In this document: positions 1-64,000 of the stretch, in pieces | Position numbering within the stretch: the stretch's first letter is position 1 | How the letters are laid out: each line of letters opens with the position of its first letter | NCBI GenBank assembly: GCA_030673895.1 | Contig: JAUTCR010000004.1 | Span: 1 to 64,000 of the forward strand | Source: Verrucomicrobiota bacterium JB023 | Lineage (GTDB): Bacteria > Verrucomicrobiota > Verrucomicrobiia > Verrucomicrobiales > Akkermansiaceae | Length of the DNA: 64,000 bases | Direction: 5' to 3' | Translations under genes and position numbers: made by a program | Notes under the pieces: model-generated | The model's database searches: none | Seen by the model: the letters and a program-made list of their open reading frames with translations, nothing else | Told to the model about the DNA's origin: nothing

Positions 1-1173
1 GACTCGAACTACTGTTTCGGCGAAGGGGGAGCGGGCACTTTTTCGGACGGCAAGCTCTACACCCGGGCGACCAAACGTGGCCCGGTCCGTCGAATCTACG
101 AGATACTCGTTGCCCACGGGGCACCTACTAAGATTCTCGTAGACGCTCATCCCCACATTGGCTCCAACCTGTTGCCCAAGGTCGTGATGGCGATGAGGGA
201 GACCATTCGGGAGAAAGGAGGCGAAGTCCACTTCGGAGCCAAGGTCACTGGCTTCCTGAGAAGTGATGGTTCTGGGGTCAGCCATCTCGAAGGAGTGAGT
301 TGCGCCGATGGGCGGGAGTTTCGCGGCCAAGGTGTGATTCTTGCAACTGGCCACTCGGCGCGGGACGTTTTGGAGTTGTTGGAAGAGGAGTCCGTCCGGC
401 TTGAAGCCAAGCCCTTCGCCGTGGGGGTCCGGGTTGAGCATCCGCAACCTCTCATCGATTCCATTCAATACCACTACGAGCGTGGTAGCGAGCGGCCGCG
501 TGAGCTACCCGCAGCCCGCTACGCTCTCAAGTGCGAGATTGAGGGCAGGGGAGTCCACTCGTTCTGCATGTGTCCGGGCGGGTTCATTGTCCCGGCCGCG
601 ACAGAGAACGATGAGGTCGTGGTCAATGGCATGAGCCTGGCGCGGCGGGATTCCCCCTTCGCCAATACCGGCATGGTGGTCGGAGTCGATCCGGCGGACT
701 TGCCGGGCCAAGAGGTGCGACGGGGCATCCATTTCCAAAAAATGCTCGAGCGGGTGGCGAAGAAGGCCGCCAATGAGGGTCCACTTGGGCAAGTTGCCCC
801 CGCGCAACGTCTCCTCGATTTCCTTGACGGCAGGGAGTCATCCTCGTTGCCAGAGACCAGCTACTTTCCTGGTCTGCAGAGTGCCCGCTTGGATGAGCTG
901 CTTCCCGATTTCATTGTCCGCCGTATGAGAGCCGGCCTGAGGCGCTTCGGTCGACAGATGAAGGGCTACGTGAGCGAGGAGGCTCTGATGATTGGATTCG
1001 AGACGCGTACCAGTTGTCCGGTCCGCGTTCCTCGCAATGACGAGTCGCTCCAGCACCCCGAGCTTCCCGGCCTCTTCCCTTGTGGGGAGGGCGCGGGCTA
1101 TGCGGGCGGGATCGTATCCGCAGCCTTGGATGGCATGCGGGTGGCGGATGCCTTGATTTCGGGAGATTCTTAA
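1..1173 (+). CDS. FAD-dependent dehydrogenase, COG2509-like (5' partial)
   Basis: The reading frame is open from the first base of the window, so the N-terminus with the first FAD-binding Rossmann motif lies outside; 390 residues are visible. Two glycine-rich stretches support an uncharacterised FAD-dependent dehydrogenase of the COG2509/HI0933-related group: GEGGAGTFSDGKL near the visible start, and a C-terminal CGEGAGYAGGIVSAALDG, which in this family closes the FAD site. ILATGHSARD in the middle is the typical second dinucleotide-contact segment. The protein is probably cytosolic and the substrate is unknown. It ends 76 bp before tRNA-Arg on the same strand. Family assignment is fairly sure; function is not known. 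Confidence 0.85.
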   Translation, partial: DSNYCFGEGGAGTFSDGKLYTRATKRGPVRRIYEILVAHGAPTKILVDAHPHIGSNLLPKVVMAMRETIREKGGEVHFGAKVTGFLRSDGSGVSHLEGVSCADGREFRGQGVILATGHSARDVLELLEEESVRLEAKPFAVGVRVEHPQPLIDSIQYHYERGSERPRELPAARYALKCEIEGRGVHSFCMCPGGFIVPAATENDEVVVNGMSLARRDSPFANTGMVVGVDPADLPGQEVRRGIHFQKMLERVAKKAANEGPLGQVAPAQRLLDFLDGRESSSLPETSYFPGLQSARLDELLPDFIVRRMRAGLRRFGRQMKGYVSEEALMIGFETRTSCPVRVPRNDESLQHPELPGLFPCGEGAGYAGGIVSAALDGMRVADALISGDS

Positions 1174-1203
1174 CGAGCCCCCGATTTTGGTCCTTTCCTA
1201 GCG

Positions 1204-1232
1204 TTGACCCGAGCGCTTCTCTCCGCTATTTC
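1204..1232 (+). promoter_or_regulatory. Possible sigma70-type promoter for tRNA-Arg
   Basis: TTGACC at 1204-1209 is a good -35 match. It is followed after 17 bases by TATTTC at 1227-1232, a weak -10 match. The -10 ends 17 bases before the tRNA begins. Spacing fits but the -10 matches only three of six consensus positions. Confidence 0.35.
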
Positions 1233-1249
1233 TCTCCGACTTGGCCCAT

Positions 1250-1326
<77 letters not shown>

Positions 1327-1361
1327 TTTTTGAGGGCGGTTTTTTGAGCGAGGTTTGCGGA

Positions 1362-1410
1362 AGTTGGCAGTTGGCAGTTGGCAGTTGGCAGTTGGCAGTT
1401 GGCAGTTGGC
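1362..1410 (+). repeat. Tandem 7-bp repeat, 7 copies of AGTTGGC
   Basis: Seven exact consecutive copies of AGTTGGC start 36 bases after the tRNA-Arg gene. The array runs directly, without a spacer, into a second 7-bp array of different sequence. As 7 is not a multiple of 3, the array stays open in several frames and gives spurious repetitive reading frames on both strands. Confidence 0.97.
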
Positions 1411-1514
1411 TGGATGCTGGATGCTGGATGCTGGATGCTGGATGCTGGATGCTGGATGCTGGATGCTGGATGCTGGATGCTGGATGCTGGATGCTGGATG
1501 CTGGATGCTGGATG
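1411..1514 (+). repeat. Tandem 7-bp repeat, 14 perfect copies of TGGATGC plus a partial
   Basis: Fourteen perfect TGGATGC units cover 1411-1508, with a truncated unit to 1514. The perfect identity of the units points to recent slippage and possibly copy-number variation between strains. No coding gene on either strand convincingly uses it. Confidence 0.97.
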
Positions 1515-1576
1515 GCGGGCTTGAGAGGCGGTGAGGGGAGTGTTTTGGGGTGGGCTGGTTTGATGGCGATGGCACA

Positions 1577-1596
1577 CCCCGCAGCAGGCTGCGGGG
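1577..1596. repeat. Perfect 8-bp-stem hairpin in the repeat region
   Basis: CCCCGCAG and CTGCGGGG form a perfect stem with the loop CAGG. No T-run follows on either strand, so it does not look like an intrinsic terminator. Its core, GCAGCAGGCTGC, is echoed by the decamer repeats just downstream. Confidence 0.7.
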
Positions 1597-1604
1597 ATAG
1601 AGAG

Positions 1605-1633
1605 CTGCAGCAGGCTGCAGCAGGCTGCAGCAG
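1605..1633 (+). repeat. Three tandem copies of CTGCAGCAGG (last one short by a base)
   Basis: Two full decamers and one nine-base copy follow the hairpin at 1577-1596 and share its core. The gap from 1327 to 1824 (498 bases) holds only the two heptamer arrays, this array and the hairpin; I see no gene in it. Confidence 0.9.
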
Positions 1634-1824
1634 TCCGGGGACGGGAAGGGTGGGGCGATTTTTGGGGGACGAAATTGGCTTGGAGGGAGGGTTTCGCCGA
1701 ATCTTCCCGCGACTCAAGGCTTGTCTGTGAGGGAGGGATGAAGGATCTTGAGCACAGAGGGGAGGCACGGCGGTCCGTGGATGAGGACAGGATGAGATTC
1801 CAATCGATGAGAGGAAGCGATGCC

Positions 1825-2367
1825 ATGAAAGAAGAGGTCGTTCTGGGTGATGGCTCCCGGGGACTTATCCGATCTCTGACCCCGCAGGACCGAGAAGCCT
1901 TGGTCGCGGGGTTTGCCTCACTTTCTCCTGAGAGCCGGATTCGACGTTTCTTTTTCGACAAGAAAAAGCTCTCCGATGAGGAGCTGCATCGTCTGACTCA
2001 TCCCGATGGGGTGAATCATTTGGCTCTAGGAATGGAGGTTCAAGTGGAAGAGAAAGGGACGTGCTTGCCAGTCGGAGTAGCAAGGTGTTTCCGAGATCAA
2101 AGCAATCGTGCGCAAGCGGAGGTCGCCCTCGTAACCCACGATGATTGGCAAGGGCTCGGGGTGGGAACGGCTTTGACCCGTTGCTTGGCCGGAGTGGCCT
2201 GGGAGGCTGGTATCCGCCGATGGAATGCGGCGATTTTTTGTCAGAACAAGACGGTTCTCAATCTCTTGAGCCGCGTGGGGCTCTTGACCGAGGAGCGTGT
2301 GATCGGCTCCGGGGTGATGGAGGTGATTTGCGAACTCGACCCGCCGGTGCGACGACTTGGGTCTTAG
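1825..2367 (+). CDS. GNAT-family N-acetyltransferase
   Basis: A 180-residue protein whose first half (LIRSLTPQDREALVAGF, SPESRIRRFF) is typical of single-domain GNAT enzymes of the RimI/YjgM-like type. WQGLGVGTALT is the acetyl-CoA pyrophosphate-binding loop. It would transfer acetyl from acetyl-CoA to an unknown amine in the cytosol. The frame is open upstream as far as 1675. I start at ATG 1825 because GAGGAAG sits 7 bases before it and relatives begin close to this point; ATG 1792 and ATG 1807 are alternatives. No operon partner. Confidence 0.8.
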   Translation: MKEEVVLGDGSRGLIRSLTPQDREALVAGFASLSPESRIRRFFFDKKKLSDEELHRLTHPDGVNHLALGMEVQVEEKGTCLPVGVARCFRDQSNRAQAEVALVTHDDWQGLGVGTALTRCLAGVAWEAGIRRWNAAIFCQNKTVLNLLSRVGLLTEERVIGSGVMEVICELDPPVRRLGS

Positions 2368-2660
2368 GTTGTTTTCCAAACGTCAGTTTGCCCATTGACT
2401 GGACCGAACGAGATTGGGAGAGCGGTGCCTAGTCTGGCCCGCCTCATCGATGCGAAGGGGCGGCTCTAGCGGGCGTTGGCTAGCGATTGCCGTGGAGGGT
2501 GGGTGGCAGAGATTGAAGGGTTGGGCTGTCGATCTTTTGGATAAGAGAAGGTGCTCGAAGAATTGAGAAGCGAAACGAGTCATGCCGGCTATGGACAAAA
2601 TCGGGGTCGCCCGCTAAGGGCACGGGGTCCTGTCAAGCTCAACCGGCAGGTCAAGTCGCC

Positions 2661-4394
2661 ATGTTTCAATTGATTTATCGCAAGTACGGGCAAGGAATTC
2701 GCTGGAAGGATGATTTGCTATCCGGTCTCACTGTGGCCTTGGCGCTCGTGCCGGAGGCCGTGGCCTTCGCCTTCGTCGCCGGGGTGGATCCACTGGTGGG
2801 TTTGTATGCGGCCTTCTTCGTGGGCCTGATTACGGCAGCCATTGGTGGTCGGCCGGGAATGATCTCGGGAGCGACCGGTGCAATGGCCGTGGCGATGACG
2901 GCGCTGGTCACCCTCTACGGGCTCAACTACTTGCTTTGGGCCGTCATCTTCGCGGGGGTGATCCAGATTCTTGCCGGGGTCTTCAAGCTCGGGCGCTTCA
3001 TCCGCATCCTACCGCATCCGGTGATGCTCGGCTTCGTGAATGGGCTCGCTATTGTGATTGGCTTGGCCCAGTTCGGGCAATTTAAGACCAATCATCGTGT
3101 GGAGTGGCTCAATTCGCATGGCGCCGAAGGCTTCGCTGTGGTGGGGGATTGGTATTCCTTTGGTTCGGCAGCGTTTTGGACGCTGGCCTTGATGATTGTC
3201 GGCACGATGGTGCTCATTCACTTCCTGCCAAAGCTCACGCGGGCGGTGCCGGCTCCCTTGGTTGCCATCATTCTTGCCACTCTGGTGGTCGCCTTCACGC
3301 CTGTGGAGACCAAGACAGTGGGAGACGTCCTGGAGACGCAACGCGTGCTCCAAGCGGAGAAGCAGCTAAAGACCGCTCAATTCGAAGAAGAGATGCCGAC
3401 TCTGCAAGTGTCCCAGCTTGACGAGCGGGCCAGTGCGATCGCGGCGACGCCTGTGAGTCGCGAGGAACTCGAAGCCGGTCTCGGGCGCGAAATCAAGCAA
3501 GGGCTCCAGGCTGGGCTGCCGACCTTTGCCATTCCTGCGATTGATTGGTCGAATTCCGATGCACTGAAGGCGATTGGCTTCTTGGCGCTCACCTTGGCCA
3601 GTATCGGACTCATCGAGTCCTTGATGACTCTCTCTCTCATCGATGAATTGACCGAGACCCGGGGCTCGACGCCGCGCGAATGTGTCGGGCAGGGCGTCGC
3701 CAACGTTGTGACCGGTTTCTTCGGCGGCATGGGTGGTTGTGCGATGATCGGGCAGAGTATGATCAATATCAACTCGGGCGGGCGAGGTCGCCTGTCCGGG
3801 ATCTCGGCGGCCACCTTCCTCTTGGGCTTCATTCTCTTCGCGCCGGGGCTCATTGAGATGATTCCCATTGGGGCCCTCGTAGGGGTGATGTTCATGGTTG
3901 TCATCGCCACCTTCGAGTTCTCCAGCCTGCGTCTGATCGGCAAGGTGCCGGGAGCGGATATTTTCGTGATCGTGCTGGTGAGTGGGGTGACGGTCTTCCT
4001 GCACAACCTCGCGCTAGGGGTCGGCGTGGGAGTGGCCGCCTCAGCGCTGGTCTATGCCTGGGAGCATGCCAAGGACCTTCGCCTGCACCGTAAGGAGGAG
4101 GCGAACCGCTTCACCTACGAGGTGGATGGGCCTCTCTTCTTTGGCTCTATCCGTGAGTTCAAGGATCTCTTCAATCCCGCGCAGGATCCGGACGATGTCT
4201 ACCTCTCCTTCGCCAAGTCGAAGGTGTGTGACCACTCGGCCATCGAGGCCATCCACGCCATGGGTGAGAAATACCGGGCGCTTGGTAAGCGGCTGCACAT
4301 CTGCGACCTCTCGCCAGCTTGTAGCAAGGTGCTGCTGAAGGCGGGCGATATCGTCGAAGGCCAGTACTACGGGAAGGCTCCTTCCGAAGTCTAA
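2661..4394 (+). CDS. SulP-family inorganic anion transporter with STAS domain
   Basis: A 577-residue inner-membrane protein with multiple transmembrane helices from about residue 18 to 470. It has the SulP signature PEAVAFAFVAGVDPLVGLYA near the start and a C-terminal cytosolic STAS domain (about 485-570). Family members exchange or symport sulfate, bicarbonate or related anions; the substrate cannot be told from sequence. Residues about 223-281 form a charged, probably helical insertion (Glu, Lys, Gln, Arg rich), where most SulP proteins have only a short loop. The stop codon overlaps the stop of the convergent gene by 4 bp. The 293-base stretch upstream (2368-2660) shows no gene or clear promoter. 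Confidence 0.93.
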   Translation: MFQLIYRKYGQGIRWKDDLLSGLTVALALVPEAVAFAFVAGVDPLVGLYAAFFVGLITAAIGGRPGMISGATGAMAVAMTALVTLYGLNYLLWAVIFAGVIQILAGVFKLGRFIRILPHPVMLGFVNGLAIVIGLAQFGQFKTNHRVEWLNSHGAEGFAVVGDWYSFGSAAFWTLALMIVGTMVLIHFLPKLTRAVPAPLVAIILATLVVAFTPVETKTVGDVLETQRVLQAEKQLKTAQFEEEMPTLQVSQLDERASAIAATPVSREELEAGLGREIKQGLQAGLPTFAIPAIDWSNSDALKAIGFLALTLASIGLIESLMTLSLIDELTETRGSTPRECVGQGVANVVTGFFGGMGGCAMIGQSMININSGGRGRLSGISAATFLLGFILFAPGLIEMIPIGALVGVMFMVVIATFEFSSLRLIGKVPGADIFVIVLVSGVTVFLHNLALGVGVGVAASALVYAWEHAKDLRLHRKEEANRFTYEVDGPLFFGSIREFKDLFNPAQDPDDVYLSFAKSKVCDHSAIEAIHAMGEKYRALGKRLHICDLSPACSKVLLKAGDIVEGQYYGKAPSEV

Positions 4395-5269
4395 GTCAAG
4401 TCGGCCACCCGCTCTCGGACGGCGGTCTTCCAATCCCGCATCGCGAAGCCGAATTCCTCGGTGAGGCGTGCGGGTTTCATCGCCGTGTGGACGGGACGGT
4501 TCGTGCGGAGCACCGGAATGTCCGCCATGCGACGGGCTACAACCTCCGGGCGCGCGGCGGGGAGGTCAATGGCTGTTCCAGTGCTGTAGAGGGCATCGAC
4601 GACCTCTTCCGCATAGCGGTGCCAGCTCACTGGCTCCGCTGACGATTGGGTCAGGTGAATGAGTCCGCTCGCTTGGCGAGCCAGCAGATGCTCGAGGGCT
4701 GCGGCGAGCTCGGGAGCGGAGGTCGGCATGGAAAACTTGTCGGCGACGGCCTCGAGAGGTGAGCCGGCCCGGGTGAGCCGAACAATCTTTTCCAGGAAGG
4801 CTTCTCCTTCGCTGGCGAAAACCCAAGAGACTCTAGCCACGAGAGCTTGGGGATAAGCTTCGAGGACGGCACGCTCTCCCGCGAGCTTGGTTTGTCCGTA
4901 GGTATGAGTCGGCTCGGCGGGAGCGGTCTCGGCTTTGAGTCCCGGCTGGGAGCCATCCAAGACGTAGTCCGTGGAGAGGTGGATGAAGGGAACGCCCTTC
5001 TCGGCGCAGACCTCGGCCATGATGCGCGGAGCAATGACATTGACTCTCTCCGCTAGCTCAGGCTCAGCCTCGCAAGCTTCCGGCGTGGAGACGGCGGCGG
5101 GGTTGATTAGGCAATCGAATTCCTCTTCTCGGAGGAAGGATCTGAGGTCATCGCCAGCGGTTAAGTCAACCCGGGCCCGGGTGAGCGCACTCACCGTCCA
5201 TCGCTCCATCCAGTGCCGCGCGAGATAGCCGCCGACCTTGCCCGTCGTTCCGGTTAGCAAAAGCTTCAC
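4391..5269 (-). CDS. RmlD-like NAD-dependent sugar-nucleotide reductase
   Basis: An extended short-chain dehydrogenase of about 292 residues. It has the Rossmann motif TGTTGKVGG at the N-terminus, NPAAVSTPEACE, the STDYVLDG segment characteristic of dTDP-4-dehydrorhamnose reductases, and the catalytic YGQTK. Family members reduce dTDP-4-keto-L-rhamnose with NAD(P)H. No other dTDP-rhamnose genes lie nearby, so the real substrate is open. I start at GTG 5269, directly before KLLLTGTTG, with GGAGG 12 bases upstream; a longer ATG start at 5371 would add 34 residues lacking any domain. It converges on, and overlaps by 4 bp, the SulP gene. Confidence 0.85.
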   Translation of the reverse strand: MKLLLTGTTGKVGGYLARHWMERWTVSALTRARVDLTAGDDLRSFLREEEFDCLINPAAVSTPEACEAEPELAERVNVIAPRIMAEVCAEKGVPFIHLSTDYVLDGSQPGLKAETAPAEPTHTYGQTKLAGERAVLEAYPQALVARVSWVFASEGEAFLEKIVRLTRAGSPLEAVADKFSMPTSAPELAAALEHLLARQASGLIHLTQSSAEPVSWHRYAEEVVDALYSTGTAIDLPAARPEVVARRMADIPVLRTNRPVHTAMKPARLTEEFGFAMRDWKTAVRERVADLT

Positions 5270-5363
5270 CGCCGCAGATTGGCCTCCGGCGGGAGAGAAC
5301 CAAAGAATTGATTGCGCAATTATTGATCGTCTCAATGAAGATCCCGGCGCATTCTGCAGTCGT

Positions 5364-6890
5364 ATGGGCATGCGTCATGTTTTCTCACTCCTCGGAGCTG
5401 TGCTCGCCGGTGGAATGGCCGGGGGCAAAACGGCTTATCTGACCGACCAGAATCTAGGCGACATCACCGACCAGAATACCGAGGTCATTGGCGACACCTC
5501 GGCAGGGGGAGGCACAACAAGAGATGTCGCGACTTATCACCTCGACGTCACCTCCTCGCGCGGAAACTGGGGACGCGAGCGAATCTATCAGTTCACGGTC
5601 TCGAAGCCCTCCTATCTGGAAATCTCGGTCAACACTGTCGAGGGCGATCCTGATTACATCCTTCTTGATGATCTGGGCGTGGAGGACGACGAGGAGGGGA
5701 AGGCCGCCGCCACCGGTGCCCTGAGCGCCATCTTCCTTGATGAGGACACGAGCGGTTTCCTCGCCTCGGTCTATCCGGGGACCTACTATCTGGCGATTGA
5801 GCATTTTGATGGCTTTGATGAGGACATTGTCGAGGGAGACGCGCAGTTCGATGTGGACTTAATGGCGCGGGAAGCCAGTGCTCTCGAGTTGGCGTCCTTC
5901 ATCGGCCCAGTCGCTTCGGCCTATTCACCCCTGTCATTTGATACCTTCGGTTCAGGGGAGGATACCGCTCTGGCACTTTATGCCGAGGACGGCACGCTGG
6001 TGGCGAGCAATGATGATGCCGGGGGCGGCGTGGAAAGTGAATTGGCTCCCGCGCTCGGTTTAGCGGCCGGTCGCTACTACATTGTAGCCGGGCCGGGAGG
6101 CGCGACCTTCGACGATGACTTTAGTATCTCCGCCGATGGCGACCTCGACGGTCAACTCAACTTCTCTCGTGGAGCCTTCTTGAATGATGGCCGGGAGGAT
6201 TTCTCGCTCGATTCAAGTTACGAAGGGTCGGCGGTGAAGTTCTTTGCCTTCGATGTCGTCACTCGGCCCACTGTGATCGACGATTTGGGGCAGATTGCGA
6301 GAGAGGGCGAGGCGGTGACCTTCGATCTGTTCGATTCGAACTTCGATACCGAACTCGCCATCTATGGGGCGCAGGGCTTTTACTACGACTTCAATGAGGA
6401 TTTCGATTTCTCCGCCGGGTTGGTCACCAGCTACCTTCACTACCCCGAGGGGATGCCGGTGGGGGAATGGTATCTACTCGTAGCCGGCTATGAGAATCGG
6501 ATTCTCGATGGCTTCGAGGTTGAGACCCTCGGCGATATCGATGGAGTCGCGGGCGAGACCGAGTTTGGCAACTACGTCCTCGACTTCGATGTCGGGACGC
6601 GGGCGGGTCAGATCGAATCAGCCGAGCTGGCTTGGTATCGCTTCGAGATCGGTCCTGCCGAGACGAGCGAGCTCGCCATCACCTCCATCTCCACCGATCG
6701 AGAGGGCGGGACGGTGACCTTGCAATGGACTCCGATCGCAGGTGCCACCTTCGCCATCCAAGCCGATGCCGATGGTTCTGGAAACTTTGCGAATCTCGCG
6801 GGACAAACGGGGCTTTCCGGAACCTCCGCGACCTTTGCGGTCGACTTCGGAGCGGAGCCAACGGCCCTCTATCGGGTGGTGGAAGAGTGA
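5364..6890 (+). CDS. Secreted hypothetical protein with pre-peptidase C-terminal-like repeats
   Basis: About 508 residues with an N-terminal signal peptide (MGMRHVFSLLGAVLAGGMAGG). The mature part is acidic and beta-rich. Several repeats have the form D-T-x-L-A-L-Y/I followed by G-x-Y-Y-I-V-A-G, resembling pre-peptidase C-terminal (PPC) domains in surface and exported proteins. The last about 75 residues (TVTLQWTPIAGATFAIQ to ALYRVVEE) match the short C-terminal beta domain that recurs in secreted proteins of this phylum. The start is ATG 5364; ATG 5370 is equally possible. The stop abuts the stop of convergent glmM with no spacer. Function unknown. Confidence 0.7.
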   Translation: MGMRHVFSLLGAVLAGGMAGGKTAYLTDQNLGDITDQNTEVIGDTSAGGGTTRDVATYHLDVTSSRGNWGRERIYQFTVSKPSYLEISVNTVEGDPDYILLDDLGVEDDEEGKAAATGALSAIFLDEDTSGFLASVYPGTYYLAIEHFDGFDEDIVEGDAQFDVDLMAREASALELASFIGPVASAYSPLSFDTFGSGEDTALALYAEDGTLVASNDDAGGGVESELAPALGLAAGRYYIVAGPGGATFDDDFSISADGDLDGQLNFSRGAFLNDGREDFSLDSSYEGSAVKFFAFDVVTRPTVIDDLGQIAREGEAVTFDLFDSNFDTELAIYGAQGFYYDFNEDFDFSAGLVTSYLHYPEGMPVGEWYLLVAGYENRILDGFEVETLGDIDGVAGETEFGNYVLDFDVGTRAGQIESAELAWYRFEIGPAETSELAITSISTDREGGTVTLQWTPIAGATFAIQADADGSGNFANLAGQTGLSGTSATFAVDFGAEPTALYRVVEE

Positions 6891-8240
6891 TCAGGCCGCG
6901 CCGATTTCCTTGCTGACCAACTCACAGAGCGAGCGGCTCCACCGCTCGACATCGGCGGCGTCCCGGGCTTCCACCATCACCCGGATTTTCTTCTCCGTGC
7001 CGGAGTAACGGATGAGGATCCGGCCGGAATCCCCCATGGAGGTCTCGGCCTCGGTGATCAGCTGGGTGAGGCCGGGGATTTCCTCAAGAGGGGGCTTCTC
7101 GAGAACGCTGATATTGACGAGCTTCTGGGGGAAAATCTCCATGCAATTGGCCAGATCCGCCAAGGAACGGCCCGTGGCCTTCATCTCGGAGATGATCTGG
7201 AGCGCTCCCATGAGCCCGTCGCCAGTGGTGGCATGGCGGGCAAAGATGATGTGGCCGGAATTTTCCCCTCCCACGACGTAGCCTTTCTCTCTCATTCGCT
7301 CGAGCACGAGGCGGTCGCCCACTCCGGTGGTCTCCAAATTGATGCCATTCTTTGCAAGAGCCTCCTTGAGCCCGAGATTCGACATCACGGTGGCAACCAA
7401 GGTGTCACCCTCCAGCTTGCCCTGCCGTTGAAGGGCGAGAGCCGAGAGGCAGAGGAGCCGGTCGCCATCAATGACCGAGCCCTCGCCATCGATGAGGACG
7501 AGTCGGTCGGCATCGCCATCCAGGCAGATTCCCAGGTCGGCTCCGGTCTCGCGGACCCGTTGCGCGGCATGCTCAGGATGGAGGGCTCCGCAATTGCCAT
7601 TGATGTTACTGCCGTCTGGTGCCGCGCCGATTTTGATGACTTCGGCCCCGAGCTCTCCCAAGATCAGCGGGCCAACGAAGTAGGCGGCTCCATGCGCGCA
7701 ATCGATCACGATCTTCATGTCATGGAGATCGACGGGACCCACCGCATTCTTGGCGAACTCAATGTAGCGGCCGGGGGCGTCATCGATACGGAAGGCCTTC
7801 CCGACGGCTGTTCCGGGGACGGGCTGGGTGAGGGATTCGCCGGCGACGAGGGACTCGATGGACTCCTCAAGCTCGTCACCGAGCTTGAAGCCATCGGGTC
7901 CGAAGATTTTGATGCCGTTGTCTTGGAAGGGGTTATGCGACGCAGTCAGCATGATGCCGGCATCGCAGGCCATCGATTTGGTCAGATGCGCGACGGCCGG
8001 CGTGGGGAGAGGTCCGGTGAGGAGTACCCGCGCACCCTCACTGACCAGCCCGGCGGTGAGCGCGGTCTCCAGCATGTATCCGGAGAGGCGGGTGTCTTTC
8101 CCGATGACGACCTTGTGGCGACCGGGCTTCTGCGCGTCGAGGACGCGGGCAATGGCCCGACCGACCCGGAGCGCGATTTCGGGGGTGATGGGGAATTCGT
8201 TTGCCGTGCCGCGGATGCCGTCGGTGCCGAAGAGTTTCAT
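6891..8240 (-). CDS. glmM: Phosphoglucosamine mutase
   Basis: Interconverts glucosamine-6-phosphate and glucosamine-1-phosphate in UDP-GlcNAc synthesis for peptidoglycan and LPS. At 449 residues it has the usual length. It opens with the canonical MKLFGTDGIRG and carries the phosphoserine loop TASHNP (Ser101), the metal-binding DGDADR and a C-terminal RYSGTE phosphate-binding loop. The frame extends 12 codons further upstream, but ATG 8240 matches the family start exactly. It lies alone, convergent with the preceding secreted-protein gene. Confidence 0.97.
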   Translation of the reverse strand: MKLFGTDGIRGTANEFPITPEIALRVGRAIARVLDAQKPGRHKVVIGKDTRLSGYMLETALTAGLVSEGARVLLTGPLPTPAVAHLTKSMACDAGIMLTASHNPFQDNGIKIFGPDGFKLGDELEESIESLVAGESLTQPVPGTAVGKAFRIDDAPGRYIEFAKNAVGPVDLHDMKIVIDCAHGAAYFVGPLILGELGAEVIKIGAAPDGSNINGNCGALHPEHAAQRVRETGADLGICLDGDADRLVLIDGEGSVIDGDRLLCLSALALQRQGKLEGDTLVATVMSNLGLKEALAKNGINLETTGVGDRLVLERMREKGYVVGGENSGHIIFARHATTGDGLMGALQIISEMKATGRSLADLANCMEIFPQKLVNISVLEKPPLEEIPGLTQLITEAETSMGDSGRILIRYSGTEKKIRVMVEARDAADVERWSRSLCELVSKEIGAA

Positions 8241-8414
8241 TGCCCTTGGGTTAACGGGATCGACGCAAAAGGTCACGACTGATTTGTTTCCAAAGCTGTG
8301 GCCTTCCCCAGCTCCTGGCCTTACGGATGTAATGAAGACCTCGGCGCTCCCGTGAAGCCCCGGACTAAGCAGGGAAACCTTTCTTTCCCCAGAGAGGCAA
8401 CGCCCTTCCGGACA

Positions 8415-9113
8415 TCAGCGTCCGCGCTTCTGATACTCGCCATTGCGCGCGAGCCAGATCGTATGGAAGCGGTTCTTCTTTCCCTTCTTCGAGGCGGGGA
8501 CCTTTTCGCATTCAACCTCGAAACCCGCCTTGCGCAGCTGCTTCTCGAAGGAGGGGTCGTGGCGGGCTGACCAGACGGTCAGGATGCCTCCTTCCTTGAG
8601 CGCGTCCTTCGCCCGGGCCAAGCCCTTGGGCGAGTAGAGGTCCTCATTGGCCTCCCCATGGAAGGACCACGGGCCATTATCGACATCCAGGAGAATGGCC
8701 GAGAAGGTATTGGGGTTCCCGGCGATGGTCTCCTGCACCGCTTCGTGGAGGATTTCCACCCGATCGTCCTCCCAAAGGCCAGGATGAAGACCTGCCAAGT
8801 GAGTTTGATTCCAAGTGACGATATCGCGCGTTCTCTCGGCGACGATGAAGCGGGCTCCCTTTTGAGGCAGGGTTTCTGCAGCCTTGGCGAGTGTGAAGCC
8901 GAAGCCGAGCCCACCGATGAGAATCATCGGCTGCCTGGCAGGGCGGAAGGTGGCACAGCCCAGCTCGGCCAAGTCCTCTTCCGAGCCATGGGAGAAGGTG
9001 GTCATCAGCTGGAGACCATTCGATTGCAGGTAGAAGTGGCCATCGTGCTCCACGAGGGTGAGTGGTTCTCCCTCGGGGGTCTTGGTTTCTGCCAAAGTGT
9101 GGTACGGTTTCAC
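8415..9113 (-). CDS. Spermidine synthase-like SAM-dependent methyltransferase-fold protein
   Basis: About 232 residues with a class I methyltransferase fold. LIGGLGFGFTLAKA is the glycine-rich SAM-binding loop, followed by an acidic-ended strand (FIVAER) and AILLDVDNGP, which resembles the Asp-rich catalytic strand of spermidine/spermine synthases. Whether it is an aminopropyltransferase is uncertain; many such short homologues are uncharacterised. Basic residues cluster near the C-terminus (KVPASKKGKKNRF). I start at GTG 9113 (VKPYHTL); a TTG at 9158 would add 15 residues. No strong ribosome-binding site is visible for either. Confidence 0.75.
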   Translation of the reverse strand: MKPYHTLAETKTPEGEPLTLVEHDGHFYLQSNGLQLMTTFSHGSEEDLAELGCATFRPARQPMILIGGLGFGFTLAKAAETLPQKGARFIVAERTRDIVTWNQTHLAGLHPGLWEDDRVEILHEAVQETIAGNPNTFSAILLDVDNGPWSFHGEANEDLYSPKGLARAKDALKEGGILTVWSARHDPSFEKQLRKAGFEVECEKVPASKKGKKNRFHTIWLARNGEYQKRGR

Positions 9114-9228
9114 GGTTGATGAATTCGGGGCGCGAAGCTTAGCGCCGGATAACGCCAATGAAAATCACTTTGCACGCCGGATCATGATCAGGGTTGAATA
9201 TCAATCACGTTGGAAGAGACTCAAGGTC

Positions 9229-9969
9229 ATGCGCTTTATTTTGGGAATGGCATTTCTGCTGACCGTTCTGGCAACAAGTTGTAGCCAAGGAGGGGGAGGC
9301 CACGCGTCGATGGGGCCTGCGGATGCACGGGCCGCCTTTCAGGCTCAGGAGGTGGATGTTCACTTTGTCGCCGCACTTTCCCGCTTTGATCGAGGCGATA
9401 AGTCGGGTTCGGCCAACTATCTCGACCGCGCGGCGACCGTGATGAAGAAGCAGGGAGTGGACAATTCCTCGGTGAAGGCTCTCGCCGGTCGCTTGCGCTC
9501 CGGGAATGGTCTCAAGCAGCGGGATTTGGAGCAAGTTTTTGCCCAAAGTCATTACGCGATGGCGGACTATCACCGCGGTCGGGCCAATACCTTGATTGCG
9601 AAAAATCAGCCTCAGGGAGCGGGTGAATCGATGGAGGCGATGGCTTATCACGTCGAGCGCTCCTCAGAGTGGTCGGGCCAGCCGCTGACGGCCGAGCAGA
9701 AGGGCGAGGTCAGCAATCTTCGAGCAACGGGCGAGGCGCTGCGCACGGGGACGGGCTACCTGGTGAAGGGCTCGGGCTATGTCGTGCAGGGGACCGGCTG
9801 GGTGCTGGGCAAAGGCTTCGGGTTCCTGACCGACAAGGGTAACGAGACCTCGGGACGAGGCGGCAGCTTCATGCGAGGCACCGGACGAGGCGGGGAGACT
9901 GGCTCGCGCTGGATTGAGGGCACGGGCAACGGCATCAAGCGCTTCGGGGATTGGCTACTGCGGCGCTGA
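9229..9969 (+). CDS. Hypothetical lipoprotein with Gly-rich repeat tail
   Basis: A 246-residue protein with a lipoprotein signal peptide ending in LATSC, so Cys18 is the likely lipidated residue. Residues about 30-165 look helical. From about 165 the sequence changes to a glycine-rich series of short related units (GTGYLVKGSGYVVQGTG, then GGSFMRGTGRGG and WIEGTGNGIKRFG). I do not recognise the family. It is probably attached to the inner face of the outer membrane. The gene stands alone, 58 bp before rimK on the same strand. The start at ATG 9229 is fixed by the signal peptide. Confidence 0.75.
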   Translation: MRFILGMAFLLTVLATSCSQGGGGHASMGPADARAAFQAQEVDVHFVAALSRFDRGDKSGSANYLDRAATVMKKQGVDNSSVKALAGRLRSGNGLKQRDLEQVFAQSHYAMADYHRGRANTLIAKNQPQGAGESMEAMAYHVERSSEWSGQPLTAEQKGEVSNLRATGEALRTGTGYLVKGSGYVVQGTGWVLGKGFGFLTDKGNETSGRGGSFMRGTGRGGETGSRWIEGTGNGIKRFGDWLLRR

Positions 9970-10027
9970 GATGGAGATTTCTTGATCGGTACTCGCCAAG
10001 GAACGCTCAAATCGATAGCGCGGGGGG

Positions 10028-10933
10028 GTGAAGATCGGAATCCTTTCCAGAAATAGTAAGCTCTACTCGACGAGTCGTCTTCTTGAGGCCGCTGCCCAGC
10101 GAGGCCATGACGTCGAGGTTGTCGACTACGCGCGCACTCACATGAACATTGCCGCGCATAATCCCAGCATCTTCATCGGCGATAAGGAACTTAATGGCTT
10201 TGATGCGGTCATCCCGCGAATTGGTGCAAGCTACACGTTCTTCGGGACGGCCGTGGTTCGTCAATTCGAGATGATGGGCACCTACTCAGTGAATGAGTCG
10301 GTCGCCATCTCCCGCTCACGGGACAAGTTGCGCAGCCTCCAGCTTCTTGCCCGTAAGGGAGTTGGCCTGCCCGTCACTGGCTTCGCGCGGGATCCGAAGG
10401 CGACGAAGGATCTAATCAAATTGGCCGGAGGGGCACCCCTGGTCGTCAAGTTGTTGGAAGGAACGCAAGGCGTTGGCGTCGTTCTCGCTGAGACGAGCAA
10501 GGCGGCGGAGTCTGTTATCGAAGCCTTCCGGGGCTTGGATGCCAACATCCTCGTGCAGGAGTTCATCAAGGAAGCTGGAGGAGCCGATATCCGTTGCTTC
10601 GTTATCGGTGATAAAGTGGTCGCCTCAATGAAGCGGCAGGGGAAGGAAGGCGAGTTTCGTTCGAATCTCCACCGGGGGGGATCGGCCTCTATCGTTCGGA
10701 TCACTCCCGAGGAGCGGACGACGGCAGTGAGAGCCGCCAAGGTCATGGGACTCAATGTCGCGGGCGTCGATCTTCTTCGTAGCAATCACGGCCCCGTCAT
10801 CATGGAGGTGAACTCCTCGCCAGGGCTCGAAGGAGTCGAAAAAGCGACCGAAAAGGACGTCGCTGGCAAGGTCATCGAATTCATCGAGAAGAACGCCAAA
10901 GAGGGCAAAACGCGGACTCGCGGGAAAGGCTGA
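10028..10933 (+). CDS. rimK: ATP-grasp ligase of the RimK family
   Basis: A 301-residue ATP-grasp enzyme of the same length as the E. coli ribosomal protein S6 glutamyl ligase. It shows the N-terminal [28 protein letters not shown], the phosphate-binding loop [29 protein letters not shown], and the Mg-binding [12 protein letters not shown] near the C-terminus. RimK adds glutamates to the C-terminus of S6, and some relatives make other glutamyl peptides. The start is GTG 10028, preceded by a G-run. The stop overlaps the ATG of the NUDIX gene by one base, so the two are translationally coupled. Confidence 0.92.
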
Positions 10934-11544
10934 TGAATTGGCTTGAGCTAGGTCGCGAATTATCCGCTCTCGCTCAGAGCGGCCTCCATTATGGGAAGGA
11001 CGTCTACGACCGGGAACGCTATCAGCGCCTCAAGGAGTTGGCCGCGGAGGTGCTTTCGGCGGGCGCGGATTTGGAGCCCGAGACCATTCTGGAATGGAAG
11101 CAAGCCGAGTTTGGCTACGCCACGCCCAAGGTGGACGTCCGCGCCTTCTGCCTTCGGGAGGGAAAGGTCCTTCTCGTGCGGGAGAACCTCGATGAGGGTC
11201 GCTGGACCTTGCCGGGAGGATGGGCCGATGTGAATGAGTCACCCTCGCAAGCGGTTGAGCGCGAGGTGGAGGAGGAGTGCGGCCTCACCGTGGAGGCCCG
11301 GCGTTTGCTGGCATTTTGGGACCGGGAGCGGCAGGGCAATCCGCCGCCTTACCCTTTTCATATCTGGAAGGTCTTTTTTCACTGCGAAATCACGGGAGGT
11401 GAGGCCCGCAAAACTCTCGAGGGAGGCGGATGCGACTTCTTTGCGCGTGACGAGCTCCCGGAGCTCTCCGCTGCTCGGGTCATTCCCTCTCAGATCGAAA
11501 GGTGCTTCGATTTGTTGGAGTCGGGGCGGACTGATTTTGATTGA
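10933..11544 (+). CDS. NUDIX hydrolase with N-terminal NUDIX-associated domain
   Basis: A 203-residue cytosolic pyrophosphohydrolase. Residues 1-45 match the helical N-terminal domain found in a subgroup of NUDIX enzymes (ALAQSGLHYGKDVYDRERY). The NUDIX box follows at about 96-118: GGWADVNESPSQAVEREVEE then ECG, with all catalytic glutamates present. Relatives act on ADP-ribose, nucleotide sugars or similar nucleoside diphosphates; the substrate is not predictable here. It overlaps rimK by one base, so the two form an operon. Confidence 0.9.
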   Translation: MNWLELGRELSALAQSGLHYGKDVYDRERYQRLKELAAEVLSAGADLEPETILEWKQAEFGYATPKVDVRAFCLREGKVLLVRENLDEGRWTLPGGWADVNESPSQAVEREVEEECGLTVEARRLLAFWDRERQGNPPPYPFHIWKVFFHCEITGGEARKTLEGGGCDFFARDELPELSAARVIPSQIERCFDLLESGRTDFD

Positions 11545-11577
11545 TGGGCAGTCGTCCCTGCAAGAGGCGAGGCATCG

Positions 11578-12696
11578 TTAAAAGTAGAGTCGCATGCCGC
11601 TCCAGTAGGTCACTCCATCGTAATTCTCGCCGGAGCCTCCCGTCATCCCATCGAACTGGATGCCCCCGACCAGCTTGAGCTGATCACCATGGAGGTAGTA
11701 GTTGAATCCCGCATACAGCGAGTGGTAATTATCTCCTCTCTCAGTCCCGTCAAGATCGGGAGCTTGCCGGGCAAAGCGAGAGGGGAGACGGAGTCCATCC
11801 TTCCGACTCCATGAATGCTCGTAGCGGGCGGTGAGCTCGAGACGGTCGGTCACATCGAAAGTGCCACCGGTGAGGAATCCGAAAGCGGCGGGGCGGCCAC
11901 CCCAAGCCGCCATGGCATCGAAAAAACAGTCCCACCTCTCGCCTTCAAGCCAAAGCCAACTGGAGACCGCACGCTCGTATGGTTTCACCGCATTGGCGCC
12001 CGAGGCGGCCTCATTCCACACGGTATCCACCCGCCATTCCGCCCGGTTGACACCATCGAGCTTGTTCGCGAAGTCGTAGCCAAGCGAGGTGGTGGCGAAG
12101 GCCCCCCTATCAAAGTGGCTCCACTCGCCGTCCAAGTGCCCGGACCAGAGGCCGGCCTCCCAAATCCACTGTCCTCCCTGGCCTTCGAGAGAGGTGCCAA
12201 TGGCTCGCGTCGGACGAAGTTGATCGACCAATTGTCCCCATTCCACAAAGGCAAAGGTCTTGCTCGACTGACGCCACTGGCTTCCCCAGACGGCCTTGGT
12301 GCGGCCGAGATGGAACTTCAAATCGGAGTCCGCCTGGTAGGTGAAATAGAGGTCGTTGGTGCTCTCATAGAAACCCCGCAGATCAGGGTCGATATTGATG
12401 TCGGCTTGAAAGGTCCAGTCCTCCAGGAACTCGATGCTGGTGCCCACCCGCCAGCGGCGAGTTTCATAGCGGGAGAGGTTGCCAGCGTTGGAATCCAAGT
12501 TGGCGTAGAAGCCTTGATATCTCCCCGTTAGCGCCACTTTCTGCAGCAGCTTGGCATCGGGGTTCTCGTGAAGAATTGGCCATGACGCGAGGTCGGAACC
12601 TGAACGTTGTTCGGCTGGCAGCGCGGCCGTGAGTGGCATCCCAGCGCAGAGAAGGAGGGCTGATTTTCGGTAAGGGCTGGAGCTTCTTAAGGGCAT
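11578..12696 (-). CDS. Outer-membrane porin, phosphate-selective OprO/OprP-like
   Basis: About 372 residues with a signal peptide (MPLRSSSPYRKSALLLCAG...ALPA), an alternating beta-strand pattern rich in Trp and Tyr, and a C-terminal RLYF, the terminal phenylalanine that targets beta-barrels to the BAM complex. Segments such as FQADINIDPD, LKFHLGRTK and RLELTARYEHSW resemble phosphate-selective porins O/P. The alkaline phosphatase nearby fits a role in phosphate uptake. The start is ATG 12696, which gives the signal peptide; the frame extends to 12762. It is divergent from the alginate-export-like gene with 112 bases between them. Confidence 0.72.
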   Translation of the reverse strand: MPLRSSSPYRKSALLLCAGMPLTAALPAEQRSGSDLASWPILHENPDAKLLQKVALTGRYQGFYANLDSNAGNLSRYETRRWRVGTSIEFLEDWTFQADINIDPDLRGFYESTNDLYFTYQADSDLKFHLGRTKAVWGSQWRQSSKTFAFVEWGQLVDQLRPTRAIGTSLEGQGGQWIWEAGLWSGHLDGEWSHFDRGAFATTSLGYDFANKLDGVNRAEWRVDTVWNEAASGANAVKPYERAVSSWLWLEGERWDCFFDAMAAWGGRPAAFGFLTGGTFDVTDRLELTARYEHSWSRKDGLRLPSRFARQAPDLDGTERGDNYHSLYAGFNYYLHGDQLKLVGGIQFDGMTGGSGENYDGVTYWSGMRLYF

Positions 12697-12788
12697 CTTG
12701 TTTTGGGTGATGATCGGGGCGTATAAGCCTTCCATCAAATGAAAAGGTGGCGACTTTGTCACGAAAACAAGCTTCAGGAACAGGGAGA

Positions 12789-12806
12789 CTTGGTAAAATT
12801 GCCAAG
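12789..12806. promoter_or_regulatory. 18-bp dyad directly before the start codon of the next gene
   Basis: CTTGGTAAAATTGCCAAG is palindromic except for one G-T pair and ends two bases before the ATG at 12809. It fills the place where a ribosome-binding site would be. It could be an operator or a small hairpin affecting translation; nothing else in the 112-base divergent spacer looks like a known box. Confidence 0.4.
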
Positions 12807-12808
12807 CG

Positions 12809-14233
12809 ATGTGCGGGTGCGGTCAACGATGGAGCCGAGGGGGGAATGGATTTCGCTCGTGGGCATTCCTTTTTTTCTTCGCGAGCCTCATGGCAGCAGG
12901 TGCGCAGGAGTCTTTGCTCGATAGCTGGAAGGGCGGGCTTCCTGACTGGCTATCGGTGAGTGGGGAGAGCCGGGTGCGCTATGAGACCTTGGATGGTCAA
13001 TTCCGAAAGGACGGGGCGGGTGGTGATCAGCTGCTACTCTTCCGCAGTCTATTCCAGGTTGAGGCGGACTTCGAGGACTGGGCTGTTGGAGTGGAAATTC
13101 AAGACAGTCGGACCTATCTTGGCGACACAGGAACACCATTGGGAAGTAGCATCACCAATAGCTTGGACATCCTTCAGCTCTACACCCGGATTGGTTTGCC
13201 CGGCCTACTAGGACCGTCGTCTCATACGGAGCTCATTTTGGGACGTCAGACCGTAAGTATCGGGTCGAAACGCCAGATTGAACGAGTAAGCTTTGCCAAC
13301 GTCATCAAGAGCTACACGGGCGGCCATCTCATCTCCCGTAATGAGCAGGGAGATGAACTCCATGCCCTTCTCGTGGTCCCGATCAATCGCTTGCCCAATG
13401 ACTTTGACGGGGTTCTCGATAACAACCTGGTTGCAGACGAAGAAGAATGGCATCGACGGATATGGGGGCTTCACTATCGGCAAGCGGATTCAATGACGTG
13501 GCTTGCTCCGGACATCTGGAGTGAGCTCTTCGTGTATGGCTTGCACGAGGAAGACTCGGAAGGGGAGCCAACCGTCAATCGCAACTACCTCACGCCGGGT
13601 TTTCGTTTGTACCGCAAGCCGACACCGGGGCATTGGGATATCGACATCGAGGGAGCGATCCGGACCGGCAGCAGGAGAGCGACTGCGGCTGCGGGTGACC
13701 GGGAGGATTTGGATGTCTTCGCCTCCATGCTGTTCGCAGCAGTTGGCTACACCTTCGAGCTCCCGTGGCAGCCTCGCTTGGCCCTGGAATATTACTGGGC
13801 TAGTGGTGATGAAGATCCCGAAGATGACCAATATGGGCAGTATGAGCGTCTCTTTGGCTCGCGAAGGACTGACCTGAATAACACCAGCATTCATGGGCCG
13901 CTGACGCCCGCCAATTTATCCGCACCGGGACTGAGGCTGGAGGTGAAGCCGAGCCAGCGGATGGATGCCCGGATAGCTTATTCCGCCGCCTTCTTGGCTT
14001 CCGAGCGTGATGCTTGGGTGATTGCCAATTTGCAGGATGAGAGCGGTCAATCCGGCCGCTTTCTTGGCCACGCCTTCGATGGCCGCTTGCGCTACTGGCT
14101 GCAAGAAGAGCGTTTGCAAGGGGAGCTGGGAGTTTCTTTTTTCTTACGAGGAGACTATGCTCGGAATGTCTCAGGAAGTCCGCAGACGGATTCCACCTTC
14201 TTTGCTTACAGCTCCCTCTCATTTCATTTCTAG
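12809..14233 (+). CDS. Alginate-export-family outer-membrane beta-barrel protein
   Basis: A 474-residue protein whose barrel resembles the AlgE/alginate_exp family: SRVRYETLDGQF, VEADFEDWAVGVEIQDSR, LGRQTVSIGSKRQIERVSF, and C-terminal SLSFHF. A hydrophobic stretch (SWAFLFFFASLMAAGA) ahead of QESLLDSW serves as signal peptide. ATG 12809 is the only start in frame before it, giving a rather long and basic N-region. Family members let large anionic polysaccharides or other solutes pass the outer membrane, and many have nothing to do with alginate. It is followed 77 bases later by alkaline phosphatase on the same strand; joint expression is plausible. Confidence 0.75.
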   Translation: MCGCGQRWSRGGNGFRSWAFLFFFASLMAAGAQESLLDSWKGGLPDWLSVSGESRVRYETLDGQFRKDGAGGDQLLLFRSLFQVEADFEDWAVGVEIQDSRTYLGDTGTPLGSSITNSLDILQLYTRIGLPGLLGPSSHTELILGRQTVSIGSKRQIERVSFANVIKSYTGGHLISRNEQGDELHALLVVPINRLPNDFDGVLDNNLVADEEEWHRRIWGLHYRQADSMTWLAPDIWSELFVYGLHEEDSEGEPTVNRNYLTPGFRLYRKPTPGHWDIDIEGAIRTGSRRATAAAGDREDLDVFASMLFAAVGYTFELPWQPRLALEYYWASGDEDPEDDQYGQYERLFGSRRTDLNNTSIHGPLTPANLSAPGLRLEVKPSQRMDARIAYSAAFLASERDAWVIANLQDESGQSGRFLGHAFDGRLRYWLQEERLQGELGVSFFLRGDYARNVSGSPQTDSTFFAYSSLSFHF

Positions 14234-14310
14234 AAATTGGCGACTCCCATCGTGCAGCGCCTATTCGAATCATTTCCCCATTTTCAGAACTCACGCAACA
14301 CACCACACAC

Positions 14311-15708
14311 ATGAAAATTAGCCGTCGTCACTTATTCCAGGCAGGCCTCACCGCCGGAGCCGGTAGCCTCCTTCTCCCCGGGTCTGCCCGCGCCGAGAAG
14401 GCCACGAATCCGAAGCGTCCCCGGGGCATCGTCTTTTTGGTATCCGATGGGATGAGCCAAGGGATCCTTCCCATGACCGAGGCCCTGAGCCAGCAGGTCC
14501 GGGGAAAGGGAACAACCTGGTGGAACCTTCTCTCCGAGAGCGGCGTGGTCCACGGTCTCATGGATACCCCTTCTTCCAATTCCCTGGTTACCGATTCAGC
14601 AGCAGCTTCCACCGCGTGGAGCGCGGGCAAGCGAGTGCCCAACGGTCAGATCTGCGTCGATGCGAATGGAAAGACCTTGGAATCGATTGGAGAAACCCTG
14701 GTGAAACAGGGGGCCAAGCTCGGGCTTGTCTCTACCGCACGCATCACACATGCCACTCCGGCCGGATTCGCCACCCAGTCGCCCAATCGCGACGATGAAG
14801 ACTTCATCGCTCCCCAATTTCTCAACCGTGCCGAGATTCTCCTGGGAGGGGGTGCCGCTCATTTTGACGCGAAGAAGCGGCAGGATGGCAAGGATGTCTT
14901 CAGTGATTATGAGAAGGCAGGCTACGAGGTTTTTCGTAGCCGGGATGAGATGCTCAATGCCAAGTCAGGGAAGTTGCTCGGATTGTTCTGGGACGGTCAC
15001 TTGCCTTACACGCTGGACCGGAACCACAGCAAGGCGATGCAGAAGAAGGTGCCGACGCTCGCCGAGATGAGCGAGGTGGCTCTGCAGCGTTTTCTTTCCT
15101 CTTCCGAGCCGTTCCTCCTGCAGATTGAGGGGGCCCGGATTGACCACGCGGCCCATGCCAATGACGTGGGCAGTATCCTTCGTGACCAGATGGCATTCGA
15201 CGACGCCGTCGCCAAGGTGATCACCCTGTTGGCGGAGAGAGACGACATCCTCGTCGTTATGACCAGTGATCACGGCAATGCTAATCCAGCCTTGAACGGG
15301 ACTGGCGTTCGTTACCGGAAAACGAATGAGCACTTCGAGCGCATTGCTGGCTTGAAGGTGTCCCACGAGGCTCTCTTCGCTGAATTGAAGAAGAAAAAGC
15401 CAGCCACACAGGATTTCCTCAAGATGGCTCGCGAAGCCTTTGGGTTCGATTTCCGAACCGAAGAGGCGGAGGTCTTGCTCGACTCCATCTCCGGCAGAGA
15501 GGTGTTGGAGTGGAGCCATCAACACAACAATCCTCCCGGTATTCTAGGACAAATTGTTGGCAACCATACGGGCACAGGCTGGACGGGCGTCAGTCACACC
15601 GCGGACCCCACCCAGTTGACCGCATTTGGTCCGGGGGCAGAAAATTTTGCCGGCCTCGTGAAGAACGATGCTGTGCGTGATCGCTTTCTTAATCTACTGT
15701 TTGGGTAG
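14311..15708 (+). CDS. Alkaline phosphatase (Tat-exported)
   Basis: A 465-residue periplasmic or extracellular phosphomonoesterase. The N-terminus has a twin-arginine signal (SRRHLFQAG, then a hydrophobic stretch ending SARA). Catalytic features are VSDGMSQG (Asp46 for metal), TDSAAAS (nucleophile Ser96), the zinc-binding IDHAAHAND and TSDHGN, and a C-terminal HTGTGWTG with the last His ligand. It releases phosphate from organic phosphate. The phosphate-type porin and alginate-export-like gene just upstream fit a small phosphorus-acquisition cluster. No convincing Pho box was found. A strong bidirectional terminator lies downstream. Confidence 0.93.
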   Translation: MKISRRHLFQAGLTAGAGSLLLPGSARAEKATNPKRPRGIVFLVSDGMSQGILPMTEALSQQVRGKGTTWWNLLSESGVVHGLMDTPSSNSLVTDSAAASTAWSAGKRVPNGQICVDANGKTLESIGETLVKQGAKLGLVSTARITHATPAGFATQSPNRDDEDFIAPQFLNRAEILLGGGAAHFDAKKRQDGKDVFSDYEKAGYEVFRSRDEMLNAKSGKLLGLFWDGHLPYTLDRNHSKAMQKKVPTLAEMSEVALQRFLSSSEPFLLQIEGARIDHAAHANDVGSILRDQMAFDDAVAKVITLLAERDDILVVMTSDHGNANPALNGTGVRYRKTNEHFERIAGLKVSHEALFAELKKKKPATQDFLKMAREAFGFDFRTEEAEVLLDSISGREVLEWSHQHNNPPGILGQIVGNHTGTGWTGVSHTADPTQLTAFGPGAENFAGLVKNDAVRDRFLNLLFG

Positions 15709-15774
15709 TAGAGGTTGCTCGCGAAAGCGGAAGCCGCCGTGCTCTTCGAAATAGTTCGTATCAAGTCTAAATTA

Positions 15775-15814
15775 AAAAGCCCGCGGGAGGTGAATCCCAG
15801 CGGGCTTTCTTGTT
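15775..15814. terminator. Bidirectional intrinsic terminator
   Basis: AAAGCCCGC (15776-15784) pairs with GCGGGCTTT (15800-15808), and the loop contains an extra GGGA/TCCC pairing. A T-rich run follows on the + strand; on the - strand the hairpin is followed by TTTTTAATTT. It separates the convergent alkaline phosphatase and dienelactone hydrolase genes and can serve both. Confidence 0.88.
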
Positions 15815-15833
15815 TTAAAGTCTTGGCTCTGCC

Positions 15834-16631
15834 TTATTGGGGCTCGATGTCTTCACCTGCGAAGACCCGCGCAGCGAAGTCGACGAAGGTGGCCCAGGAT
15901 TCCTCATCCGCTTCCTCGTTGTAGGCTAGGTTCAGGTTGTTCTTTTTACCGAGTTCAGTCGCCTTGGGATTGGTGAATCCGTGAACGGCATCGGGAAAGT
16001 TAATGAAGACCATTTCACCCTTGTGCTCGACGATGGCCTTCTTGAACTCAGCAATCGTCTCTTGAGAAATGAAGGTGTCATCCGCACCATTGCAGACGAG
16101 GAGCTTGGGCTTGATAATGGTTACTTCCTCGGGGACTTCCACGTTGAGGGCTCCGTGAAAGGAGGCCGCCCCAAGAAGATTCGGAGTATTCATGACCGCC
16201 ATCTGCAGGGCGATGCGTCCGCCCATGCAGTAGCCCATGGCAATCGTTTTGGATTCATCGACTTGTTCTTGTGCCTGCAGGAAGTTCATCCCGGCGAGAA
16301 AGCGTTCCTTCATCACCTCGTTATTAGAGGTCGCCTCTTTGGCAAAGGAGCCGGCATCCTTGGGGTGGGTTGTTGTCTTGCCCTTGCCATACATGTCGAT
16401 GGCGAGAGCAGCGTAGCCAAGCTCAGCGACCATATCGGCACGCTTGCGGGCATAGTCATTGTGTCCCCACCACTCATGGATGACGACGACTCCGGGAACC
16501 TTGTTCTCCGTCGAGGCTCCCTCGGGCAGGGCGAGGTAGCCGTGAGCGGTGACGTCTCCGGCCTGATATTTGACTTCACTTCCCGCAAAAGCAGAAAGGG
16601 CGGACATGGCGAGAATCGCGATTGATTTCAT
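15834..16631 (-). CDS. Secreted dienelactone hydrolase family protein
   Basis: An alpha/beta hydrolase of 265 residues with a signal peptide (MKSIAILAMSALSAFAG). The dienelactone hydrolase triad is visible: nucleophile Cys135 in GYCMGG, Asp in CNGADDTF and His in DAVHGFTNP. VVIHEWWG supplies the oxyanion-hole segment. Export makes a role in aromatic catabolism unlikely; periplasmic esterase or lactonase activity is a better guess. The start is ATG 16631, three codons inside the longest frame, because it gives a clean signal peptide. Confidence 0.88.
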   Translation of the reverse strand: MKSIAILAMSALSAFAGSEVKYQAGDVTAHGYLALPEGASTENKVPGVVVIHEWWGHNDYARKRADMVAELGYAALAIDMYGKGKTTTHPKDAGSFAKEATSNNEVMKERFLAGMNFLQAQEQVDESKTIAMGYCMGGRIALQMAVMNTPNLLGAASFHGALNVEVPEEVTIIKPKLLVCNGADDTFISQETIAEFKKAIVEHKGEMVFINFPDAVHGFTNPKATELGKKNNLNLAYNEEADEESWATFVDFAARVFAGEDIEPQ

Positions 16632-16692
16632 CGTCGGCAAAGTAGCCGAGCTTGACGAAGGTGAAACCGGAAAATTGAGAACTTTGCGCAGC

Positions 16693-18456
16693 TCAAAGGG
16701 CGCTCTTGGCGAGCTTCTCTTCGCGTCGTTCGATCTTCTTGATCAGGCTGTCTGCCTTCTCTTTTTCGCCGATGCCCCGGTAGGCTCTGGCGATGCGGCG
16801 GTGGAGGCGGACCTCCATCATGCCGCGGAAGTAATCACCTGTGCGGGTCTCAGCCTGGCGCTCGTAGTAGCGCTCCAAATCGCGGGGGGCTTCTTTCCTT
16901 AATTCCGGAAAGCTGCGGCTCTTGGCGAGGTAGCTCTCCATCAATTTTTTAAAGAGTTCAAGGTCTTCCCCGCACTTGCGAAAGGAGGTGCGGTAGAGCG
17001 AGCGCAGGGTGTCGGGAGCCTTCTTCCGCACCAGCATATCAGCGAGGGAGGCGACCGAGTTGGCCACCACATCGCCCTTGTCGCCGTATTTGCGGATTTG
17101 GCGGCGGATCTCCCGTTCGAGTTCCTTCTGCAGTTCTTCCTCGGACAGCTTGGCCAAGAGATGCTCGCGGCGAAATTCGGAGGCATACTCGACGGCGGAG
17201 GGAAAGTCCCGGAAGTCGCGTTCAATCTCGTCGACGAGTTTGCCCAGCTCGGCGATGGCCTCGGGGGAGTCGGCGCCCCGCATGGCTCTCAATTGCTCCT
17301 GCCACGGGAGAAGGGTCATCGGAGCCAGCTCGCGGGCGGCCTCAAAGTGCGGCAGAGCGAGATCGAGAGCGCCGGACCGCGCGACCTCCCTGGCCATATC
17401 GGTAAGGAGCAGGGCGGGCACGCGTTGTTCAGTGCGGAAGTCCTTGTCGGCCTCCAGGACCAGTTGATCGTAGGGAAGCTGCCGGCCTCGCTGGGGATCA
17501 TAGAGCTTGCCATTGGTGATGCCCTGGCTGCCGTAGGTCGCCCACTCATTGGCGTCGGGCATGAAAGCGACCCAGGCATGTCCGCCCCGGTTGCCCACCC
17601 CGGCGACGTAGGTCGCGGGGATGCCCCGGGCCTTGCCGCTTTCGGCTGAGAAGTAAGCCTGGTCTCCACAGATGCCGCCTTCCTTGAGGATCTCAGAGAG
17701 AATGTATTGCTCATAGGGGTCAACATTCTCCACGGCACGCTCCATGAGGTATTCGATGAGGCCGTAGGTCTGACCCCAGCGGCGGCGGGACTCGTTGACT
17801 TTCCGCAAGGACCAGTCGATTTCGGTTTGCGAGATCTTCAGGTCGACGACGTGGATGAGCTCGCGGGGGATGAGCCGGTCGCAGGCGATGTCCAGGCGCT
17901 TATCCTCGGAGGCTTGGACGAAGTAGTCGTAGCGCTCGAGGAGGGTGAGCGAGGGGTAATAGTAGTCGTCTTGCTTCGGCCGGGCGTTGCGGGGATTGTC
18001 GAAGACAAGCGCCAGGGCGAGAGCCAGTGAGGCGTATTTTTCGCGAAATTCCGGATTTTGCTCGTGGTTCCAGATCGTGGACCAGACGTCGAGGACGGCA
18101 GCGGCATCGTCTTCCGGTCGAATCTCGTTCAATAGCAGCTCGAGACGGTCCGAAGACAGGAAGAGCCAATCGAGGAAAGCGCTTTTGTTGCTCAGCCATT
18201 GCGGCGAGGAGATCTTGCGGGTGGGCAATCGCTTGAGGACGGAATGCAGGAGGAGGCGGGTCTTCAGCTCCTCATTTTCCATGAGTTCGGAGGATGAATG
18301 GGCTTGGCCCAGATAGGCTGCGTCGGCGACCAGGCATTGACGCGCGCCGGTGAAGTTCTTGGAGACCAAGTGCTCGGCTAAGAGACTTGAGTCGGTCATT
18401 TCGGCTGCTAGGGGTGAGACTAGGGCCAGGTGCAGGAGGAGGAAGAATCGGCGCAC
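16693..18456 (-). CDS. Secreted transglutaminase-like protein with helical C-terminal half
   Basis: A 587-residue protein with a signal peptide (MRRFFLLLHLALVSPLAAE). Around residue 263 GGICGDQAYFS and around 293 GGHAWVAF form the Cys and His of a transglutaminase-like or cysteine-protease core. Between them, ARGIPATYVAGVGNRG is the expected linking strand. From about 345 to the end the sequence is strongly charged and helical, tetratricopeptide-like. It may be a periplasmic peptidase or structural protein; the substrate is unknown. It is 61 bases upstream of the dienelactone hydrolase gene on the same strand, so a two-gene unit is possible. Confidence 0.72.
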   Translation of the reverse strand: MRRFFLLLHLALVSPLAAEMTDSSLLAEHLVSKNFTGARQCLVADAAYLGQAHSSSELMENEELKTRLLLHSVLKRLPTRKISSPQWLSNKSAFLDWLFLSSDRLELLLNEIRPEDDAAAVLDVWSTIWNHEQNPEFREKYASLALALALVFDNPRNARPKQDDYYYPSLTLLERYDYFVQASEDKRLDIACDRLIPRELIHVVDLKISQTEIDWSLRKVNESRRRWGQTYGLIEYLMERAVENVDPYEQYILSEILKEGGICGDQAYFSAESGKARGIPATYVAGVGNRGGHAWVAFMPDANEWATYGSQGITNGKLYDPQRGRQLPYDQLVLEADKDFRTEQRVPALLLTDMAREVARSGALDLALPHFEAARELAPMTLLPWQEQLRAMRGADSPEAIAELGKLVDEIERDFRDFPSAVEYASEFRREHLLAKLSEEELQKELEREIRRQIRKYGDKGDVVANSVASLADMLVRKKAPDTLRSLYRTSFRKCGEDLELFKKLMESYLAKSRSFPELRKEAPRDLERYYERQAETRTGDYFRGMMEVRLHRRIARAYRGIGEKEKADSLIKKIERREEKLAKSAL

Positions 18457-18626
18457 GGCTCCCTTACGATTGGCTCGGTGGCTTTCTTTGCAATAATGGT
18501 CGGTTTGGCTATCGGTTCTTATCTTTTTTCTTAAGTGAAGGAGCTAAAGGCCAGAAGGGCTGCCGTCCAGGAGCAGAGGCATCATTTTCTTGTCACCAAG
18601 GCTGATTCTAGGGCAATGCTTTTCGA

Positions 18627-19889
18627 GTGAGAGAAACCCTGCTGGCTAATCAAACCTTTGCCATGGCTGCCGAGCAATTCGAGCAGACCGCCGATTTTCT
18701 GGACCTCGAGCAGGAGGTCCGTGAGCGTTGCAAGTGGCCGAAGCGCCTCTTGACCTTTTCCCTCCCCATTCGCATGGACGATGGTCGAACCGAGGTCTTC
18801 TTCGGCTACCGTGTGCAGCATCATCTCTCCCGTGGTCCGGTGAAGGGAGGGATCCGCTATCACCCCGATGTCGAACTCGGTGAGGTGGCCGCACTGGCGA
18901 TGTGGATGAACTGGAAGTGCGCGCTGATGAAGCTTCCCTACGGAGGTGCCAAGGGCGGTATCGCGTGCAATCCCCGTGAGATGTCGCGCGGCGAGCAGGA
19001 GCGTCTCACCCGTCGTTTTGCCCAAGAGCTTTTGCCCTTCATTGGAGAAAATATTGACGTGCCTGCACCGGATATGGGGACCAATGCCCAGACGATGGCT
19101 TGGATTCTCGATGTCGCCTCCACGCAGGCCGGGTACTTGGTGCCCGGGGTGGTCACCGGGAAACCTGTTGAGCTACAGGGCTCGAAGGGGCGAACCCAGG
19201 CCACAGGCCACGGCGTTGCCTTTGCCGCAACTAGGGCGCTCAGTCGCCTTGGGATCAAAGCCAAGGACTCCAGTGCGGTCATCCAAGGTTTTGGTAATGT
19301 CGGCAGTCACGCGGCGGAGACTTTGATGTTCGATGGCGTGAGCGTGAAAGGCGTGTCTGATGTTGGGGGCGCGATCTGGAATGATGGGGGGCTTGATATC
19401 GTCAAGCTGCGGGCCTACGTGCGGGAAACCGGGTCTGTCGTTGGCTTTCCGGAATCCGAGGTCATCGACCCGCAAGAGCTCCTCTGTCAAGAGGTGGACA
19501 TTCTCGCTCCCTGTGCGATGGAGCGCGCCATTGGCAAGGAACTCGCGCCCAAGCTGCGCTGCAAGGTGCTGGCCGAGGGAGCCAATGGACCGACTACACC
19601 CGAGGCGGATGCCATTATCGAGGAGCGGGGCGATATCTTCCTCATCCCGGATGTGCTTTGCAATGCCGGCGGGGTGACCGTCAGTTACTTTGAATGGGTG
19701 CAGAACCTGCAACGCTTCTCCTGGACGGAGCGTGAGGTTCTGACGAAGCTGGAGACACTTCTCGCCTCCACCTTCGACCGCATGGTCAGCTTCGCCGAAG
19801 CGAGGAAGTGTGGTCATCGTCTGGCTGCTCTCGCTCTCGGCATCAAGGAGGTGGCCGACGTCAAGAAGACACGCGGCCTCTACCCCTAA
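18627..19889 (+). CDS. gdhA: Glutamate dehydrogenase (Glu/Leu/Phe/Val family)
   Basis: A 420-residue NAD(P)-dependent dehydrogenase interconverting glutamate and 2-oxoglutarate plus ammonia, linking nitrogen and central carbon metabolism. GPVKGGIRYHP and the catalytic-lysine motif LPYGGAKGGI lie in the N-terminal domain; VIQGFGNVGSHAAE is the dinucleotide fold; AEGANGPTTPEAD and CNAGGVTVSYFEWVQN are typical of the family. The start is GTG 18627; ATG 18663 would still give a complete enzyme. It is possibly followed by the small lipoprotein gene 47 bases downstream, with a hairpin between. Confidence 0.95.
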   Translation: MRETLLANQTFAMAAEQFEQTADFLDLEQEVRERCKWPKRLLTFSLPIRMDDGRTEVFFGYRVQHHLSRGPVKGGIRYHPDVELGEVAALAMWMNWKCALMKLPYGGAKGGIACNPREMSRGEQERLTRRFAQELLPFIGENIDVPAPDMGTNAQTMAWILDVASTQAGYLVPGVVTGKPVELQGSKGRTQATGHGVAFAATRALSRLGIKAKDSSAVIQGFGNVGSHAAETLMFDGVSVKGVSDVGGAIWNDGGLDIVKLRAYVRETGSVVGFPESEVIDPQELLCQEVDILAPCAMERAIGKELAPKLRCKVLAEGANGPTTPEADAIIEERGDIFLIPDVLCNAGGVTVSYFEWVQNLQRFSWTEREVLTKLETLLASTFDRMVSFAEARKCGHRLAALALGIKEVADVKKTRGLYP

Positions 19890-19909
19890 GCGGAAATCCA
19901 TCGAATAAA

Positions 19910-19969
19910 AAGAGCCGTCCCCGCGTCCATTGGGACGTGAATGCGAAATCAATTCAGGTGACGGCTCTT
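19910..19969 (+). promoter_or_regulatory. Alternative RNA hairpins spanning the start of the next gene
   Basis: AAGAGCCGTC (19910-19919) is an exact inverted match to GACGGCTCTT (19960-19969), with the GTG start at 19937 in the loop. A shorter competing hairpin pairs CGTCCC (19916-19921) with GGGACG (19932-19937), which would cover the only SD-like bases and the first base of the start codon. The two folds share bases and exclude each other. It could be a terminator for gdhA, a translational switch, or chance. Confidence 0.4.
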
Positions 19970-20254
19970 GCGCTCATTGCGGCCCTCATGGCCTCCTGCG
20001 CTCCGGCTCCAAATCAGGGCTACTACGCCAATGGCTATCCGGCGCGCCAGCAGGGAGCGAATCCCAATGACGTCGCGATGCTTGCTGCGGTGGGCATTGC
20101 CGGACTGGCAACCTACGGCTACTTCAAGGAGCGGGGAGACCGCAAGGACGCCCAGAAGAAGCTGGATCGCTATGAAGATCGGCGGCGTCACCGTTCCCGG
20201 GGCCACGATCATTATGATTCCTACCGGGTGAATGACCGCTACCGCCGGAGGTAA
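19937..20254 (+). CDS. Small hypothetical lipoprotein
   Basis: A 105-residue protein starting at GTG 19937 with a lipoprotein signal peptide (VNAKSIQVTALALIAALMASC). A Gln/Asn/Tyr-rich stretch follows, then one hydrophobic glycine-containing helix (VAMLAAVGIAGLATYGYF). The tail is very basic and rich in Arg, Asp, His and Tyr (KKLDRYEDRRRHRSRGHD). No family is recognised. The lipidated N-terminus plus a second membrane-like segment suggest an envelope protein. The start lies inside the alternative hairpins described for 19910-19969. Confidence 0.65.
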   Translation: MNAKSIQVTALALIAALMASCAPAPNQGYYANGYPARQQGANPNDVAMLAAVGIAGLATYGYFKERGDRKDAQKKLDRYEDRRRHRSRGHDHYDSYRVNDRYRRR

Positions 20255-20417
20255 TCTCCTTCGAAAGCTCTGCACCATTGCGAGTGTGTGGACTCGACCC
20301 GTCTCTTGCCGCAGAAAAGGGTTCCGCTGGTAGGAGGCGGGTTGATGTCACCCGGATGGCAAGGGCCCCGGAGAGCTGAAAATCCTCGCTCGTTCCGCCG
20401 GTAGAAGAAGGGATGTT

Positions 20418-21260
20418 ATGAAGTTTGCTCTCATTGCCTTTCTCGGCCTGGCATCCGGAGGATTGGCCGTGCCAGTTGCTCGCGGAACCTCGGAATCGCT
20501 CGGGGAATCAAGCCTCGCGACCAATCCGGAACTCGCTGGACTCATTGTGGCGGATCAGCTCATCCCTTTCGAAATTAAGAACGGCTTGGGTGAAGTGATG
20601 CTGACGGGACGCTACCAATCCCGGGTCATCCGTTCCGACCTCACCGGTCAGCTCATCTTCGTGGGGCAAATTCGGGACACCTCAAACCCTGATAGCCAGT
20701 TCGGCTGGGTGACCAATCTTGCGATGGAAGGCTTCGGCTTCGTGGACACTGATTGCCTCTCCCGGGTGGACGCCAGCGGGGATAAAATTGCCTCGAGAGT
20801 GACCCGGAATGCGGCGGGTGACCGCTTGAATTTCACGATCAGCACCGGATTTTTGGAGCCTCCCGAGGAGACCTACCCCTTTCTCGTAATCACGCAGGCG
20901 AGGGAATTCACTTCTGACGGGCAAGTCACGATCTATGCCTCGAACGATTTCGGTGGTCCTGGCTACTCCATCACTCTGAGTGGAGTCTATGCGCCGCAGA
21001 AGCCCCCTCTCTCGGTGAGATTGACGGACCGTCTTTTCTTTGAGACCAAATTTTATCGCACGATGGAGGTGAGGGGCGCCGCGCAAGGGGTCCGGCTTCG
21101 GGTTGAAACCAGCCCTGACCTTGCACCGGGCAGTTGGACGTCACAGTCCGGTTCAGCAGCCACCGCCTCGGGAGCAATGACCTTGGTTTATGGCGAGGAA
21201 GAGGAGGCCTTCGGGGGGAAACAATTCTTCCGCGTGGTCTGTGAATTGCCGCAGGAGTGA
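20418..21260 (+). CDS. Secreted hypothetical protein
   Basis: 280 residues with a signal peptide (MKFALIAFLGLASGGLA). The mature protein is beta-rich without recognisable catalytic motifs. The last about 70 residues (RLRVETSPDLAPGSWTSQSG to KQFFRVVCELPQE) match the short C-terminal beta domain common on secreted proteins of this phylum, related in pattern to the ends of the proteins at 5364-6890 and 46416-49427. Stand-alone gene, convergent with the metallo-hydrolase gene 4 bases downstream. Function unknown. Confidence 0.65.
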   Translation: MKFALIAFLGLASGGLAVPVARGTSESLGESSLATNPELAGLIVADQLIPFEIKNGLGEVMLTGRYQSRVIRSDLTGQLIFVGQIRDTSNPDSQFGWVTNLAMEGFGFVDTDCLSRVDASGDKIASRVTRNAAGDRLNFTISTGFLEPPEETYPFLVITQAREFTSDGQVTIYASNDFGGPGYSITLSGVYAPQKPPLSVRLTDRLFFETKFYRTMEVRGAAQGVRLRVETSPDLAPGSWTSQSGSAATASGAMTLVYGEEEEAFGGKQFFRVVCELPQE

Positions 21261-21264
21261 GAGC

Positions 21265-22173
21265 TTAGATCTCGACCCCCTCGCCTGGATCGAGGATCAG
21301 GATTTTATCGAGAATGCCGCAACGGTCGGCCTCTGCCAGAAGTCTTTCCTCGGGCTCATGATGCTCTTCATTGCCTAGCGGGAAGGTAGCGAAGTGCATG
21401 GGGATGAGTGTCTTGGCTCCGAGATCGAGAAAGGCCTGGACGGCTTCTTCCGGATTGAGGTGCACATCCCGTCCGCTGGGGGCCTCGTAGGCCCCGATGG
21501 GCATGAGCGCGATATCGATTTCGTAGCGTTTACCAATTTCCTTGAAGCCCTCGAAGTAGGCGCTGTCGCCGGCGTGATAGACGTTGCGGGTGGGAGTCTT
21601 GACGATGAAGCCTCCGTAATCTCGGTGGGTGTCCGAGACGAGTCGGGCCCCCCAGTGGTGGGAAGGCGTGTGGATGAGATCGACGCCATCGAAGACGTGC
21701 TCCTCCCAGATGGACATCTCATAGACCCGCTGGAAGCCAAGCTTCTTGACCAGATCGCCGCTGCCTTTCGGGACGGCGATGCCATGGCGGGAATTGACCG
21801 CCCGCAGAGAGGTGCGGTGCATGTGGTCAAAGTGGGCGTGACTGACGCAGACCAGATCGACGGTGGGGAGAGAGTCGAGGAGGAGTCCGGGCTGTCGCAG
21901 GCGCTTGACCGGGCCATGCCATGTGGCCCAGTTGGGGTCAAAGAGGACGGAATGGCTCTCGAACTGCACGAGGAAGGAAGCGTGGCCAATCCACGTGACG
22001 CGGACCTTGTCCTCACCCGGTGGCTCGGGATTGGCGTGAAGGGATTCGCCTTCCGGTCGGCGGAACATCTGGGGGATGATGCGGTGTCTCCAAAAGCGAT
22101 AGGAGCGCTCGCCCCATCCCTTTTTTGGGAAGAGTCCTGAGTAGTTTCCGCTAACCTTGCCGTTTCTCGACAT
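21265..22173 (-). CDS. Metallo-beta-lactamase-fold hydrolase, NAPE-PLD/UlaG-like
   Basis: A 302-residue metal-dependent hydrolase. Zinc ligands are visible in SHAHFDHMH (His112, His114, Asp116, His117), with further ligands in TPSHHWGAR, YHAGDSAYFEGF and PMHFATFPLGNEEH. The order and the WIGHASFLVQFESHSVLFDP lead-in match the subgroup with N-acylphosphatidylethanolamine phospholipase D and RomA-like proteins. The substrate is unknown; a phospholipid or phosphodiester is possible. The start is ATG 22173 (MSRNGK); the longest frame adds six residues. Confidence 0.88.
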   Translation of the reverse strand: MSRNGKVSGNYSGLFPKKGWGERSYRFWRHRIIPQMFRRPEGESLHANPEPPGEDKVRVTWIGHASFLVQFESHSVLFDPNWATWHGPVKRLRQPGLLLDSLPTVDLVCVSHAHFDHMHRTSLRAVNSRHGIAVPKGSGDLVKKLGFQRVYEMSIWEEHVFDGVDLIHTPSHHWGARLVSDTHRDYGGFIVKTPTRNVYHAGDSAYFEGFKEIGKRYEIDIALMPIGAYEAPSGRDVHLNPEEAVQAFLDLGAKTLIPMHFATFPLGNEEHHEPEERLLAEADRCGILDKILILDPGEGVEI

Positions 22174-22299
22174 GGGCACACCATGTAGCAAGAACGGAAG
22201 CTCCGCGAAGACGGAAGTTGTCTTTTTTCGGAAGAAGAGAGCGTCTTGCTTTCACCAATGTCGCTTGTGAGACCATCCCGGGGGAGTAAGTTGTCTGGA

Positions 22300-22626
22300 A
22301 TGATAGAGATTTACCGCAACGCCAATCTCGCCAGGGTGGGCCTGTTGGCAGAGAGGCTTAAGGCCGAGGGAATCGCGGTCTTTCTCCGCAATGATCATCT
22401 GAGCGTATCCGAGGCGCAAATTCCGTCCTTTTATCCCGCCATTTGCGTGATGAACGAGGCTGATGCGAGCACGGCGCGCAAGTTTTTGCAGGTCTTTCTG
22501 GAGGAGGAAAAGCGCCCGCTCGGTCCGGACTGGCAATGCTCGGCCTGCGGGGAGAGTGTCCCCGACTCCATGGCGGTCTGCTGGTCTTGCCAAGCGGTCC
22601 GTCCGACTTCCGCAGAAGAAGGGTAG
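22300..22626 (+). CDS. DUF2007-like small protein with C-terminal zinc ribbon
   Basis: 108 residues. The first 65 match the DUF2007 ferredoxin-like fold (MIEIYRNANLARVGLLAERL, YPAICVMNEADASTARKFL), often labelled a putative signal-transducing protein with no proven function. A zinc ribbon follows: CSACGESVPDSMAVCWSCQ, two CxxC pairs 15 residues apart. The start at ATG 22300 fits the domain. It converges on pyrF 12 bases away. Confidence 0.75.
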   Translation: MIEIYRNANLARVGLLAERLKAEGIAVFLRNDHLSVSEAQIPSFYPAICVMNEADASTARKFLQVFLEEEKRPLGPDWQCSACGESVPDSMAVCWSCQAVRPTSAEEG

Positions 22627-22638
22627 CCGATGCGAGCT

Positions 22639-23418
22639 TCAGGCACCCAGGGCGGAGGCGATGTCGGTGCGGAAACGGGCCGCAAGTTCTCCCGGCGACT
22701 GGCCATCCGCCGGATACATGATGCCACGGGAGACATTGATGAGTGGAGGGGCCTGTCTCTTCGACCCGGCCAAGTCGCTCAAATCACCACCTTGTGCGCC
22801 GAGACCGGGGATGAGGAGGGGCACGTCGGGGATGCGGGTCAGTGCGCCTCCGGCATTGGTCAGGCCGAGGACAAGACCGACGGATGAGGCTCGGTTCTGG
22901 CTGGCCGCGCGGGCAGCAAAGGCGGCCACTTTTTCGTAGAGAGTTTCCCCATCGACCTCGAGGCGTTGAAAGTCGGCGCTGCCCGAATTTGAAGTCAAAG
23001 CCAGCAAGTAGAGGCCCTTGCCGCCCGGGTAATCGAGGAAGGGCTCCAGGGAATCATAGCCCATGAAGGGATTGAGCGTGACCGCGTCCGCGCGGAGATG
23101 CTCGAAGGCGGCAATGGCGTACCGGCGTTGGGTCTCCCCGATATCGGAGCGCTTGGCATCCAGCACGATTGGGATTTCTGCCGGGATGCGGGCGACAGTT
23201 CGTTCGAGGAGGGCGACTCCTTCGCTCCCCAAGGCTTCGAAGTAAGCACAGTTGGGCTTGAAGGCGGCGGCGTGGGGGGCGGTGTCCTCAATCAGCCGAG
23301 CGAGAAAGTCCTCCACTTCGGAGATGCGGTTGTGGTGATTCTCCGGGCGTGGATCGAGACCCACGCAAAGATTTCCAACGGCGGCGGTTCGGGCGGTGAG
23401 CTTTTCGAGGTAGGTCAT
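22639..23418 (-). CDS. pyrF: Orotidine 5'-phosphate decarboxylase (type 2)
   Basis: Converts OMP to UMP in pyrimidine synthesis. The 259-residue protein belongs to the longer subgroup that begins with a short extension before the barrel (LCVGLDPRPE). The catalytic cluster is LDAKRSDIGET (Asp87, Lys89, Asp92), and LNPFMGYDSLEPF and INVSRGIMY complete the phosphate site. Stand-alone gene, facing the DUF2007-like gene. Confidence 0.95.
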   Translation of the reverse strand: MTYLEKLTARTAAVGNLCVGLDPRPENHHNRISEVEDFLARLIEDTAPHAAAFKPNCAYFEALGSEGVALLERTVARIPAEIPIVLDAKRSDIGETQRRYAIAAFEHLRADAVTLNPFMGYDSLEPFLDYPGGKGLYLLALTSNSGSADFQRLEVDGETLYEKVAAFAARAASQNRASSVGLVLGLTNAGGALTRIPDVPLLIPGLGAQGGDLSDLAGSKRQAPPLINVSRGIMYPADGQSPGELAARFRTDIASALGA

Positions 23419-23482
23419 CCTGTGGGACGATTTTTAACCTTCCCCGTCGGGTTGGCCACGGAGAATTTCAGCCAAATGACAC

Positions 23483-23950
23483 TCAGGGAAGGGACAGCTT
23501 GGATTCCCCGAAGACGTGACGGGGGCGGGACCGCAACGAGTGCCAGAAGAGAAAGCCAGCCAAGAGCAATAGGCCACCGTTCAGCGCGATGTGCAGGGGA
23601 TAGTTGGTCGGATTGTCCGACTTACCGAAGCAGCCGCAGCTGATATCCAGGCCCCGGACCCAGGCTGAGGCGATTGCGGCAATGAAGACAAGAAGGGAGC
23701 CCATCACGACGAGAAGGGAGCCGCGCATGCCCTTCGAGCCGATGGCGAGAAGGAGTCCGGCGATGGTCTCGAGCCATGGGACAAAGTAGGCCACCCAAGC
23801 ATCAAGAGGAGGAGTGAGGAAAGGCAATTGATAGTTGGCGACATCTTCCGTGAAGCCGTCAAGATCCCGGAGTTTGAGGATCCCGACTCCAGCGAAGAAA
23901 AGTCCGAGAGCAATGCGGAGAATGATGAGCAGGAGAGAGCCTTTGGACAT
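23483..23950 (-). CDS. DoxX/MauE-like four-helix membrane protein
   Basis: 155 residues with four predicted transmembrane helices (LLLIILRIALGLFFAGVGILK; WLETIAGLLLAIG; SLLVVMGSLLVFIAAIA; ALNGGLLLLAGFLFW). Between helices three and four lies DISCGCFG, the paired-cysteine motif of the MauE/DoxX-like group. MauE is needed for methylamine dehydrogenase maturation, and relatives handle thiol-disulfide chemistry at the membrane. No partner genes are nearby, so the exact role is open. The start is ATG 23950; the longer frame adds 30 residues reaching towards the signal recognition particle RNA promoter. Confidence 0.8.
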   Translation of the reverse strand: MSKGSLLLIILRIALGLFFAGVGILKLRDLDGFTEDVANYQLPFLTPPLDAWVAYFVPWLETIAGLLLAIGSKGMRGSLLVVMGSLLVFIAAIASAWVRGLDISCGCFGKSDNPTNYPLHIALNGGLLLLAGFLFWHSLRSRPRHVFGESKLSLP

Positions 23951-24059
23951 CTGGCCTAGCTGTAACAAATGACCTGCGGGAGCGCAAACGGAGGAGAAAG
24001 ATGGACTAAAAAAGTAAAAAACCTCTTTCGCCCCAGCCATTTTGCGATTAATCCTGCCC

Positions 24060-24154
24060 CTCGCCAGGGGCCGTGGAGCGTGGGCTGGTGAAACCGGTCA
24101 GGACGGAAACGTAGCAGCCGTAGCTTGTCCCCCGTTGCCGCGGTTCCCTGGTCC
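24060..24154 (+). ncRNA. ffs: Signal recognition particle RNA, bacterial small (4.5S) type
   Basis: The Ffh-binding domain is read directly: GGTCAGGACGGAAACGTAGC followed by AGCC at 24097-24119, with the GGAA tetraloop and the AGCAGCC side of the conserved internal loop. The flanks close a long hairpin: CCAGGG (24064-24069) pairs with CCCTGG (24146-24151), and CCGTGG (24071-24076) with CCGCGG (24138-24143) using one G-U pair. The ends are estimates to within a few bases. A -10-like GATTAAT lies at 24046-24052, and a T/C-rich stretch follows the 3' end. It guides membrane proteins to the translocon with Ffh and FtsY. Confidence 0.88.
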
Positions 24155-24173
24155 TTCTCTTCTTCACCACGCG

Positions 24174-24542
24174 ATGCTGCAAATCGTCTTCAACGAAATT
24201 TCCGCCGCCGAGATTTCCGAGCTTGATACTCTTTCCCAGTTGAAGGTTTTCGATGAGTTTCAAGTCACTCACGACGATCTGGAAAACCTGGATGGCGACC
24301 GCTTCAATAAGATGACTCATGAAGGGAAGACCCTTTACCGTTTCCGGTCGGAGGACTGGCGGTTCTATTTCGAGGTCGACCGCGATACCGTTATCGTCCA
24401 CCGCGTCTTGCACAAGGGCAGCTTCAAGGACTTTCTCTTCCGCTCCAATCTTGCTGATGAGGATAAGGAGTTGGAGGGCAACAAGCACTTCTGGAAGCTC
24501 ATCGACGAGGGACGGAACGCGAAGCGTAATCAATCCGCCTAG
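24174..24542 (+). CDS. RelE/ParE-like protein without visible antitoxin
   Basis: A 122-residue protein. TLYRFRSEDWRFYFEVDRDTVIVHRVLHKG has the strand order and Arg-rich pattern of the RelE/ParE toxin fold, preceded by a longer helical N-terminal part. Such proteins are often annotated as cytotoxic translational repressors. No antitoxin gene is next to it: upstream is the SRP RNA and downstream a convergent gene overlaps its stop by 4 bp. A housekeeping role in this phylum is therefore as likely as a toxin role. The start at ATG 24174, 20 bases after the SRP RNA, suggests possible co-transcription. Confidence 0.68.
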   Translation: MLQIVFNEISAAEISELDTLSQLKVFDEFQVTHDDLENLDGDRFNKMTHEGKTLYRFRSEDWRFYFEVDRDTVIVHRVLHKGSFKDFLFRSNLADEDKELEGNKHFWKLIDEGRNAKRNQSA

Positions 24543-27500
24543 AGTTCGCTGAGATAGGCCACCAAATCGGCCAGATCTTGCGGGGCAATCACCCCGGCGA
24601 AGGAGGGCATGGCGGGCTCATACCCCTCGGTGATGACCTCATTGGGCTTGAGAATGGAGGCCAGGAGGTAATCTTCTCCCTTTTGTCCGACGCCGTTCAA
24701 TGGCGGGCCGGTCAGCCTTTCCCCCTGTAGAGAGTGGCAGCCGATGCAGCCGGTACTGATAAAGACTTCTCGACCCTTGCGGGCATCACCGGGCTGCAGC
24801 GAGGGGGCCTCTTCCTCATTCTGCTTCAGACTGGCAAGATCCGCGCTGCTGGCGGGCGCCAGGTGACTGGTCGGCGCGAAGAGGTGGAGAGCAACGGTCT
24901 CATTGGTCTCGGCATCGTGATAGGTGAGCTGGAGGTCGAGGATGTCGGACCGGTGCAGGGAGTCGAAGGCCAGCTCAAGCGATTGCCGGTCGGAGGAAAG
25001 GGTGAAAGAGGAAGGCTGCAGTTGATGCTCGCCCGGCTCGCCGTCCCAACGGAAATGGCCTGAACCATAGCTGGAGGTGCGTTCGATATTGAAGAGCCGA
25101 AGCGCGGGTTCCGCAGGGAGGAGGGTCTCCTCGGGGCTCAAGGGCCTGGTGAAGGTCAAGGTGATGGCCTTGGGGGTGATTGCCAAGGTGGAAGGTGCCG
25201 GCAATCGGTTTGCTTGCTCAATGGAAGCCAGGCCCATGAGCTCGGGGGTCGTCGGCTTGTAGCCGGAAATCCCGAGCCCGGTGACGTAGAGCCGCCCGCT
25301 CTGCGGATGCACGGCCCCATTGAGAGCTGGGAAGTCAAGCTGCAGGGGGAGTTGCCAAGCGAAGGCGGGTGCTTGGTCCGGGGTTTCGAGGGCGAAGAGT
25401 CGCCCGTTCCAAGAGAAATGAATGAAGCGCTCGGCGAGGTCCGGGAAGGCATCTTCTCCCAAGACCTCGAACCCTGCGGCGGAGCGATTGGCTTGATAGG
25501 GGAACCAGACCAGAGGCGTGGCAGGTGTCTCGCGGGCGCGGAAGTTCGTCTGCTCGAATCCGAGATAGGGACTTCCGGAGATGAGATGGATGGGGGTGCT
25601 GGGGATGAAGTGGCCCTGCTGGTCCGAGGCGTAGACCGCCCCCGCGCCGTCGAGGCCGACGTAGGGAAGCCGCAAGCCATCAGCGAGGACCTCGGCGGTG
25701 TCCGCTTGGGGGTCGATACGCAGGATGGTGCCCCGGTGGCGCGACATCTCGGAGTTGTGACCACTTTTCAGATTATTAAGCCCTCCCTTGGCTACGTAGA
25801 AGGCCCCGTCCTCGCCGCGCTCGAACGACATCGCGTAGTCTCTTGTCATCAAGGTTTGTAGGAAGAGATCGCTGGTATTCCAGAAGCTGTCGTAGTGCCC
25901 GTCACCGTTGTCATCACGGAGTTCAGTGATCTGGTCCCGCCCAAGTGTGTAAACGCGGTCCTCCGCATCGACCTCAATGTTCGTGGTCTCAAAGAGGCCG
26001 GTGGCGACGCGAGTCCATGAGGATTCGGCGTTCTCAATACCCTCAATCCGCCAGACATCGCCATCGAGAGTGATTAGCAAAGCCGTGCCGTCGGAGAGGA
26101 ATTCCAGGTCAACCGGGCGGATGGTGCGTTGGTCAGCGTTTTCCTGCGGTAGGGTGAGGTTGCGGACGGCGAAGGGGCCCTGCTGCCGGGCGGATGAATT
26201 CTCGACGGTGTAGGTCCGTGGGAAAACGGGCTCGGCGGGAGCGCTGTCGGGGAAGTCGACTTGGGAAGGAGCCGAGGCCGCGCCGATGGTGATCAGGCGC
26301 TCCTCGGAGGAAGGTTGCAGATAAAGGATGCGGCCTTGGCGGGAATTCTGCCAGCGGGCGCCGGGGCCACGGAGAGTTTCAGCGCCTTCGTGCACGTGCA
26401 GGACCAGAGGCTTCGTTGCTGGTCCGACTCTGATTTGTCGCAGGAGGCCTCCCTCGTCGTCGAGGCGGAGGACTTCGTTGATTGCGGTGCCTTCCACCTC
26501 ATAGTGCAGCACTGGCGTTCTCCCCGAGAGGGTGATGCCGCGCCATTGGCCGTAGCTCCGGGGGAGGGGGCCGACCGCGCTTTCGCCGTCAGTGAGATGA
26601 TTCTCGCGAGGATCCGCGGGGAGCGTCCGACCGGCGGCGATGCCCGGCTGGAGTGGCGACTCGTGGAGGACGGTGCCGCGAAGATAGGGCGGGCGGGACG
26701 CCTTGGCCTTCGCTGCCGGATAGGAGACCGAGGCCATGCTATCGTAGGTCAGCGGGGCTTCTCCCGGCGGAGCTATCCAGACGACTGACCAGCGGAGGAG
26801 ATCGGGGTCGAAGCAGGCCCATTGTCCTTGCCCAAGGGGGATGAGGACGCCCCGGCGGGTGACGTTGTCACTGCCCTCAATGACCAGTGCGCTGCGGAGG
26901 AAGGGGGTTTCATTCTCTAGGAAGGCGCCTGCCGGCAGGGGGGCTCCGGGCTGCTTCACCTCCGCGGTGGAGGCATGGATTTCGAACCAGTCGAGCCGGA
27001 TGCAGTCCTTGCTGCCCTTGGGCTGCGAGGGAGCCGCGAATCCGATGGCGGTGACTTTCTGAAAGTTTGGCTGAGCCTTTGGGCCCAGCGTGACGGATTT
27101 CGAAGAGAGGCGATGCCAAGAACCATCGCCGAGAAGGAGGGTTTGCTCATTCCACTCCTCGCCTTGCGCGGCGGGGGTCTTTTGCGCGAACCACTTGCCC
27201 CCGGACTGCACGGCGAGGTGCAGGGTCGAGCGCCCGAAGTTCTTGCTTTGGAGGACGACCTTGGCCTCAGGGTCGCTTAGGTCGAGAGCGTGTTGGAAGG
27301 GGAAGGCGAGCAGCACCGGGCCTTCGCAGAGACCATTCCATAGGTAATGAGGATCGTTCGGGACCTCGGGGTGGAAGGAGAGCTTCACGTTGGCGGCTCC
27401 GGGCCCGAGGCGCTCGAGGGAGAGAAAGGAGGAAGTGAGATCGTCGCTCGTTGCCGGGATGTGGGCCGGCACTTCGCGGAAGTCCTCGCGGACGACCGGT

Positions 27501-27544
27501 TCGCCCGCAGCGGCAAGGGAGAGGAGGAGGAAGAGCAGTCTCAT
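24539..27544 (-). CDS. Large secreted PVC-type protein: beta-propeller plus cytochrome c domain
   Basis: 1001 residues. A signal peptide (MRLLFLLLSLAAAG) is followed by a beta-sandwich-like region (about 20-190), a middle domain (about 200-450) of the kind called DUF6797 in PVC bacteria, and a propeller (about 460-770) resembling sugar or sorbosone dehydrogenases (VDLEFLSDGTALLITLDGDVWRI). A beta domain follows (about 790-895). The C-terminal domain binds one c-type heme: CIGCH at 933-937, with Met979 in EPAMPSF as likely axial ligand. A periplasmic electron-transferring oxidoreductase, perhaps acting on carbohydrate, is the best inference. The stop overlaps that of the RelE-like gene by 4 bp. 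Confidence 0.82.
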   Translation of the reverse strand: MRLLFLLLSLAAAGEPVVREDFREVPAHIPATSDDLTSSFLSLERLGPGAANVKLSFHPEVPNDPHYLWNGLCEGPVLLAFPFQHALDLSDPEAKVVLQSKNFGRSTLHLAVQSGGKWFAQKTPAAQGEEWNEQTLLLGDGSWHRLSSKSVTLGPKAQPNFQKVTAIGFAAPSQPKGSKDCIRLDWFEIHASTAEVKQPGAPLPAGAFLENETPFLRSALVIEGSDNVTRRGVLIPLGQGQWACFDPDLLRWSVVWIAPPGEAPLTYDSMASVSYPAAKAKASRPPYLRGTVLHESPLQPGIAAGRTLPADPRENHLTDGESAVGPLPRSYGQWRGITLSGRTPVLHYEVEGTAINEVLRLDDEGGLLRQIRVGPATKPLVLHVHEGAETLRGPGARWQNSRQGRILYLQPSSEERLITIGAASAPSQVDFPDSAPAEPVFPRTYTVENSSARQQGPFAVRNLTLPQENADQRTIRPVDLEFLSDGTALLITLDGDVWRIEGIENAESSWTRVATGLFETTNIEVDAEDRVYTLGRDQITELRDDNGDGHYDSFWNTSDLFLQTLMTRDYAMSFERGEDGAFYVAKGGLNNLKSGHNSEMSRHRGTILRIDPQADTAEVLADGLRLPYVGLDGAGAVYASDQQGHFIPSTPIHLISGSPYLGFEQTNFRARETPATPLVWFPYQANRSAAGFEVLGEDAFPDLAERFIHFSWNGRLFALETPDQAPAFAWQLPLQLDFPALNGAVHPQSGRLYVTGLGISGYKPTTPELMGLASIEQANRLPAPSTLAITPKAITLTFTRPLSPEETLLPAEPALRLFNIERTSSYGSGHFRWDGEPGEHQLQPSSFTLSSDRQSLELAFDSLHRSDILDLQLTYHDAETNETVALHLFAPTSHLAPASSADLASLKQNEEEAPSLQPGDARKGREVFISTGCIGCHSLQGERLTGPPLNGVGQKGEDYLLASILKPNEVITEGYEPAMPSFAGVIAPQDLADLVAYLSEL

Positions 27545-27630
27545 CGTGATATTAACTCGCCGTCATGGCGATATGTTTCACGATGTCGATCTCGCGGCCA
27601 TCGCGCAACTGATGAACGTGCGGGCTCTGC

Positions 27631-28095
27631 TCACCCTGTTCCCCGAGGGGAGACGAGGTGAACATTCATCACCCCTGTTTTGGAAAATTGCTCCCAGTAG
27701 CGGGTCTGGCCGGGCGTGAGGCGATTGACGCGCTCTTCATCAGACAGATTCTGATAAGTGTATTCGCCAATTTCCTTCACCAGATCCCGCTCGGCGAGGC
27801 GTAGGGAGAGCTCTTCCCAAAAGACCTCATTGCGCATCTCTTCGATGCACTCCTGGATGTAGGATGCCGCTTGGTAATCTACGGTGACCCGATGTTTGTT
27901 TCGCTCCTTGTCGATTTCCACGATGTCTCCGAAGCCTTGTTCCTTGGCTTTGGCGAGGATCTTGTCCTCAAGGTCTTCGAAGCGCCCGAAGTGATCTTCG
28001 GAACCGGGTCGTTGGTTGAGGGAAGAGATTTCTGCAGCGAGGCTCACCATATCGATGAGGGTCGCGAACTCGTCCTCGCTCAGGCGGAGGTGCAT
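27631..28095 (-). CDS. Hypothetical cytosolic protein
   Basis: 154 residues, no signal peptide, acidic and mostly helical in pattern (LSEDEFATLIDMVSLAAEI; YIQECIEEMRNEVFWEELSLRLAERDL). No motif or family is recognised. The start ATG 28095 gives a compact protein (MHLRLSEDEF) whose length and codon use look genuine. It lies 86 bases upstream of the cytochrome gene on the same strand. Confidence 0.6.
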   Translation of the reverse strand: MHLRLSEDEFATLIDMVSLAAEISSLNQRPGSEDHFGRFEDLEDKILAKAKEQGFGDIVEIDKERNKHRVTVDYQAASYIQECIEEMRNEVFWEELSLRLAERDLVKEIGEYTYQNLSDEERVNRLTPGQTRYWEQFSKTGVMNVHLVSPRGTG

Positions 28096-28244
28096 GGGCG
28101 GGAATGAAGTCCTTCTTCGTCAGTCTGTGAAGGATTTTCGAGAGTGATTTCCCGGGGAATGGCAGCGCCTTCCGTGGCCTTGCGTGGGGTGCCTGGCCCA
28201 ATTAGGCGGTTGCTCCGGTGCGGATTTCTGTTCTCATCAAAGCC

Positions 28245-28595
28245 GTGAAGAAGCTCCTCCTGCTGGTCTTGTTAGTGCCCGTCTTCGTCTCTTGTAGCAA
28301 TTCCTCCGAGGAATTGCAGCCGCCCCAGGCTCCCTGGACTTATCCGGAGGTTGGGTTTGCGCAGATTCATACTTTTGCGGGACGGGATGAGGAGACCGAC
28401 CGGGCCCGTCTGATGGGCTGGGATGAGAAATACTATTATTTTGATTGGACGCAGAGCCAAATGGCAATCGGGCGTGGTTCCGGTCGGGTGAGGCGTGAAG
28501 TCTTCGATGCGGCCAATGCCGGTGGCCTCGAGCTTGAAAAGGGTCCGATCAAAACGGTGGGGCCCCAAGTCCGGAATTGGCAGATTGTCGAATAA
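28245..28595 (+). CDS. Small hypothetical lipoprotein
   Basis: 116 residues. A typical lipoprotein signal (VKKLLLLVLLVPVFVSC) places Cys17 as the lipidated residue. The rest is a small soluble domain rich in aromatic residues (WDEKYYYFDWTQSQMAIG) with no recognised family. I start at GTG 28245 because the signal peptide then has a normal basic N-region; GTG 28218 would add nine residues. Confidence 0.6.
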   Translation: MKKLLLLVLLVPVFVSCSNSSEELQPPQAPWTYPEVGFAQIHTFAGRDEETDRARLMGWDEKYYYFDWTQSQMAIGRGSGRVRREVFDAANAGGLELEKGPIKTVGPQVRNWQIVE

Positions 28596-28668
28596 GCTTG
28601 GGAATATACCGGCATCGGAGAGAAAACCTCCCCCGGGTGGGCCGTGCAGGAGACTAAGCAAGGAAAAT

Positions 28669-28729
28669 GAGCGAGGTCTGCGACAGCAATTTCCTCGTCC
28701 GGCAGAATCTTGGCCGGATCGACTCGCTC
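28669..28729 (+). promoter_or_regulatory. Possible structured leader of the citrate synthase gene
   Basis: GAGCGAG (28669-28675) pairs with CTCGCTC (28723-28729), enclosing a smaller CCGG/CCGG pairing (28699-28702 with 28714-28717). A 10-bp direct repeat GAAAATGAGC occurs at 28663-28672 and 28731-28740. It resembles no riboswitch I know, so its role is speculative. Confidence 0.3.
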
Positions 28730-28805
28730 CGAAAATGAGCCCTTGCGCTGGCAGGTTTCGTCCGCTTTGGTTCTTTCCGTTAAGACCATTTTTCAGAATA
28801 TAGAT

Positions 28806-29939
28806 ATGTCAGACGATTATGCCAAAGGACTGGAAGGGGTGATTGCCAACGAATCCGCACTGTCAAAGGTGGAGGGTCAGGAAGGCCAATTGTCCTATCT
28901 CGGATACTCCATCAACGACTTGGTGGAAAATTGCAGCTTCGAAGAAGTCGTCTACCTCTTGCATCGTCGCAAGCTACCCAATGCCGAGGAGTTGGCCGAA
29001 CTCAACGAGACGCTGCGCAACGATCGCGAATTGCCCGAGGGAGTGGTCAATTTCCTCAAGGAAGCACCGAAGGATGCGAGCCCGATGGATGTCCTGCGGA
29101 CGGCGGTCTCCATGCTCGGTCTCTACGATGACCGTGCGCAAATCGGCGAGCCCGACCAAGAAGCGAATCGCCAGGTGGCCCTCTCGCTCGTCGCGAAGAC
29201 GCCCGTCATCGTGGCCTACTACCACCGCGCTCGTCAGGGACTCTCCCTGCCTCCTGTCCGCCAGGACCTCAGCGAAGCCGCTCACTTCCTCTACCTCATC
29301 AACGATGAGGAACCCTCGGAGGCTGCTACCCGGACCTTGGATATCGCCTACACCCTGCATGCGGACCACGGGATGAACGCGTCAACCTTCTCCTCCCGCG
29401 TGACGGTGGCGACCCTCTCGGATTTCTACTCCGCGGTCACCTCCGCCATTGGTACGCTCAAGGGGCCCCTCCACGGTGGCGCCAATGAGGGCGTGATCAA
29501 AATGCTGCAGGAGATTGGTGAACTTGAGAAAGTCGACGCCTATGTCGAGGATTGCCTCACCAACAAGAAGAAGATCATGGGCATCGGCCACCGCGTCTAC
29601 AAGGTGCTCGATCCCCGCGCGCCCCATCTGCAAAAGATGGCGATGAAGCTCACCGAAGAGCTGGGTGACACCAAGTGGATTGACATGTCCGAGCGCATCG
29701 CCGAAATCATGCGTGAGCGCAAGGGCTTGAACGCGAACGTCGATTTCTACTCCGCGACCGTTTACTACAGCCTCGGCATCCCGACCGACCTCTTCACTCC
29801 GATTTTCGCCATCGCTCGGATGGCGGGCTGGACCGCCCAAGTGCTCGAGCAGCTGGATGACAACCGTCTCTACCGCCCGCTCACCAAATACGTGGGCCCA
29901 GCCGAGCTCTCGCCGGTTCCAGCCTTGGCGGATCGCTGA
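28806..29939 (+). CDS. gltA: Citrate synthase
   Basis: A 377-residue enzyme condensing acetyl-CoA and oxaloacetate at the entry of the TCA cycle. Catalytic residues are visible in LHADHGMNAST (His), MGIGHRVYKVLDPRAP (His) and ANVDFYSATVYYSLG (Asp); GPLHGGANEGV and the C-terminal NRLYRPLTKYVG are typical. It lacks the N-terminal extension of the E. coli hexameric form and is closer in length to the Gram-positive/archaeal type. The start ATG 28806 fits the usual N-terminus; no ribosome-binding site is evident. Confidence 0.95.
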   Translation: MSDDYAKGLEGVIANESALSKVEGQEGQLSYLGYSINDLVENCSFEEVVYLLHRRKLPNAEELAELNETLRNDRELPEGVVNFLKEAPKDASPMDVLRTAVSMLGLYDDRAQIGEPDQEANRQVALSLVAKTPVIVAYYHRARQGLSLPPVRQDLSEAAHFLYLINDEEPSEAATRTLDIAYTLHADHGMNASTFSSRVTVATLSDFYSAVTSAIGTLKGPLHGGANEGVIKMLQEIGELEKVDAYVEDCLTNKKKIMGIGHRVYKVLDPRAPHLQKMAMKLTEELGDTKWIDMSERIAEIMRERKGLNANVDFYSATVYYSLGIPTDLFTPIFAIARMAGWTAQVLEQLDDNRLYRPLTKYVGPAELSPVPALADR

Positions 29940-29994
29940 TTTTATGAACCCCTCCGAGCTTGTCAGTTGGAAAAACAGCAGTAATTAAAAGCGC

Positions 29995-30138
29995 ATGTCC
30001 AAGAAAACGAAATGGATCACCCTCGGGTTGTGCGCCCTGATTGCCGGCTCCCTGACGTCCTGCAACACCTTCCTCGGGTTTGGGCGCGACCTCCAGCAAG
30101 CTGGGGAGGGGATCGAGAATACAGTCTACGGCCGATAA
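29995..30138 (+). CDS. Entericidin-like small lipoprotein
   Basis: A 47-residue protein beginning MSKKTKWITL, with lipobox LTSC at about residues 20-23. The mature part reads CNTFLGFGRDLQQAGEGIEN. This Cys-Asn-Thr...Gly-x-Gly-x-Asp...Ala-Gly pattern is characteristic of the EcnA/EcnB entericidin family of tiny outer-membrane lipoproteins, known in E. coli as an antidote/toxin pair. Only one member is present here. It is the sort of gene automatic annotation easily misses. Confidence 0.82.
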   Translation: MSKKTKWITLGLCALIAGSLTSCNTFLGFGRDLQQAGEGIENTVYGR

Positions 30139-30193
30139 CTTCGGCCAAGCTGATATTCTCAAGCTGCCACTCGTCTGGTAGCTCCAGAAAAAT

Positions 30194-30652
30194 TTAGGCA
30201 GAACGAGGCCCGTCGCCAAGGTGGCGGGCATTCTTGCGTAGTTTTTTCAACATTCCGTTCAACAGCTTCGTTTCTCGCGAAGTGAAGTCGGAGAGCAGCG
30301 GGGCGAGCAGTTCGCCCCGTTTTTGTTCAACGAGCTTGGCTTGTTGCTTGCCTCGTTTCGTGATTTCGACGTGCACCCGGCGCTTGTCGAGGTGGTCGCG
30401 ATGAGTGGTCACGAGACCCTGCCGCTGGAGGCGTTGCACGGCTGTGGTCATGGAGCCACTGGTCAGGCCCACACGCGGCGCAAGGGTATTGACCGGGCGA
30501 GAGCCCTTGCTAGCCAAACGCTTGAGTATCGCGAGGTCGGAGGCGCAGATGCCAGCTTCGGCAAAGAGGGAGCGCTCGAGGCCTTCCAAGTTGTTGCCGA
30601 GGGAGCTGACGAGCTCCCTCAAACGAAGTGCTTCCTTGGCAGGATCGGTCAT
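30194..30652 (-). CDS. MarR-family transcriptional regulator
   Basis: A 152-residue winged-helix protein. LTSGSMTTAVQRLQRQGLV is the recognition helix region, and THRDHLDKRRVHVEITKRGKQ is the wing with the conserved DxR. MarR proteins usually act as dimeric, ligand-responsive repressors of neighbouring genes. The start ATG shares one base with the stop of the TM2 gene (TAATG), so both are translated together. No MarR-type palindrome was found in front of the operon. Confidence 0.9.
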   Translation of the reverse strand: MTDPAKEALRLRELVSSLGNNLEGLERSLFAEAGICASDLAILKRLASKGSRPVNTLAPRVGLTSGSMTTAVQRLQRQGLVTTHRDHLDKRRVHVEITKRGKQQAKLVEQKRGELLAPLLSDFTSRETKLLNGMLKKLRKNARHLGDGPRSA

Positions 30653-30975
30653 TAAAACCACCCTTTGCGCCCGTTGATGTAGGTGTCAACGAATTCCTGA
30701 TCCGTCTTGGTCAGGTAGAGAACGCCCTCGATGATGCCGACGATGTGGGCGATGCCGCAGGAAAGAAGAGTGACGACGAGCTGGATGATGCCTTCCTTCT
30801 GGTAGCCAAGATAGAATTTGTGAACGCCGAATCCGCCGAGAAGGATCCCGAGGATGCCGGCGACGAGTTTTCTATCAGCGCCGGGGATTCCGGTCGGGCC
30901 GGTGCCTCCGCTCGGGGGAGGAGTTGCACCGGGTTGCGGATTAGGGGCAGGGGGTGGTGTGTTTTCGTCTGACAT
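30652..30975 (-). CDS. TM2-domain protein
   Basis: A 107-residue membrane protein. The first about 33 residues are Pro/Gly-rich (PPPAPNPQPGATPPPSGG) and disordered. The TM2 domain follows: VAGILGILLGGFGVHKFYLG, a short linker, then LVVTLLSCGIAHIVGIIEGVLYL. TM2 proteins are widespread and have no defined biochemical role. It is first gene of an operon with the MarR regulator, which it overlaps by one base. Confidence 0.9.
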   Translation of the reverse strand: MSDENTPPPAPNPQPGATPPPSGGTGPTGIPGADRKLVAGILGILLGGFGVHKFYLGYQKEGIIQLVVTLLSCGIAHIVGIIEGVLYLTKTDQEFVDTYINGRKGWF

Positions 30976-31088
30976 GCTGTTAGTAACCGTAGGTTCAAGG
31001 TATCAATTTCATTTTTTGAGGATGATGTCGAGGGAAGAGGTTTGAGGGCGGACTTGGCGAAGTGCCTCAGAGAGGATTAAGGTCGGTC

Positions 31089-31625
31089 GTGGACGATTTT
31101 CTGACTGACTTTCAGAGTGATAATTTCTTCATGCAGCAGGCCTTGCGTGAGGCTCAGAAGGCTCTCCGGGCGACCGAGGTTCCCATTGGAGCGGTGATCG
31201 TCCGGGGAGACGAGATCATCGCCCGGGGATGGAACCAGGTGGAGACGTTGAAGGATGCCACCGCCCATGCGGAGATGATTGCGCTCACGGCTGCTCAGGA
31301 AGTTTACGGGGATTGGAGGCTGGAGGGCTGCACCCTGTATGTCACCAAGGAGCCGTGCCCAATGTGCGCGGGGGCGATCGTTCATTGCCGGCCTGACCGT
31401 GTGGTCTATGGATGCCGCGATCCCAAGGGAGGGGCGGCAGGAGGGTGGATTAATCTGCTCGAGTCAAATCCGCCTTTGAATCATCGTTGTGAGGTGGTGC
31501 CTGGAGTGATGGAAGAGGAGTGTGGAGGGATTATCCGGGGATTCTTTCGTGAGGCTCGCGCCCGTAAGGCCGAGGCCAGGCTGCGGGGTGGCGGAGCGGA
31601 TCCAGAAGGAGACCGGCTCAACTAG
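31089..31625 (+). CDS. tadA: tRNA-specific adenosine deaminase
   Basis: Converts adenosine 34 to inosine in tRNA-Arg(ACG). The zinc site is complete: HAE (His60, catalytic Glu62 from this start) and EPCPMCAGA (Cys90, Cys93). IGAVIVRGDEIIARGWN and YGCRDPKGGAAGG are also typical. At 178 residues it has a slightly long, basic C-terminal tail. The start is uncertain: GTG 31089 has AAGGT close upstream; GTG 31062 is an alternative, and ATG 31131 would cut into the first helix. Confidence 0.92.
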   Translation: MDDFLTDFQSDNFFMQQALREAQKALRATEVPIGAVIVRGDEIIARGWNQVETLKDATAHAEMIALTAAQEVYGDWRLEGCTLYVTKEPCPMCAGAIVHCRPDRVVYGCRDPKGGAAGGWINLLESNPPLNHRCEVVPGVMEEECGGIIRGFFREARARKAEARLRGGGADPEGDRLN

Positions 31626-31689
31626 CGCGGAGAGCGTTTCCCGACATTTTGAAATGGCCTTTTCCGTGCCAGAGCTGTCTATCCCTGTG

Positions 31690-32349
31690 ATGAAAGCGAT
31701 GTTGAGCGTGATCCTGGTTAGCCTGCTCACCCCGGGGTGTGCGCATTTTCTTATCAAGGAGAAGACCTACGAGAGTGGGGAAGCGGTGACCATCAACGGC
31801 GCGGAAGTGCGTAGCGCCGTCAAGCCGATGGGAGGGAGCCAAGGGATGGCCGTCTCGGCTATGGTCTATAATGCGGCCATGGGCTCCACGGACGGCCCGT
31901 TTCTTTGGCGCATCGAGGCTCGGGGGCGAGAGGGAATTCATGAGAGCCTGACGGTGCATCACGTGCGTGTGAAGACTTCCCTCAGCCAGCGGGACGAGCC
32001 CTATCCCGCGAAGTATCTGGGAGAGAAGAAGCCTTTTCTCCCGATGAAGGGGAAGGAGGGCGCGGGACGGGTCTTTGCCTCTTATCAACTACCCGGAAAG
32101 CTCGAAGTCTATCCCGAGACCGACGGCCTGATCACTATTGAGGCGGACATCTCGGTCAGCGCGAGCGGTCGCTCGGAGCGGCGCACAGCTCGTTTCACCA
32201 TGAGCCCGAAGTCCCAGCGTGAGAATCAGATGATCTTTCTCCCTGCGGAATTGATTGGCAGCCTGGGGCGGCCGGATCCGACGGAATGGCAATGGTCATC
32301 CCAGCCAACGGGGTCGTCCTTTGATGATGATAATTGGTGGCTCTATTGA
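31690..32349 (+). CDS. Hypothetical lipoprotein
   Basis: 219 residues. The signal peptide MKAMLSVILVSLLTPGC indicates lipidation at about Cys17. The mature protein is beta-rich and ends in Asp/Trp-rich SFDDDNWWLY. No family is recognised. The longest frame extends back into tadA, but ATG 31690 (with an adjoining GTG at 31687) gives a proper lipoprotein signal. 64 bases after tadA on the same strand. Confidence 0.65.
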   Translation: MKAMLSVILVSLLTPGCAHFLIKEKTYESGEAVTINGAEVRSAVKPMGGSQGMAVSAMVYNAAMGSTDGPFLWRIEARGREGIHESLTVHHVRVKTSLSQRDEPYPAKYLGEKKPFLPMKGKEGAGRVFASYQLPGKLEVYPETDGLITIEADISVSASGRSERRTARFTMSPKSQRENQMIFLPAELIGSLGRPDPTEWQWSSQPTGSSFDDDNWWLY

Positions 32350-32496
32350 GTAAGCACCGGGGATCCGATTCTGGCGAAAAGCAGCGACTTAGGCAAAAGA
32401 GGTTCTCGGGGTCGTTGCACAGATCAGAAGGGCGAGCGAGGCTGCCCTGAAACGCACTGGCATCGGTGCTCAAATGGTGCAGAATCAAGAAGCGAG

Positions 32497-34659
32497 ATGA
32501 TGAGAACCCTCTGGATGATCCCCTTAGCCTGGGCGGCTTGCCTTTCCGCGCAAGAGTCGACCCCGGTTTTGTCCGAAGAAGAAGCCGACTTACGGGAGCA
32601 GGCGCTCCTGATAGCTGACTTTGATGGCCAGAAAAGGCGTCGCCCCGAGGATGCATCGGTCAAGACCCGGACCAATGCCCGGGCCATCACGCGGCTGATC
32701 CCCGCTCCCCGCGGCGTGATCTATGACCGCAATGGCAAGCCGATGGCGCGGAACAAGGTGGCGCATTACTTCGGACTCCAATTCCCGCAATTTGCAGAAG
32801 ATGTCAGCGATGAGGATGTGCTCTCCTGGGCGCGCCGACGGATTGGCCAGGTAATGGAAGTGACTGGGAAGGAACTTTCGATCAAGGACCGCGACTTGCT
32901 GGCTCATTATCGGGACCGACGCTGGGTCCCCATGCTGTTGCCCGTCTTAGTCGATGACGATGAGAAGAGTGAGATCAGTGGCACGCTGATGAGGGGGCTC
33001 ATGCTGCAGGCTGTCTATCTGCGTGATTATCCGGGGGAGGAATCCGCCGCGCACATCATCGGCTATGTGCGGAATACGGGGAAGATGCCCACGGGTCCCA
33101 TCACCGCCAATGAGCCGATGTGGCAGGACACCTACGGAGCCGAAGGCCTCGAGAATACCATGGAGGACGAGCTCCGGGGCAAGCCGGGGGAATGGACCCT
33201 CCTCGTGGACGAGGATGGCGAACGCTTGCAGGACGAGCTCACCCGCCCGCCTGTCATCGGTAATTCGGTCGTCACCACCCTCGATATGGACTGGCAGCGC
33301 CATGCGGAGAACGTCCTGCGCGGCTCAGCCAGGCGCGGAGCCTTTGTCGTTGTCGATATCCGGACCGGGGAGATCATGGTTCTCGCTTCACGTCCCAGCT
33401 ACGACATTAACAAATGGATTCCGTTTATCTCATCGGACGACTACTCCGAGCTTCGCGATGACCCCGCCGCGCCCATGTTCGGCCGGGCCTTTCGCGGAGG
33501 TTACCCCCCCGCCTCGACCTTCAAGCCGGTTGTGGCCTTGACCGCACTCACCAACGACGAAATCAACGAGTGGACCACCTTCAATTGCCCGGCCTACATC
33601 ACGGTCGGCACCCGCAAGTTCTGGAACCACACCCGGAAGGCTGCGGGCCCGCTCGCGGTCAAGCAGGCTATTGCTCTCTCCAACAATCCCTGGTTCTACC
33701 AAGTCGGCCTCAAGACTGGTCCCTCATCCTTCCTCTCGGTGGCCCGCCGGATGGGCTACGGCATCCGGACCGGTGTGCCGCTCTATGGGGAGGCGGACGG
33801 AATCATCCCGACCAATGAGTATCTCATTGAGAAAGAAGGGCGTCCCTTCACGGACGGGGACACGGTCAACTGCGCCATCGGGCAGGGCTATGTCTCCTCG
33901 ACTCCCTTGCAAGTGGCCCAAGCCATGGCTGCCTTGGGCAATGGTGAGATCCTGCCTCGTCTCAGGCTGATCCTCCAAGTGCAGGATCCGCAGGGCGGGG
34001 TCCTGGAGGCCACGGTGCCCGAGAAACGAAACTCTCTGGGGCTTAGTGATAGCGCCGTCAAAATCGTGCGGACCGGCATGATGCAGGTCGTCAATGCGGA
34101 CTACGGAACAGGCAAAAACGGGGGCACCAATTTCTGCCGCGTGGCAGGTAAGACGGGAACGGCGCAATGGCGCGGAAGCGGTCGCAACGAGCAGTGGCTG
34201 GCTTGGTTCGCGGGTTTCCTTCCCTACGATAATCCCCGTTATGCATTCGCCATCCTCTACGAGGGCGCACCGGGCGAGACCGTCTCTGGTGGTCGTCGGG
34301 CGGCACCCATGGTCGGGCGCTTCTTCAATCGCTTCGGGGACGAAATCATGGCCAATGCAGCCATGAAAATCACGCTGCCCGAGGAGGAGGTGCCGGCGGA
34401 GACCGAGGAGCTCTATCTCGAAGAGGAGAATCGGGAGGCCGAGCGCGATCTAATCCTACGGGCGCTTCCTGTCGATGAGGGCATGGTTCCCTCCGGTGTG
34501 CAACGTGCTGAACCAGTTGAGGAAGAAGAGCCTGAAGACGGTCGGCTGAGGGAGGCCCCACCGCTTCGTCCTCTCCAGATCGATCCTGAGACAGGCGGCC
34601 TGCTCAAGGCTGAGCCCGTTGAAGAGGAGGCGGAGGAAGGAAGCCCTGGTCAGGAATAA
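32497..34659 (+). CDS. Class B penicillin-binding protein (PBP2-like transpeptidase)
   Basis: A 720-residue D,D-transpeptidase that crosslinks peptidoglycan in the periplasm. The dimerisation/pedestal domain is marked by RGVIYDRNGKPMARN (about 72-86) and YGAEGLE. Catalytic motifs are intact: S340-TF-K343, S395-N-N397 and K552-TGT. The N-terminus (MMRTLWMIPLAWAACLSAQES) has a short hydrophobic core and looks like a cleavable signal peptide rather than the usual membrane anchor. The C-terminal about 80 residues form an unusual acidic, Pro/Glu-rich tail. No rodA is in the window. A small DUF6941-like gene follows 52 bases later. Confidence 0.9.
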   Translation: MMRTLWMIPLAWAACLSAQESTPVLSEEEADLREQALLIADFDGQKRRRPEDASVKTRTNARAITRLIPAPRGVIYDRNGKPMARNKVAHYFGLQFPQFAEDVSDEDVLSWARRRIGQVMEVTGKELSIKDRDLLAHYRDRRWVPMLLPVLVDDDEKSEISGTLMRGLMLQAVYLRDYPGEESAAHIIGYVRNTGKMPTGPITANEPMWQDTYGAEGLENTMEDELRGKPGEWTLLVDEDGERLQDELTRPPVIGNSVVTTLDMDWQRHAENVLRGSARRGAFVVVDIRTGEIMVLASRPSYDINKWIPFISSDDYSELRDDPAAPMFGRAFRGGYPPASTFKPVVALTALTNDEINEWTTFNCPAYITVGTRKFWNHTRKAAGPLAVKQAIALSNNPWFYQVGLKTGPSSFLSVARRMGYGIRTGVPLYGEADGIIPTNEYLIEKEGRPFTDGDTVNCAIGQGYVSSTPLQVAQAMAALGNGEILPRLRLILQVQDPQGGVLEATVPEKRNSLGLSDSAVKIVRTGMMQVVNADYGTGKNGGTNFCRVAGKTGTAQWRGSGRNEQWLAWFAGFLPYDNPRYAFAILYEGAPGETVSGGRRAAPMVGRFFNRFGDEIMANAAMKITLPEEEVPAETEELYLEEENREAERDLILRALPVDEGMVPSGVQRAEPVEEEEPEDGRLREAPPLRPLQIDPETGGLLKAEPVEEEAEEGSPGQE

Positions 34660-34711
34660 GGCAAAAAGTCTGGACGTGCCCATCCCAGCGCGGCAGGAAG
34701 GGGGCCCACTT

Positions 34712-35137
34712 ATGGATTTTCAAATCGCAACACTCTGTGACTACGCCGCTGACCATCAGGGCAAGATGACGGTCGTGGCTCCTTTCGACGCACTCGCAAC
34801 CCGCGAGTTCCCTGTTCGCCACCCCCAGTGCTGCCTCGCACTGCGCGTCTGCATGACGCCTGAGGACAATGGTGATCACACCATGAACATCAGCCTGATC
34901 GACGAAGACGGCCAAGCCGTGAACCCGCAAATGCCAATCAAGGCAGACATGCCGGTTAAGATTCCTGATGAAGTCTCCTTCGTCACCCGCAACATGATCG
35001 TCAATTTCCAAGGCCTCGAGTTCAAGAAGGCTGGTGTCTACTCTCTCGACATCAATCTTGATGGCGAACTCATGGTCCGCCTGCCTCTGCGCGTGGTCAA
35101 AGTCGACCCCAAGCAGCAGCAACAACAGCCTGCCTAA
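34712..35137 (+). CDS. DUF6941-like hypothetical protein
   Basis: 141 residues without signal peptide: a small beta-sandwich-like protein (MDFQIATLCDYAADHQGKM; FEVPVRHPQ-like strand; GVYSLDINLDG) resembling the DUF6941 family, of unknown function. It ends in a poly-Gln tract (KQQQQQPA). The start ATG 34712 has GGAAGGGGG upstream. Close behind the class B penicillin-binding protein and in the same direction, so possibly co-transcribed with it. Confidence 0.65.
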   Translation: MDFQIATLCDYAADHQGKMTVVAPFDALATREFPVRHPQCCLALRVCMTPEDNGDHTMNISLIDEDGQAVNPQMPIKADMPVKIPDEVSFVTRNMIVNFQGLEFKKAGVYSLDINLDGELMVRLPLRVVKVDPKQQQQQPA

Positions 35138-35221
35138 GCCGGGCGCAAACGCTCGCGCTTGAAAAGGCAGCACCTGGATTTGGGAACTTGAAAAGTCAGG
35201 TCTCCGGTCCACCTTGACCGC

Positions 35222-36031
35222 GTGTCTCTCACATACGAATGCGGTCTCATCACAGGGGCTTCAGCAGGTCTCGGCGAAGAATTCGCCCGCCAGCTGGCCC
35301 TTTTTTTGCAAAAAGTCGTCCTCGTGGCTCGTCGTCGCGATCGGCTGGAAAAGCTTGCCACAGAACTCGAAGCGAGCGGCATCGACGTGCGCGTGATCGC
35401 CGCGGACTTATCAAGCAGCGAAGAGCGCGAACGTCTCGCGCGCGAAGTCGAGCAAGCGGGGTGGACGGTCGACCTCCTCGTCAACAACGCCGGCTTGGGT
35501 GACTACGGAGACTTCGCGGGCTCGGAGTGGGCACGTAACCAGGCGATGCTTCAGGTCAATATCGAGGCGCTGACCCATCTCACCCATCTCTTCCTCCCCG
35601 GTATGGTGGCCGCTCAGCGAGGGGGAATCATCAACGTCAGCTCACTGGCTAGTAAGCTCCCTATCCCCGACTTCGCCGTCTATGCCGCGACCAAAGCCTA
35701 CGTCAGCAGCTTCTCGGAGGCGCTGCGCCTCGAAGTGCGCGAGCTAGGGATCGAGGTGGTCGCTGTATGCCCCGGCCCCGTGAAGACGGAGTTCGGCTCA
35801 GTGGCCATTCGCCAAGAGAACGATTCGCGTGAGCCGGGAGGCCGTGCCGCCTTTTACGTGGAGAAAGCCAAAGTGGTTTCCGACGCTCTGCGTAGTCTCG
35901 CGCGTGGTCGCCCGCGCATCTACCCCGGCTTGCAGGTCACTCTGGTCGCAGCGGGGATTTCCCTTCTCCCCATGGCCCTACTTCGCCTTATCATGGGCTC
36001 TCGCCCCCGGAGGCAGAAACTTTTGGAATAA
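35222..36031 (+). CDS. Short-chain dehydrogenase/reductase
   Basis: A 269-residue classical SDR. The NAD(P) loop is TGASAGLG (11-18), with ARRRDR suggesting NADPH preference. NNAG lies at 88-91 and the catalytic residues are Ser140 or Ser141, Tyr154 and Lys158 (YAATK). The C-terminal stretch VTLVAAGISLLPMALLRLIMG is hydrophobic and may anchor it to the membrane, as in the DltE/YqjQ-like subgroup. The substrate is unknown. GTG 35222 start; the GH75-like gene begins four bases after the stop. Confidence 0.9.
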   Translation: MSLTYECGLITGASAGLGEEFARQLALFLQKVVLVARRRDRLEKLATELEASGIDVRVIAADLSSSEERERLAREVEQAGWTVDLLVNNAGLGDYGDFAGSEWARNQAMLQVNIEALTHLTHLFLPGMVAAQRGGIINVSSLASKLPIPDFAVYAATKAYVSSFSEALRLEVRELGIEVVAVCPGPVKTEFGSVAIRQENDSREPGGRAAFYVEKAKVVSDALRSLARGRPRIYPGLQVTLVAAGISLLPMALLRLIMGSRPRRQKLLE

Positions 36032-36035
36032 TCTT

Positions 36036-37346
36036 ATGCCGAAGCACTCCTTACCGCTGAAACTGTGGCCATCCCTCTGCGTTCTGCTCGGGATCGTGGT
36101 CCTGATCCTCGTCGTGCGTGGACCCCGCACCGAAGTGCTCGAGAAGATCAAAGAGGTGCCTGTCATCCAAGAAAAGGTCGTCAAAGAGGTGGTCGAGAAG
36201 ATCGTCGAAGTCGAAAAACCGGATCCCATCCTGGGCCTCTCCGGCGAGACTGACCTGCAGCGAACTTCGAGAGGCTTTACCTTTCGCTCCGAAGTCGAGG
36301 TTGAGAACGGCACCCTCGCCAGCTTGGAAAGAAAGAGCCGTGGTTCCTATATCGCGGACTACCGGTTGAGGGTGAAGGTGCCCAAGGCGGCGGCGAGCTT
36401 GGACGAGCTGGAGAGCTCGACCCCTGGGCTTGCCAGCCTCTTCCCAGGGCTGGGAGGCATGGTGGCGAAGGCGTCCGTCTCGGACTTCTACGAGAAGCTC
36501 TACGCCAACAAGATCAAGCGCCTGGAGGCCAATGCGGAACAGATCGGGAGCTTGCTGACCAAGCACAACTTCTTCGACTGCCAGACGATGCTCAATCTCA
36601 CGGCGGAGAATGGCCGCAAGGTCTTCCTGATGCAGGGCGACATGGATGTGGTGAGTGATGGCTCCGATGGAGACCGCCTGCCCGAGATGCCGGATGAAAT
36701 CGTCAACTCGACCTACTACCAGCCGACCACGAGCTATGGCTGGGCCAAGGTGGGGGATACGCCGAACCCGCTCATTGCGGGCTATGAAAAGCGCATCCGG
36801 GTCGCTCGGGGGGAGCTTGCCGACCCTTCGGTCTCCGCCGAGCGGAAAACTTGGGTGAGGGGCCGCATCAACAATCTCCTGGAGCCGGGCATCGAAGAGA
36901 TGAAGCGCCGCAGTTTCCTCATTGCGGAATACGATCCTTTCATCGTTATCCCGATGGATATCATCGTGAATCGGCAGGATCCGTGGGCTCCCCATGTGGG
37001 TGACTATGCGGTCGTGATCCATGACGGCGTCGTCTATCCGGCCATTTGTGGCGATGCGGGTCCGACCTTCAAGGTAGGCGAAGCCTCATTGCGGATGGCT
37101 CGCCAAATCGACGACCGCTCCAGTCCCTACCGTCGCCCGGTCAGTGACCTCACGGTGACCTACATTTGCTTCCCGGGAACCGCGGAGAAACCTCACCGGC
37201 CACCCGATTACGAATTCTGGCGGAGCCGTTGCCTGGAGCTGCTGGAAGAGATGGGGGGCGTCAACAAAGAGCTTTTCATCTGGGAAGATTTGCTGGCTTC
37301 GGACGAAGAGTCAGGCGAAGACGATACGTCGCCTGCCTCGGAGTGA
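36036..37346 (+). CDS. GH75-like (fungal-type chitosanase family) secreted or anchored protein
   Basis: 436 residues. An N-terminal transmembrane or signal-anchor helix (LWPSLCVLLGIVVLILVV) is followed by a Val/Lys/Glu stalk repeating VxEKVVKEVVEKIVEVEK (about 32-62). The C-terminal 250 residues carry the GH75 landmarks: SDGSDGDRLPEMPD, QPTTSYGWA, VGDYAVVIHDGVVYPAICGD, GPTFKVGEASLRMARQID and LTVTYICFPGTA. GH75 enzymes hydrolyse chitosan endo-fashion. The stalk plus anchor suggests the enzyme is held at the cell envelope. The start is ATG 36036, four bases after the SDR stop; the two are probably one operon. Confidence 0.78.
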   Translation: MPKHSLPLKLWPSLCVLLGIVVLILVVRGPRTEVLEKIKEVPVIQEKVVKEVVEKIVEVEKPDPILGLSGETDLQRTSRGFTFRSEVEVENGTLASLERKSRGSYIADYRLRVKVPKAAASLDELESSTPGLASLFPGLGGMVAKASVSDFYEKLYANKIKRLEANAEQIGSLLTKHNFFDCQTMLNLTAENGRKVFLMQGDMDVVSDGSDGDRLPEMPDEIVNSTYYQPTTSYGWAKVGDTPNPLIAGYEKRIRVARGELADPSVSAERKTWVRGRINNLLEPGIEEMKRRSFLIAEYDPFIVIPMDIIVNRQDPWAPHVGDYAVVIHDGVVYPAICGDAGPTFKVGEASLRMARQIDDRSSPYRRPVSDLTVTYICFPGTAEKPHRPPDYEFWRSRCLELLEEMGGVNKELFIWEDLLASDEESGEDDTSPASE

Positions 37347-37860
37347 AAGCGGTCTGACAGCGCAACTCGTTTGAGCGCCCTGCCCTGCAGGGTGACGATG
37401 CCTGGTCCAGCTGCCTCATGGGCCATTGGCCTCAGACTTGGCTTGAGTCTCCATCAGAGAGGCCGCTAACCAGTATCTAATCGGATTGGATAAGCCGTCC
37501 TCGGTTTATCCAAATTCATCAAAAGGATATCATTTAGCTTAGCTGTTAAATGATGCTCTGAGGAGAGGTTGTCTCTCGTTCTGGTAAGCGATTTATTTCG
37601 ACCTTGTTTCATCGGAAGGTCATGGAAGTTAGTCGGTTTCAGTCGTTTGGGAAAATTGTGAAGCACAACTATCCATATCGACTTAAGATGCCTGTTCGGA
37701 TGAGAAAATAGGGTTTTTGGAGCATTTTTCTCCATGATTATTGATGATGGGACGTTCTATTTCCCGCAGGGGCTGTCTTCCAAAAAGCATAACCAATTTC
37801 GGCAGAAGACTGTCCCGGCGCTAGTTCGCCGCGCTTCGTGAAAGGTGGCCCCCCTCGAAA
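37347..37860. other. 514-base AT-rich intergenic region with serial hairpins
   Basis: No convincing gene. GC content drops visibly compared with the flanks, mainly at 37450-37760. Four inverted repeats follow one another: GGCCTCAGACT (37428-37438) with AGTCT (37446-37450) and GAGGCC (37459-37464); TTGGATAAGCCG (37486-37497) with CGGTTTATCCAA (37502-37513); ATCATTTA (37529-37536) with TAAATGAT (37547-37554); TGGAG (37718-37722) with CTCCA (37730-37734). The first may end the GH75 transcript. The rest could be a leader, operators or a small RNA in front of the 1372-residue protein. Confidence 0.6.
37486..37513. repeat. Strong 12-bp hairpin with TCCT loop
   Basis: TTGGATAAGCCG and CGGTTTATCCAA pair over 12 bases with one G-U (on the + strand) and a four-base loop. 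No T-run follows on the + strand. It is the best-formed of the inverted repeats in this gap and could be a transcription-factor site or part of an RNA. Confidence 0.7.
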
Positions 37861-40800
37861 ATGAAAAAAATGACCCCGCAACAGACTGTTTTCGCTTTGA
37901 TGGCACTGGCTTCCACGCAGGTGGGAGCACAATACACCTACAATGGGAGTGGAAACTGGTCGATGGCCGCCAATTGGTCCCACGCAACCAACGATGGAGA
38001 AGTTCCGGGCACGGATTTGGATGAGCAAGCAGTGATCCCCGGCGGCAGCGTGGTGACCCTGAACTCGACACAACCGAACGTGCGTGCGCTGCGCCTGCAG
38101 GGCGGGAGCGGCACGGCTACCCTGAACATTGAGCCGGGCGCGGATCTTCAATTCACCACCCACAGTTCGTGGGATTCCAGCATCGGACGGGCAGGAGCCG
38201 ACGGCGTTGTGAGCCAGAGTGGGGGGGATATCAGCATCAACTTTCTGGAGCTTGGGCGTGATAACGGAACCACCGGCGAATATTTTCTAAGCGGAGGTTC
38301 ACTTAATATCTCCCGGGGCGGACACTCCGCGACGGGTGGTTCGAGTCTGATCATCGGCACGGCGGATAGCAATGCATCCGGTGGCACCGCGACGGGATTG
38401 TTGGAAATCAGCGGAGGGCAATTCACCACGCGCTCGGGGGTATGGATTGGCGGCACGAGCGGAACCGCGGACGCCACGTTCTCCGTTCTGGGCAGCGGCG
38501 CTTCGGAGATTGGGATTGGGACCACCAACACGGGAACTGACGGCCATTGGACGCTCAACGCGGGAGCGACCCTCGCGGTGGGAGTCGAACTTTCCGGACT
38601 CACCAAAATTTTGGTCGATGACCACGGGAATGGAAACAGCTTCGCTACCTTTGAGGCCGGTTCGCTTCTCGATGTGGATTACTACGGAGACGGGCAAGGT
38701 GGGGGGACGTGGACCGTTCTCGAACTTGAAAATGGTGACATCGTGGATAACGGGCTCGCGTTCGCTCCCGGCGTGGATACGAGCATTTGGTCCTTCCAAG
38801 TCGATAATTCCGGAGCCAATGGGATCTTGACGGTGACGGCTGCGGGCGACCCTCCGGGTATCCTCGGGAATTGGTTCACCATTGAGGCGGAGGATCACTC
38901 CGGCCAATCGGGGACGCGCTTGGAAGACTGCGCCGATACCGGTGGAGGACAGAACGTGGCTTATATTTCCGGGGGAGACTGGTGCCGATACGATGATGTC
39001 ACACTGGGTGACAATGCCTTGCTGAACTTCCGCGTGGCCCGACCGGATGACACCGATGACGGGCGCATTGAGGTGCGTCTGGGTTCGCCCACTGGTACCC
39101 TCATCGGGCAAATCGATGTGCCTGTGACGGGTGGTTGGCAGAGCTGGGAAACTGTTTCGGTGCCCGTTGCCCCGGTCGTGGGGAAGCAGGATATTTATCT
39201 GGTTTTCGTCGAATCGAGCACCACCAATGGCGGCTCGCTGTTCAATCTCAACTGGTGGTCCAAGACGGCGATGGTGGAAGCGGAGGACTTCGACGCGGGT
39301 GCAGGCTATCGATTCGAGACAACTGGAGATGTGGGCGGCGGCCAGAATCTAGGTTGGATCTCGGATGGTGAGTGGATGGAATACACGATCGAGGTGGAGG
39401 AGCCCGGTTTCCACCGGCTTAATTTCAGGGTGGCCGCTCCGGGTTCAGATGGGTCGATTGATATCGTTTCGAACGGACAGACCTTGGGTTCTGTTTCCAT
39501 CGGTGATACGGGAGGCTACCAATCCTGGACCACGGTGAGCACCTTTGTGGAGCTGCCCAATGCGGGCGTCCAGACCTTGCGTCTTGAGTTCGTGGTTCCC
39601 TCGAGCGGTTTCAATCTCAACTGGTTCGCCTATCAGGAAGCTCCGCAGCCGCTGCAAATTGTAGTCGGAAATACGCCAAAGCAGCAGATGCGTTACGGCC
39701 TTGATTACGAGCGACTTTGGTTCTGGCAGGGTAGCAATGCGGTGCGGGATCGATTCGCTCAATGGTCGGTCGACGATTGCGATGTCGATTACATCCGCGT
39801 CGCAATCAATGCCAAATACGAGCTGACGGAGGGAGTTTTCCAGGAAGACGCCTACTTCGACGCCGATGATAGTGAGGGAGGAGGGACCAACAATGACCGC
39901 ATCATCCCGATGATGAGAGACATGCAGGAAGCGAATCCGGACATCAAATTCTTCGCCTCCCCTCGTCCTCTCAACGAGGCCGTCTCGGGCGTCGCATGGC
40001 AGCCCTATCCACAATGGATCACCGGCAGCTCGGGGAGTAACAGCAACTTCAACTTCGATGAGGTCAAGTGCTCGGAGTATTTGCTGCGATACCTCATCCT
40101 GATGAAGCATCATGGCTTTCAGATTTCCTACATGGATCTCACCAACGAGTGGAATCACCTCAATGCGCAGGATGTGCGGGATATCAGTGCGCTATTTGAT
40201 GATTACCTCGACGGAACGAAGCCCGTCATCCATCCCGATTATCCTGATGTGACGCTGACCGCGGAGGATATCCCGCTACTCATTGCCCCCTCGGCATGGA
40301 GTTATTCCCAAGGCAGCTCGTGGATGAATGGGGTCCGCTTCTCTTCCTACCGCCAAGCTCTTGATATTGCCGCTTGCCATAATACGGACAAAGGAGGAAC
40401 TGCACAGGACTTCGCGGATAGCGTCCGGGAGCGCTACGTGGACGACGAGGGTGAACTTCTCTCAGTGCCAGTCCCGGAGATTTGGAACACCGAAGTTCAT
40501 GGATGGAAAAGCACCTCAAATGCGGATGAAGTGCTGACCTTTGCTTACATGATGGAGTGCATTAACGCCGGATTTTCTGGGCTTAGCGGCTGGCTGGCCG
40601 TCGGCTTCAGTAACCAGGGCCACTGCTATATCGTCAATTCGCAACGAAGCGTTAAATATTACATCTTCAAGAAACTGGCCAATACCTCTCACCGGGGATT
40701 CGCGCTGGATGTGAACGAGCCGGATGAGTTCAAGGTCTATTGGGATCCCGATCCGGATCAGCAGGATGCGGACTCGGCTGTCACGGCACTGATTCGCGGA

Positions 40801-41979
40801 AACCTGATGACGGTTTGGACGCTCAATCACTCGAACACCGATCACCTCGTTAACATCATACCGAGCGGCAGGACGATTAGTGACGAGCCGATACGGTTCA
40901 CCCGCTGGAGCCAATACGACGGCCTGGGTGTCGAGGGGGAGACCGGGATGATCGCCAACCCCGGTGACGACTCCTTCTATGCCACCGTGCAGGACAATTC
41001 CGCCTACTGCTTCGAGATTCTACTCGAGCCGGAATCAGTGCCTTATGTGCGGACCGAGGCCGAAGGCTTTCAGACCAGCGATCCCGGCGTGTCTTCAACC
41101 GGTGGCGATACCGGAATCGGCGGAGGAGCGCATCTTGAGGGACTCACGGATGGGTCTTGGACTTCTTATCCTAACGTCGACCTGAGTCACTCTGCTTCGA
41201 TTCGATTGCGGGTGGCAGCCGCTGCCGGCAGCCCCGACGGGTGGATCGAGGTTCGCACGGGCAGCCCGACGGGTCCGAGAATCGGCCGGGTCGCAATACC
41301 CGAGACGGGCGGATGGCAGAATTGGTGGACCGTGGAGACCCCGATTGAGCCTACCCCCGGCACGCATGACCTCTACTTGGTCTACGTGGAGGCAAAATCG
41401 AACGAACAGGGAACGGGTCCGATGTTTAATCTCGATTGGTTTGAGCTCATCCAGACGGAGGCACCCGCTGCGCTAGCGGGAGGGCCAGAAAGTGGGAGTG
41501 CAGTCTCTCTTTCTTGGGACGAAGTTCCGGGAGCGATAGGCTATGTCATCAAGCGTTCGTCGGGAGCAGGCGGTCCTTACTCCGTCGTCGATGATACGCT
41601 TACGGATACGAGCTACATTGACCAGGGACTGACTGCGGGCAGCGCCTATCATTACGTGATTGCCGCGCGTTATGAGAATGGCGCAACGAGCGCCAATTCG
41701 GCTGAGCTCGTCGTGATCCCATCGGACCCAATTACTATCGGAGACCTCGATTTCGGCCTGCCGGCGATGAGCCCGAGTGGCGACCAGGTCAGCATCGAGC
41801 TAGCGAATTCCGAACTCGGCCATCTCTATCAGGGGCAGCAAAAGAAGAACCTGAGCGAGGGCGAATGGAGTGATGTAGGTGACGCCGTGGCAGGAAATGG
41901 TGGGTCCTTGATGTTCGAGTTCCCGGTGGATCCCGGTGACGACAAGTGCTTCTACCGCTTCGTTATTGAGAGGCAATAA
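37861..41979 (+). CDS. Giant secreted glycoside hydrolase with three CBM6 modules and FN3 domain
   Basis: 1372 residues. Order: signal peptide (to about 23); beta-helical passenger-like region with Gly/Ser repeats (about 24-335); CBM6 (about 340-465, starting FTIEAEDHSG); CBM6 (about 470-590, starting AMVEAEDFDAG); a (beta/alpha)8-like catalytic domain (about 605-1050); a third CBM6 (about 1060-1195); fibronectin type III (about 1203-1290); and a short phylum-specific beta domain ending CFYRFVIERQ. TNEWNHLN (Glu763) and IWNTEVHGW (Glu878) look like acid/base and nucleophile of a clan GH-A retaining enzyme. The exact GH family is not recognised; GH30, GH39 or GH86 relatives are candidates. CBM6 modules bind xylan, beta-glucan or agar ends, so a marine polysaccharide is likely. 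Confidence 0.8.
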   Translation: MKKMTPQQTVFALMALASTQVGAQYTYNGSGNWSMAANWSHATNDGEVPGTDLDEQAVIPGGSVVTLNSTQPNVRALRLQGGSGTATLNIEPGADLQFTTHSSWDSSIGRAGADGVVSQSGGDISINFLELGRDNGTTGEYFLSGGSLNISRGGHSATGGSSLIIGTADSNASGGTATGLLEISGGQFTTRSGVWIGGTSGTADATFSVLGSGASEIGIGTTNTGTDGHWTLNAGATLAVGVELSGLTKILVDDHGNGNSFATFEAGSLLDVDYYGDGQGGGTWTVLELENGDIVDNGLAFAPGVDTSIWSFQVDNSGANGILTVTAAGDPPGILGNWFTIEAEDHSGQSGTRLEDCADTGGGQNVAYISGGDWCRYDDVTLGDNALLNFRVARPDDTDDGRIEVRLGSPTGTLIGQIDVPVTGGWQSWETVSVPVAPVVGKQDIYLVFVESSTTNGGSLFNLNWWSKTAMVEAEDFDAGAGYRFETTGDVGGGQNLGWISDGEWMEYTIEVEEPGFHRLNFRVAAPGSDGSIDIVSNGQTLGSVSIGDTGGYQSWTTVSTFVELPNAGVQTLRLEFVVPSSGFNLNWFAYQEAPQPLQIVVGNTPKQQMRYGLDYERLWFWQGSNAVRDRFAQWSVDDCDVDYIRVAINAKYELTEGVFQEDAYFDADDSEGGGTNNDRIIPMMRDMQEANPDIKFFASPRPLNEAVSGVAWQPYPQWITGSSGSNSNFNFDEVKCSEYLLRYLILMKHHGFQISYMDLTNEWNHLNAQDVRDISALFDDYLDGTKPVIHPDYPDVTLTAEDIPLLIAPSAWSYSQGSSWMNGVRFSSYRQALDIAACHNTDKGGTAQDFADSVRERYVDDEGELLSVPVPEIWNTEVHGWKSTSNADEVLTFAYMMECINAGFSGLSGWLAVGFSNQGHCYIVNSQRSVKYYIFKKLANTSHRGFALDVNEPDEFKVYWDPDPDQQDADSAVTALIRGNLMTVWTLNHSNTDHLVNIIPSGRTISDEPIRFTRWSQYDGLGVEGETGMIANPGDDSFYATVQDNSAYCFEILLEPESVPYVRTEAEGFQTSDPGVSSTGGDTGIGGGAHLEGLTDGSWTSYPNVDLSHSASIRLRVAAAAGSPDGWIEVRTGSPTGPRIGRVAIPETGGWQNWWTVETPIEPTPGTHDLYLVYVEAKSNEQGTGPMFNLDWFELIQTEAPAALAGGPESGSAVSLSWDEVPGAIGYVIKRSSGAGGPYSVVDDTLTDTSYIDQGLTAGSAYHYVIAARYENGATSANSAELVVIPSDPITIGDLDFGLPAMSPSGDQVSIELANSELGHLYQGQQKKNLSEGEWSDVGDAVAGNGGSLMFEFPVDPGDDKCFYRFVIERQ

Positions 41980-42011
41980 GGCTGGCTGAAACCTTGATTG
42001 ATGGCCCGTGC

Positions 42012-42032
42012 CGCACGCTTTGCAGGCGTGCG
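42012..42032. terminator. Possible terminator hairpin between convergent genes
   Basis: CGCACGC (42012-42018) pairs perfectly with GCGTGCG (42026-42032) around a 7-base loop. It lies between the stops of the giant hydrolase and the class A penicillin-binding protein. T-tracts are weak on both sides, so function as an intrinsic terminator is uncertain. Confidence 0.45.
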
Positions 42033-42043
42033 CTGTAGCGGCT

Positions 42044-44155
42044 TTAGTCTGTTCCTCGAACAAGTGGAGCCCGGGGCATGATCGCTTCCGGCTCTTTCTC
42101 CTGCGCGAGGAGATAGTTTGGCTGCGCTGACCTGTTCGGGCTTTCGCCGCAAGCAAGCTGGTTGGTCAATCGAGATGCAGAAAATACGGTCAGGTTCTCC
42201 GCCCGGGTGAAGCATTCTTCCGTTGCCAACCCGCCACTGACCAAGCATCGCACCTTGGGGCCGGGCTGACGGGGTCTATCCCATCCCTTGGGCTCGCCGT
42301 CTGTTGCTTCTGCCAGGATGGCAAGACCGACAGGCATGGCGAGATCCTTGCCCGGATCCGTTGCTAGGAGGGCTTCCTCTCCTCGCGAGCTTCCGAGCCA
42401 AACAAGGCAGGTTATCTCTCGATCGAAACCAATGAACCACGCATCCCGCTGGCCATAGGATGATCCTGAGAAGCCAGCCAACCCTCGATTCATCAAACCA
42501 GCCTCGGCAAGGTGGGAGCGATATTCCGGCAAGTCCATGCGAGCGACGAGAATTTGTCTCAAGTCGTGACGAGTCTCCGCCGAAAGCTCGATTCGTTCGA
42601 GCGGCCGTGGAGACTTCAGGTAATCATTGTCGGCCGTTAGGACATAGTCGATGAAGCCTCCGTTGCGACGGTAGGTACCCTCGCAAGCCAAGGTGGCATA
42701 GGCTTGGGCGAGTTCAATCGGGCGGATGGAACTCTCTCCCAAAGCTGTGGCGACATAAGGGCGCAGAGGAGAATCGATGCCGAGCGTTCGACTTGTTGCG
42801 AGCACCCGGTGGACACCTGCCCGGTTGCTCAGCCGCACCGTGGCACTCAGCTTCGAGTTGAGGAGTGCGTATTCCGGCGAGATCATGCCTTCATATTGGT
42901 CGAAACTTTCACCCCATTCCCCGAGAATTCCTTTGGTCCCTCCGACCATTGCCGAGCCATTATTCAAGGGTGCGTCGAGAACTTTGGGAGCCGTCTTGTT
43001 TGGGTCTAACAATGCCGAGTAGCTTATCGGTAGAAAGGCGGTTCCGGCAGGTCGACGAGCTTGAAGAATGCGATCAAAAAACTGGTTGCGGGACTGGATG
43101 GACCCGACATGGGCGAGAATATTGCCCGATTCATTTTCAAGCACCACAACGCCACCTTCGAGGGCATCCTCCATCTCTGCGGGGAATAGCTCTTGATAGT
43201 CACTCACCCTGTCAGCCAGAGCTTTCGTGGCAAATTCTTGGAGATGGGTATCGACCGTCGTATGGACCACGCCGTTCTCAACCGCATCGGGATCGGCGAT
43301 GTCGGCCAGTTCTTTTTTAACAGCTTGTAGAGCGAGATTGGCTTCTCTGAAACGCAGATGTTCAGGAAGAATTCCCAACGGTTCCTCCCGAGCTGCTACC
43401 AATTGTTCGCGGTTGATAAAATCGCATTGAAACATGCGCACGAGGGAGCGGTTTCGTGCGGCGGTGGCATCTTCCTCGCTGACGAAGGGGGAGAAAACGG
43501 CGGGAAGTTTGATGACCGAGGCAAGCAAGGCTGCCTCGCTGACGCTGAGGTTGGACACCGACTTGCCGAAGTAGCCTTTGCTGGCCGAAGCGACACCATA
43601 GAAGCCGCTGCCCAAGTAAATGTGGTTGAGATACCGCTGCAGAATTTCCTCTTTCGAGTAACGCCGCTCAATACGGTTCGAGACAAAGACCTCGCGCATC
43701 TTGCGGTCATAGTTTCGTCCTCTCAAGCCATAGACGTGCCGCACCAGCTGCTGGGTGATGGTGCTGCCGCCCTGCCGGATGCGGCCTGCTTTGGCATTGG
43801 CCACCGCTGCGCGAGCAATGCCTCGCAAGTCAATGCCGCCGTGTGAGAAAAACCGTGAATCCTCGGTGGCGACGATGGCATTGATCAAATTGGGAGAGAC
43901 ATCGTCGTAAGCGACAAATTCCTGACTCTTGACAAAGAGTCGCCCGATCGTGTCGTCGTTTTTCCCGGCGACCCGCGCGCCAACTTTCATCTCATTAAGG
44001 GCCTCCAAATCGTAAGCGGAAGCCACTTTGGCATAGCGAATGGTGACGGCAGCGACAGCCAAGACCGCGATGAAGCCGCAGAAGAGGGTCAGGAAGGCGA
44101 GAAAGCGGACCCATTTTGGCCAGGTGCGGAATTGGAGAATTTTTCGGTGTTTCAT
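42044..44155 (-). CDS. Class A PBP-like glycosyltransferase with degenerate transpeptidase domain
   Basis: 703 residues. A transmembrane helix (about 18-40) precedes a GT51 domain with every key motif: EDSRFFSHGG (catalytic Glu98), RQGGSTITQQLVRH, RKMREVF (Glu155) and EEILQRYLNHIYLG. It should polymerise lipid II into glycan strands. The transpeptidase domain (about 330-600) keeps the fold landmarks RRPAG and DAWFIGF but not the chemistry: SxxK is T372-A-F-L375, SxN is S434-K-L436, and KTGT is F562-S-G-S565. It should therefore not acylate. Its ATG overlaps the TGA of the upstream class B gene (ATGA), so the two are coupled. Confidence 0.88.
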   Translation of the reverse strand: MKHRKILQFRTWPKWVRFLAFLTLFCGFIAVLAVAAVTIRYAKVASAYDLEALNEMKVGARVAGKNDDTIGRLFVKSQEFVAYDDVSPNLINAIVATEDSRFFSHGGIDLRGIARAAVANAKAGRIRQGGSTITQQLVRHVYGLRGRNYDRKMREVFVSNRIERRYSKEEILQRYLNHIYLGSGFYGVASASKGYFGKSVSNLSVSEAALLASVIKLPAVFSPFVSEEDATAARNRSLVRMFQCDFINREQLVAAREEPLGILPEHLRFREANLALQAVKKELADIADPDAVENGVVHTTVDTHLQEFATKALADRVSDYQELFPAEMEDALEGGVVVLENESGNILAHVGSIQSRNQFFDRILQARRPAGTAFLPISYSALLDPNKTAPKVLDAPLNNGSAMVGGTKGILGEWGESFDQYEGMISPEYALLNSKLSATVRLSNRAGVHRVLATSRTLGIDSPLRPYVATALGESSIRPIELAQAYATLACEGTYRRNGGFIDYVLTADNDYLKSPRPLERIELSAETRHDLRQILVARMDLPEYRSHLAEAGLMNRGLAGFSGSSYGQRDAWFIGFDREITCLVWLGSSRGEEALLATDPGKDLAMPVGLAILAEATDGEPKGWDRPRQPGPKVRCLVSGGLATEECFTRAENLTVFSASRLTNQLACGESPNRSAQPNYLLAQEKEPEAIMPRAPLVRGTD

Positions 44156-46128
44156 CGGGTGAAGCGGTCAAGTTTGTTGAGAGAGGCTTGTTCGTTTTCG
44201 ACTGGAATCGCTCGAATTGGCTGTGAGGCCCGTCGGCTCACGGGCTGGTTGTGGGGGTGGAACTCATCGACAGGGATGGCCTTGATAGGTTCAACCTTGG
44301 CAAACAACGGGTAACGATAGAGGGGCACATTGGCCGAACGCTCGGAGGCACGTAAAATTGATTGGGTCTCTGTTTGGAAGGCCCGGGAGAGGATTCGCCG
44401 AGCTACTGGAGCTGCCGTAGAGCCTCCACTGATGGAAGAACCTTTATCCTCCTCGAAGGCGACTACGAAGGCTAGCGGCGGATTCGAATCATGAACGTAG
44501 CCAGCGAACCAGGCGACGGTCCCTTCCTTTCCATCATGGCGCCACTGGGAGGTTCCCGTCTTGCCGGAGATGGGCAGGTGATCCAGGCGGGCTGACGATC
44601 CTGTGCCTCGTTCGTGATTAACCACCCGATAGAGCGCGCGTTGAACATGATGATGATTCTGCTCATGGCCATCAGGTAGAGACACCGCTTTGGCATCGAC
44701 GGCCTCAAGGACGTCGAAGTCTTGGGATTGGATGCGGCTGACCAGACGAGGTTCTGGTAGACGTTTACCTCGGCAGAGACCGGCCATCATGGTGACCACT
44801 TGCAAGGGGCTGGCGAGGACCTCGCCCTGGCCGATGGAAAGATTCGCAATCGCGCCCGGAGATGCAGCGTCTATGGGCAGGCGTCCGCGTGCAACATTCC
44901 GCAGAGGTACGTCAGGCTGTCTTCCCAAACCATATTCGCTCGCCTTGTTCAGGATCGGTCTCGCACCCGTGCTGATGGCTGCCTGATAGAAAAACGTATT
45001 GCATGAGCGAACCAATCCTTCCTCGATCGAGGCCATTCCCTCATCGCTATCAGACCAGTTGCGGAAGGTTCTCCCTTCGATTGTTAGAGAAGGTTCGCAG
45101 TAGATCCTTTCATAGGGAGTGATGGCACCGGACTCCAGTGCGGCGAGTGCAACCAAGGGCTTGAAGACGGAGCCCGGCGGATAACTTGCTGAGACCGCGC
45201 GGTGGTAGAGAGGGTCTCGCTGATCCTTTGCCAGTTCATCAAAATCGTCGGCCCCAATCCACGGCACGAAAGCCGAGGGAGAAAAGGTGGGATAAGAAGC
45301 CATGGCGAGCAGATCCCCGTTGTGTGCATTCATGAGGATGGCCGCACCGGGGAGGCCCCGCCGGGCAAGCTCAGAATCCACAATCTCTTGCAGTGACAAG
45401 TCGATGGTGAGAACGAGATTGTGGCCGGGTATCGGCTTGCGAATGGTGTTTGTCTCGACTTCGGCTCCCTCCTCGTCAAAGAGCCTCATAATCAATCCTG
45501 CTTTTCCTGAAAGGCGTTTCTGGAAGCTCTGTTCCAAGCCGACGGCTCCCGAATAGGTGCGCCAGTCCGGCTCGCCCTCCTGTGGGGCGCCTTGACCAGG
45601 GATGAAGTCACCCTTGAGGTGACCGATGAGATGGGCTCCGGTGTCGCCCTGTGGGTAGTCCCGGAGAACGACCCACTTGATACCGAGGTCGGCCTCGAGA
45701 GCCAAAGTAAAGATGGCGTCGGAATCCTCCGCATCCAGGGGCGAAGAGATGGTTAGTGGTTCAGGAGCGCGGTTCTCAAGGTGCTTGGTCAGCTCGTGCT
45801 GGGTGGGTAGTTTGCAAGCTTCCCGGAGTGTCTCAGGCAGGGATTCAAGGTGCGCCCGCAGCTGTTGAGCAAATTGCTCTGGTTGTTCGACCGCTGAGAG
45901 CGGGCAGGGGTAGGTGATTATTCCTGCGAGGTAGTTGGATGCTAGGGGGCGGCCCTTCCGATCGAGGATTTGCCCGCGTGGGGCCTCAATCGAACGGATT
46001 GCAGGGAAGAGATCGTCACGGCTTTGACGTGGAGCCTCGAACTCGAATGGACTGGCCATGACAAGGGGGGAGGCAATGGCCGAAAGGAGGCAGCAAAGCC
46101 AAGAGGTGGGAGGAATTTTTCTTTTCAT
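44152..46128 (-). CDS. Class B penicillin-binding protein with cleavable-looking signal peptide
   Basis: 658 residues. MKRKIPPTSW plus a hydrophobic stretch ending VMAS looks like a signal peptidase I substrate, unlike the uncleaved anchor of ordinary class B enzymes. APRGQILDRKGRPLASN (about 49-65) and VGLEQSFQ mark the PBP2-like pedestal. The transpeptidase motifs are complete: S320-VF-K323, S375-C-N377, K523-TGT. It should crosslink peptidoglycan in the periplasm. The last residues are translated into the start of the glycosyltransferase gene (4-bp ATGA overlap), so the two are expected in about equal amounts. The start is ATG 46128, where the signal peptide fits best. Confidence 0.9.
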   Translation of the reverse strand: MKRKIPPTSWLCCLLSAIASPLVMASPFEFEAPRQSRDDLFPAIRSIEAPRGQILDRKGRPLASNYLAGIITYPCPLSAVEQPEQFAQQLRAHLESLPETLREACKLPTQHELTKHLENRAPEPLTISSPLDAEDSDAIFTLALEADLGIKWVVLRDYPQGDTGAHLIGHLKGDFIPGQGAPQEGEPDWRTYSGAVGLEQSFQKRLSGKAGLIMRLFDEEGAEVETNTIRKPIPGHNLVLTIDLSLQEIVDSELARRGLPGAAILMNAHNGDLLAMASYPTFSPSAFVPWIGADDFDELAKDQRDPLYHRAVSASYPPGSVFKPLVALAALESGAITPYERIYCEPSLTIEGRTFRNWSDSDEGMASIEEGLVRSCNTFFYQAAISTGARPILNKASEYGLGRQPDVPLRNVARGRLPIDAASPGAIANLSIGQGEVLASPLQVVTMMAGLCRGKRLPEPRLVSRIQSQDFDVLEAVDAKAVSLPDGHEQNHHHVQRALYRVVNHERGTGSSARLDHLPISGKTGTSQWRHDGKEGTVAWFAGYVHDSNPPLAFVVAFEEDKGSSISGGSTAAPVARRILSRAFQTETQSILRASERSANVPLYRYPLFAKVEPIKAIPVDEFHPHNQPVSRRASQPIRAIPVENEQASLNKLDRFTR

Positions 46129-46358
46129 GGAAGCGAGGAGCAATTAGTTGCGCCTCCCTTGCTCGTTTTTGGCCATTCCCTTGTGGATTGAGTTTTTCTC
46201 TTACAGTCAATGCGTTAAAAGAATTGGGAAGGCGATTTGAACGAGGCTGAAGATTGCAGAAGGCAAGGTCATCATGCCGATCTCGTCGTAATTCGCCTGT
46301 TCGGGATGAGGAGGCTAGGCCTCGACGGGGAAAGGTCCCGTGCATTGGGTGCAAAAAC

Positions 46359-46386
46359 GGAAAAAAGTCGCCCGATTCCTCGGGAG
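46359..46386 (-). terminator. Probable intrinsic terminator of the protease gene
   Basis: On the - strand CCCGA-GGAA-TCGGG forms a stem with a stable GGAA tetraloop (46371-46384), followed by CGAC and a run of six T. It starts about 30 bases after the protease stop codon. The stem is short, so strength is moderate. The remaining bases to 46128 are the upstream region of the peptidoglycan operon, in which I see no clear promoter. Confidence 0.55.
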
Positions 46387-46415
46387 ACCTTTCTTCAAAT
46401 TGTTCACGAAGAGAG

Positions 46416-49400
46416 TTATTTGAACTCGGCGTCATTTCGCAGAGAGAGCCGATAGAACGCCTTGCTTGGTGGAGATTGCTGGTCGCTAAAGGTGAACGTA
46501 TCGTCTTCCACCGTAGCGCGATCAACGAGAGCATCGAAGGTGATGAGGTCCGTGCTACGATGAAGGTCGTAGGCCAGACCGGATTGCAGGTTGGTGAAGG
46601 TGACGTCAACCTGCGTGACGCTGCCCCCCGTCTTCACGAAGTCGATGCGCTCAAGCAACGGTGGGGAAGGCTGGCCAGAGGGAGGAAGCACGGTGAGAAT
46701 TCCCCCGGCATTCAAATAATTCGGGCCAAGGGCCTCAAGCGCGTCTCCAGCATAGACGCCGGGAGGAACAGTGCCGTTGACTGGATCGCTCACCTTGTTT
46801 GCCTGAAAAGTGAGGGCCTGGTCGACTCTGAGAGTTCCCTTCCCAATGAGCTCGAGGCCTGCTCCACCGGTGAAGTTGACGTCAGTGTTGAAGTCGAGGG
46901 TGGCATTCCCCAAAGGCCCTCGCCCTTGCACGGTAAGCTTGCCCGTGTAGCCCGCCTCATCCACTTCCGCGAAGGCAATCACTCTGTTCACGGTGAAGCT
47001 TGTGCCGCCGTCTCCGAGGCGGACTAACAGGTCACCCCTGCCGGTGAGGCGTCCGTCGATGGTCGCTGCATTGTCGCGAATGCTACTGGCTATCTCGAGG
47101 ATGCTACCGCTTGAGGAAGTGACGTGAAAGTCGGCGACATCAAAGACGGGGCTGCCATTGCCATTGGGACCGAAGCTAACTGTGCCTCCGTCGAGGATGA
47201 GGTCACCAATGCCTCCGTTGATTGAGGCGGTCTCGCTTTGCTGCTTGAGCAACAATCGGGTGCCCGAGGGAACGGTGAGCGAATTGCCGGGAAAGTTGGC
47301 AGGGCCGGCAGCGATTTGGTTCTGGGGCGAGCTGCGCATGATGTTGTTACCAACGGGGGAGAGCACGTAATCGAAGTCGGGCGAGGGAGCGGCGTCGTTG
47401 TCCCAGACCTTGGGGTTGAGCCAGCTTTGATTGTCCTCATCCATGAAGATGTCGGAGAGGAGTGGGTCACCGAAGCGGTTTTCAGCGAGGCGCGTGAGGG
47501 CCCCCTCGGCATCGATGAGGCCAAAGCCCGAGTCGGAATCGAAGCCGGGCGAACCCATATCGACCGCTGTCTGCTCAAGTAGCCTGAGGAGCTGCACCGG
47601 AGTGAGAGAATCGGGCCCTCCAGCACTTTCCAAGAGTAGGGCGGCCACTGCGGCGGCGTGGGGGGCGGCTGCGGAAGTGCCGAAGAAGTTGGGGAAGCTG
47701 TCGCCATCGTTCACGACCTGACCGAAAAAGGTGGTGTTGCCGCCATCGGCCGAGGTGATGCGCGGTTGAGCCGTGTCGATGGGTTGGGGGAGGCGGGTGC
47801 CATCGTCAGCAAAAAGAAGGAGACTGCCCCCTGGTGAAGAAAAGGATTCTAGTTGAGGGATTGCGGCCCCGAAGGCCGGCGTCTGAGAGAAGGGGGCGGC
47901 GGCGACTGCGATGGCGTTTTGGGCATTGGCGTGGCCGACGAGGGTGCTGCTCTGGGTGTCGAACTCGTTGACGGCAAAATCCCCCCGATTGATGAAGAGG
48001 ATTTTCATAAGGTTCGGAGCGGTTCCGGTGAGGCCTTCGATAGCAAGGTTGAATTCTGTATCGGGGCCGGGTTGTCCGTCGATGTCGATGGTCCCGTTGT
48101 TGGTAAAGCTGAAGATGTCGACGGCGTCCCCCCCTAGGTTGCGCGAGAATGCTCCGGAGAGAACGTTGAACTGGCCATCACCGCTGCCGGTTAGGAAGAT
48201 GTCGATATCCGACTGACAACCCGGAGCACCCGACACGCTGAAGAAGGGCTCATCCCATTGCAGGACAAAGGTGACTGCTGACCCCACGGGGATGGTGAAA
48301 CTCTGGAACGCGTCAATCCCAGGGCCAGCATCGAAGTCGTGCAACGGGCCTCCGCTGAGACCAGAGAACCCGTCGGCGAAGCGAAACCCGGACTCGTAGG
48401 ATTGGCGGGCGGAATTTCCCGCAGCGCTGAAGTAGGGTTTCCCGGCAGCGGAGACTTCATTCACGGCTTGAGCGATGAGGCCGTTTTGGAAGAAGGGTTC
48501 GGCGAAGAAGAAGACGTCATCGACAATGATGTCGCAACCAGCTGCAGCCAATGATCGGATCCCATTGGCAAAGGCGGCCTGACCATTGAAGGCGGTGAAA
48601 AACTTTTGTTCGGCTCCCGGCGCGAGGTCATGGATGATTTGCATCATGGCCCGCCCTTCATCGGTGGCCGGTTGGGCAAATTCGCTGAGGACCTCGATGT
48701 TACCGGGAAGGTCGTTGTTAGAGACATCTTCAGTAGCGGTCGTCGAGGGCGTCGGCGCGGTGGCGAAGCTGTCGGAAAGCGTGCCGATCGTGATGCCTTG
48801 ACCCGTCACGCCGGGGGAAATGGAGCGCGCAAGGTCCGCCTGAACGGCAGAGTCTCCTTGCGAGGTGGTGAGGCCGGAGCGGTTTTCACGGTAAGCGGGA
48901 CGAATGAAGGTGATGCCATCGAGCTGGGAAGCAGGACCGAGTCGATCGACGGGGACCCAAGCATTGATGACGCTACCTTGGTGGGTGATGCTAGTCGCGC
49001 CCAGGGCTGCGAGAGCGGGTTCAACTTCGGTCCAAGCCTCGTTATCGTTGCAGGCGACTTCGACGAGGGTTTTCCCTTCGGCGTAGGGATAGACCTCGTG
49101 GTCTGGTGAGAAGGGTGTCCCCGGATTGTTAGCAACCCAGTTGGACCATTGGAACGAGGTGTAAGCGAGCGACCAGTCGAGCTTGGCGAGTTGTCCATCA
49201 GCTCCAGCGAGATCGTCGCCGTGATAGGCCTGCCGGGCATCCTGATACCAAGCCTTGTCGGAATTGATAAAGGATTGATTGAGCGGATTGGTTCCTCCTC
49301 CGCCGAGTTTGGGACCAGAGGTCAAGGGGCCTTGGGCCCATGCAGGGAGGCTGGTGATCGCTAGAATCAAGAGGTGACGCTTTGCGAACTCGAGTGATGA

Positions 49401-49427
49401 CGTCGATGAGCAGTGCATAGTTTTCAT
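46416..49427 (-). CDS. Subtilisin-like (S8) protein with Glu in place of the catalytic His
   Basis: 1003 residues. A signal peptide (ending LPAWAQ) is followed by a propeptide-like region (about 50-200), and a protease fold with GITIGTLSDSF (Asp219), SAAGNSA (oxyanion Asn338) and FGTSAAAPH (Ser585). At the usual HGTxM position the sequence is DEGRAM, so Glu257 replaces His. A PPC-like beta domain is inserted between about 370 and 485. From about 660 there are beta-strand repeats similar to autotransporter-associated repeats. The C-terminal about 70 residues form the phylum-specific short beta domain (AYDLHRSTDLITFD to KAFYRLSL). Extracellular; activity uncertain. Confidence 0.82.
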   Translation of the reverse strand: MKTMHCSSTSSLEFAKRHLLILAITSLPAWAQGPLTSGPKLGGGGTNPLNQSFINSDKAWYQDARQAYHGDDLAGADGQLAKLDWSLAYTSFQWSNWVANNPGTPFSPDHEVYPYAEGKTLVEVACNDNEAWTEVEPALAALGATSITHQGSVINAWVPVDRLGPASQLDGITFIRPAYRENRSGLTTSQGDSAVQADLARSISPGVTGQGITIGTLSDSFATAPTPSTTATEDVSNNDLPGNIEVLSEFAQPATDEGRAMMQIIHDLAPGAEQKFFTAFNGQAAFANGIRSLAAAGCDIIVDDVFFFAEPFFQNGLIAQAVNEVSAAGKPYFSAAGNSARQSYESGFRFADGFSGLSGGPLHDFDAGPGIDAFQSFTIPVGSAVTFVLQWDEPFFSVSGAPGCQSDIDIFLTGSGDGQFNVLSGAFSRNLGGDAVDIFSFTNNGTIDIDGQPGPDTEFNLAIEGLTGTAPNLMKILFINRGDFAVNEFDTQSSTLVGHANAQNAIAVAAAPFSQTPAFGAAIPQLESFSSPGGSLLLFADDGTRLPQPIDTAQPRITSADGGNTTFFGQVVNDGDSFPNFFGTSAAAPHAAAVAALLLESAGGPDSLTPVQLLRLLEQTAVDMGSPGFDSDSGFGLIDAEGALTRLAENRFGDPLLSDIFMDEDNQSWLNPKVWDNDAAPSPDFDYVLSPVGNNIMRSSPQNQIAAGPANFPGNSLTVPSGTRLLLKQQSETASINGGIGDLILDGGTVSFGPNGNGSPVFDVADFHVTSSSGSILEIASSIRDNAATIDGRLTGRGDLLVRLGDGGTSFTVNRVIAFAEVDEAGYTGKLTVQGRGPLGNATLDFNTDVNFTGGAGLELIGKGTLRVDQALTFQANKVSDPVNGTVPPGVYAGDALEALGPNYLNAGGILTVLPPSGQPSPPLLERIDFVKTGGSVTQVDVTFTNLQSGLAYDLHRSTDLITFDALVDRATVEDDTFTFSDQQSPPSKAFYRLSLRNDAEFK

Positions 49428-49645
49428 TGGGTTGCACTGGTGGTTCCGCGCTTTCGGAAAGGTGGTGGCAGAATTTCTCGACTTTTTGCCGGAGGCTCAA
49501 TTTCTGGCCACTTTCTTCGAAAGGAGGAGGGTCCCAATTCTTTGCACGGGCCTTAGCTCAAGTTGCTGGCCCTATCCGGCGTCGTTGGCAGAGCAGCGAG
49601 GTGCGTGACTTTTGGGATCGCTCTGTGAGGCAGAGGAAGCTACGG

Positions 49646-50083
49646 ATGATGCGCATGTTCCGAAGCCTTCTCGCACCGCTCCTTGCCATCCTGTTAGTGA
49701 CCTCCTTCCTGGGTAGTAGCCAGCTCGCTGCTGCTGAGGAACAACCGACGACACTGGTCGTCGTCTGGAGCAGTGGCGACCCGGATGTCGCCCATCGGGT
49801 GGCCCTTATGTATGCGCACGCTGCGAAGACAGCGAATTGGTTCGAGAATGTCCGCCTGATTATTTGGGGGCCGAGTCAGCGTGTTCTCGTGGGGGATAAG
49901 GATCTCAAGGCGAAGATTGCCAAAATGAGGGAGGACGGGGTGATCGTCGAGGCCTGCATTGCTTGCGCGAACTCCTTCGGTATCGCGGAAGAGCTGCGCG
50001 AGCTTGACCTCCCGGTGAAGGGGATGGGCAAGCCGCTCTCCGATTACTTGAAGGATCCGGATTGCTCGGTGATCACCTATTGA
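49646..50083 (+). CDS. Exported DsrE-family protein
   Basis: 145 residues. A signal peptide (MMRMFRSLLAPLLAILLVTSFLG...LAAA) precedes a DsrE/DsrF-like domain: LVVVWSSGDPDVAHRVALMYAHAAKT, NVRLIIWGPSQRVLV, and IVEACIACANSFGI, where conserved cysteines of sulfur-relay relatives would lie. Cytosolic family members carry persulfide sulfur; exported versions are uncharacterised. The start is ATG 49646, with GAGGAAG before it. The stop overlaps the stop of the convergent GH2 gene by 7 bp. Confidence 0.78.
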   Translation: MMRMFRSLLAPLLAILLVTSFLGSSQLAAAEEQPTTLVVVWSSGDPDVAHRVALMYAHAAKTANWFENVRLIIWGPSQRVLVGDKDLKAKIAKMREDGVIVEACIACANSFGIAEELRELDLPVKGMGKPLSDYLKDPDCSVITY

Positions 50084-52449
50084 GTCTGCACCGGAATGAC
50101 GACCGAGGCCTCTGGGAGTCCCTCGGCTTCAAGGGTGACCTTGATCTCTTGATTGCCCTCCGAGGCTTGCACGAGAGCGAGGAGTCGACCAGCGAGAGCC
50201 TTCTTTTCCCGCGACCGGAGAGGGGTGGGATCGTTCTGGTTCCCATTATCAAGGCCCAACAGCTTGCCTGAGCCCGTGATGCGGGCCGCGACCTTGCCGT
50301 CGTAGTGGGGGACCCGGGTGCCATTGGCATCGACAACGGAGATTTCCAGATGTGCCGTTTCTCCAGCCTGCAGTGACTCCCGGTCTGATGAGATCAGGAT
50401 TTGCGCGGGCTCTTCGGCGGTGCGCAGGGTCGTCCGAATGACTTCCTTGCCCCCGCGATACCCGACGGCGATCAGCTCACCAGGTTCGAAGTCGAGACGG
50501 GCCCGGAAGCCCCGGCTATTCTCCTCCATCTCAATCGGTCGATCATTCAAGGTGACCTCGATGCGTTCGCAATTCGTCACGGCGGTGAGCCCGACGTTTT
50601 CTCCCTCTTCCCAGGTCCAATGGGGGCGATGGTGCCACCAGGAGCGGCTCCTGCCTCGCTGGGTGGCAAGGAGGTGAAGGACAGGTTCGTCATTCCACGC
50701 ACTATCGATATAGTAGCCAGAAACTCGTGGGTAGCCGCAGCGATCCCAGAGCCCGGCCTGGCTGCCGTGATTCGGCCAAGTATTCGCCTCGCCGAGAAAG
50801 TCAAACCCAACCCAGAGAAAGAGGCCACTGATGAACTCGTTTGCGGTCACTTCCTCCCAGTTGCCGGGGCCTTTGCCGGTCTCGCTCCCATAGATGAAGC
50901 GACCGGGGAATTGCGCGTGATCTTGCTCGTAGAATTGCTCTTGATAGTTGTAGCCCGCGACATCGAGCATGTCGGCTAGCCCGGTGCCATTGGCCGCAGG
51001 AACATTGGCCAAGGCCATGGTGACTGGTCGGGTGGGGTCATGCTTCTTGACGGTCGCGATCAGGTCGGGAGCGACGGCGGCGAGCCGGGCTGCAGCTGGT
51101 CGGCCCTCGGTGGAGAATTTGGCGAAATCGTTGTCGACGCGGGACTCGGGGTGGACGTAGGGGTCGGTCGGGTAATCGATTTCATTGCCGATGCTCCACA
51201 TGATGATGGAGGGATGATTGCGGTGCTGGCGGATCATGGCCGCCAGGTCGCGGGTAGCCCATTCCTCGAAGTCTTCCGCGTAGCCGAAGCGGCTGGCGCG
51301 CCCCTCGTTGCGGCCCTTGACCCACTTTCGCTTGCCGATCTCCCATTCATCGAACGCCTCATCCATGACTAGGAACCCCATCTGGTCGCAGAGTTCATAA
51401 ATTTCGGGTGCCATCGGGTTGTGACTGCAGCGGATCGCGTTGACTCCGGCCTCCTTGGCGATCTTCAGGCGGCGCGCCCAAACCTCCCGGGGGACGGCGG
51501 CACCAACCACCCCGCCATCATGATGGATGCAGATGCCCTTCATGATCGTATTCTTCCCATTGAGGTAGAAGCCTGTGGAGGGATCGAAGCGCAGGCTGCG
51601 GATGCCGAAGGAAATCTCGCGCGAGTCCACCGTTTCACCACCGATGAGCACCTTGCAGCGGAGGGTGTAGAGGGTGGGCGTGTCAGGAGACCAGAGGCGA
51701 GGCTCGGTCACCTTCTGCCACGTGGTGAAGGTGTGTGTTTCTCCCGGAGAGAGTCTTTGCCGATCATCGGCGGCGGAGAGGATCTCCCCCTCGGGGGAAA
51801 CGGCTTCCGTCACGACGCGGACCCTGGTTGGCTCCTTCAATGTGTTCGTGACCTCGAGACGGCTGCTGATATCGGCGTTCTCGCTGGAGATACGGGGAGT
51901 GGTGATGGCGATGCCATCGGCTGCGAAGTGGACGGGGCCAGTCTGGATGAGGTGCACATTCCGGTAGATGCCGGAGCCGGGGTACCAGCGGGAGTCCGCC
52001 ACGTTCTCCCGCGCCACCTTCACGGTGAGCAGGTTCTCCTCGCCAAACTTGAGATGAGGCGTGAGGTCATACTGAAAGGTCGCGTAGGCCGAGGGGCGGT
52101 GGCCGAGGTGCTCCCCATTGATCCAGACGTCGCTGTGACGTGAGATGCCATCGAAGCGGATCGCATAGCGCTGGCCCTCGCTCCCGGCGGGGAGGGAAAA
52201 GGACTTGCGATACCAGCCGATGCCACCGGGCAAAAAGGCGGTGCCGGAGGCGGCATTCTCGGGGTCAAAGTCAAGCTCTGCCGACCAATCGTGCGGAAGG
52301 GAAAGGCTCCTCCACTCGCTCTCCGGGCTTCCAGTTTGTCCATTGGACAGATCGCCAAGGTGGAATTGCCAATCATCGTTGAAGAGGGTGGTCTCCCGCG
52401 CGGCCAGGCTGACGGCGAGCAGGGCGAAGAGAATGAGTCTGGGAAGCAT
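50077..52449 (-). CDS. Secreted glycoside hydrolase family 2 protein (beta-galactosidase-like)
   Basis: 790 residues with a signal peptide (MLPRLILFALLAVSLA). Domain order is jelly-roll (about 20-180, starting FNDDWQFHLGD), immunoglobulin-like (about 190-290), (beta/alpha)8 barrel (about 295-590) and C-terminal beta domains. The acid/base is Glu423 in MWSIGNEID and the nucleophile Glu523 in YGSETGKG. GH2 enzymes of this layout include beta-galactosidases, beta-glucuronidases and exo-enzymes on algal or plant polysaccharides. Export supports polysaccharide degradation rather than lactose use. The start is ATG 52449; the longer frame adds 23 residues ahead of the signal peptide. Confidence 0.9.
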   Translation of the reverse strand: MLPRLILFALLAVSLAARETTLFNDDWQFHLGDLSNGQTGSPESEWRSLSLPHDWSAELDFDPENAASGTAFLPGGIGWYRKSFSLPAGSEGQRYAIRFDGISRHSDVWINGEHLGHRPSAYATFQYDLTPHLKFGEENLLTVKVARENVADSRWYPGSGIYRNVHLIQTGPVHFAADGIAITTPRISSENADISSRLEVTNTLKEPTRVRVVTEAVSPEGEILSAADDRQRLSPGETHTFTTWQKVTEPRLWSPDTPTLYTLRCKVLIGGETVDSREISFGIRSLRFDPSTGFYLNGKNTIMKGICIHHDGGVVGAAVPREVWARRLKIAKEAGVNAIRCSHNPMAPEIYELCDQMGFLVMDEAFDEWEIGKRKWVKGRNEGRASRFGYAEDFEEWATRDLAAMIRQHRNHPSIIMWSIGNEIDYPTDPYVHPESRVDNDFAKFSTEGRPAAARLAAVAPDLIATVKKHDPTRPVTMALANVPAANGTGLADMLDVAGYNYQEQFYEQDHAQFPGRFIYGSETGKGPGNWEEVTANEFISGLFLWVGFDFLGEANTWPNHGSQAGLWDRCGYPRVSGYYIDSAWNDEPVLHLLATQRGRSRSWWHHRPHWTWEEGENVGLTAVTNCERIEVTLNDRPIEMEENSRGFRARLDFEPGELIAVGYRGGKEVIRTTLRTAEEPAQILISSDRESLQAGETAHLEISVVDANGTRVPHYDGKVAARITGSGKLLGLDNGNQNDPTPLRSREKKALAGRLLALVQASEGNQEIKVTLEAEGLPEASVVIPVQTQ

Positions 52450-52721
52450 GCTGGCCCTACGTCTTGCGACTCCGCCGCTTTTCGGGCTGTCGACCGAATT
52501 TCGATAAAACCGATTCACTGGCTCTCAAAATGGAGGACAATGTCATTGCAATGTCGTCTCCGGTGCGCGGGCGCGGAGAATTAACGCAACTAAATTGAAA
52601 AAGGTGGGCTCGAGCGGCATTAGGAAACTTCACGATGCGGGCTCATCTTTCCCTGAACTTCTCCTTGCGGTGTGCGCTGTCGTGGGGATTTTTGCTCCCG
52701 CCCCCAAGAAGATGATTTGTG

Positions 52722-54104
52722 ATGGTCTCAAAGGTTGAAGGAAGGAAAATCAGCACGGCTCTCGGGCAGGGGCTGGCGGTCGTGCTCTTGGCGGGATGCT
52801 CGGTGGAGCGTCCTGCGGTGCGGGAGACGGAGGTTGAGCTACCGGTAAACTTCTCGGCTACGGGAACCGAAGTCGTGGGAGACCAGTGGTGGCGGGAATT
52901 CAGAGATGGTTCACTCAATTCGCTTGTTAGCCGATCGCTGGCGGGCAACTTCTCTCTGCAATCGGCAGCCGCCCGCCTGCGTCAGGCTGACGCGGTCCTG
53001 CGGCGTGCTCAATCCGACCTGGGGCCTGATGTGGATGGAAGCATCGAAGGCACGGCTTTTGAGTTGTCTGACGATTCAAGTATCGGCGGGCTGACCGTTG
53101 GATTGGGCGCTTCCTATGAGGTCGATCTCTGGGGGAGGATCCAATCCAGTATTGCGGCGGAAAATTACCGGCGGCAAGCGACCTTGGAAGATTATCAGAC
53201 GGCGGCCTTAAGCCTCTCGGCAGAGGTCGCCCTCACTTGGTTCCAGCTACTGGAAGCTCGTGAACAAGTGAAGCTGATTGAAGGTCAGATAGAGACGAAC
53301 AAGCAGGTGGTTCAATCGCTTGAGGCCCGCTTCGTCCAAGGTCAAGGGAGGGGCGTCGATATCCTTCGCCAGCGGCAGCTCCTGGAGGCGACTCGTGAGC
53401 GCCTCACCGTGGCGGAACTGCAGGAGGAAGTGCTGGCCAACCAATTGTCCGTTTACCTGGGAAGCGCGCCTGGGACAGCTAAGCTACCAATGACGAGCGG
53501 CCTTCCCGCCTTGCCGCGGAAGCCCTCGACGGGATTGCCTGTCGCTCTACTCAAACGTCGGCCTGATGTTCGTTCAGCTTTCGAACAAATCAAAGCAGCC
53601 GACTCCGATGTGGCGACGGCGCTGACCGAGCGTTATCCCCGCCTGACCCTGGGGCTCGAGACGGGAGGGACTGGATCGAACTCTTCCTCCCTTTTCTCCA
53701 ATTGGCTCACCCGGGTAGGAGCAGACTTGGCAGGACCAATCCTCGATGGAGGTGAACGTCAGGCCGAGGTGGCCAGGACGCGGGCCGTGCTTGAGGAGGC
53801 CATCGCCGATTACCGGCAGACCGTCGTGGAAGCGATCGAGGAGGTGGAGAATGCCTTGGTTCGCGAGCGCAAGCAACTTGAGCGGATTTCGAAGTTGGAG
53901 ACGCAAGTGAGCTTGGCAAAGCGCAGCTCCCAGCAGCTGCAGCGGGAATTCATCAATGGGGTGAGTGAATACCTTGATGTCCTCACGGCATTGGACGATG
54001 AGCAGGAGCTGCGGCGGACGCTGCTAGTGGCCCGGCGGGAGTTGTTAGAATACCGGGTGGCTCTGTATCGGGCGCTGGCAGGAGGTTTCAATTCAACAAA
54101 GTAA
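52722..54104 (+). CDS. RND efflux outer-membrane channel (TolC/NodT family lipoprotein)
   Basis: 460 residues. The signal peptide ends in the lipobox LLAGC (Cys about 25). The mature part has the duplicated helical-hairpin pattern of outer-membrane factors (DQWWREF; SAAARLRQADAVLRRAQSDLGP; YEVDLWGRI; ALLKRRPDVRSAFEQIKAADSDV). It forms the exit duct of a tripartite pump across the outer membrane. First gene of the operon with the adaptor and permease. The start is ATG 52722; GTG 52719 directly precedes it. Confidence 0.93.
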   Translation: MVSKVEGRKISTALGQGLAVVLLAGCSVERPAVRETEVELPVNFSATGTEVVGDQWWREFRDGSLNSLVSRSLAGNFSLQSAAARLRQADAVLRRAQSDLGPDVDGSIEGTAFELSDDSSIGGLTVGLGASYEVDLWGRIQSSIAAENYRRQATLEDYQTAALSLSAEVALTWFQLLEAREQVKLIEGQIETNKQVVQSLEARFVQGQGRGVDILRQRQLLEATRERLTVAELQEEVLANQLSVYLGSAPGTAKLPMTSGLPALPRKPSTGLPVALLKRRPDVRSAFEQIKAADSDVATALTERYPRLTLGLETGGTGSNSSSLFSNWLTRVGADLAGPILDGGERQAEVARTRAVLEEAIADYRQTVVEAIEEVENALVRERKQLERISKLETQVSLAKRSSQQLQREFINGVSEYLDVLTALDDEQELRRTLLVARRELLEYRVALYRALAGGFNSTK

Positions 54105-54126
54105 AAGAGACGCGAGAAATTTTGAG

Positions 54127-55344
54127 ATGACAATGGTTGAGGAAAAAGATGAGAAGCCGCCCAAGGGAGGCAGGTGGTGGGTCACTCTCTTGGTGTGTGT
54201 GGCCCTCGCCGTGGGCGGTTGGGTAATTATCAAAGTCATTGATTCGACCGAGCCGGAGGCCGAACGAACCCAAGCTGCCAAAAGAACGGCGATGCTGGTG
54301 CAGGTGATCCCGGCTGAGAAGGGCAACTTCCAGCCGCGAATCGAGGCTCTAGGTGAAGTCACTGCCTCTCGCGAGGTCTCTGTCGGCGCACGGGTGAGCG
54401 GGGAAATTGTAGAGCGTTCCGACGCCTTTGTGGAAGGTGGAATCGTGAAGCAGGGGGACCTATTGGTCCGGATTGACCCGCTCGATTATCAAAAGATTCT
54501 CGCGCAGCGGCAGAGTGAATATCAGCAGGCACAGGCTGAGCTCGAGCTGGAGAAGGGCCAGCGTAATATCGCGCGATTGGATCTGGAGCTATTGGAGGAG
54601 ACTCTTGAGGTGGAGGACAAGGGCTTGGCTCTTCGCGAGCCACAGCTCAAGTCGGCCCAAGCAGCAGTCGAACTGGCTGCGGTGGCGCTGGATCGGGCGC
54701 GCCTCGACTTGCAGCGCACTGAGGTGCGCGTGCCTTTTGACGCTCAAGTGATGGAGCGGGGCGTGGATCTCGGCGCCCAGGTGGCCACGGGGACCGAGAT
54801 TGGGCGCTTGGTTGGCTTGGACGAATACTGGGTGGTGGCGACGGTGCCTCTGGCTGCGCTACGGTGGATCTCCTTCGAGCGGGAAGAGCCTTTGCAGGCT
54901 GAAATCTACGATGAGGTTTCTTGGGGCAGCCAGCAGAAGCGGGTGGGCCAAGTCGAGCGACTTCTGGGCTCACTGGATACTGAGACGCGTTTGGCCAGAA
55001 TCGTGATTGTGGTCGGCGACCCCTTGGGCCGGGAGAGCGGGGAACCGGGCTTGATTCTTGGTTCCTTGTTGGACGTCGTCATCCTCGGCGAAACCATCGA
55101 AAATGTTGTGCGACTACCCCGCCAGTATGTGAGGAAGAATGATACGGTTTGGGTGAACGTGGATGGCAAGCTTTCGATTCGGGAGACCGATATTGTCTTT
55201 CGCGACAAAGACTTCGCTTATCTGGCCAGCGGTCTGGAGGAAGGCGAGCAAGTGGTCACCACGAGCCTGGCTTCGGTGACGGAGGGGGCGGCCTTGCGAA
55301 CCGAAGCAGCCAAAGACTCGGCCGGGGAGGAGGGGGATGAGTGA
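54127..55344 (+). CDS. RND efflux periplasmic adaptor (HlyD/membrane-fusion protein)
   Basis: 405 residues. A single N-terminal membrane helix ([21 protein letters not shown]) anchors it. A lipoyl half ([21 protein letters not shown]), a long coiled-coil hairpin (about 120-190: [18 protein letters not shown]) and a second lipoyl half ([20 protein letters not shown]) follow, then beta-barrel and membrane-proximal domains. It links the permease to the outer-membrane channel. It starts 22 bases after the channel gene and overlaps the permease gene by 8 bp. Confidence 0.93.
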
Positions 55345-58300
55345 TTCGAATTCAGGCGGACTGATCGGTTGGTGGGCGCGCAACTCGATAGCGGCCAATC
55401 TGCTGATGATGATCCTGCTAGGTGGCGGCATCTTCACTGCCATCAAGATTCAGAAGGAGGTTTATCCCGACTTCGCAGTCGATATCGTGGAGGTCGTGGT
55501 GGGGTATCCGGGCGCGGCACCCAGCGAAGTCGAGCAAGGTATCTTGCTGCCTATCGAAGAGACTGTGCGCGGAGTGGAGGGCATCAAGGAGATGAACTCG
55601 CGGGCGCAGGAGGGCACCGGTACGGTCACCATTGAGCTCATTGCCGGTGTGGACCGGATGCGGGCCTTCCAGGATATTGACCAAGCCGTTTCAAGAATCC
55701 GGACCTTTCCCGACGATATCGAACAACCCGAAGTACGCTTACAAGCCCGCTCCCGGGGGGTGATGAATGTGGTGCTCTATGGGCAGGCGGACAACATGAG
55801 TCTGCGGGTGCTGGCGGAGCGCTTGAGGGACCGCTTGCTCAGCGAGCCGGGCTTAACCCAGGTGGAGCTGCACCGGGTGCCCGAGTATGTGACTCACGTC
55901 GAGATTCCCCGGGCCAAACTGCGGGAATACGGTCTCACCCTGGATCAGGTTGCCGGGCTGATCCGGGAATCAAGCGAAGACACCGCCGCAGGTTCGGTAG
56001 AGACGCGAGCCGGTGAGGTCCTGCTGCGCATGAAGGAGCGGAAGCAATTTGCGGAGGAATTCTCGGCTATTGAGATTCTCGCCGCAGGGTCCGGGGCAAC
56101 GGTGACCCTGGGAGATATCGCGGTGATCCGGGACGGTTTTGAAGAGGGAGAGTTTCCTTCTCAGTTCAACCAAGGCCCCTCGGTGCAGCTGAATATCTTC
56201 CGCGTCGGTGACCAGTCTCCTCTCGATATTTCGGCCACGGTGGATCAGGTGATGAAGGACTTTGAGACCACCTTGCCCGACGGTGTGCACTGGCGGATCG
56301 ATAGCAACAGTGCGGAGGACTTTCGGGACCGGATGGTTCTTTTGTTAGAAAACGGGGCGCTCGCCATCGTGATTGTGATGGGCATTCTCGCTCTCTTTCT
56401 GGAGATTCGGCTCGCCTTCTGGGTGATGATGGGGATGACGGCCTCCTTCATCGGAGGCATCATGCTGCTTCCCCTGGTGGGGGTGAGCGTGAGCATGATC
56501 TCCATGTTCGCCTTCATCATCGTGCTCGGGATCGTTGTCGATGACGCCATCGTGGTGGGGGAAAATATCTACGAGAAACGTCAGCGGGTTCGTGATCCCC
56601 TCGCCTCCGCGACAGAAGGGGCACGGGATATCGCGCGTCCGGTGGTCTTTAGTATTTTGACCACCATCATCGCCTTCGTTCCCCTGATGTTCATTCCGGG
56701 AGAGCTGGGAAAGTTTTGGAAGCCGCTTCCCTGGGTTGTCATCGTTGTCTTGTTAGTCTCGCTGGTGGAAGCTCTCTTCATCCTTCCCTCACACTTGGCT
56801 CACACCCCGAGGAAGGACGAGCGAAAGGGGCTGGCGCTCCAGCTTCATAAGCTGCAGCAGCTTTTCCTGCGAGGCTTTGACTGGTTCATTGATAAGATCT
56901 ATCGGCGCATACTCGACGGCGCTCTGCGGTATCGCTACGTGACGATTGTTGGAGCGGTGGTGATGTTTCTTGTTGTCGGCAAATACGCGACGAGCGCCCA
57001 TATGGGGATGATTCTCATGCCTGAGGTTTCCGCGGACGAGATTGAGGCGGGGATTCGTCTGCCAGTGGGAGTGACGCCGGATCAGGCGGCACGGGTGGCG
57101 AACGAGGTGACGGAGGCAACCCGGAAAATGTTCGATGAGCATGGTTTGGATGAGGTGTCGGATGGCATCAAAACCAATGTGCGCCGTGGCAGCTTCGTGG
57201 ACGTGGAGATCGTGATGAAGCCACCTGATGAGCGCGACATGACGGCGAAGGAGGTCATCCAGCTTTGGCGGGATGAAATCGAAGATATCGCGGGGGTGAG
57301 TCAGATCACCTTCCAAGCCGAGAGTGGGCCCGGTGGTCCCCGGCCCGATGTCTCGGTGAGCCTGAGTCACACGGATACCGACATTCTGGAGGCTGCCAGC
57401 CGTGATCTCTTGGAGAAGTTGGCAGAGTTCCCAATCGCCAAGGATGTGAACGATGATTTCGACCGTGGTAAGAGCCAGCTGGACTTCGAGCTTCTGCCTG
57501 AGGGGAGGGCTCTGGGGCTGACTGCGGCTGAGGTCGGGCGACAGGTGAGAAGTGCTTTCTATGGAGCACTTGCGCTGCGCTACTTGCGCGGGACTAACGA
57601 GGTGGAAGTTCGCGTGAAGTTGCCCAAGGAAGAACGGGAGGACATTCATCACTTGGAGGATCTGGTCATCCAGACACCGGCGGGGACCGAGGTCCCCCTG
57701 ATGGAAGTGGTCAAGGTCAAGTCGGGTGAGGCTTTCACCCGAATCAATCGCCGGGACGGGCGCCGGGTGGTGAATGTGTCCATGGATATCGAGCCCAAGA
57801 GGGCCATCACCCAGATGATCACCGCGCTCAATCAGGACGTTCTGCCCCAGCTGCGAGCGGACTACCCGGGCATCACCTGGACCTTCGAGGGAAGCGAGGC
57901 TGACATGCGGGAATCGACCACCGCGCTTTGGAGCGGCTTTGGAGTTGCCCTCGTTCTCATCTACGCTCTCTTGGCGGTTGCCTTCAGTAGCTACATTCAG
58001 CCTCTTATCGTGCTCTCCGCGATCCCGTTCGGTCTTGTGGGAGCGATTGCGGGGCACATCATGCTCGGCTTCGACCTGTCGCTCATTAGCATCATGGGAG
58101 TCATCGCCTTGAGTGGTGTGGTGGTGAACGACTCGATCATCATGATCGATTACGCCAATCAGCAGCGAAAGACGATGCCGGTCTTTCAAGCCATTCGGGA
58201 AGCAGGATTGCGGAGATTTCGACCCATTCTGCTAACAACCATGACGACCTTTGGGGGGCTAACACCCATCATCCTGGAAAAATCGCTCCAAGCTCAATAC

Positions 58301-58423
58301 CTCATCCCCATGGCGATTTCGCTTGGTTTCGGAATCATCTTCGCCACCGCAATCATCCTGCTTTTAGTCCCCTGCCTTTACCTGAGTGTAGAAGAGCTAA
58401 AGATTCGATTGAAGAAGGCTTGA
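55337..58423 (+). CDS. RND efflux permease
   Basis: 1028 residues, the normal length for AcrB-type pumps. Twelve transmembrane helices fall in the usual 1+5 and 1+5 arrangement around two large periplasmic loops. The fourth helix region carries the acidic proton-relay pair ([17 protein letters not shown]). It opens with [30 protein letters not shown], showing the usual first helix and the YPD motif. It is a proton-driven exporter of unknown substrate. The last gene of the operon; a strong hairpin lies 40 bases behind it. Confidence 0.95.
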
Positions 58424-58765
58424 GAAAGCTCAGCGATGGGCGGGCTGTTTCAGGCGAAAAGCTGCGAGTCGAGGCGGGAAGGTCCCGCCCGACCTCGCAA
58501 GTGACTTCCAAGCGCAAGCGTTCGTCGGTTTCCTCGACACTGATGGAGCAGGTATGAATGCAGTCGGCGTCATTTAGACACCGCAAGCAATCAAAGAAGA
58601 ATCAAAATGAAAACGGCTCTATTGGATGGGAAGTTAGTCCAGAATAACTTTAATTTATCGAGGAAACAAAAATTCTTTACAGAACAAGTGGAGCTAACTT
58701 AGAAGTGCGCGCCGAAATCTCCTCGCCGCAGACGATTGCTAGGAGAGCATTCCGGAGGTTCCGTC
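58424..58765. other. 342-base intergenic region, AT-rich in its second half
   Basis: The first half holds the long hairpin at 58463-58499. The second half (about 58570-58700) is AT-rich and would suit a promoter for the following gene, but I cannot assign -35 and -10 boxes with confidence. A 31-codon frame at 58607-58702 lacks a ribosome-binding site and any motif, and I do not call it. Confidence 0.6.
58463..58499. terminator. Long hairpin behind the RND operon
   Basis: TGCGAG-TCG-A-GGCGGGA, loop AGG, TCCCGCC-CGA-C-CTCGCA: 16 base pairs with one bulged base on each side. Its place 40 bases after the permease stop fits a terminator or 3'-end stabiliser, although no T-run follows on the + strand. 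Confidence 0.6.
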
Positions 58766-59263
58766 ATGATTCTGCAGTTTCCAAGTGACCGACTAAAAAA
58801 TGGGCTCAGCGAGTCTCACGAGGTTTGGATCTCAGAAATCTCTGCCGGAAATCGTTTCTTCGAAGGCAACGACATGGAGGCGGCAAAGAGGGACTACCTT
58901 CGTGCGCGCGAGTTAGCAGTGCGTATGATAAGGGCAAAAGCTGTCTGTCGCTCGCTGACAATCCCTGCGGAGGCTATCCATGTCCTGACCTGCGCCAATC
59001 TGGGAAACGCCTGTCTAGAAATGGGGGACGAGGATCTGGCGGAGAACTATTTTCAGGAAGCGTTGGATTGGGCTCACGAGGGGGCTGAGGAGTTCGAGTC
59101 CTTTAGTCCGACGGAAGAGCAAGAGGGTAGGACAGGAACACAGCGACGGAAGGCACTCATCAACTATCTTGATTTTTGCCAAAGGACAAAAAGAGTTCCT
59201 AAGCTGGAAAAGCTAGAAAACAGGGCAATAGAGCAGGGTAAAAAAATTTGCCCTCAAAGTTAG
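58766..59263 (+). CDS. Tetratricopeptide-like hypothetical protein
   Basis: 165 residues, helical, no signal peptide. HVLTCANLGNACLEMGDEDLAENYFQEALDWA is a clear TPR unit, and AGNRFFEGNDMEAAKRDYLRARELA is a second. TPR proteins act as protein-binding scaffolds. ATG 58766 is chosen because GGAGG lies 7 bases before it, one of the few clean ribosome-binding sites in the window. It precedes the TonB-dependent receptor by 65 bases in the same direction; a link between the two is possible but unproven. Confidence 0.72.
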   Translation: MILQFPSDRLKNGLSESHEVWISEISAGNRFFEGNDMEAAKRDYLRARELAVRMIRAKAVCRSLTIPAEAIHVLTCANLGNACLEMGDEDLAENYFQEALDWAHEGAEEFESFSPTEEQEGRTGTQRRKALINYLDFCQRTKRVPKLEKLENRAIEQGKKICPQS

Positions 59264-59328
59264 CTCTGGAAAACAGAAAAAGGGTAAAGAAATAAAAAGA
59301 GGGAGAAAAATAGAAATACAGCACACCT

Positions 59329-61584
59329 ATGAAATCAAATACTGATAAGATTGAAGTCAGTCGAACAAACTGTTCCGCGGTCACTTTAACCGTCGGGATC
59401 GCGATCACCTCGACTTTGACGGCCCAAACAACTGTGGTGAGTCCCGATGGGGATCCGTTTGTTGTCTCAGAAACCGTCGTTACCGGAACGAAGTCGGAAC
59501 GGCCGCTCTCTGATGTGCCGGTTCGGACAGAAGTGGTCACAGCACGCGAAATCGAGATGGCCAATGTGACTAAACTGGCGGATATCATGGAGTATCAGAA
59601 TGGGGTGAGGGTCGAAAGCAACTGCGCGAATTGCAACACCTCCGAGATTCGCATGCTCGGGCTTCAGCAACGCTATCTCTCTCTTCTTACCGATGGTCAG
59701 GCGACCTTCTCGGGGCTGGCAGGAGTCTATGGCATTGAGCAGATTCCGACCGGCATCCTCGACTGCATCGAGGTGGTCAAAGGGGGCGCTTCTGCGCTCT
59801 ATGGATCGAACGCCGTCGCCGGGGTGGTGAATTTGATCCCGCGAGACCCGCAGGAAAACCGTTTCACTCTTGAGGTGACCCCTGGCTGGATGAAAGGGGA
59901 CGTTAGCGGTGACCGCTGGAACACCGACACCAGCGTGGTGGGGGAATGGATTAATGATGACGGGAGCTTCGGCATCATTGGTTACGGCTTGCAGAGCTAC
60001 GTCGCGGGTGTGGATATCAACGGCGATGATTTCACGGAGATCAGCCGCAGAGATCTATACGGCGCGGGTGTCCGGGCCGTCTGGCTGCCAACACCCGATC
60101 TAAAGATCTCATTTGATTACATGCACACCAACGAGGATCGGCGGGGTGGTGAAGATGGCGATGCTCTGGATATTGCAGCTCATGAGACTCTGGTGACTGA
60201 AGAGTTGGAGAGTGTTCGCAACGTTGGAACGCTCACCCTCAAGCATGAGGTCACTGCAGACTTCGACTATCAGGCCTCCGCGTCCCTCGCCCACACCGAC
60301 CGCGACAGCTACTATGGGGGCATTAGTGCTCTCGGGTATGCCGAGCCTGGCAGCGTGGACTTTGATCAAGCAGTGATTGACCGCCTGGTCGGTCGCTTCC
60401 CCCAATATGCAGGAGATTTCGCTGATGCTGGAGGCGCTTTCTATAATCCGGCTTGGACGCCTGATCTCGGATATGGAACGACAGACAACCTCTTGTTCAA
60501 TCTCGATACCTCCGCGATCTATGCCATTAACGAGGACCACACCCTGACCGCTGGTTATCAGTATCGTCACGAGAGCTTGGAGGATTCGAGTGGTTTGGGC
60601 CGCTCGGTTGATGATAGCTACATCAATCACGGGGTTTTTATTCAGGATGAATGGTTCATCAATGATTACCTGGAGGTTGTTTACGGCCTTCGTGCCGACA
60701 AACACTCCAAGGTGAGCGATGCCATCTTTTCTCCGCGGTTTTCCTTCAAGTTCAGTCCCACCCATAATTTCGACTTGAGAGGTTCGGTCGCTACTGGATT
60801 CCGTGCGCCGGAACTCTTCGATGAGGATCTCCACATCTCCAATGTGGGTGGGGAGCTTGAGGTTGTTCGGCTGGCGGACGATCTGGAAGAGGAGAAGTCG
60901 GTGACCTTCTCGTTAAGTCCGAATTGGCGCATCGATGACCATTGGGAACTGGAAGGGAGCGTCTTTTACACCCGTCTAACGGATACTTTCTTCAATGATA
61001 TCTCGTCCGATGATCCGTCGACCCCGGGCATCGTCGAGTCGACGAAAATCAATTCAGGAGATGCGAAGGTTTACGGGATGGAATTGAATCTCATTCACCG
61101 GATGGGTCATGTGACCTCGGAGATTGGCTACGTTGAGCAACGTTCCCGGTATTCGGAGAGCCAGCTATTGTTAGGCGAACCGGGGGATCCAATTGATAAC
61201 GCAATCATGTCCCGGAACTTTGAGAAAACTCCCAACCGCTACGGCTTGATCAAGGTGGGCTATGATGATGGGACCTTTGCAGCCTTTGTCGCTGGTAAAT
61301 TAACGGGCCCGATGGAGGTGCCGCACGTTGTTAGCGATTCGCAGAGTGGCGAGCTCATTGGCAATCAGCTTGAGAAGACGGGATACTTTTTCACCGTTGA
61401 TCTCGGGGCAAGCTACGCATGGGACTTCGGGGACAGTAGCACGTTGACCTTGCAGGCTGGGGTGAAGAATGTGTTCAACGACTTCCAGGATGATCTGGAT
61501 GAGGGGACCTTCAGAGACCCATCCTATACGTATGGTCCGCGCTTTTCCCGCACAGTCTACGCGGGCGCAAAATATGAATTCTAA
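59329..61584 (+). CDS. TonB-dependent receptor
   Basis: 751 residues. After the signal region (about 1-33) comes a TonB-box-like stretch (DPFVVSETVVTGTK), then the plug (about 60-180) with VVKGGASALYGSNAVAGVVNLIPRD, and a 22-strand-type barrel ending in AGAKYEF. The plug carries Cys99 and Cys102 in NCANCNTSEIRMLG, a CxxC seen in the subgroup related to colicin/siderophore and copper-type receptors. It imports an iron complex, vitamin, metal or oligosaccharide with energy from TonB; the substrate is not predictable. The C-terminal Phe is intact. Confidence 0.92.
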   Translation: MKSNTDKIEVSRTNCSAVTLTVGIAITSTLTAQTTVVSPDGDPFVVSETVVTGTKSERPLSDVPVRTEVVTAREIEMANVTKLADIMEYQNGVRVESNCANCNTSEIRMLGLQQRYLSLLTDGQATFSGLAGVYGIEQIPTGILDCIEVVKGGASALYGSNAVAGVVNLIPRDPQENRFTLEVTPGWMKGDVSGDRWNTDTSVVGEWINDDGSFGIIGYGLQSYVAGVDINGDDFTEISRRDLYGAGVRAVWLPTPDLKISFDYMHTNEDRRGGEDGDALDIAAHETLVTEELESVRNVGTLTLKHEVTADFDYQASASLAHTDRDSYYGGISALGYAEPGSVDFDQAVIDRLVGRFPQYAGDFADAGGAFYNPAWTPDLGYGTTDNLLFNLDTSAIYAINEDHTLTAGYQYRHESLEDSSGLGRSVDDSYINHGVFIQDEWFINDYLEVVYGLRADKHSKVSDAIFSPRFSFKFSPTHNFDLRGSVATGFRAPELFDEDLHISNVGGELEVVRLADDLEEEKSVTFSLSPNWRIDDHWELEGSVFYTRLTDTFFNDISSDDPSTPGIVESTKINSGDAKVYGMELNLIHRMGHVTSEIGYVEQRSRYSESQLLLGEPGDPIDNAIMSRNFEKTPNRYGLIKVGYDDGTFAAFVAGKLTGPMEVPHVVSDSQSGELIGNQLEKTGYFFTVDLGASYAWDFGDSSTLTLQAGVKNVFNDFQDDLDEGTFRDPSYTYGPRFSRTVYAGAKYEF

Positions 61585-61668
61585 GGAGTGTCGTTCCTCC
61601 GTCTGGTGGCACCATCGTCCTTCGTGAAAGCGGGGGGCGGTGGTGATTTTCTGTCGACAGGGCAAAAG

Positions 61669-62028
61669 TTAAAAGGAACCCGTGGCGAGCATGACTAGAG
61701 TGCAGGCTTCGAGTGTTTCAATGCCGGCACCTTGGAGTTGTTCGGCGACGTCTCTGGCCTCCGTGCCAGGATTGAAGATCACCCGTCGGGGTGAGGCTTG
61801 AATGATGTCGGTCACGAGCGGACGTAGGCGTGAGGGCGAGAGATAGAGAGTGAGGGTGTCGATTGGCTCCTCAATTTCCAAAATCGACGTGTAACCCGGG
61901 GTATCGAGAATCGTCGCACCTTGCGGAGAGATAGGGAACGCCCGATGGCCTTGAGCGAGAAGCTCGACTTGAGCTCGATGGGCGTATCGTTCCGGCTTGG
62001 GCGATGCTCCGAGGATGGCAGTGTTCAT
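61669..62028 (-). CDS. CoA-binding domain protein
   Basis: A 119-residue single-domain Rossmann protein of the CoA_binding_2 type (AILGASPKPERYAHRAQVELLAQGH; FPISPQG; VIFNPGTEARDVAEQL). Stand-alone members bind CoA or nucleotides and their cell role is unknown. It converges on the TonB receptor gene with 84 bases between, in which only a weak GGTGG/CCACC-type pairing is visible. Confidence 0.85.
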   Translation of the reverse strand: MNTAILGASPKPERYAHRAQVELLAQGHRAFPISPQGATILDTPGYTSILEIEEPIDTLTLYLSPSRLRPLVTDIIQASPRRVIFNPGTEARDVAEQLQGAGIETLEACTLVMLATGSF

Positions 62029-62155
62029 GATAGGGCGCAGGGAACTTGACTCGGCGGCTCGGTCTGACCGAAGCCCCTCGTCTCAGAAGCAAGTTTGCTC
62101 TGGCTGCAGCGGATGCAAGCTCGATGACATCCTCCCCAATGTTTGGAGCCCCCCC

Positions 62156-63208
62156 TTAGCAACTCTTACGGCGGCGATAGCCGGCAAGGCATCCGAGGGT
62201 GCCAACGATCAGTAGATGGGTAGTGGGCTCCGGAATGCTAGCGGCCATGAAGTTGTCGAAGGTCGCTCCGCTCAAGGGGACATCGCTGTCCAGCGTACGG
62301 AAGCCAACGCCGATCATCAAATCGTCGAGGGTGGCTTCATCGAGCCCGTGGGCGTAAGAGGCACTACCCGACGCAACTTGGGCATCAAAGGAGGCCGTCG
62401 AGCCAGCTTTCAGACTGTCGCCAATGTATTGATCAATCACGTAGTCCACGACGAAATTCCCCGCTCCATCATTCGTGAAGGTCAGGTCATAGGTGTGGAA
62501 GATCCCGTCGCCATGAGTTGTATCCGACCGACCGCCAGAGACCCCGATGGAGTTGAGTTGGAGGTTGTTCACCACCTCGATGTTACTGGCGGTATTGATC
62601 AACTGTCCCGCCTGACTCCCCCCGACGCTGGATTCGGTGTGGGCATAAAGCCCGTAGCTGCCGGTGACGTCGCTGTAGTCCCCGTTGGTGTAGATAGGAT
62701 TGAGCAGGGACGGGACGGCCGAGATAAAAAAGGAGTCGGCGGAGCTACCGAAATAGTCGCTCCCTGCGGTCACGCCGATCTCGAAGAGGCTCATGCTATT
62801 CGCTGCGGCATAGCTGATGCTATCATCAGGCGCGTATTTGGCAAGGAAGTGGTAAGCGAAGCGAAAGTTGATCGAATCTCCTGCGCTTCCGAGCTTGGTT
62901 GTCAGGCCTGAGCTGGAACCGTCCACTCCGTCGGAAATCCAAGTGGAAGCCCCCAAGGAGTTCAGGTGATTGAAGATAGCTCCAGTGGCATCGACAACGC
63001 CTTCATTAGGGTGAACCCCGTTTCGTGGCTCGACCGAGGTGCTGGTGTAATCACTAAATGGTCCGGTATAATTTTCTCTATCGGTTCCTGCGGACCAAGT
63101 GCCCCAACGATCCGTGCTGTCCTGGAACTCAAAGACAGTTTCCACGGCGTGAATTTTTGCGAAGGAGACGGCGAAGAGGAGGAGTGAGCAAGGGGGAATT
63201 CGAAACAT
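62156..63208 (-). CDS. PEP-CTERM sorted exported protein
   Basis: 350 residues. A signal peptide (MFRIPPCSLLLFAVSFAKIHA) comes first, followed by a beta-rich, Ser/Asp/Gly-rich extracellular part with no Cys. The PEP-CTERM tail closes the protein: SIPEP, hydrophobic helix THLLIVGTLGCLAG, then RRRKSC. The tail is recognised by an exosortase, which must be encoded elsewhere. Such proteins are linked to exopolysaccharide and surface matrix. The start is ATG 63208; the longest frame adds 21 residues without a signal. Confidence 0.88.
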   Translation of the reverse strand: MFRIPPCSLLLFAVSFAKIHAVETVFEFQDSTDRWGTWSAGTDRENYTGPFSDYTSTSVEPRNGVHPNEGVVDATGAIFNHLNSLGASTWISDGVDGSSSGLTTKLGSAGDSINFRFAYHFLAKYAPDDSISYAAANSMSLFEIGVTAGSDYFGSSADSFFISAVPSLLNPIYTNGDYSDVTGSYGLYAHTESSVGGSQAGQLINTASNIEVVNNLQLNSIGVSGGRSDTTHGDGIFHTYDLTFTNDGAGNFVVDYVIDQYIGDSLKAGSTASFDAQVASGSASYAHGLDEATLDDLMIGVGFRTLDSDVPLSGATFDNFMAASIPEPTTHLLIVGTLGCLAGYRRRKSC

Positions 63209-63240
63209 CTGATTTGGTTTGGGGGTGCCGATATTTTTGG

Positions 63241-63265
63241 TTTGTTGACAAAATAATGCAACAAA
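63241..63265. promoter_or_regulatory. Inverted repeat upstream of the PEP-CTERM gene
   Basis: TTTGTTG (63241-63247) and CAACAAA (63259-63265) are a perfect 7-bp inverted repeat with an 11-base AT-rich centre, 33 bases before the start codon of the PEP-CTERM gene. The position suits an operator overlapping the promoter. No sigma54 -24/-12 pattern is seen on the - strand here. The rest of the gap to 63458 is AT-rich without a gene. Confidence 0.4.
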
Positions 63266-63458
63266 ATCCATTCAGATTGCGAAAAATTTGTTAAAATCTC
63301 CCCCGATTTATTCAGAGATTTGATAAATCCAAAGTTAGCTTGCTTTAGATAAGCGAAATTCTGCGGAGCCAGAGTTGGTTTCAGCTGGAATCTGGGCAGC
63401 GAGCGAGGTTGAAGGAATCACCTGTAAAGTTGAGGCGACAGTGTACAGGGCCTTGATA

Positions 63459-64000
63459 TCATGGCAGTGGAAGCCTGCCGAATCGGTCGGGAGCCTCGTT
63501 TCTCAGCTCGTTGATCAGGCGGCGGGCCTCTTTTTCGTCGCCTTGTCCACGGAGGGACAGGGCTAGGCCAAGCTTTGCTTCCAAAATCTGGGGAGCGAGG
63601 CGGATCACTTGGCGGTAATGAAATTCGGCCTCCTGAAAGGCCTTTTTGTCACGGAGCATCAGACTTCCGAGGTCTAGATGGACGATGGGTTCGTGAGGGA
63701 AGCGCTGAAGACCTTCGCGCAGGATTCGCTCGGTCTCGAGAAGGTCTCCCTGTTCGTGAAGCAGGGTGGCCAAGCTTTGGAAGGGAGCGGGCGAGTCGAG
63801 GATTCGGGCGGTAGTGGCCTTGCGGTATGAGGTTTCGGCCAAGTCGAGCTGTTCGAGTTCGCGATAGCAATCGCCGAGATGGGTCGCTGCCAGACCGGAT
63901 TCGCTATCAAGCTGGAGAGCTCTCTGGAAGTGAGGGATGGCCTGCTTCCAATGGCCCTGCTGCTTCTCCAAGATACCGAGGAAAATTTGGGCGAGCAAGC
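63459..64000 (-). CDS. TPR-repeat protein (N-terminus outside the window)
   Basis: The frame is open through the window edge; about 180 C-terminal residues are visible. At least four TPR units can be read (WKQAIPHFQRALQLDSESG; LGDCYRELEQLDLAETSYRKA; ILREGLQRFPHEPIVHLDLG; AEFHYRQVIRLAPQILEAKLG). It is a protein-interaction scaffold of unknown role, possibly a domain of a larger protein such as a TPR methyltransferase or sulfotransferase. The TTG near the edge is unlikely to be its true start. Confidence 0.8.
   Translation of the reverse strand, partial: LLAQIFLGILEKQQGHWKQAIPHFQRALQLDSESGLAATHLGDCYRELEQLDLAETSYRKATTARILDSPAPFQSLATLLHEQGDLLETERILREGLQRFPHEPIVHLDLGSLMLRDKKAFQEAEFHYRQVIRLAPQILEAKLGLALSLRGQGDEKEARRLINELRNEAPDRFGRLPLP

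Follow-up and report, generated by a model that had tools for sequence, protein, structure and literature searches.

A multi-CBM6 protein of Verrucomicrobiota bacterium JB023 with a central domain remotely related to GH30

Contig JAUTCR010000004.1 of Verrucomicrobiota bacterium JB023 (GCA_030673895.1) encodes a large modular protein whose central domain is matched by no Pfam model. This raises the question of where such a domain belongs among the known families, and what it might act upon. A preliminary description had proposed a clan GH-A barrel of no named family, with two candidate catalytic glutamates, and had regarded the architecture around it as unusual. All coordinates given here refer to the window, i.e., the 64,000-nt stretch of this contig that was analysed.

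The gene and its modular layout

The gene is real. A single open reading frame (37861-41979, + strand) begins with ATG and encodes 1372 aa, with an apparent N-terminal signal peptide identified by inspection only. The N-terminal module (about residues 24-335; 37930-38865, +), the putative beta-helical region of the preliminary description, was delimited on sequence only and has no Pfam family; it is found in one to three copies in 12 of 16 close relatives, and also on the lyase-like protein that this genome encodes. Two CBM6 modules follow, module a (residues 342-467; 38884-39261, +) being delimited by Pfam CBM_6 and module b (about residues 472-592; 39274-39636, +) by Pfam and sequence comparison. 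The predicted catalytic domain, a GH30-like barrel with a nine-strand side domain (466 residues, 597-1062; 39649-41046, +), lies centrally in the protein and was defined using the relatives' alignment, profiles and a predicted model. After it come CBM6 module c (about residues 1063-1196; 41047-41448, +; Pfam CBM_6 and relatives), an FN3-like module (residues 1209-1282; 41485-41706, +) and a C-terminal module (about residues 1287-1372; 41719-41976, +) that recurs in 9 of the 15 other close relatives.

The three CBM6 modules of the preliminary description correspond to three Pfam CBM_6 stretches (E 2.3e-85, 283.6 bits against a cut-off of 28.9). Its FN3 domain falls under the Pfam cut-off (18.5 against 25 bits), yet is upheld by a match to the solved Fn3-like structure 3mpc (E 2.5e-14). 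When the full-length protein was searched against PDB sequences, matches were limited to these CBM6 and FN3 parts. As for the unusual architecture, the modules are present as described, but the layout is partly common to close relatives and is therefore a family pattern.

The predicted catalytic domain and its relationship to GH30

The two glutamates stand exactly where they had been placed, 115 residues apart: Glu763 is the E of LTNEWN (predicted acid/base, TNEW; codon 40147-40149, +) and Glu878 that of IWNTEVHGW (predicted nucleophile, NTEVHGW; codon 40492-40494, +). Both are kept in 36/36 aligned relatives, at identities down to 17%, and only six columns, these two among them, are identical across all 36 rows; judged from this alignment, their conservation is above chance. 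The model of the domain (pLDDT 89.7, pTM 0.91) has an eight-strand barrel and a nine-strand side domain. Glu763 (domain residue 167) lies just past strand 4 and Glu878 (domain residue 282) ends strand 7, which, for a predicted model only, is the (beta/alpha)8 layout of clan GH-A and bears out the expected position of both residues.

The structural search that the preliminary description had proposed placed xylan-active GH30 enzymes first. The top VIA structural match was 4fmv (GH30; Z 33.5, rmsd 2.8, 361 residues aligned, 13% identity), and ranks 1-25 were xylan-active enzymes of GH30 at 11-16% identity, counting 1nof, whose title still says GH5, as a GH30 enzyme. Lower scores were obtained for the GH59 galactocerebrosidase 3zr5, which has a similar fold (Z 27.3), and for the GH30_3 endo-1,6-beta-glucanase BT3312 (5ngk; Z 26.4).

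Pfam GH30 (PF02055) had no match in the window protein, in 11 or 35 members of the lineage, or in the window's genome; this model is a poor test, as it picks up the control genome of Bacillus subtilis at E<=0.01 and misses it at E<=1e-5. NCBIfam gave the central domain a weak partial match only, to NF053856 (BT3312), which covers domain residues 47-168 and scores 21.6 bits where the cut-off is 700; the same model matches 9/11 members weakly (best 8.4e-6). GH39 and GH86 were absent from the Pfam and NCBIfam matches of the protein and its relatives, and Pfam Glyco_hydro_cc was touched by one of 35 members (0.0026).

Against the PDB, an 11-row profile returned three chance rows and no GH30 structure. 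A 35-row profile returned 27 rows at E up to 10 (best 1.2e-16, GH30), the top 19 of which either bear a GH30 name or are also found by the GH30 control. This control, a single accepted GH30 protein, finds 28 PDB rows at 5.9e-81 to 1.2e-4. With groups 2 (KEW) and 3 (TNEP, QSEMHCGHS) of the lineage left out, a 21-row profile gave six PDB rows, five of them GH30 (2wnw, one of the five, is presumably GH30), with the best-matching stretch in the side domain. Part of the strength of the 35-row profile thus comes from groups 2 and 3, because without them the best value was only 0.0014. That group 3 is ordinary GH30 and drives the profile matches was considered and rejected: one member alone gave one weak GH30 row (0.016). 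One member of group 2 alone gave six chance rows. Three accepted GH30 proteins from the phylum were also compared with the lineage profile against profile (98.1%, 332 columns). Both glutamates were aligned, Glu763 opposite the glutamate of the GH30 NEP motif and Glu878 opposite that of the HSEG motif.

GH30 is thus found by the 35-row profile and by structure, whereas it is missed by the 11-row profile and by the protein searched at full length, and an accepted GH30 protein finds it directly. This combination points to a GH30-related GH-A lineage outside the Pfam and NCBIfam models. These results support a catalytic domain remotely related to GH30 and structurally nearest its xylan-active enzymes. 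In sequence searches, the single accepted GH30 control lies closer to GH30 structures than this lineage does. The absence of a named family therefore holds against Pfam and NCBIfam, although a closer placement, as a remote GH30 relative, is now possible. A strong match to a characterised GH30, GH39 or GH86 subfamily, which would have made the domain ordinary, was not seen: neither the 11-row profile nor the full-length search recovered a GH30 structure. The lineage points to a gap in what the Pfam and NCBIfam models cover, and no description of it was found by titles and first lines among the literature matches listed.

The nearness to xylan-active enzymes suggests a plainer reading, in which the protein is a divergent GH30 group 2 xylanase on algal or plant xylan and the lineage one more GH30 subfamily. 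The best structural and profile matches are of this kind, CBM6 modules are present, and GH43 genes occur at 2/10 scanned loci of relatives. In the predicted model the resemblance to 4fmv, XynC and RcXyn30A (8vg9) extends over the whole length, with glutamates after strands 4 and 7. However, identity to these enzymes is 11-16%, and they are missed by the 11-row profile as well as by the full-length search. Furthermore, the loop after strand 8 differs from that of RcXyn30A, whose Arg-Arg stands opposite other residues in the 35-row profile alignment; we take an Arg of this loop to be the one that binds glucuronoxylan. By our count on the predicted model, strand 2-13 of the side domain precedes the barrel and eight strands follow. 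This fits the GH30 layout given in PMC11058611, in which the barrel is linked to a side domain of nine strands and, in GH30 group 2, one of these strands comes before the barrel. Across all rows of the structure comparison identity was 11-18%, against less than about 28% between GH30 subfamilies (GH30_7 and GH30_8 averaging 24.5%) in PMC8453022, although the measures differ and the comparison is a rough one. On balance we consider such a divergent xylanase unlikely, while still the strongest competitor to a remote GH30 relative.

A closer tie to GH59, of beta-galactosidase type, is suggested by Pfam GH59 (PF02057), which is touched by 3/11 members (best 5.4e-5) and 8/35 (best 1.1e-6), when Pfam GH30 is touched by none. 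Against this, the window member has no GH59 match at E 0.01, 3zr5 scores below the GH30 Z of 33.5, and the 27 PDB rows of the 35-row profile include no structure from GH59, so that we regard this placement as very improbable. The BT3312 match is far below the NCBIfam cut-off, and BT3312 ranks structurally under the xylan-active enzymes.

Genomic setting, a probable lyase-like partner and proposed function

Close copies number 16 in 11 genomes from two classes of one phylum. The GH75-like (35829-37343; E 6.6e-10) and GH2 (50077-52518) neighbours noted earlier are both present in the window, the latter beyond two penicillin-binding proteins and a subtilase, in a neighbourhood of mostly housekeeping genes. 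Among 29 neighbour proteins scanned at 10 loci of relatives, there were no GH75-like genes and one GH2. That catalysis has been lost, leaving a binding or scaffold protein, would fit a window whose other genes give no hint of a degradation locus, but is hardly credible when both glutamates are among the only six columns identical in 36/36 rows.

An alginate-lyase-superfamily protein adjoins or lies near the enzyme gene in 5/16 loci; the window genome's relative is on another contig. The enzyme is present in 8/8 genomes with a close copy of this protein (4/4 among 195 and 4/4 among 337; 532 searched), while 3/11 carrier genomes have no close copy. At E 1e-10 the lyase-like family occurs in 5/7 carriers against 42/195 genomes (p 0.006), counts in which the carriers are mutually related and the E cut-offs were picked after the lists were seen. 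The assignment itself is weak (PF05426, best E 5.4e-10): a PDB sequence search with the protein returned nothing, and a profile of it recovered a single partial row (0.02). Sulfatase matches number 56 in the window's genome and, across eight carrier genomes, 39 to at least 107 in seven and one in the eighth.

Returning to the remote GH30 relative, we think it likely that the protein is a secreted, retaining and probably endo-acting clan GH-A beta-glycosidase that works beside the lyase-like protein on a marine polysaccharide. Going by fold and alignment, a double displacement would run with Glu763 as the acid/base and with Glu878 as the nucleophile, and the three CBM6 modules would anchor the enzyme on its polysaccharide. 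Its probable partner, the alginate-lyase-superfamily protein, bears the same kind of accessory modules, and the two probably share as substrate a marine polysaccharide that carries uronic acid and sulfate; this idea of the substrate derives from the neighbours in relatives, not from the window's own mostly housekeeping surroundings. More tentatively, the lineage may be a new GH family beside GH30 (group 1 with NEW, group 2 with KEW, i.e., Lys before the acid/base, and intermediates). Group 1 would then be paired with a new lyase family, itself within the alginate-lyase superfamily, and the two would together open a sulfated, uronate-bearing marine polysaccharide. The recurring pair of GH30-like enzyme and lyase-like protein offers a two-protein handle for substrate finding.

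Plasmid records held no match for the window domain or a group-2 domain, and viral contigs none by peptide patterns. When the catalytic domain was compared with viral structures using Foldseek, the best rows were phage proteins labelled GH5. A promoter scan found none, and terminator-like sites numbered 6, against 4.5 in shuffles.

Module architecture

The enzyme is encoded by an open reading frame of 1372 residues (window positions 37861-41979, + strand), and by inspection an apparent signal peptide is present at its N-terminus. Three CBM6 stretches were recognised by Pfam (283.6 bits) and FN3, sub-threshold in Pfam, matched a solved Fn3-like protein at 2.5e-14, which bears out the three CBM6 modules and FN3 domain proposed in the preliminary description. 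Across residues 597-1062, the predicted catalytic domain, Pfam returned no family besides a chance-level DUF7457 row (0.56), and NCBIfam gave a weak, partial match to GH30_3 endo-1,6-beta-glucanase (19.3 bits with the full-length sequence and 21.6 with the domain; cut-off 700). Taken alone, the absent Pfam GH30 match is weak evidence, because the control genome of Bacillus subtilis matches Pfam GH30 at E ≤ 0.01 and has no match at E ≤ 1e-5.

Relatives and conserved glutamates

Genome-by-genome searches covered the phylum of the window, and one wider scan gave three loci. Using the 11-row alignment of relatives, matches of any group were found in 10 of 387 genomes (E ≤ 0.01), and at E ≤ 0.001 in 10 of 337 and 12 of 195, the three genome sets overlapping. 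The resulting 36 non-redundant domain sequences, each with at least 250 matched profile positions, have only six columns identical throughout, and both glutamates picked out beforehand as catalytic candidates, Glu763 and Glu878, are kept in every one. Close copies, with 48-84% identity to the domain in the window, occur both within the window's family and in a second class of its phylum, whose carriers include Pontiellaceae bacteria B1224 and B12219; these form group 1 (16 sequences from 11 genomes). Intermediates at 28-32% comprise four sequences from a single family and one further locus. In group 2, Lys precedes the predicted acid/base in all 11 sequences (KEW), and MAM, F5/8 or bacterial Ig modules accompany the domain in six of the seven members scanned. 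Group 3 consists of three sequences with the motifs NEP and QSEM from two genomes of the window's family (L103:9009-10289, L104:8502-9782 and L090:1204-2478), and the remaining sequence is partial.

Among the 16 close members, the window's protein included, similarity to its modules (1e-3) detected the N-terminal module in 12 (one to three copies), CBM6 in 15 (one to three), FN3 in 11 and the C-terminal module in 10, although divergent modules escape this count, e.g., the CBM6 at locus L058 seen by Pfam.

A group 2 relative is also found in the genome of the window (L062:7602-10376, contig C58; 925 aa, two MAM stretches); its catalytic part has no Pfam match, and its KEW Lys replaces the Asn of GH30 and group 1. 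In the tree, the window's gene clusters at 100/100 support with three other copies (L098, L096 and L009), of which one (82%) comes from the same family and two (78% and 84%) come from another class, and this cross-class clustering of sequences suggests horizontal transfer.

Remote relation to GH30 and predicted fold

When searched against the PDB, the 35-row profile of relatives gave 27 rows, of which the first 19 were GH30 by name or shared with a GH30 control (best 1.2e-16). With groups 2 and 3 left out, six rows were obtained, five of them GH30 (best 0.0014, the best stretch lying in the side domain), and the 11-row profile gave zero GH30 rows. The control, a single-sequence search with one accepted GH30 protein of B1224, gave 28 rows (5.9e-81 to 1.2e-4). 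In profile-profile comparisons group 1 matched group 2 at 1.6e-39, group 3 at 1.3e-18 and a set of five accepted GH30 sequences from the phylum at 8.6e-9, and by this measure it is much nearer to groups 2 and 3 than to accepted GH30. Groups 2 and 3 matched each other at 1.9e-8, no nearer than group 1 to GH30, so the membership of group 3 in the lineage is unsure; one of its members gave a single weak GH30 row (0.016) in a PDB search. In the 38-row tree, a long branch separates the three accepted GH30 sequences from the rest; long branches were flagged, and the root serves for drawing only.

A first domain model (11 rows) reached a pLDDT of 79.5 and a second (35 rows) 89.7, with a pTM of 0.91. 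The predicted fold is a GH30-like barrel with a side domain. Glu763 lies just past barrel strand 4 and Glu878 sits where strand 7 ends, as had been anticipated. Ranks 1 to 25 in VIA-align were xylan-active GH30 enzymes (Z 33.5 to 30.1, 11-16% identity), followed by other GH30 and GH59 proteins, the family labels coming in part from titles. By our own count, the model has one strand before the eight barrel strands and eight after, and these nine side-domain strands fit the published description of group 2 within GH30 itself (PMC11058611).

The catalytic domain thus belongs to a GH30-related lineage beyond the Pfam and NCBIfam models used, and the preliminary description was right on essentials. 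These collections leave the enzyme outside named families, and profile and structure place it remotely beside GH30; in CAZy terms it may be either a GH30 subfamily or a new family. Glu763 would act as acid/base and Glu878 as nucleophile in a double displacement, probably with endo action. We consider it likely that this is a secreted, retaining, probably endo-acting GH30-related glycosidase working alongside a lyase-like protein. A new family beside GH30, with group 1 paired with a new lyase family on a sulfated, uronate-bearing polymer, is a more tentative proposal that we hold somewhat improbable. Certainty in both readings is slightly reduced because the GH30 control was one protein and the place of group 3 is unsure.

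Probable lyase-like partner, proposed substrate and neighbourhood

The lyase-like protein lies beside or near the enzyme at five of the 16 loci. A protein with CBM6 that matches PF05426, the alginate lyase superfamily, adjoins it at L096 (2859-6722), L052 (3973-7965) and L056, the last copy divergent (25% identity); by similarity, a relative adjoins it at L058 (11704-15534) and lies in two pieces about 3 kb off at L057. The window's genome, a 4.03 Mb draft of 77 contigs, carries a relative on another contig (L117:1501-2904, contig C66; 49% identity), and the N-terminal module is present in the same open frame. Members match PF05426 weakly where scanned, have accessory modules resembling those of the enzyme and are without a clear solved relative. 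With cut-offs set after the lists were seen (lyase-like E ≤ 1e-100, group 1 E ≤ 1e-150), the window's family (195 genomes) has the enzyme in seven, the lyase-like protein in four and both in four, and the other class (337 genomes) has the enzyme in four and the lyase-like protein in the same four. The hypergeometric values, 6e-7 and 2e-9 respectively, are not true probabilities because the genomes are related. At a looser E ≤ 1e-10, the lyase-like protein occurs in five of the seven carriers in the window's family against 42 of its 195 genomes (p 0.006).

The two proteins may act jointly, and their substrate would be a sulfated, uronate-bearing marine polysaccharide. According to PMC10880615, two earlier Pontiella species break down sulfated polysaccharides, e.g., carrageenan and fucoidan. 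In the growth tests of that paper, agar, carrageenan and xylan supported P. agarivorans whereas fucoidan did not, although the species description lists fucoidan.

Among 29 neighbour proteins scanned at 10 loci of relatives, sulfatases occurred at four (L055, L052, L095 and L101), to which the genome-wide sulfatase matches add L059 (five of 10 loci), and glycosidases at L059 (GH95, GH43 and GH2), L053 (GH29 and GH97) and L095 (GH43). Sulfatase neighbours alone prove little because these genomes are rich in such genes (56 matches in that of the window, at least 107 in each of two others). No degradation cluster was visible around the window's gene among 20 ORFs scanned. The GH75-like and GH2 neighbours reported earlier were found, the former upstream and the latter downstream, where two penicillin-binding proteins and a subtilase are also encoded. 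Elsewhere in the window, positions 24539-27544 (- strand) encode a protein of 1001 aa that combines DUF6797 with a cytochrome c domain at its C-terminus.

Follow-up and report, generated by a model that had tools for sequence, protein, structure and literature searches.

Class A penicillin-binding proteins (PBPs) are textbook bifunctional enzymes. The 64,000-nucleotide stretch of Verrucomicrobiota bacterium JB023 DNA analyzed here (the window; host genome, 4.03 Mb) encodes a class A PBP with intact glycosyltransferase (GT51) motifs and a transpeptidase (TP) domain that lacks its catalytic motifs, directly downstream of a class B PBP with a complete active site. The locus raises the question of whether polymerization and crosslinking of peptidoglycan are divided between two coupled proteins, as the original prediction held, and of what the dead domain is kept for.

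The class A gene (positions 42044 to 44155, on the reverse strand, as are all features of the pair) encodes a protein of 703 amino acids in an open reading frame. An N-terminal helix in its AF2 model (residues 14 to 46; 44018 to 44116; mean pLDDT of the model, 85.5) is a likely membrane anchor. The GT51 domain (residues 72 to 241; 43433 to 43942) matches PF00912 with 197 bits, and both catalytic glutamates, E98 and E155, are unchanged across 51 aligned proteins, in agreement with the claim that its motifs are intact. The TP domain (42305 to 43162) matches PF00905 with 28.5 bits, against a Pfam cut-off of 22.1, and reads T372-A-F-L375 at the SxxK position (43031 to 43042), S434-K-L436 at the SxN position (42848 to 42856), and F562-S-G-S565 at the KTGT position (42461 to 42472). 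Alignments to A. baumannii PBP1a and to live relatives agree on these readings; misalignment of the motifs was ruled out by several MAFFT alignments together with a phmmer alignment to the A. baumannii protein. The TP fold is predicted to be kept, since residues 270 to 649 of the model superpose on the TP domain of PonA1 (5crf) with a Z of 38.8 and an rmsd of 2.8 over 344 aligned residues. Between the SxxK and SxN positions lies the loop of the subfamily, DAPLNNGSAMVGGTKGILGEWG (residues 394 to 415; 42911 to 42976). The protein thus shares its domain order, GT51 motifs, TP fold, and N-terminal helix with class A PBPs of the PBP1a/1b type, but it differs from them in lacking SxxK, SxN, and KTG, in carrying the extra GEWG loop, and in scoring below the cut-off of the PBP1a model TIGR02074 (373.7 bits against 508.75). 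Because its active site reads TAFL/SKL/FSGS, it is, judged from its sequence, a class A PBP in ancestry and fold and is predicted not to be a bifunctional synthase.

The upstream gene (44152 to 46128) encodes a PBP2/MrdA-like class B PBP with a PBP_dimer domain (54.9 bits) and a TP domain (PF00905, 181 bits) in which all three motifs are present, as had been claimed: SVFK (45160 to 45171), SCN (44998 to 45006), and KTGT (44551 to 44562). Its closest NCBIfam model is TIGR03423 (pbp2_mrdA), with 374.7 bits, under the cut-off of 455, and its AF2 model (pLDDT 83) matches PBP2 and PBP3 structures. The overlap of the class B stop (TGA) and the class A start (ATG) as ATGA was correctly placed at 44152 to 44155, and among orthologues the distance from the class B stop to the likeliest class A start is short, from −4 to about 200 nt. 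A canonical FtsI (in the dcw cluster) and a canonical PBP2 (in the mreBCD operon) are encoded elsewhere in the same genome, so the paired class B protein is an extra one. The window encodes a second extra class B PBP, P0003 (32497 to 34659, forward strand; PF00905, 198.7 bits), with STFK and KTGT. It is a paralogue of the paired protein, and in the class B tree it is related to the paired class B proteins and separate from canonical PBP2 and FtsI. Orthologues of the P0003 type occur in most of the genomes of Verrucomicrobiales (387 searched).

Translation of the paired class B gene from the ATG at 46128 gives a signal-peptide-like N-terminus, a short hydrophobic stretch with A-x-A-like sites at its end, unlike the N-termini of the genome's canonical PBP2 and FtsI, which carry an anchor. 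Inspection of the sequence by rule (hydropathy and A-x-A sites only) marks a putative cleavable signal peptide, MKRKIPPTSWLCCLLSAIASPLVMA, cut before SPF (46054 to 46128), and no anchor helix of greater length is evident. Those paired class B proteins with a readable N-terminus resemble each other in this region, and the same kind of N-terminus is found in proteins of the P0003 type. These features suggest that both kinds of extra class B protein may have a cleaved signal peptide in place of a membrane anchor.

We searched 387 Verrucomicrobiales genomes with P0001 and with a class B alignment. Pair-type class B proteins were defined by a gap in score, with full-length members at or above about 670 bits and all others at or below about 630; two partial copies at contig edges scored 687 and 619 bits. 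The pair-type protein is present in 44 of the 387 genomes, which belong to families f4 and f2 except for the window genome, the only carrier in family f1. At nearly every locus that is not cut by a contig end, the class A gene lies directly downstream. The exception is genus g17, with four extra class B copies of the pair type that lack a class A gene; their neighbors, judged by eye, are VanZ-like and nucleotide-sugar dehydrogenase-like genes. Across 27 loci, this class B gene and this class A gene are the only ones common to all lineages; a wider operon was ruled out, the flanking genes being common only to close relatives. The class A and class B trees also agree in their main groups (the window with g19 and g23, two g17 groups, and L064 and L091 as basal). 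The conserved operon, the variable flanks, and the agreement of the gene trees give good support to the proposal that polymerization and crosslinking are divided between coupled proteins.

The pair was not found in the other f1 genomes searched. In one f1 relative, G001, the neighboring P0003 locus is kept, but nothing in the stretch read matches the pair. This absence points to joint movement or joint loss of the two genes. Either transfer or differential loss may account for the distribution in f1; GC content over 36 to 46 kb is only slightly lower (0.56 to 0.59, against about 0.60), which is no firm sign of a recent insertion.

None of the 44 distinct paired class A proteins has an intact SxxK. 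The lysine is gone from all of them and the serine is still present in 17, and the GT51 motifs are retained. An orthologue with intact SxxK, the finding named beforehand as a refutation, is thus absent from these 44. Elsewhere in the phylum (other families and classes, outside the dead subfamily), all 11 TP-bearing class A proteins sampled have kept SxxK, so that the loss in the paired proteins exceeds chance. The missing lysine is also the only change that is constant. The window protein and those of Prosthecobacter also have altered residues at SxN and KTG, and for the window species it is accurate that every motif has been lost; several paired orthologues depart from this statement by keeping SxN, KTG-like residues, or the serine (L064, for example, reads TAFT/SKN/KTGT). 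The check suggested with the prediction was whether homologues share the motif changes and the gene order; they share the loss of the lysine and a near-constant order, but the motif losses are otherwise uneven. The class B partners have intact SxFK, SxN-type, and KTGT motifs at 21 of 21 loci checked, one SxN being a shifted SNNS.

Loss of the TP active site extends beyond the pair, since SxxK is missing from three of the window genome's four GT51 proteins. A branch with an SH-aLRT of 82 separates the 22 paired rows from the rest of the class A tree. Their sister clade comprises class A proteins without an adjacent class B gene; it is common in the order, extends to a small number of other families within the class, and is represented in the window genome by a protein on contig C57 that reads TTFL/SKV/KTGT. 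Among 84 sister-clade rows, which include near-identical copies, the SxxK lysine is missing in 78 and the serine in 83, and one member, L023 (G050), retains SAFK/SKN/KTGT. From the class A tree we infer that catalysis was lost more than once, beginning with the lysine in the paired clade and with the serine in the sister clade. A dead TP domain is a trait of all paired proteins, but it is not peculiar to them: the unpaired sister clade lost SxxK in parallel, and adjacency to a class B gene is not needed for the loss because this clade is dead without one. Common to both clades, between the SxxK and SxN positions, is the loop DNRxVMIGGxxGILGEWG; GEW occurs in 43 of the 44 paired proteins and in 81 of the 84 sister rows, and none of nine live class A proteins has it. 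This loop probably arose before catalysis was lost, since the intact member L023 has it.

In a phylum-wide sample of 289 genomes, high-scoring class B proteins of the P0003 or pair type and class A proteins of the dead subfamily were found in the same 42 genomes, a co-occurrence that is no independent evidence because these genomes are one connected set of lineages. In two more distant genomes only a weaker class B match turned up, and in G456 only a class A match of the live type. The family of the window genome also has a separate, truncated GT51 type with only a remnant of the TP domain.

We consider it reasonably probable that the pair is a split peptidoglycan synthase, with the class A protein as polymerase, the class B protein as crosslinker, and the dead TP domain docking or regulating the latter. 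This reading draws on the computed motif states, adjacency, tree agreement, and shared loop, and on the purifying selection described below. The membrane-anchored class A protein would polymerize lipid II through its GT51 domain and would be unable to crosslink the product. The class B protein, presumably secreted by means of its putative cleavable signal peptide and left without an anchor, would then crosslink the newly made glycan strands. The retained TP fold and the GEWG loop would most likely hold the class B protein beside the GT domain or regulate it there, and the dead domain is thus probably a docking or regulatory part; the docking platform suggested in the original prediction would fit this picture. 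The dead sister clade, which has no class B neighbor, and the four lone g17 class B genes count against this reading.

Precedents make a split synthase biochemically feasible. In pneumococcus, the class B proteins PBP2b and PBP2x can crosslink when they are combined with the class A protein PBP2A, whose GTase is active and whose TPase is mutationally inactive (reviewed in PMC4632607). This is the same division of labor in vitro, except that a laboratory mutant serves there and a natural, conserved state is found here. The C. difficile proteins PBP1 (class A) and PBP3 (class B) are joined in one complex, in which one partner has a noncatalytic role (PMC12539705); there the class B protein, PBP3, functions independently of its own catalysis, and both activities of PBP1 are required, whereas here the TP of the class A protein is dead. 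The GT of a class A protein is also thought to work with the TP of a class B protein in E. coli PBP1A-PBP2 and PBP1B-PBP3 (PMC4632607) and in S. aureus PBP2 with PBP2A (PMC12369386), but those class A partners keep their own TP, which in the window pair was lost by evolution within one operon. SEDS-class B synthases (RodA-PBP2 and FtsW-FtsI) likewise place polymerase and crosslinker on separate chains; here the polymerase is a GT51 protein and the class B protein is seemingly without a membrane anchor. Monofunctional GT51 proteins (MtgA and SgtB) polymerize without crosslinking, as we propose for the window class A protein, but they have no TP domain, whereas the complete fold persists under selection here. 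A natural, conserved operon joining a TP-lost class A protein of a new-loop subfamily to a class B protein was not found in the open-access literature, to which our search was confined.

The main rival to the split synthase is that the dead domain serves its own GT domain only, as an internal structural or allosteric part, and that the class B protein is coexpressed and acts independently or with a SEDS protein. In class A PBPs generally, the TP domain and linker pack close to the GT domain, and the fold and loop of the dead domain recur in the sister clade, where no class B gene is adjacent, as this alternative would lead one to expect. It does not readily explain why exactly these two genes stay adjacent across lineages while their neighbors change, or why their trees agree. 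Class B PBPs usually contact SEDS partners through a membrane anchor, which is not obvious in the paired protein. We regard this explanation as unlikely.

Selection on the dead domain bears on two further explanations. Among 61 unsaturated Prosthecobacter comparisons (Nei-Gojobori method), which have branches in common and are not independent, the median dN/dS was 0.110 (GT51), 0.122 (dead TP domain), and 0.103 (live TP domain of the class B protein). The dead domain in Prosthecobacter is under purifying selection, and the view that its loss of catalysis was kept by selection rather than by chance decay is well supported; a local pseudogene is ruled out by the orthologues, the dN/dS of about 0.12, and the open frame. 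Strong purifying selection and the kept fold would also suit a sensor of substrate or peptidoglycan, which would bind stem peptides or nascent strands unreacted and guide them to a nearby transpeptidase, and many relatives partly retain SxN or KTG-like residues. However, live enzymes bind substrate through their SxN and KTG positions, and both are altered in Prosthecobacter and in the window protein; we think a sensor improbable. Chance decay, in which the gene would survive for its GT domain alone and the TP domain would be a relic, is disfavored and very improbable: single-motif losses are stepwise and uneven among lineages, and the truncated GT51 type shows that decay occurs in the same family, but the dN/dS of the dead domain differs little from the values for GT and for the live TP, the fold is full-length, and a new loop is conserved.

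Beyond the split synthase proposed for the pair, the unpaired dead class A protein on contig C57 has a candidate partner in P0003. We suggest, more tentatively, that Verrucomicrobiales and a few related families may possess a third kind of peptidoglycan synthase, in addition to bifunctional class A PBPs and SEDS-class B complexes, in which a GEWG-loop pseudo-transpeptidase class A protein would serve as polymerase and membrane scaffold for anchorless, secreted class B proteins. It would exist in two or more ancient copies, one being the pair of the operon and another the dispersed C57-type class A protein with the P0003-type class B protein. With a dedicated crosslinker at its side, a whole class A subfamily would have given up crosslinking, yet selection maintains the folded domain. 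This makes it possible to test how a GT51 polymerase is coupled to a separate transpeptidase and why a dead TP fold is kept. It also predicts that some polymerases in these bacteria would not be bound by beta-lactams, while their crosslinking partner would be.

The JB023 genome (G000) encodes a second full-length class A PBP with a dead transpeptidase domain, L046 (contig C57:10852-12903), in which the motif positions read TTFL, SKV and KTGT. L046 also carries the GEWG loop of the paired class A protein, which lies between the SxxK and SxN positions; no class B gene adjoins it on C57, and the clade containing it is widespread across the order. A third GT51 type is found at contig C33:76224-77309 (L002/L047). 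This type, to which the relatives L243, L244 and L246 also belong, is approximately 560 to 640 amino acids in size, and its transpeptidase domain is reduced to a remnant, with GPVFEPF at the SxxK position and SxN and KTG absent. The C33 type was found repeatedly in family f1, and in several genomes its gene and one for a live class A protein are arranged in tandem. With the dead class A proteins and this remnant taken together, the transpeptidase active site is absent from three of the four GT51 proteins of G000.

The window contains a second extra class B PBP, P0003 (32497-34659, forward strand), which has an N terminus resembling a signal peptide and lies 7.4 kb from the pair. P0003-type proteins are distinct from canonical PBP2, and orthologues are present in nearly all members of the order. 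In two genomes, a GEWG-type class A gene lies within approximately 5 kb of a P0003-type class B gene (L183 in G048 and L194 in G631), hinting at an ancestral linkage of the two types. The genes on either side of the pair (window 37861-41979 and 46416-49427) encode a large protein with a CBM6 domain and one that resembles subtilases, and neither was matched in the stretch read around the P0003 locus of the related genome G001.

Genus g17 carries additional pair-type class B copies without a class A partner (L171, L172, L175 and L176), neighbored by VanZ-like and nucleotide-sugar dehydrogenase-like genes; these lone copies possibly have a separate role.

The class A protein L023 of G050 possesses the GEWG loop yet retains an intact active site (SAFK, SKN and KTGT). 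L023 is a natural intermediate and provides a serviceable experimental control.
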